Shown: positions 1-12,079 of the stretch, in pieces
Position numbering within the stretch: position 1 is the first letter of the stretch
Layout: every line of letters begins with the position of its first letter
Source of the DNA: an uncultured Chryseolinea sp.
Lineage (GTDB): Bacteria > Bacteroidota > Bacteroidia > Cytophagales > Cyclobacteriaceae
Assembly (NCBI GenBank): GCA_946478915.1
Contig: CAMLER010000081.1
Coordinates: forward strand, 1 to 12,079
Reading direction: 5' to 3'
Length of the DNA stretch: 12,079 nucleotides
The notes under the pieces: model-generated
What the model was told of the DNA's origin: nothing
What the model saw: only the letters and a program-made list of their open reading frames with translations
Database searches by the model: none
Translations under genes and position numbers: made by a program

Positions 1-338
1 AGTTCCTGGACCTTGTCGATCAGCATATCGATGATATCGTAAATGGAAGAACCAATTACGTCTACAAAATCAAAGATTTTGCTGAACAGTTGTCCCTCGA
101 CGCGCGGCATTTCAGCAAAGTCATTGAACTCGTGACCAAGCGATCTCCGGCAGACTTTGTGGAGGAGCGATTGATTGCAGAAGCCGAAATCATGCTGAGC
201 GATACTACTATGACCTTACCAGAAGTCGCGCAAAAACTAACCTTTCAAGATGCGAAGACGTTTGAAAAGCTGTTTATTCGTGTCTCGGGCAGAAGTCCAA
301 AGCAGCGGCGCGACCACCTCAGCGGCGTCTTGAAGTAA
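1..338 (+). CDS. AraC-family transcriptional regulator, C-terminal DNA-binding domain (5' partial)
   Basis: The reading frame is open from base 3 to the TAA at 336-338, giving 111 residues; the N-terminus lies outside the window. The visible part matches the double helix-turn-helix domain of AraC/XylS regulators. The first HTH is around the segment FAEQLSLDARHFSKVIE. The second contains LPEVAQKLTFQDAKTFEKLF, followed by the signature end SGRSPKQRR, which corresponds to the usual F-x-x-x-x-G-x-S-P-x-x-Y/R motif. The first ATG-like start in the frame (an internal ATG or TTG near 90) would cut the first HTH, so the gene surely begins upstream. The sensor domain and ligand are not visible. It is followed by a 101-base gap and then the antiporter gene on the same strand; whether it regulates that gene is unknown. 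Confidence 0.85.
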   Translation, partial: FLDLVDQHIDDIVNGRTNYVYKIKDFAEQLSLDARHFSKVIELVTKRSPADFVEERLIAEAEIMLSDTTMTLPEVAQKLTFQDAKTFEKLFIRVSGRSPKQRRDHLSGVLK

Positions 339-439
339 AGCAGTTTGACGCGGAGTCGGTTTGTTGACATCGAAAAAGATTAACCACCAAACGGCCCGCT
401 TCACGTCCTGGATTCACAAACACATTATATTGCATATCT

Positions 440-2050
440 ATGCACTATGATGTTTTACTGATCTTATTTCTGCTGGCCGGCGTGCTATTCCTCATCATGC
501 TGGCAAATAAATTCAGAATCTCGTATCCTATCTTTTTGGTTATCGGTGGTTTGGCCTTGAGCCTAATACCGGGCGTCCCGCATATTCGAATTGACCCAGA
601 TATCATCTTTCTTATTTTCCTGCCACCCCTACTATATGAAGCAGCCTGGTTTACTTCCTGGTCAGAATTCTGGAAGTGGCGAAGGGTCGTGGCCATGCTG
701 GCATTCGGGTTGGTCATTGTCACGGCCGGTTGCGTTGCCTTCGTCTCCACTGCCATAATCCCAGGCTTCACACTGGCATTGGGATTTTTGTTGGGCGGAA
801 TTATTTCGCCGCCTGACGCAATTGCTGCGACCTCCGTTCTAAAAAATGTGAGCGTACCCAAACGACTCGTTGCAATCCTAGAGGGTGAAAGTCTAGTAAA
901 CGATGCTTCGAGTTTGATTGTATTTCGGTTTGCATTGGCAGCGGTTGTCAGTGGACAGTTCGATTTCGGCAATGCTGTCATGCAATTTATCCTTGCGGCC
1001 GGCATGGGCATTGGTATCGGAATAGGCGTTGCGTGCATCATCTATATTATTCACACGCGTCTGCCTACAACGCCCAGCATAGATGCCGCACTCACCGCCA
1101 TGTCGCCTTACATCATGTTCCTTGCCGCAGAACAGTTCCATTTTTCCGGTGTGCTGGCTGTTGTGAGCGGGGGGCTGTTCCTCTCCTACCGATCGCATAA
1201 AATATTAAAAAGAGGAGATAGCAGAATGCAAGCCACTGGATTCTGGACAACCATAACTTTTATCCTAAATGGATTGGTCTTCATACTCATCGGCCTGGAG
1301 TTGCCGATTGTGATCGCAGAACTTGGGGACTATTCAGTCTGGCAGGCCGTCCAGTATGGGCTGATCATCAGCTTTGTTGCAATTGTGGTTCGTCTGCTTT
1401 GGGTATTTCCTATAGCCTATGTGCCAATTTGGTTAAATAACCGCGTGCGTGCCGATAATGCCAACCCCACGTGGAAAGGCCCACTGATCATCGGATGGGC
1501 GGGTATGCGTGGCGTTGTGTCTCTGGCTTCCGCGCTATCGATTCCATTGCTGATAACAAATGGGGAGGTATTTCCCTATCGAAACCTGATTTTGTTTATC
1601 ACCTTCATCGTTATTCTGGTTACGCTAGTTTTTCAGGGACTCACTTTAACGCATGTTATCCGGTGGGTCAACATTAAGGAAAGTGATGTAAGACCTCCCT
1701 TGAGTCAACAGGAAGCCGGTATTCAACTACGTCTTAAGGAAGCCGGGCTTGCGTTATTAAATGACAAATTTCAATCAGACCTTGTAAATAACGAGTTGGT
1801 CGGCCTCCTGAAAAAGAATATGGAGGAAGATATTACTGAAATTCGCGCAAGACTGGAATCTCTCGAATGTGATACCATGGCCAAAGAGGAAATCGATCGA
1901 TATAATCAAGTTTTGGCTGAATTATATGCACGTCAGCGAGATGAACTGTTTCAACTCCGTAGAGCGGAAGCGTTCAGCGACGACGTGATAAGAAAGCAGG
2001 AAGCTCAAATTGACCTGGACGAAACAAAAATTCAAAACCATACCCATTAA
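440..2050 (+). CDS. CPA1-family Na+/H+ antiporter (NhaP/YjcE-like)
   Basis: A 536-residue integral membrane protein predicted to exchange cytoplasmic Na+ (or K+) for protons across the inner membrane. Residues 1 to about 412 are a series of roughly twelve hydrophobic segments. Family motifs are present: SPPDAIAA at 123-130, the conserved EGESLVNDASSL at 148-159 with the acidic ion-binding N154-D155 pair, and GWAGMRGVVSLA at 352-363 with the structurally important R357. Residues about 420-536 form a charged, probably helical cytoplasmic tail rich in Glu, Lys, Arg and Gln, likely regulatory or oligomeric. The length is normal for bacterial CPA1 antiporters. ATG 440 sits just before the first membrane helix, with no Shine-Dalgarno sequence. 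The next gene follows after 6 bases, suggesting co-transcription. The transported cation cannot be told from sequence. Confidence 0.92.
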   Translation: MHYDVLLILFLLAGVLFLIMLANKFRISYPIFLVIGGLALSLIPGVPHIRIDPDIIFLIFLPPLLYEAAWFTSWSEFWKWRRVVAMLAFGLVIVTAGCVAFVSTAIIPGFTLALGFLLGGIISPPDAIAATSVLKNVSVPKRLVAILEGESLVNDASSLIVFRFALAAVVSGQFDFGNAVMQFILAAGMGIGIGIGVACIIYIIHTRLPTTPSIDAALTAMSPYIMFLAAEQFHFSGVLAVVSGGLFLSYRSHKILKRGDSRMQATGFWTTITFILNGLVFILIGLELPIVIAELGDYSVWQAVQYGLIISFVAIVVRLLWVFPIAYVPIWLNNRVRADNANPTWKGPLIIGWAGMRGVVSLASALSIPLLITNGEVFPYRNLILFITFIVILVTLVFQGLTLTHVIRWVNIKESDVRPPLSQQEAGIQLRLKEAGLALLNDKFQSDLVNNELVGLLKKNMEEDITEIRARLESLECDTMAKEEIDRYNQVLAELYARQRDELFQLRRAEAFSDDVIRKQEAQIDLDETKIQNHTH

Positions 2051-2056
2051 TTCTTT

Positions 2057-3073
2057 ATGCACACGGGAAAGCACTACACATTACGGGAAGTATTGTACTG
2101 GACCCGTCGAGACATCTACTTTCTTTTAGTCCTGGGAACGATCCCGACAGTGCTTTACGAGGTATTTGATATCCGTCTGACTATTCCCTGGTTACCCATC
2201 GCGTTGATCGGAACAGCTGTTGCTTTTATTGTCGGCTTCAAAAACAACGCAACCTATGGACGTCTTTGGGAAGCCAGGCAAATCTGGGGATCCATTATCA
2301 ACTCAAGTCGCTCATGGGGGATATTGGTGCGAGATTTTATTACAATCAAAAATACGGGCGATACCTTTTCGCATGACGACCTTGCGCAAATTCACAAGAG
2401 GCTTATTTATCGACATATTGGTTGGCTTACTGCTTTGCGTTTCCAACTCCGTGAACCGCGCCCTTGGGAAAATCTGACAAAAAGTTATAATGCCGAATAC
2501 CGCAGTCATTACAGTATACCAGAATTGGAGGAACAATTGAACGTCGAACTGGCCAAATATTTTTCGGAAAATGATTTCGACTATATACTAGGAAAAAAAA
2601 ACCGCGCGACACACGTCATTGCGTTGCAGTCAGCTGACTTACGAATGCTTGCCGAAAAAGGATTGATAGACAACTTTCGTCATGTCGAAATGGAAAATAT
2701 GCTCGTCAATCTTTATGAACAACAGGGTAAATGCGAACGAATCAAGAACTTCCCATATCCCCGTCAGTTTGCTACCCTGAACCTGTATTTCGTTTGCCTT
2801 TTTACACTACTCGTTCCTTTTGGGATGTTACAGGAGTTCGACAAACTTGGTGAGCATTTTATCTGGTTGACGATCCCTTTCACGGTCTTGGTCTGCTGGG
2901 TATTTCTCACGATGGACAAAATCGGAGAAGTAACTGAAAATCCCTTTGAAGGAAGTCCAAATGATGTACCAATGGCTGCCCTGAGCAGAACAATAGAAAT
3001 TGACCTACGGGAACTGCTTGATGAAAAAGACCTACCCCCACCGGTCAGCGCTGTAAACAACATTCTGATGTGA
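2057..3073 (+). CDS. Bestrophin-family (UPF0187/YneE-like) anion channel
   Basis: A 338-residue membrane protein of the bestrophin family, whose members form pentameric anion (chloride) channels, although some bacterial homologues prefer cations. Hydrophobic segments are at about 19-36, 44-62, 236-256 and 265-283, the four-helix pattern of the family. The signature after the second helix, FKNNATYGRLWEARQIWG (61-78), matches the bacterial F-R/K-N-x-x-A/T-Y-x-R-x-W-E-A/G-R-x-x-W-G motif. After the last helix, the acidic stretch ENPFEGSPNDVPM corresponds to the conserved D/E-N-P-F-x-x-x-x-x-D segment. The region between helices 2 and 3 is long, polar and cytoplasmic. The start is 6 bases after the antiporter stop and lacks a Shine-Dalgarno sequence, so translation may be coupled. 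Ion selectivity is unproven. Confidence 0.87.
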   Translation: MHTGKHYTLREVLYWTRRDIYFLLVLGTIPTVLYEVFDIRLTIPWLPIALIGTAVAFIVGFKNNATYGRLWEARQIWGSIINSSRSWGILVRDFITIKNTGDTFSHDDLAQIHKRLIYRHIGWLTALRFQLREPRPWENLTKSYNAEYRSHYSIPELEEQLNVELAKYFSENDFDYILGKKNRATHVIALQSADLRMLAEKGLIDNFRHVEMENMLVNLYEQQGKCERIKNFPYPRQFATLNLYFVCLFTLLVPFGMLQEFDKLGEHFIWLTIPFTVLVCWVFLTMDKIGEVTENPFEGSPNDVPMAALSRTIEIDLRELLDEKDLPPPVSAVNNILM

Positions 3074-3179
3074 GATTTCAAGGTTAACACATGAAACGTC
3101 CCCACATTCTTTGAATTTTTCAATTTGCCACTTTTTCAATCCTACAATCTTCTAATTTTGCAATCTTCATGAAAATTAA
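3074..3179 (+). promoter_or_regulatory. Spacer with degenerate T-rich repeats and a candidate -7 box
   Basis: This spacer contains several imperfect copies of a short T-rich unit of the type TTTTTCAAT / ATTTTGCAATC between about 3115 and 3166. TAATTTTG at 3153-3160 fits the Bacteroidetes -7 consensus TAnnTTTG exactly and would start transcription about 15 bases before the ATG at 3180. No -33 TTTG at a good distance is present: the nearest, 3124-3127, is about 25 bases away. The -7 match may therefore be chance in AT-rich DNA. No rho-independent terminator is visible after the bestrophin gene. Confidence 0.3.
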
Positions 3180-4481
3180 ATGAGACAAAGACTACTCAAA
3201 GCCGGCGCTAAGGAACTCAGTTATGAGATACGCGAAAACGTAAAAAAGGCTGATCAGCTAAAGAAGCTGGGGCTGGCAATCTCGTGGGAAAACATCGGCG
3301 ACCCGATCCAAAAACATCATTTACTTCCACAATGGATCAAGGATATTGTATCGGACCTGGCAAAAGAGGATGATACGTATAGTTATTGTCCTTCGAAGGG
3401 GATGCTGGAGACACGAGAATTCCTGGCGAAGCAAACCAACGAGATGGGTGGAGCACAAATCACTGCCGATGATATCTGTTTTTTTAACGGACTCGGTGAC
3501 GCCATCTCAAAAGTCTATCAGTTCATTTCCCGAACCTCGCGTGTGATCGGACCATCGCCAGCATATTCGACACATTCCAGCGCGGAAGCTGCCCATGCTG
3601 CACATGAACCGTTGACCTATATGCTGGACCCAAATAACAAATGGTATCCGGACCTGGACGACCTTTATAACAAAGTAAAATACAATCCAAACATCGTTGG
3701 CATTCTTATCATCAACCCGGACAATCCAACGGGTATGGTATATCCATTGGAAACTTTGAAGCGTATCGTAGAGATTGCAAAAGAGTTCAACCTTTTCCTT
3801 GTAGCTGATGAGATCTATATCAACATCACCTACAACGGCGCACGCGCGTATGCCCTATCCGAGATAATCGACGACGTACCCGGAATCTCCATGAAAGGCA
3901 TTTCGAAAGAATTGCCGTGGCCCGGCGCAAGGTGTGGCTGGATGGAATACTATAACCGGGATAAGGATTCAGATTTCAACCGCTTTTGCAACGCACTGGA
4001 TAATGCAAAGATGATTGAAGTGTGCTCAACTAAATTGCCGCAGGTGGCCATCCCCAAAATACTCGGCGATCCAAGGTTTAAAGCATATCGGGAGGAAACC
4101 AACAATAATATCGGCCGCCGAAGCAAAATAATTGCAGACATTTTTCATACCGTCCCGGAGCTCACGTTTAATGAAACTTTCGGGGCTTTTTATAATACCA
4201 TTATTTTCCGGGATGGAACATTAAAAAAACACCAGAACATGGCTATCAAAGATCCGAAGATCAAAAGCCTGGTTGAAAAGTGGGTCAAAGACGAAATTCC
4301 GCTTGACAAAAGATTCGTGTACTACCTATTGGCAGCAAAGGGCATTTGCGTGGTGCCGATCTCTTCGTTTTGTTCGGAACTTCAAGGCTTCCGTGTTACG
4401 TTGTTAGAAGAAAATGAAGATGTTCTCACAAAAACGTTTACGGCTATCCGCGACGGGATTGTTGAATATCTCCACAGTTAG
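3180..4481 (+). CDS. PLP-dependent class I/II aminotransferase, specificity unknown
   Basis: A 433-residue fold-type I aminotransferase, probably cytosolic. Visible hallmarks are NPDNPTG at 179-185 (PLP-ring contact Asn), VADEIY at 208-213 (Asp to the pyridine nitrogen and the Tyr), the Schiff-base lysine K243 in ISKELPWPGARCGW with the phosphate-binding Arg R251, and R405 in GFRVTLL at the position that binds the substrate alpha-carboxylate. The length is a little above the roughly 400 residues usual for the subfamily, with a longer N-terminus. ATG 3180 is the first start, right after an AT-rich leader without a Shine-Dalgarno sequence. The family includes enzymes for aspartate, alanine, aromatic and other amino acids, and sequence alone does not settle which applies here. 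It lies upstream of the ilv locus but is separated from it by 330 bases with its own leader, so a role in branched-chain metabolism is only a possibility. Confidence 0.88.
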   Translation: MRQRLLKAGAKELSYEIRENVKKADQLKKLGLAISWENIGDPIQKHHLLPQWIKDIVSDLAKEDDTYSYCPSKGMLETREFLAKQTNEMGGAQITADDICFFNGLGDAISKVYQFISRTSRVIGPSPAYSTHSSAEAAHAAHEPLTYMLDPNNKWYPDLDDLYNKVKYNPNIVGILIINPDNPTGMVYPLETLKRIVEIAKEFNLFLVADEIYINITYNGARAYALSEIIDDVPGISMKGISKELPWPGARCGWMEYYNRDKDSDFNRFCNALDNAKMIEVCSTKLPQVAIPKILGDPRFKAYREETNNNIGRRSKIIADIFHTVPELTFNETFGAFYNTIIFRDGTLKKHQNMAIKDPKIKSLVEKWVKDEIPLDKRFVYYLLAAKGICVVPISSFCSELQGFRVTLLEENEDVLTKTFTAIRDGIVEYLHS

Positions 4482-4498
4482 CATTGTCAGCTGCTAAC
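4477..4498 (+). terminator. Weak hairpin at the aminotransferase stop codon
   Basis: GTTAGCA at 4477-4483 and TGCTAAC at 4492-4498 form a 7-bp stem around an 8-base loop and span the TAG stop. It is followed by mixed bases with only short T-rich patches and no clean T-run, so it is at best a poor terminator. It may be chance. Confidence 0.25.
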
Positions 4499-4564
4499 AA
4501 GCGTTCTTCTACCTAACATTTGTTATCGGCAACAGTGAAATATTTCTGCAAAATACCTTGAATT

Positions 4565-4605
4565 ATAGTCTATAATTTGTGACAATTGTACTCGCACGGA
4601 ACATT
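4565..4605 (+). promoter_or_regulatory. ilvE: Candidate ilv operon promoter -7 region and leader 5' end
   Basis: TATAATTTG at 4571-4579 resembles both the sigma-70 TATAAT box and the Bacteroidetes TAnnTTTG element, with one extra base in the spacer. A start about 7 bases downstream would give a 5' leader of roughly 20 bases before the small ORF at 4606. I see no convincing -33 TTTG at standard spacing. The assignment rests mainly on position, directly upstream of the leader ORF. Confidence 0.35.
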
Positions 4606-4725
4606 ATGCTGAATTCGACCAAATTATCAGAATACAGATCAATTTCATCTACGATGGTAGATTTGATATCCGTGCTTCTCATTGTCGTGATTATTCTTAA
4701 ACCCGCAGGGGCGATGGTGATATAA
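4606..4725 (+). CDS. Putative ilv operon leader peptide
   Basis: A 39-codon ORF, ATG 4606 to TAA 4723-4725. Its codons 20-31 (4663-4698) read L-I-S-V-L-L-I-V-V-I-I-L, so 11 of 12 encode branched-chain amino acids (4 Leu, 4 Ile, 3 Val). It ends KPAGAMVI. In layout it resembles the enterobacterial ilv leader peptide, which also has a run of Ile/Val/Leu followed by a Pro-x-Gly-Ala tail. A second in-frame ATG at 4654 would give a 23-residue version beginning MVDLIS that keeps all control codons. The ORF lies between the candidate promoter and a strong terminator in front of ilvE, and encodes no recognisable protein domain. The probable role is as a sensor: ribosomes stall when Leu-, Ile- or Val-tRNA is scarce. 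The peptide itself need have no function. A small hydrophobic membrane peptide is the alternative, but position and codon content favour a leader. Confidence 0.8.
   Translation: MLNSTKLSEYRSISSTMVDLISVLLIVVIILKPAGAMVI
4647..4662 (+). promoter_or_regulatory. Small hairpin inside the leader ORF
   Basis: ATCTAC at 4647-4652 and GTAGAT at 4657-4662 form a perfect 6-bp stem with the loop GATG. The loop contains the alternative in-frame start codon ATG 4654. It sits immediately before the control codons. It might pause RNA polymerase or mask the second start, but a 6-bp stem can also arise by chance. Confidence 0.35.
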
Positions 4726-4756
4726 TATTTTGAAAGAAACATTCACAAACCGCCCC
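4708..4756 (+). promoter_or_regulatory. Candidate antiterminator pairing of the ilv attenuator
   Basis: GGGGCG at 4708-4713, inside codons 35-36 of the leader ORF, is the exact reverse complement of CGCCCC at 4751-4756, which is the core of the terminator's 5' arm. The two structures are mutually exclusive. A ribosome stalled in the control codons (4663-4692) leaves 4708-4713 free to pair and so prevents the terminator. A ribosome reaching the stop at 4723 would cover 4708-4713 and let the terminator form. The uninterrupted core is only 6 bp, but every pair is G-C. Confidence 0.55.
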
Positions 4757-4783
4757 GATAGCCTCGGGGCGGTTTTGTTTTAT
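4747..4783 (+). terminator. Intrinsic terminator (attenuator) before ilvE
   Basis: AAACCGCCCCGA at 4747-4758 pairs without mismatch with TCGGGGCGGTTT at 4764-4775 around the loop TAGCC, giving a 12-bp stem. The run continues as TGTTTTAT, so the 3' side is T-rich. It is a strong rho-independent terminator. It lies 21 bases after the leader ORF stop and about 30 bases before the ilvE start, and it does not follow a full-length gene. This position marks it as a conditional attenuator of the ilv operon rather than an end-of-gene terminator. Confidence 0.88.
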
Positions 4784-4811
4784 AAGGGCAAAACAAACTA
4801 ACAATTGTTAT

Positions 4812-5699
4812 ATGTACTACACGAAAGACACAATCATTTTCCTGAACGGGCGGTTCAGCAAAGCGGTTGATGCTCATTCAGATTTTTACAGTCAAACTCT
4901 TCATTATGGAATGGGTGTGTTTGAAGGTATACGCGCTTATCAGACCATGAATGGCGTTAAGATATTCAAAGCTTTCGAACACTTTGAACGCTTGAAGAAA
5001 GGTTGTGCGCTGGTTGGAATTCCGTATCAATATGACAGCGAAGAACTCATCCAAATTGCCTATCTCCTTTTACAAAAAAATAATTTGTCGGATGCATACA
5101 TCCGTCCGCTGATTTACTGCGGACCTAATATGGCGCTGACACAACCGACTGAAGTAAGCCTGTTGATGTGTGCATGGGAATGGGACAAGTATCACGGAGA
5201 CAAAATGCTTAAGCTTTGTATTTCGTCTTACCAACGTCCGAATCCGAATTCAGTGAAGATAGAAGCAAAGGTAACAGGCAACTATGTGAATTCGATACTC
5301 GCCACGAGCGAAGCCAAAGCCAGAGGTTATGACGAAGCACTGATGCTCGACATGGAAGGGAACATAGCACAAGCACCGGGTTCAAACTTTTTCATGGAAA
5401 AAGATGGTGTCCTTTACACGCCGCCTCTCGGACATATTCTTCCCGGTACAACTCGCGAAATTGTGATGAGTATTTGTCATGAGTTGGACATTCCAGTGAA
5501 GGAACAAAAAATCAGTCCAACGGAATTGGAAGAAGCCGACAGTGCTTTTCTATGCGGCACTGCGGCAGAGATCGCTGCCATTGAATCGATAGATGCAAAG
5601 CCATTCAAGAAAGATTGGTTCGACAGTTATGGCGCGAGCATTCAGGAAACTTATAAATGTCAGGTAAGGGAAAAATCTTTTAGTTACGTAATTATTTAG
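4812..5699 (+). CDS. ilvE: Branched-chain amino acid aminotransferase
   Basis: A 295-residue fold-type IV PLP enzyme that transaminates the 2-oxo acids of valine, isoleucine and leucine with glutamate. It is the last step of the pathway and acts in the cytosol. Motifs in order: [14 protein letters not shown] (30-43), R60 in the FER segment near the phosphate site, the Schiff-base lysine K153 in [11 protein letters not shown], the family signature [20 protein letters not shown] in the second half, then [15 protein letters not shown]. The length is close to that of E. coli IlvE (about 309), with a slightly shorter C-terminus. ATG 4812 directly precedes the conserved start of the fold; there is no Shine-Dalgarno sequence. 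It is the first structural gene behind the attenuator, and ilvD starts 16 bases after its stop. A D-amino-acid or aminodeoxychorismate-lyase function within class IV is unlikely given the operon. Confidence 0.95.
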
Positions 5700-5715
5700 C
5701 ATCACACACATACGA

Positions 5716-7395
5716 ATGGAATTTAATAAGTATAGCAAGACCGTCACACAAGATCCAACGTTACCAGCAGCTCAGGCAATGTTATATGCCATTGGGTTGA
5801 CCGAAAAAGATTTGGAAAAAGCACAGATAGGGATCGTGAGCACAGGCTTTGATGGCAATCCCTGTAACATGCATTTGAATACACTTGCGCAAACCGTTAA
5901 AGGAGGCGTATGGGAAAATGATCTCGTCGGTTTGATCTTTAATACTATCGGCGTAAGCGATGGTATCAGCAATGGAACTGAGGGAATGCGTTACTCTTTG
6001 GTAAGCCGGGAGATCATCGCGGATTCTATCGAAGCAGTTTGTGGCGCACAATATTATGACGGGCTGATCGCAGTCGTTGGTTGCGACAAGAATATGCCTG
6101 GTGCACTGATCGCGATGGGAAGACTCAACCGACCTTCGATCATGGTGTACGGTGGAACGATTGCAGGCGGTAACTGGAAAGGACACCAACTTAACATAAT
6201 TTCTGCGTTTGAAGCGCTGGGCCAAAAAATGGCGGGCACTATCACGCCGGAAGATTTTAAAGGTATCGTTCAAAACTCTTGTCCCGGTGCCGGAGCCTGC
6301 GGTGGGATGTATACAGCAAACACCATGTCGTCGGCTATTGAAGCACTAGGCATGTCGTTACCTTATTCATCTTCCAATCCTGCGTTAAGTCAGGAGAAAG
6401 CTGAAGAATGCAAAGCGGCGGGCAAAGCGATCAAATTCCTTCTTGAAAAAGACTTGAAGCCCCGCGACATCATGACGCGAAAAGCATTTGAGAATGCGAT
6501 TTCAACGGTCATGGTACTGGGCGGTTCCACGAATGCTGTGCTTCATCTTATTGCAATGGCTAAATCGGTCGGCGTTAAGTTGACCCAGGAGGATTTTCAG
6601 CAGATCTCCGACAAAACACCGTTGCTTGCTGACTTGAAACCCAGCGGCAAATACCTGATGGAAGACCTTCACAAGATCGGCGGAGTGCCTGCAGTTCTTA
6701 AGTATATGCTGAAGAGAGGTTATCTCCACGGCGATTGTATCACGGTGACGGGCAAAACCATCGAAGAAAATTTGAAGGATGTGCCTGAGTTGGAGTTTGA
6801 AAATCAGAAAGTGATTTTTCCTGTTGAAAAACCGATCAAGCAAACAGGACACCTCCAGATCATGTTCGGAAACCTCGCTGCTGAAGGATCGGTAGCAAAG
6901 ATCACTGGCAAGGAAGGTGAAATATTTAAGGGCACAGCCCGGGTTTTTAACGGGGAGTTTGAACTTGTCGATGGAATAAAAGATGGAAAAGTAAAGGCCG
7001 GCGACGTTGTCGTGATCCGGAATGTAGGACCAAAAGGAGCGCCGGGGATGCCCGAGATGCTGAAACCTACCTCAGCTATCATGGGCGTGGGCCTTGGAAA
7101 AAGTGTCGCTTTGATCACCGACGGAAGATTCTCCGGGGGATCACATGGATTCGTGATCGGTCATATCACCCCTGAAGCTTATGAAGGTGGATTGATCGGT
7201 TTGGTCGAAGACGATGATATCATAGAAATAGATGTTCAGAACCATACGATCAACCTTATGGTTGATGAAGCAACTATTGCAAAACGTAGGGAAGCCTGGG
7301 TTGCGCCCAAGCTAAGAGCTAGAAATGGAATTTTGTTAAAGTATGCAAAACAAGTAAAAACTGCTGCCGATGGATGCGTTACTGACGAAGACTAA
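5716..7395 (+). CDS. ilvD: Dihydroxy-acid dehydratase
   Basis: A 559-residue IlvD/Edd-family enzyme that dehydrates 2,3-dihydroxy-isovalerate and 2,3-dihydroxy-3-methylvalerate to the 2-oxo acids, the step before transamination. The three expected Fe-S cluster cysteines are visible: C50 in [10 protein letters not shown]123 in [10 protein letters not shown] and C195 in [16 protein letters not shown]124, next to C123, is the position of the Mg2+-binding carbamylated lysine. The C-terminal signature [18 protein letters not shown] is intact. The length matches [2Fe-2S]-type bacterial enzymes of about 555-560 residues, shorter than E. coli-type [4Fe-4S] enzymes (about 616). It is cytosolic. The last 26 bases overlap the start of ilvB in another frame. 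The related sugar-acid dehydratases are excluded by context. Confidence 0.97.
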
Positions 7396-9133
7396 GACTG
7401 CAACTGAATCTGCCAAGGCGGAGCAGTCGACAAAAAAAATATCCGGATCAGAAATTCTGCTCCGATGCCTGGTGGAAGAACAGGTTGACAAAATATTTGG
7501 TTATCCGGGCGGCGCAATCATGCCAATATATGATGCGTTGTTCCATTATGCTGACCGACTCAACCATATACTCGTACGCCATGAGCAGGGAGCGATCCAC
7601 GCAGCACAGGGTTTTGCCCGGGTAACGGGAAGGCCAGGCGTCGTATTTGCAACGTCGGGACCTGGAGCGACCAACCTCGTGACGGGGCTCGCAGATGCAT
7701 TGATAGATTCGACACCGTTGGTTTGTATAACGGGACAGGTATTTGCGCATCTGTTGGGTACGGATGCTTTCCAGGAAACAGATGTGATCAATACAACGAT
7801 TCCCGTAACGAAGTGGAATATCCAGGTAACTGAAGCAAAGGACATTGCTCCTGCCGTCGCGAAAGCATTCTATATCGCGCGTACCGGTCGCCCGGGTCCG
7901 GTTCTGGTTGACATCACGAAGAATGCGCAGAATGAAATTATCGATGCACCGCAGTACACGAAGTGCGAAAGCATCCGCACGTACAAGCCAAAACCAGTAT
8001 TGCAAAATGACCAGGTAGAAGCAGCGGCTAAAATGATCAACGCGGCCAAACGACCGTACATCCTGGCGGGTCAGGGAATTTTATTATCCGATGCAACAAA
8101 AGAGCTTGTGGCTTTTGCCGAAAAGACAGGAATTCCGGTAGCCTGTACGTTGCTCGGCCTGGGCGCTATTCCAGCCGACCATCCAAACTATGTAGGTTTC
8201 CTGGGAATGCATGGAAATTATGGTCCCAATATCAATACGAATGAATGCGATCTGCTCATTGCAATTGGGATGCGATTTGACGATCGGGTGACAGGAAACG
8301 TCAACAAGTATGCGAAACAGGCAAAAGTAGTTCACATAGAAATCGACAAAGCGGAGATCCACAAGATCATCAAGGCCGATGTGGCAGTTCATGCCGACGC
8401 TAAGGAGGCTTTACAGTCTTTGATAAAAAAATGCAATAAGAACAATCATGCGGAATGGATTGAGTCTTTTACAAAACTCAATGCTATAGAATACGAAAAA
8501 GTGACGAAGGATGAATTCAATCCTCCTGGTATACTGACGATGGGAGAAGTGATCAATCACCTTTCTATTGCAACCAACGGTGAAGCTATTGTGGTTACCG
8601 ACGTGGGTCAGCACCAGATGACCACTTCTCGTTATTATAAATACAAAGAACCGAGGACCAACGTTACCTCTGGCGGTGCCGGTACAATGGGATTTGCTTT
8701 GCCCGCAGCCCTGGGTGCCAAACTGGGTATTCCTGAAAAGGAAGTCGTCGCGGTTATAGGCGACGGCGGCTATCAGATGACGGTGCAGGAATTAGGAACG
8801 ATTATGCAATACAAGATTCCGGTAAAGATACTTGTGTTGAATAATAACTTCCTGGGAATGGTTCGCCAGTGGCAGCAACTCTTTCATGAGAAGCGATATT
8901 CTTTCACCGAAATGGCAAACCCTGACTTCGTAAAGCTTGCTGAAGCTTACAATATCCCAGCCCGAAAGGTTGAAAAGAGAGAAGATCTTCAATCTGCTAT
9001 CCAGGAAATGCTTGATGCAAAAACTCCGTATTTCCTTGAAGCAGTCGTCGGCAAAGAGGACTGTGTATTTCCGATGGTACCTGCCGGGGCAGGAGTCGCC
9101 GAAGTTCTATTGGAAGTGCCAAAGAAAAAATAA
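7370..9133 (+). CDS. ilvB: Acetolactate (acetohydroxyacid) synthase large subunit
   Basis: A 587-residue ThDP-dependent catalytic subunit that condenses pyruvate with a second pyruvate or with 2-oxobutanoate, the first common step. The ThDP-activating glutamate is E72 in [16 protein letters not shown]. The FAD and middle domain spans about 200-380, with GMHGNYGPN near 279. The ThDP/Mg2+ motif runs from GDGGYQM (464-470) to NNN (491-493), followed by [15 protein letters not shown] 7370 is the only plausible start: conserved homology begins around residue 24 ([16 protein letters not shown]), so the first 20-odd polar residues are a short extra tail. The start lies inside the ilvD end (26-base overlap), which points to translational coupling. 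It needs its small subunit, encoded next, for full activity. Confidence 0.97.
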
Positions 9134-9162
9134 CTGGAACAGAGAGATTTTAATATTTAGTT

Positions 9163-9456
9163 ATGAAACAGAATTTCACACTTCAGATTACGGCAGACAA
9201 CAACTTCTCAATTCTCAACAGAATTGTGAATGTATTGAACCGTAGAAGAGTTCGAATAAAAAAGCTGATCGCTCATGAAAATGAAGAAGATTTCATGAAA
9301 GGCGACGCAATCTTGTTGGTTTACACAACGTCTGACCTGATGGAAAAGGTAAAACACCAACTGGAGAAGCTTATCGAAGTAGAGCAAGCTGAATACTTCG
9401 CAGGTAGCGACGTGTATTTTGAATTGAGCAACCGTTCGAACAAGAAGGTGGCGTAG
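9163..9456 (+). CDS. ilvN: Acetolactate synthase small subunit, short single-ACT form
   Basis: A 97-residue ACT-domain protein, identified by its place between ilvB and ilvC and by the pattern FTLQITADNNFSILNRIVNVL...RIKKLIA...LEKLIEVEQAEYF, which aligns with the N-terminal ACT domain of IlvH/IlvN. The C-terminal domain of the usual 160-180-residue subunits is absent. Only 41 bases separate it from ilvC, so this is not a frameshift artefact. By length it resembles E. coli IlvN or IlvM. Aligned with E. coli IlvH, the valine-pocket positions Gly14 and Asn29 become Ser and Arg, while Asn11 is kept. Its regulatory response to valine may therefore be weak or absent; this is inference. It starts 29 bases after ilvB. 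Confidence 0.9.
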   Translation: MKQNFTLQITADNNFSILNRIVNVLNRRRVRIKKLIAHENEEDFMKGDAILLVYTTSDLMEKVKHQLEKLIEVEQAEYFAGSDVYFELSNRSNKKVA

Positions 9457-9497
9457 TAAATTATAAGAAGAACAAAAACTAAAAAACTAAACATATT

Positions 9498-10568
9498 ATG
9501 GCAAAGATCAATTTTGGAGGCACTATAGAAGAAGTGGTTACCCGCGAAGAATTCCCGATGGAAAAGGCGCTCGACATTTTAAAGAACGAGACCATTGCCA
9601 TCATCGGATACGGCGTACAAGGACCAGCGCAAGGATTAAACCTCCGCGACAATGGTTTCAAAGTAATTGTCGGCCAGCGCAAGAACTCCAAAACATGGGA
9701 CAAAGCCGTTGACCATGGATGGGTTCCCGGCGAAACGTTGTTCGATATTGAAGAAGCTGCAAAGCGTGGAACTATCCTGCAGTTCCTGCTTTCTGACGCT
9801 GGTCAGATCGCATTGTGGCCTACCATCAAGCCATATCTGACAAAAGGAAAGACACTTTACTTCTCTCACGGTTTCGGTATAACATTTAAAGAACAAACGG
9901 GTATCATCCCTCCTGCCGATGTCGATGTGATCCTGGCTGCGCCTAAAGGATCCGGTACTTCAGTAAGAAGATTATTCTTGCAAGGAAAAGGTATCAACTC
10001 AAGCTACGCCGTGTTCCAGGATGCCAGCGGAAATGCAAAGGAAAAAGCGATCGCGCTTGGGATTGGATTGGGTTCCGGATATTTGTTCGAAACAGATTTC
10101 AAGAAAGAAGTATATTCTGATTTAACCGGCGAACGCGGAACCCTGATGGGTGCCATAGCAGGAATCTTCGAAGCACAGTACGAAGTACTCCGCGCTAATG
10201 GACATTCGCCATCAGAAGCCTTTAACGAAACTGTCGAAGAGCTTACTCAAAGTCTGATGCCGCTTGTAGCTGAAAATGGAATGGACTGGATGTATGCTAA
10301 CTGTTCGACTACTGCTCAACGAGGTGCGCTTGACTGGAAAAAGAAATTCAAAGCAGCGACACTTCCTGTTTTCCAGGAACTCTATAAAAGTGTAGCATCG
10401 GGTCAGGAAGCAAAACGTACCATCGAAACTTGCAGCAAGCCCGACTATCGCGAAAAACTTGCGGAAGAATTAAAAGAAGTTCGTGAAAGCGAACTGTGGC
10501 AGGCAGGAGCCGCTGTGCGCAAGCTGAGACCTGAGAAGGCTACGGTAGAGGCAAGCATGATCAACTAA
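9498..10568 (+). CDS. ilvC: Ketol-acid reductoisomerase (class I type)
   Basis: A 356-residue enzyme that isomerises and reduces acetolactate or acetohydroxybutyrate to the 2,3-dihydroxy acids, with Mg2+ and NAD(P)H, in the cytosol. The N-terminal Rossmann domain carries GYGVQGPAQG (37-46) and the cofactor loop GQRKNSKTWDKA (59-70), where K62 and S64 could bind the 2'-phosphate of NADPH. SHGFG (123-127) and APKGSG (148-153) supply the catalytic His and Lys. The helical domain has one knotted copy with metal ligands D208, E212, E244 and E248, the single-repeat class I arrangement, and not the duplicated class II form of E. coli (about 490 residues). It is slightly longer than typical class I enzymes. 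The 41-base gap from ilvN is A-rich and lacks a Shine-Dalgarno sequence. It is the last gene of the compact cluster before a repeat-rich spacer. Confidence 0.96.
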   Translation: MAKINFGGTIEEVVTREEFPMEKALDILKNETIAIIGYGVQGPAQGLNLRDNGFKVIVGQRKNSKTWDKAVDHGWVPGETLFDIEEAAKRGTILQFLLSDAGQIALWPTIKPYLTKGKTLYFSHGFGITFKEQTGIIPPADVDVILAAPKGSGTSVRRLFLQGKGINSSYAVFQDASGNAKEKAIALGIGLGSGYLFETDFKKEVYSDLTGERGTLMGAIAGIFEAQYEVLRANGHSPSEAFNETVEELTQSLMPLVAENGMDWMYANCSTTAQRGALDWKKKFKAATLPVFQELYKSVASGQEAKRTIETCSKPDYREKLAEELKEVRESELWQAGAAVRKLRPEKATVEASMIN

Positions 10569-10570
10569 TT

Positions 10571-10669
10571 GGTTCCCGATTGTTATCGGGACGGTGATCG
10601 GTTCCCGATAGCTATCGGGACGGTAAACGGCAATCGGTGATCGGTTCCCGATAGCCATCGGGACGGTGC
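10571..10669. repeat. Three REP-like CCCGATAGC palindromic repeats
   Basis: Three copies of a unit GGTTCCCGAT-n4-ATCGGGACGGT start at 10571, 10600 and 10643. The hairpins are at 10574-10591 (loop TGTT), 10603-10620 (TCCCGATAGCTATCGGGA, a perfect 18-base palindrome) and 10646-10663 (loop AGCC). Copies 1 and 2 are 29 bases apart. Copies 2 and 3 are 43 apart because 14 extra bases are inserted. I recall similar palindromes scattered through intergenic DNA of Bacteroidota, but could not search. They could act as RNA stabilisers at the ilvC 3' end. Confidence 0.8.
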
Positions 10670-10740
10670 TGACTTAACGAGTGGAGGTAGTAGCAAAATT
10701 ATCTGCTGCCTCTTGACTTGTCAAAAGAGCAATCAAGTGC

Positions 10741-10874
10741 TTCACCACAAAGACAAGGAGACACGGAGATAATAAGGATTAAGATTTGAAGAATACATTT
10801 CTTATCAAAATATAAGACACATCAGATTCGCAGACAACAAAGTTTTCTTTGTGCCTCTGTGTCTCTGTGGTGAA
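10741..10874. repeat. Imperfect inverted repeat pair, MITE-like
   Basis: The left arm 10741-10768 (begins TTCACCACAAAGACA) and the reverse complement of the right arm 10847-10874 (begins TTCACCACAGAGACA) match at 22 of 28 positions without gaps. They enclose 78 bases of AT-rich DNA that codes for nothing visible. The arm belongs to the CACCACAGAGACACAGAG type that I recall as a widespread intergenic repeat in many bacteria. It is either a small non-autonomous element with terminal inverted repeats or two oppositely placed dispersed repeats. No target-site duplication is obvious. The right arm ends 11 bases before the ilvA start. Confidence 0.65.
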
Positions 10875-10885
10875 AAATTTAAACA

Positions 10886-12079
10886 ATGTCCTCCACTATA
10901 AAAGAATTCAATCTGGATATCAACGCAGCGGCTGAGGCACTCAAGTCTGTTGCGCTCAAGACTCCACTGCAGTTTCACCGGAAGCTGTCCGAAAAATTCG
11001 GCGCGGAAATTTATTTGAAGCGCGAGGATTTACAAGTCGTCCGCTCTTACAAGATCAGAGGGGCATACAATCTGATCCAGAGTCTGAATGAAGATCAGCG
11101 AAAGCGCGGAGTTGTTTGTGCCAGTGCCGGCAACCATGCACAGGGCGTGGCATTTTCTTGTAAGCATCTAAATATCCGCGGGGTGATCTACATGCCGGCC
11201 ATTACACCCAAGCAAAAGATCAACCAGGTGAAAATGTTCGGCGGGAACAACATAGAAATCGTTCTTATCGGTGATACATTTGATGAATGCCAGGCACACG
11301 CGCTTGAATTTACAGAGCTGAATGACATGGTGTTCATTCCTCCGTTCGATCATCTCAAAGTGATCGAGGGACAGGGCACTGTTGGGAAAGAGATCTTGGA
11401 TGAACTATCCAACATAGATTACATTTTTGTTCCAATCGGTGGCGGCGGACTCTGTGCCGGAGTAGGAAATTATTTCAAATTGCTTTCACCTCAAACAAAA
11501 ATTGTTGGTGTCGAACCACAGGGAGCCCCTTCCATGAAAAAAGCATTGGAGGCTGGCAAGCCAGTAGTGCTGGAAAAGATACAGCGGTTTGTGGATGGTG
11601 CATCTGTAAAGAAGGTGGGTGATATAACTTTTGCTCTTTGCAAGGATGTGTTGTCGGATATGTTATTGGTTCCTGAAGGAAAGGCCAGCACAACAATCCT
11701 ACAGCTTTATAACGAAGATGCCATTGTAGCGGAGCCTGCGGGTGCGCTTGCAATTGCTGCCCTTGATCAATATGGAGAACAGATCAAAGGGAAGAGAGTA
11801 GTTTGTATCCTCAGCGGCGGAAATAATGACATCGATCGCATGCAGGAGATCAAAGAAAGATCTCTTTTGTATGAAGGGCTGAAGCATTATTTCATTGTTC
11901 GTTTTGCACAACGTCCCGGGGCCTTGAAAGAATTTGTCAATCATATTCTTGGACCTAACGATGACATTGTGAGGTTTGAGTTCATCCAAAAGAATAATAA
12001 AGAAAGCGGTCCTGCTTTGATTGGTATCGAAGTAAAATCAAAGGACGACTTTAACGCACTGATTACACGCATGGATAGT
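10886..12079 (+). CDS. ilvA: Threonine ammonia-lyase (threonine dehydratase), 3' partial
   Basis: The frame is open from ATG 10886 to the window end, giving 398 residues without a stop. It is a PLP enzyme of fold type II that converts threonine to 2-oxobutanoate and ammonia, the committed step of isoleucine synthesis. Motifs: the Schiff-base lysine K56 in VRSYKIRGAYN, SAGNHAQG (80-87), the phosphate-binding PIGGGGLCAG (183-192), and the SGGNND segment (310-315) contacting the PLP nitrogen. From about residue 334, the segment HYFIVRFAQRPGALKEF begins a single ACT-like regulatory domain. Full-length relatives of the short, single-regulatory-domain type are about 410-420 residues, so only the last 10-20 residues are missing. 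E. coli-type IlvA (514 residues) has two such domains. The regulatory domain argues for the biosynthetic rather than the catabolic enzyme, as does the location behind ilvC. Confidence 0.94.
   Translation, partial: MSSTIKEFNLDINAAAEALKSVALKTPLQFHRKLSEKFGAEIYLKREDLQVVRSYKIRGAYNLIQSLNEDQRKRGVVCASAGNHAQGVAFSCKHLNIRGVIYMPAITPKQKINQVKMFGGNNIEIVLIGDTFDECQAHALEFTELNDMVFIPPFDHLKVIEGQGTVGKEILDELSNIDYIFVPIGGGGLCAGVGNYFKLLSPQTKIVGVEPQGAPSMKKALEAGKPVVLEKIQRFVDGASVKKVGDITFALCKDVLSDMLLVPEGKASTTILQLYNEDAIVAEPAGALAIAALDQYGEQIKGKRVVCILSGGNNDIDRMQEIKERSLLYEGLKHYFIVRFAQRPGALKEFVNHILGPNDDIVRFEFIQKNNKESGPALIGIEVKSKDDFNALITRMDS

Follow-up and report, generated by a model that had tools for sequence, protein, structure and literature searches.

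The 330-nt intergenic region between a PRK06855-type aminotransferase gene and the ilvE ATG at 4812 raises the question of how the branched-chain amino acid genes behind it are controlled. The window (the whole stretch of DNA that was analysed, 12,079 nt) had been read, from its letters, as carrying a ribosome-mediated attenuator following the logic of the enterobacterial ilv leaders. In the ilv, leu, trp and his leaders of Enterobacteria, a short ORF rich in cognate codons is combined with an intrinsic terminator and an exclusive antiterminator. From the conservation of the locus, a codon-position test and an antiterminator that the sequence-only reading did not describe, we consider it very probable that the locus is a transcription attenuator of the leader-peptide type, sensing Leu, Ile and Val. 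The genes concerned are as follows.

3180-4481, PRK06855-type aminotransferase gene, upstream neighbour of the leader region
4812..5699, plus strand, ilvE, branched-chain aminotransferase, the first gene under the proposed control (NCBIfam PRK06606 and TIGR01122, both above cut-off)
5716-7395, plus strand, ilvD (NCBIfam)
7370-9133, plus strand, large acetolactate synthase subunit, in the place of ilvB in the order ilvE-D-B-N-C (NCBIfam)
9163-9456, plus strand, short ORF of 97 residues in the ilvN position (gene order)
9498-10568, plus strand, ilvC (NCBIfam)

An ilvA gene, also named by NCBIfam, extends beyond the window edge. No NCBIfam model matched the 97-residue ORF in the ilvN position, and the gene order, with this ORF in its place, is kept in those relatives whose sequence is long enough to show it. 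The closest match to IlvE, the best of 15 ilvE-encoding loci, comes from a Chryseolinea metagenome bin (Cytophagales, Fulvivirgaceae) and is 85% identical over the whole protein. Two of the 15 loci (Chloroflexi, SAR202; 25% identity) were dropped, and the remaining 13 close relatives were compared together with the window and 7 distant loci, 21 ilvE loci in all. The distant loci encode IlvE proteins that are 57-68% identical to that of the window and retain a leader with a Leu/Ile/Val run.

Leader peptide, terminator and antiterminator

The elements of the proposed attenuator lie in the following order upstream of ilvE.

4606..4725, plus strand, leader peptide ORF of 39 codons and TAA, MLNSTKLSEYRSISSTMVDLISVLLIVVIILKPAGAMVI, found in all 21 ilvE loci
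4663..4698, plus strand, control codons, L I S V L L I V V I I L, 11 of 12 being Leu/Ile/Val (codon-position test)
4679..4687, plus strand, possible protector strand (UCAUUGUCG) inside the control codons, pairing with 4712-4720 (89.4% of cells paired)
4708..4720, plus strand, antiterminator strand 2 (GGGGCG 4708-4713, GUGA 4717-4720), within the last leader codons, pairing with strand 3
4743..4756, plus strand, antiterminator strand 3 (UCAC 4743-4746, CGCCCC 4751-4756), overlapping the terminator 5' arm
4747..4775, plus strand, intrinsic terminator hairpin of 12 pairs (8 G-C), with the last stem G at 4772 and a T tract from 4773 (TTTTGTTTTA) that is interrupted at its fifth base

The small ORF with its branched-chain codons at 4663-4698 proved to be real, since 11 Leu/Ile/Val codons out of 12 were matched by no small ORF in 3000 dinucleotide shuffles of the intergenic region, where the maximum of 10 out of 12 was reached in 5 shuffles. 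The scan for terminator-like sites found one, against 0.4 expected from shuffles, and the fold of the leader RNA beats that of its shuffles (z -3.5; 1 of 200 shuffles as good). The 12-bp hairpin, directly followed by TGTTTTATAA, was thus correctly recognised beforehand, with the correction that 36 nt, instead of about 30, separate its end from the ilvE ATG. Terminator, leader ORF and Leu/Ile/Val run occur together in 21/21 ilvE loci, which is the conservation among relatives that was to be expected of an attenuator of this kind, and the leader stop codon lies 23-30 nt before the terminator core in every one of them.

Strands 2 and 3 could form an antiterminator duplex in all 21 loci, with p<=0.05 against shuffles in 19 of them (the exceptions being L027 at 0.073 and L030 at 0.087). 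In an alignment of 14 sequences 98.5% of the cells are paired, a value that falls to 31-52% on shifting the partner by 1-3 columns. Covariation carries little information here because the core of the duplex is nearly invariant, the observed pairing being reached by 59 of 500 shuffles; in one locus (L028) an altered terminator stem is matched by an altered strand 2. Folding of partial transcripts gave the antiterminator when the RNA was free from 4699 to 4758, and the terminator when it was free from 4739 onwards. At the level of sequence, antiterminator and terminator are shown to be mutually exclusive and conserved.

The helix formed by the possible protector strand is weaker. Its covariation score was reached by 2 of 500 shuffles and its other measures by 32 to 470 of 500, and it loses to the antiterminator in the partial-transcript fold, so that the terminator might not form without translation; repression in the absence of translation is, on this model, doubtful.

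Leaders of the same layout in the order and class

With a covariance model built on the 3' half of the leader, one strong match each (E<=1.4e-19; next best 0.0018) was obtained in 7/7 genomes of close relatives searched, and a match at E<=0.01 in 31 of 291 genomes of the order. The 29 new loci taken from the latter search comprise 7 upstream of ilvE, with E<=1.4e-4, and 22 in which no ilv protein of the window is seen within 3 kb. A second match in one genome (G242) lies before leuC.

A further search with the window IlvD covered 33 genomes from the order, 20 of which gave a match, and 40 from the class, of which 13 did; the two draws overlap. The 29 loci with an IlvD at least 58% identical were used for an upstream scan. 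Small ORFs linked to a terminator and having Leu, Ile or Val in 6 or more of 8 codons were found upstream of ilvD in 10/29 loci, as compared to 0/29 on the other strand and 1/29 in a downstream stretch. Two of the ten (L095 and L096) are the clade's own form, L127 was dropped as doubtful, and L123 (5/8 Leu/Ile/Val) was added by inspection. The resulting eight other-lineage leaders, from the order and the class, have unrelated sequences and different terminators and the same layout, with the stop codon 18-27 nt before the terminator. Their antiterminators gave p values of 0.002-0.016 with the segment extended to the terminator, a wider segment chosen once it was known that a first test, on a segment ending 4 nt after the stop codon, had given 0.16-0.84 in 6/8.

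In L101 and L106 the Leu/Ile/Val leader and the terminator are placed directly before ilvD and not ilvE, the attenuator there preceding the ilv gene that happens to be the first. L115 (G026:C3:91013-92677) is a second ilvD-like gene, with 65% identity to that of the window and one TGA inside the matched frame.

A palindrome downstream of the terminator, at ilvE and at leuC

Two related palindromes, here called D and U, flank the leader.

4513..4524, strand not assigned, U palindrome CTAACATTTGTT, putative operator upstream of the promoter region, related to D
4796..4809, strand not assigned, D palindrome AACTAACAATTGTT, putative operator in the stretch from the terminator to ilvE, with 23 nt separating it from the stem

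In the ilvE loci, 23 nt (4 loci) or 24 nt (17 loci) separate the end of the stem from D. D anchored these 21 loci, and its presence there is not an independent observation; the spacing at ilvE, the leuC loci and the order-wide results are independent of this anchor, beyond its requirement for a terminator within 60 nt. Upstream of leuC in 16 further loci (L136-L151), a terminator-like hairpin is followed 24-25 nt later by the looser form of the palindrome, AACTAACRNTTGTT. The leuC assignment rests on NCBIfam for one member, to which the other 15 are 82-97% identical. D is present without mismatch in 16/16 of these loci and a hairpin was scored before it in 12/16. The spacing is 24 nt in 12 and 25 nt in 3, with 1 unscored, and it moves with the call of the stem end (21 or 25 in L136; unscored or 24 in L140). 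The distance from D to the leuC start is variable, from 0 to more than 50 nt. Thus, the spacing from stem to putative operator is fixed across the unrelated leaders of ilvE and leuC; the 37 module loci all come from one clade, and the counts are not independent events. In L091 and L092 (genomes G151 and G338) ilvE and leuC lie side by side in divergent orientation, both having their own terminator and D palindrome, and in the same two genomes the leuC hairpin seemingly stands almost at the presumed transcript start.

A purine at the fifth base of the T tract, at a fixed offset, is found in 32/37 modules as compared to 1/11 other terminators, and four of the five non-purine modules are the rows with 23-nt spacing, shifted by one. 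A run of six T occurs in 0/37 modules and in 4/11 of the other terminators, a small control set.

Searches for D outside these loci were also carried out. The stricter pattern AACTAACRRTTGTT occurs 19 times in 13 genomes, namely 8 times before ilvE, 9 before leuC and twice elsewhere, as compared to 5 times for the reversed control pattern; one of the two sites elsewhere lies upstream of a relative of the aminotransferase gene at 3180-4481. For the looser AACTAACRNTTGTT, 16 genomes gave 31 sites, as compared to 16 sites for its reversed control: 11 before ilvE (all 11 checked), 16 before leuC, one at the upstream ilvE position, one at the aminotransferase gene and 2 others. Given 5 and 16 sites for the reversed controls, single D-like sites elsewhere mean little. 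The pattern GTTT-N5..35-D gave 66 rows in 45 of 390 genomes, of which 12 have a length that corresponds to 24 nt (lengths counted by hand). All 12 stand upstream of ilvE or leuC, in the ten genomes with a match to a second covariance model (R2, which includes D); the other 35 genomes contribute 40 rows, not one of them of that length. As R2 matches at E<=0.001 in only 10/390 genomes, the exact form is confined to one clade.

The motif of U, CTAACNNTYGTT, is present 87-113 nt before the leader ATG in 21/21 ilvE loci. Because U lies upstream of the presumed transcription start, the palindrome probably acts in DNA, as a putative operator. Within 4490-4524 of the window a degenerate second copy (CTAACAAGCGTTC) is seen about 20 bp upstream of U, and this copy is a good match in L001 (TAACAACTGTTA) and in L012, which suggests tandem operator sites. 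AAC-N4-GTT palindromes are also found 83-92 nt before the PRK06855-type aminotransferase gene in 5/12 relatives (L153-L156 and L158), and inspection by eye of 3040-3200 of the window found none; this gene may belong to the same regulon.

What could a palindrome at this place do? In nine leuC loci scanned for ATG ORFs with more than 30% Leu/Ile/Val, no dense run was found just before the terminator, and the few Leu/Ile/Val-rich ORFs lie at least 200 nt upstream. The same terminator-operator layout thus occurs at leuC with no Leu/Ile/Val leader found, and the terminator may therefore have a further controller. At its release point, 7-9 nt after the stem, RNA polymerase has a footprint whose front edge would reach D. 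We tentatively propose, as one possibility suggested by this layout, that the ilv and leu operons of the clade share a module of terminator stem, interrupted T tract, 23-25 nt and the putative operator AACTAACRNTTGTT, in which a weak terminator might be made strong by a bound regulator that holds RNA polymerase at the release point; ilvE would then have two sensors, tRNA charging and a DNA-bound regulator. Repressor roadblocks are known inside transcribed leaders, and the operator-like palindrome within the transcribed region resembles them, but the palindrome of this clade differs in keeping 23-25 nt from the terminator stem in two operons. Among the literature matches listed, as far as their text extends, no description of an operator at a fixed distance from a terminator stem was found.

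The common spacing at ilvE and leuC, the leuC loci with terminator and D and no Leu/Ile/Val leader found, and the interrupted T tract would also agree with a stronger alternative, namely that a regulator at D (and U) controls the terminator by roadblock or looping and that the leader peptide is secondary. This alternative leaves the codon run, the exchange among Ile, Leu and Val and the antiterminator without explanation, and 7/8 other-lineage leaders lack an AAC-N4-GTT at up to 120 nt from the terminator start, so that we regard it as improbable. In the remaining leader, L103, AACTATTGTT follows the stem at 27 nt, a distance that the inner palindrome of the window also shows. The operator reading does not replace the attenuator, which stands without D in other lineages.

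Proposed signal and leader translation, and known attenuators

In the attenuator proper, evidence on the signal comes from the ten codons before a Lys-Pro pair in 14 aligned sequences. Codon positions 1, 2 and 3 show 0.603, 0.153 and 0.625 pairwise differences per site, respectively, and every sequence has Ile, Leu or Val in 7-10 of the 10 codons. The residues that differ are both Ile, Leu or Val in 440 cases and not so in 143. Second positions that are held while the three residues exchange freely are as predicted for a sensor of charged Leu-, Ile- and Val-tRNA. A conserved short peptide before a biosynthetic operon could also point to sensing of the peptide itself or of a free amino acid, by an arrest peptide or a riboswitch, rather than of tRNA charging. 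A specific arrest peptide would not tolerate differences of which 440/583 are exchanges within Ile/Leu/Val, and no Rfam family reached its curated cut-off in the window, which together make this highly unlikely. Rfam likewise gave no match at cut-off in 11 loci with leuC-type or divergent elements, and the sub-threshold matches (rnk_pseudo, 30.7 bits against a cut-off of 55; Phe_leader, 19.3 against 55; and others) were set aside as generic terminator-like matches. That the hairpin, placed between the gene ending at 4481 and ilvE, marks the end of the aminotransferase gene and the ORF arose by chance is very improbable, given a codon run unmatched in the shuffles and an order of elements before ilvE that persists in L005, with this gene at a distance of about 4.7 kb, and in L002 and L004, with no such gene found in the upstream 6 kb.

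The ribosome-mediated attenuation proposed beforehand is thus supported by the conservation in 21/21 loci, the codon-position test and the antiterminator, and it would plausibly operate as follows. RNA polymerase would start near 4595, and a ribosome would load on the leader ORF almost at the 5' end of the RNA. Strand 2 would lie under a ribosome that has reached the stop codon and would be left exposed by one that is still early in the run. With charged Leu-, Ile- and Val-tRNA plentiful, the ribosome would reach the stop codon at 4723-4725 and cover strand 2 (4708-4720), the terminator at 4747-4775 would form, and transcription would end before ilvE. With one of the charged tRNAs scarce, the ribosome would stall in the run at 4663-4698 and leave strand 2 free to pair with strand 3 (4743-4756), so that no terminator would form and the ilv genes would be transcribed.

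The expected start depends on two further elements.

4558..4588, plus strand, putative promoter TTG-N25-TTG (-33 and -7 like elements), with a start expected near 4595
4594..4600, plus strand, 5' arm of helix P1 (GCACGGA), pairing with 4669-4675 (TCCGTGC; 89.8% of cells paired in 14 sequences)

TTG-N25-TTG is present before the leader in 20/21 ilvE loci, L030 being the exception; among the other TTG-TTG spacings from 15 to 35, a spacing of 16 occurs in 10 loci and every other one in at most 2. The window element GACAATTG fits poorly to the -7 consensus TAnnTTTG, as given in the consulted part of a published study (PMC9723704). From the promoter-like element we infer that transcription starts some 10-18 nt ahead of the leader AUG. 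With the AUG so close to the 5' end, the leader ribosome would more readily load in time, and this may answer the loading puzzle posed by Bacteroidota ribosomes, which, in the excerpts of two reports, fail to recognise Shine-Dalgarno sequences (PMC6847099, PMC9976891). Helix P1 reached p<=0.05 in 10/14 close loci and in 0/7 (22-nt segment) or 1/7 (16-nt segment) distant loci; it was rejected as a general feature, being supported in the close clade only. A role in pausing or in limiting initiation was considered as a possibility.

The leader shares with the enterobacterial ilv, leu, trp and his attenuators the ORF rich in cognate codons, the terminator, the exclusive antiterminator, the cognate operon and the end of the leader over an antiterminator strand. 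It differs from them in having no Rfam match at threshold and no sequence match, in the Bacteroidota type of translation start without a Shine-Dalgarno sequence, in a probable 5' leader of only 10-18 nt, in the weak protector helix, and in the D and U palindromes.

Leader peptides, according to part of the text of PMC2965389, were known only in Proteobacteria and Actinobacteria before a survey of 2010 added the Firmicutes. The map of Bacteroides thetaiotaomicron mentions, in the portion consulted, long 5' UTRs with small ORFs that resemble leaders of this kind (PMC7366714), and a 2021 study of Flavobacterium psychrophilum contains passages with strong clues for leader-peptide attenuation before amino-acid operons (PMC9723704). 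The latter agrees with our locus in phylum, kind of mechanism and amino-acid biosynthesis, and differs in that its passages name pheA and hisG, not ilv, among the structured 5' elements and concern a flavobacterium instead of a member of the Cytophagales. Leader-peptide attenuation as a kind is thus not new for Bacteroidota, having already been suggested for a flavobacterium; no description of an ilv leader in Cytophagales was found in the open-access literature, among the matches listed. The variant feature of the clade's attenuator is the terminator-operator module that it shares with leuC.

The loci compared here provide comparative evidence, from several unrelated sequences, for a working leader-peptide attenuator of the classical type in Bacteroidota, despite the reported failure, in the excerpts cited above, to recognise Shine-Dalgarno sequences, and they make transcription-translation coupling in this phylum testable at a defined site. 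The terminator-operator spacing common to ilvE and leuC points to a possible route by which a DNA-binding protein could set the strength of an intrinsic terminator; if the operator reading were true, intrinsic termination would be gated by a protein and ilvE would have a second layer of control.

The expectation that gene finders will miss the leader ORF stood only in part. Three relatives, 38-48 residues in length, are already among the predicted proteins of metagenomes, one being named 'hypothetical protein'.
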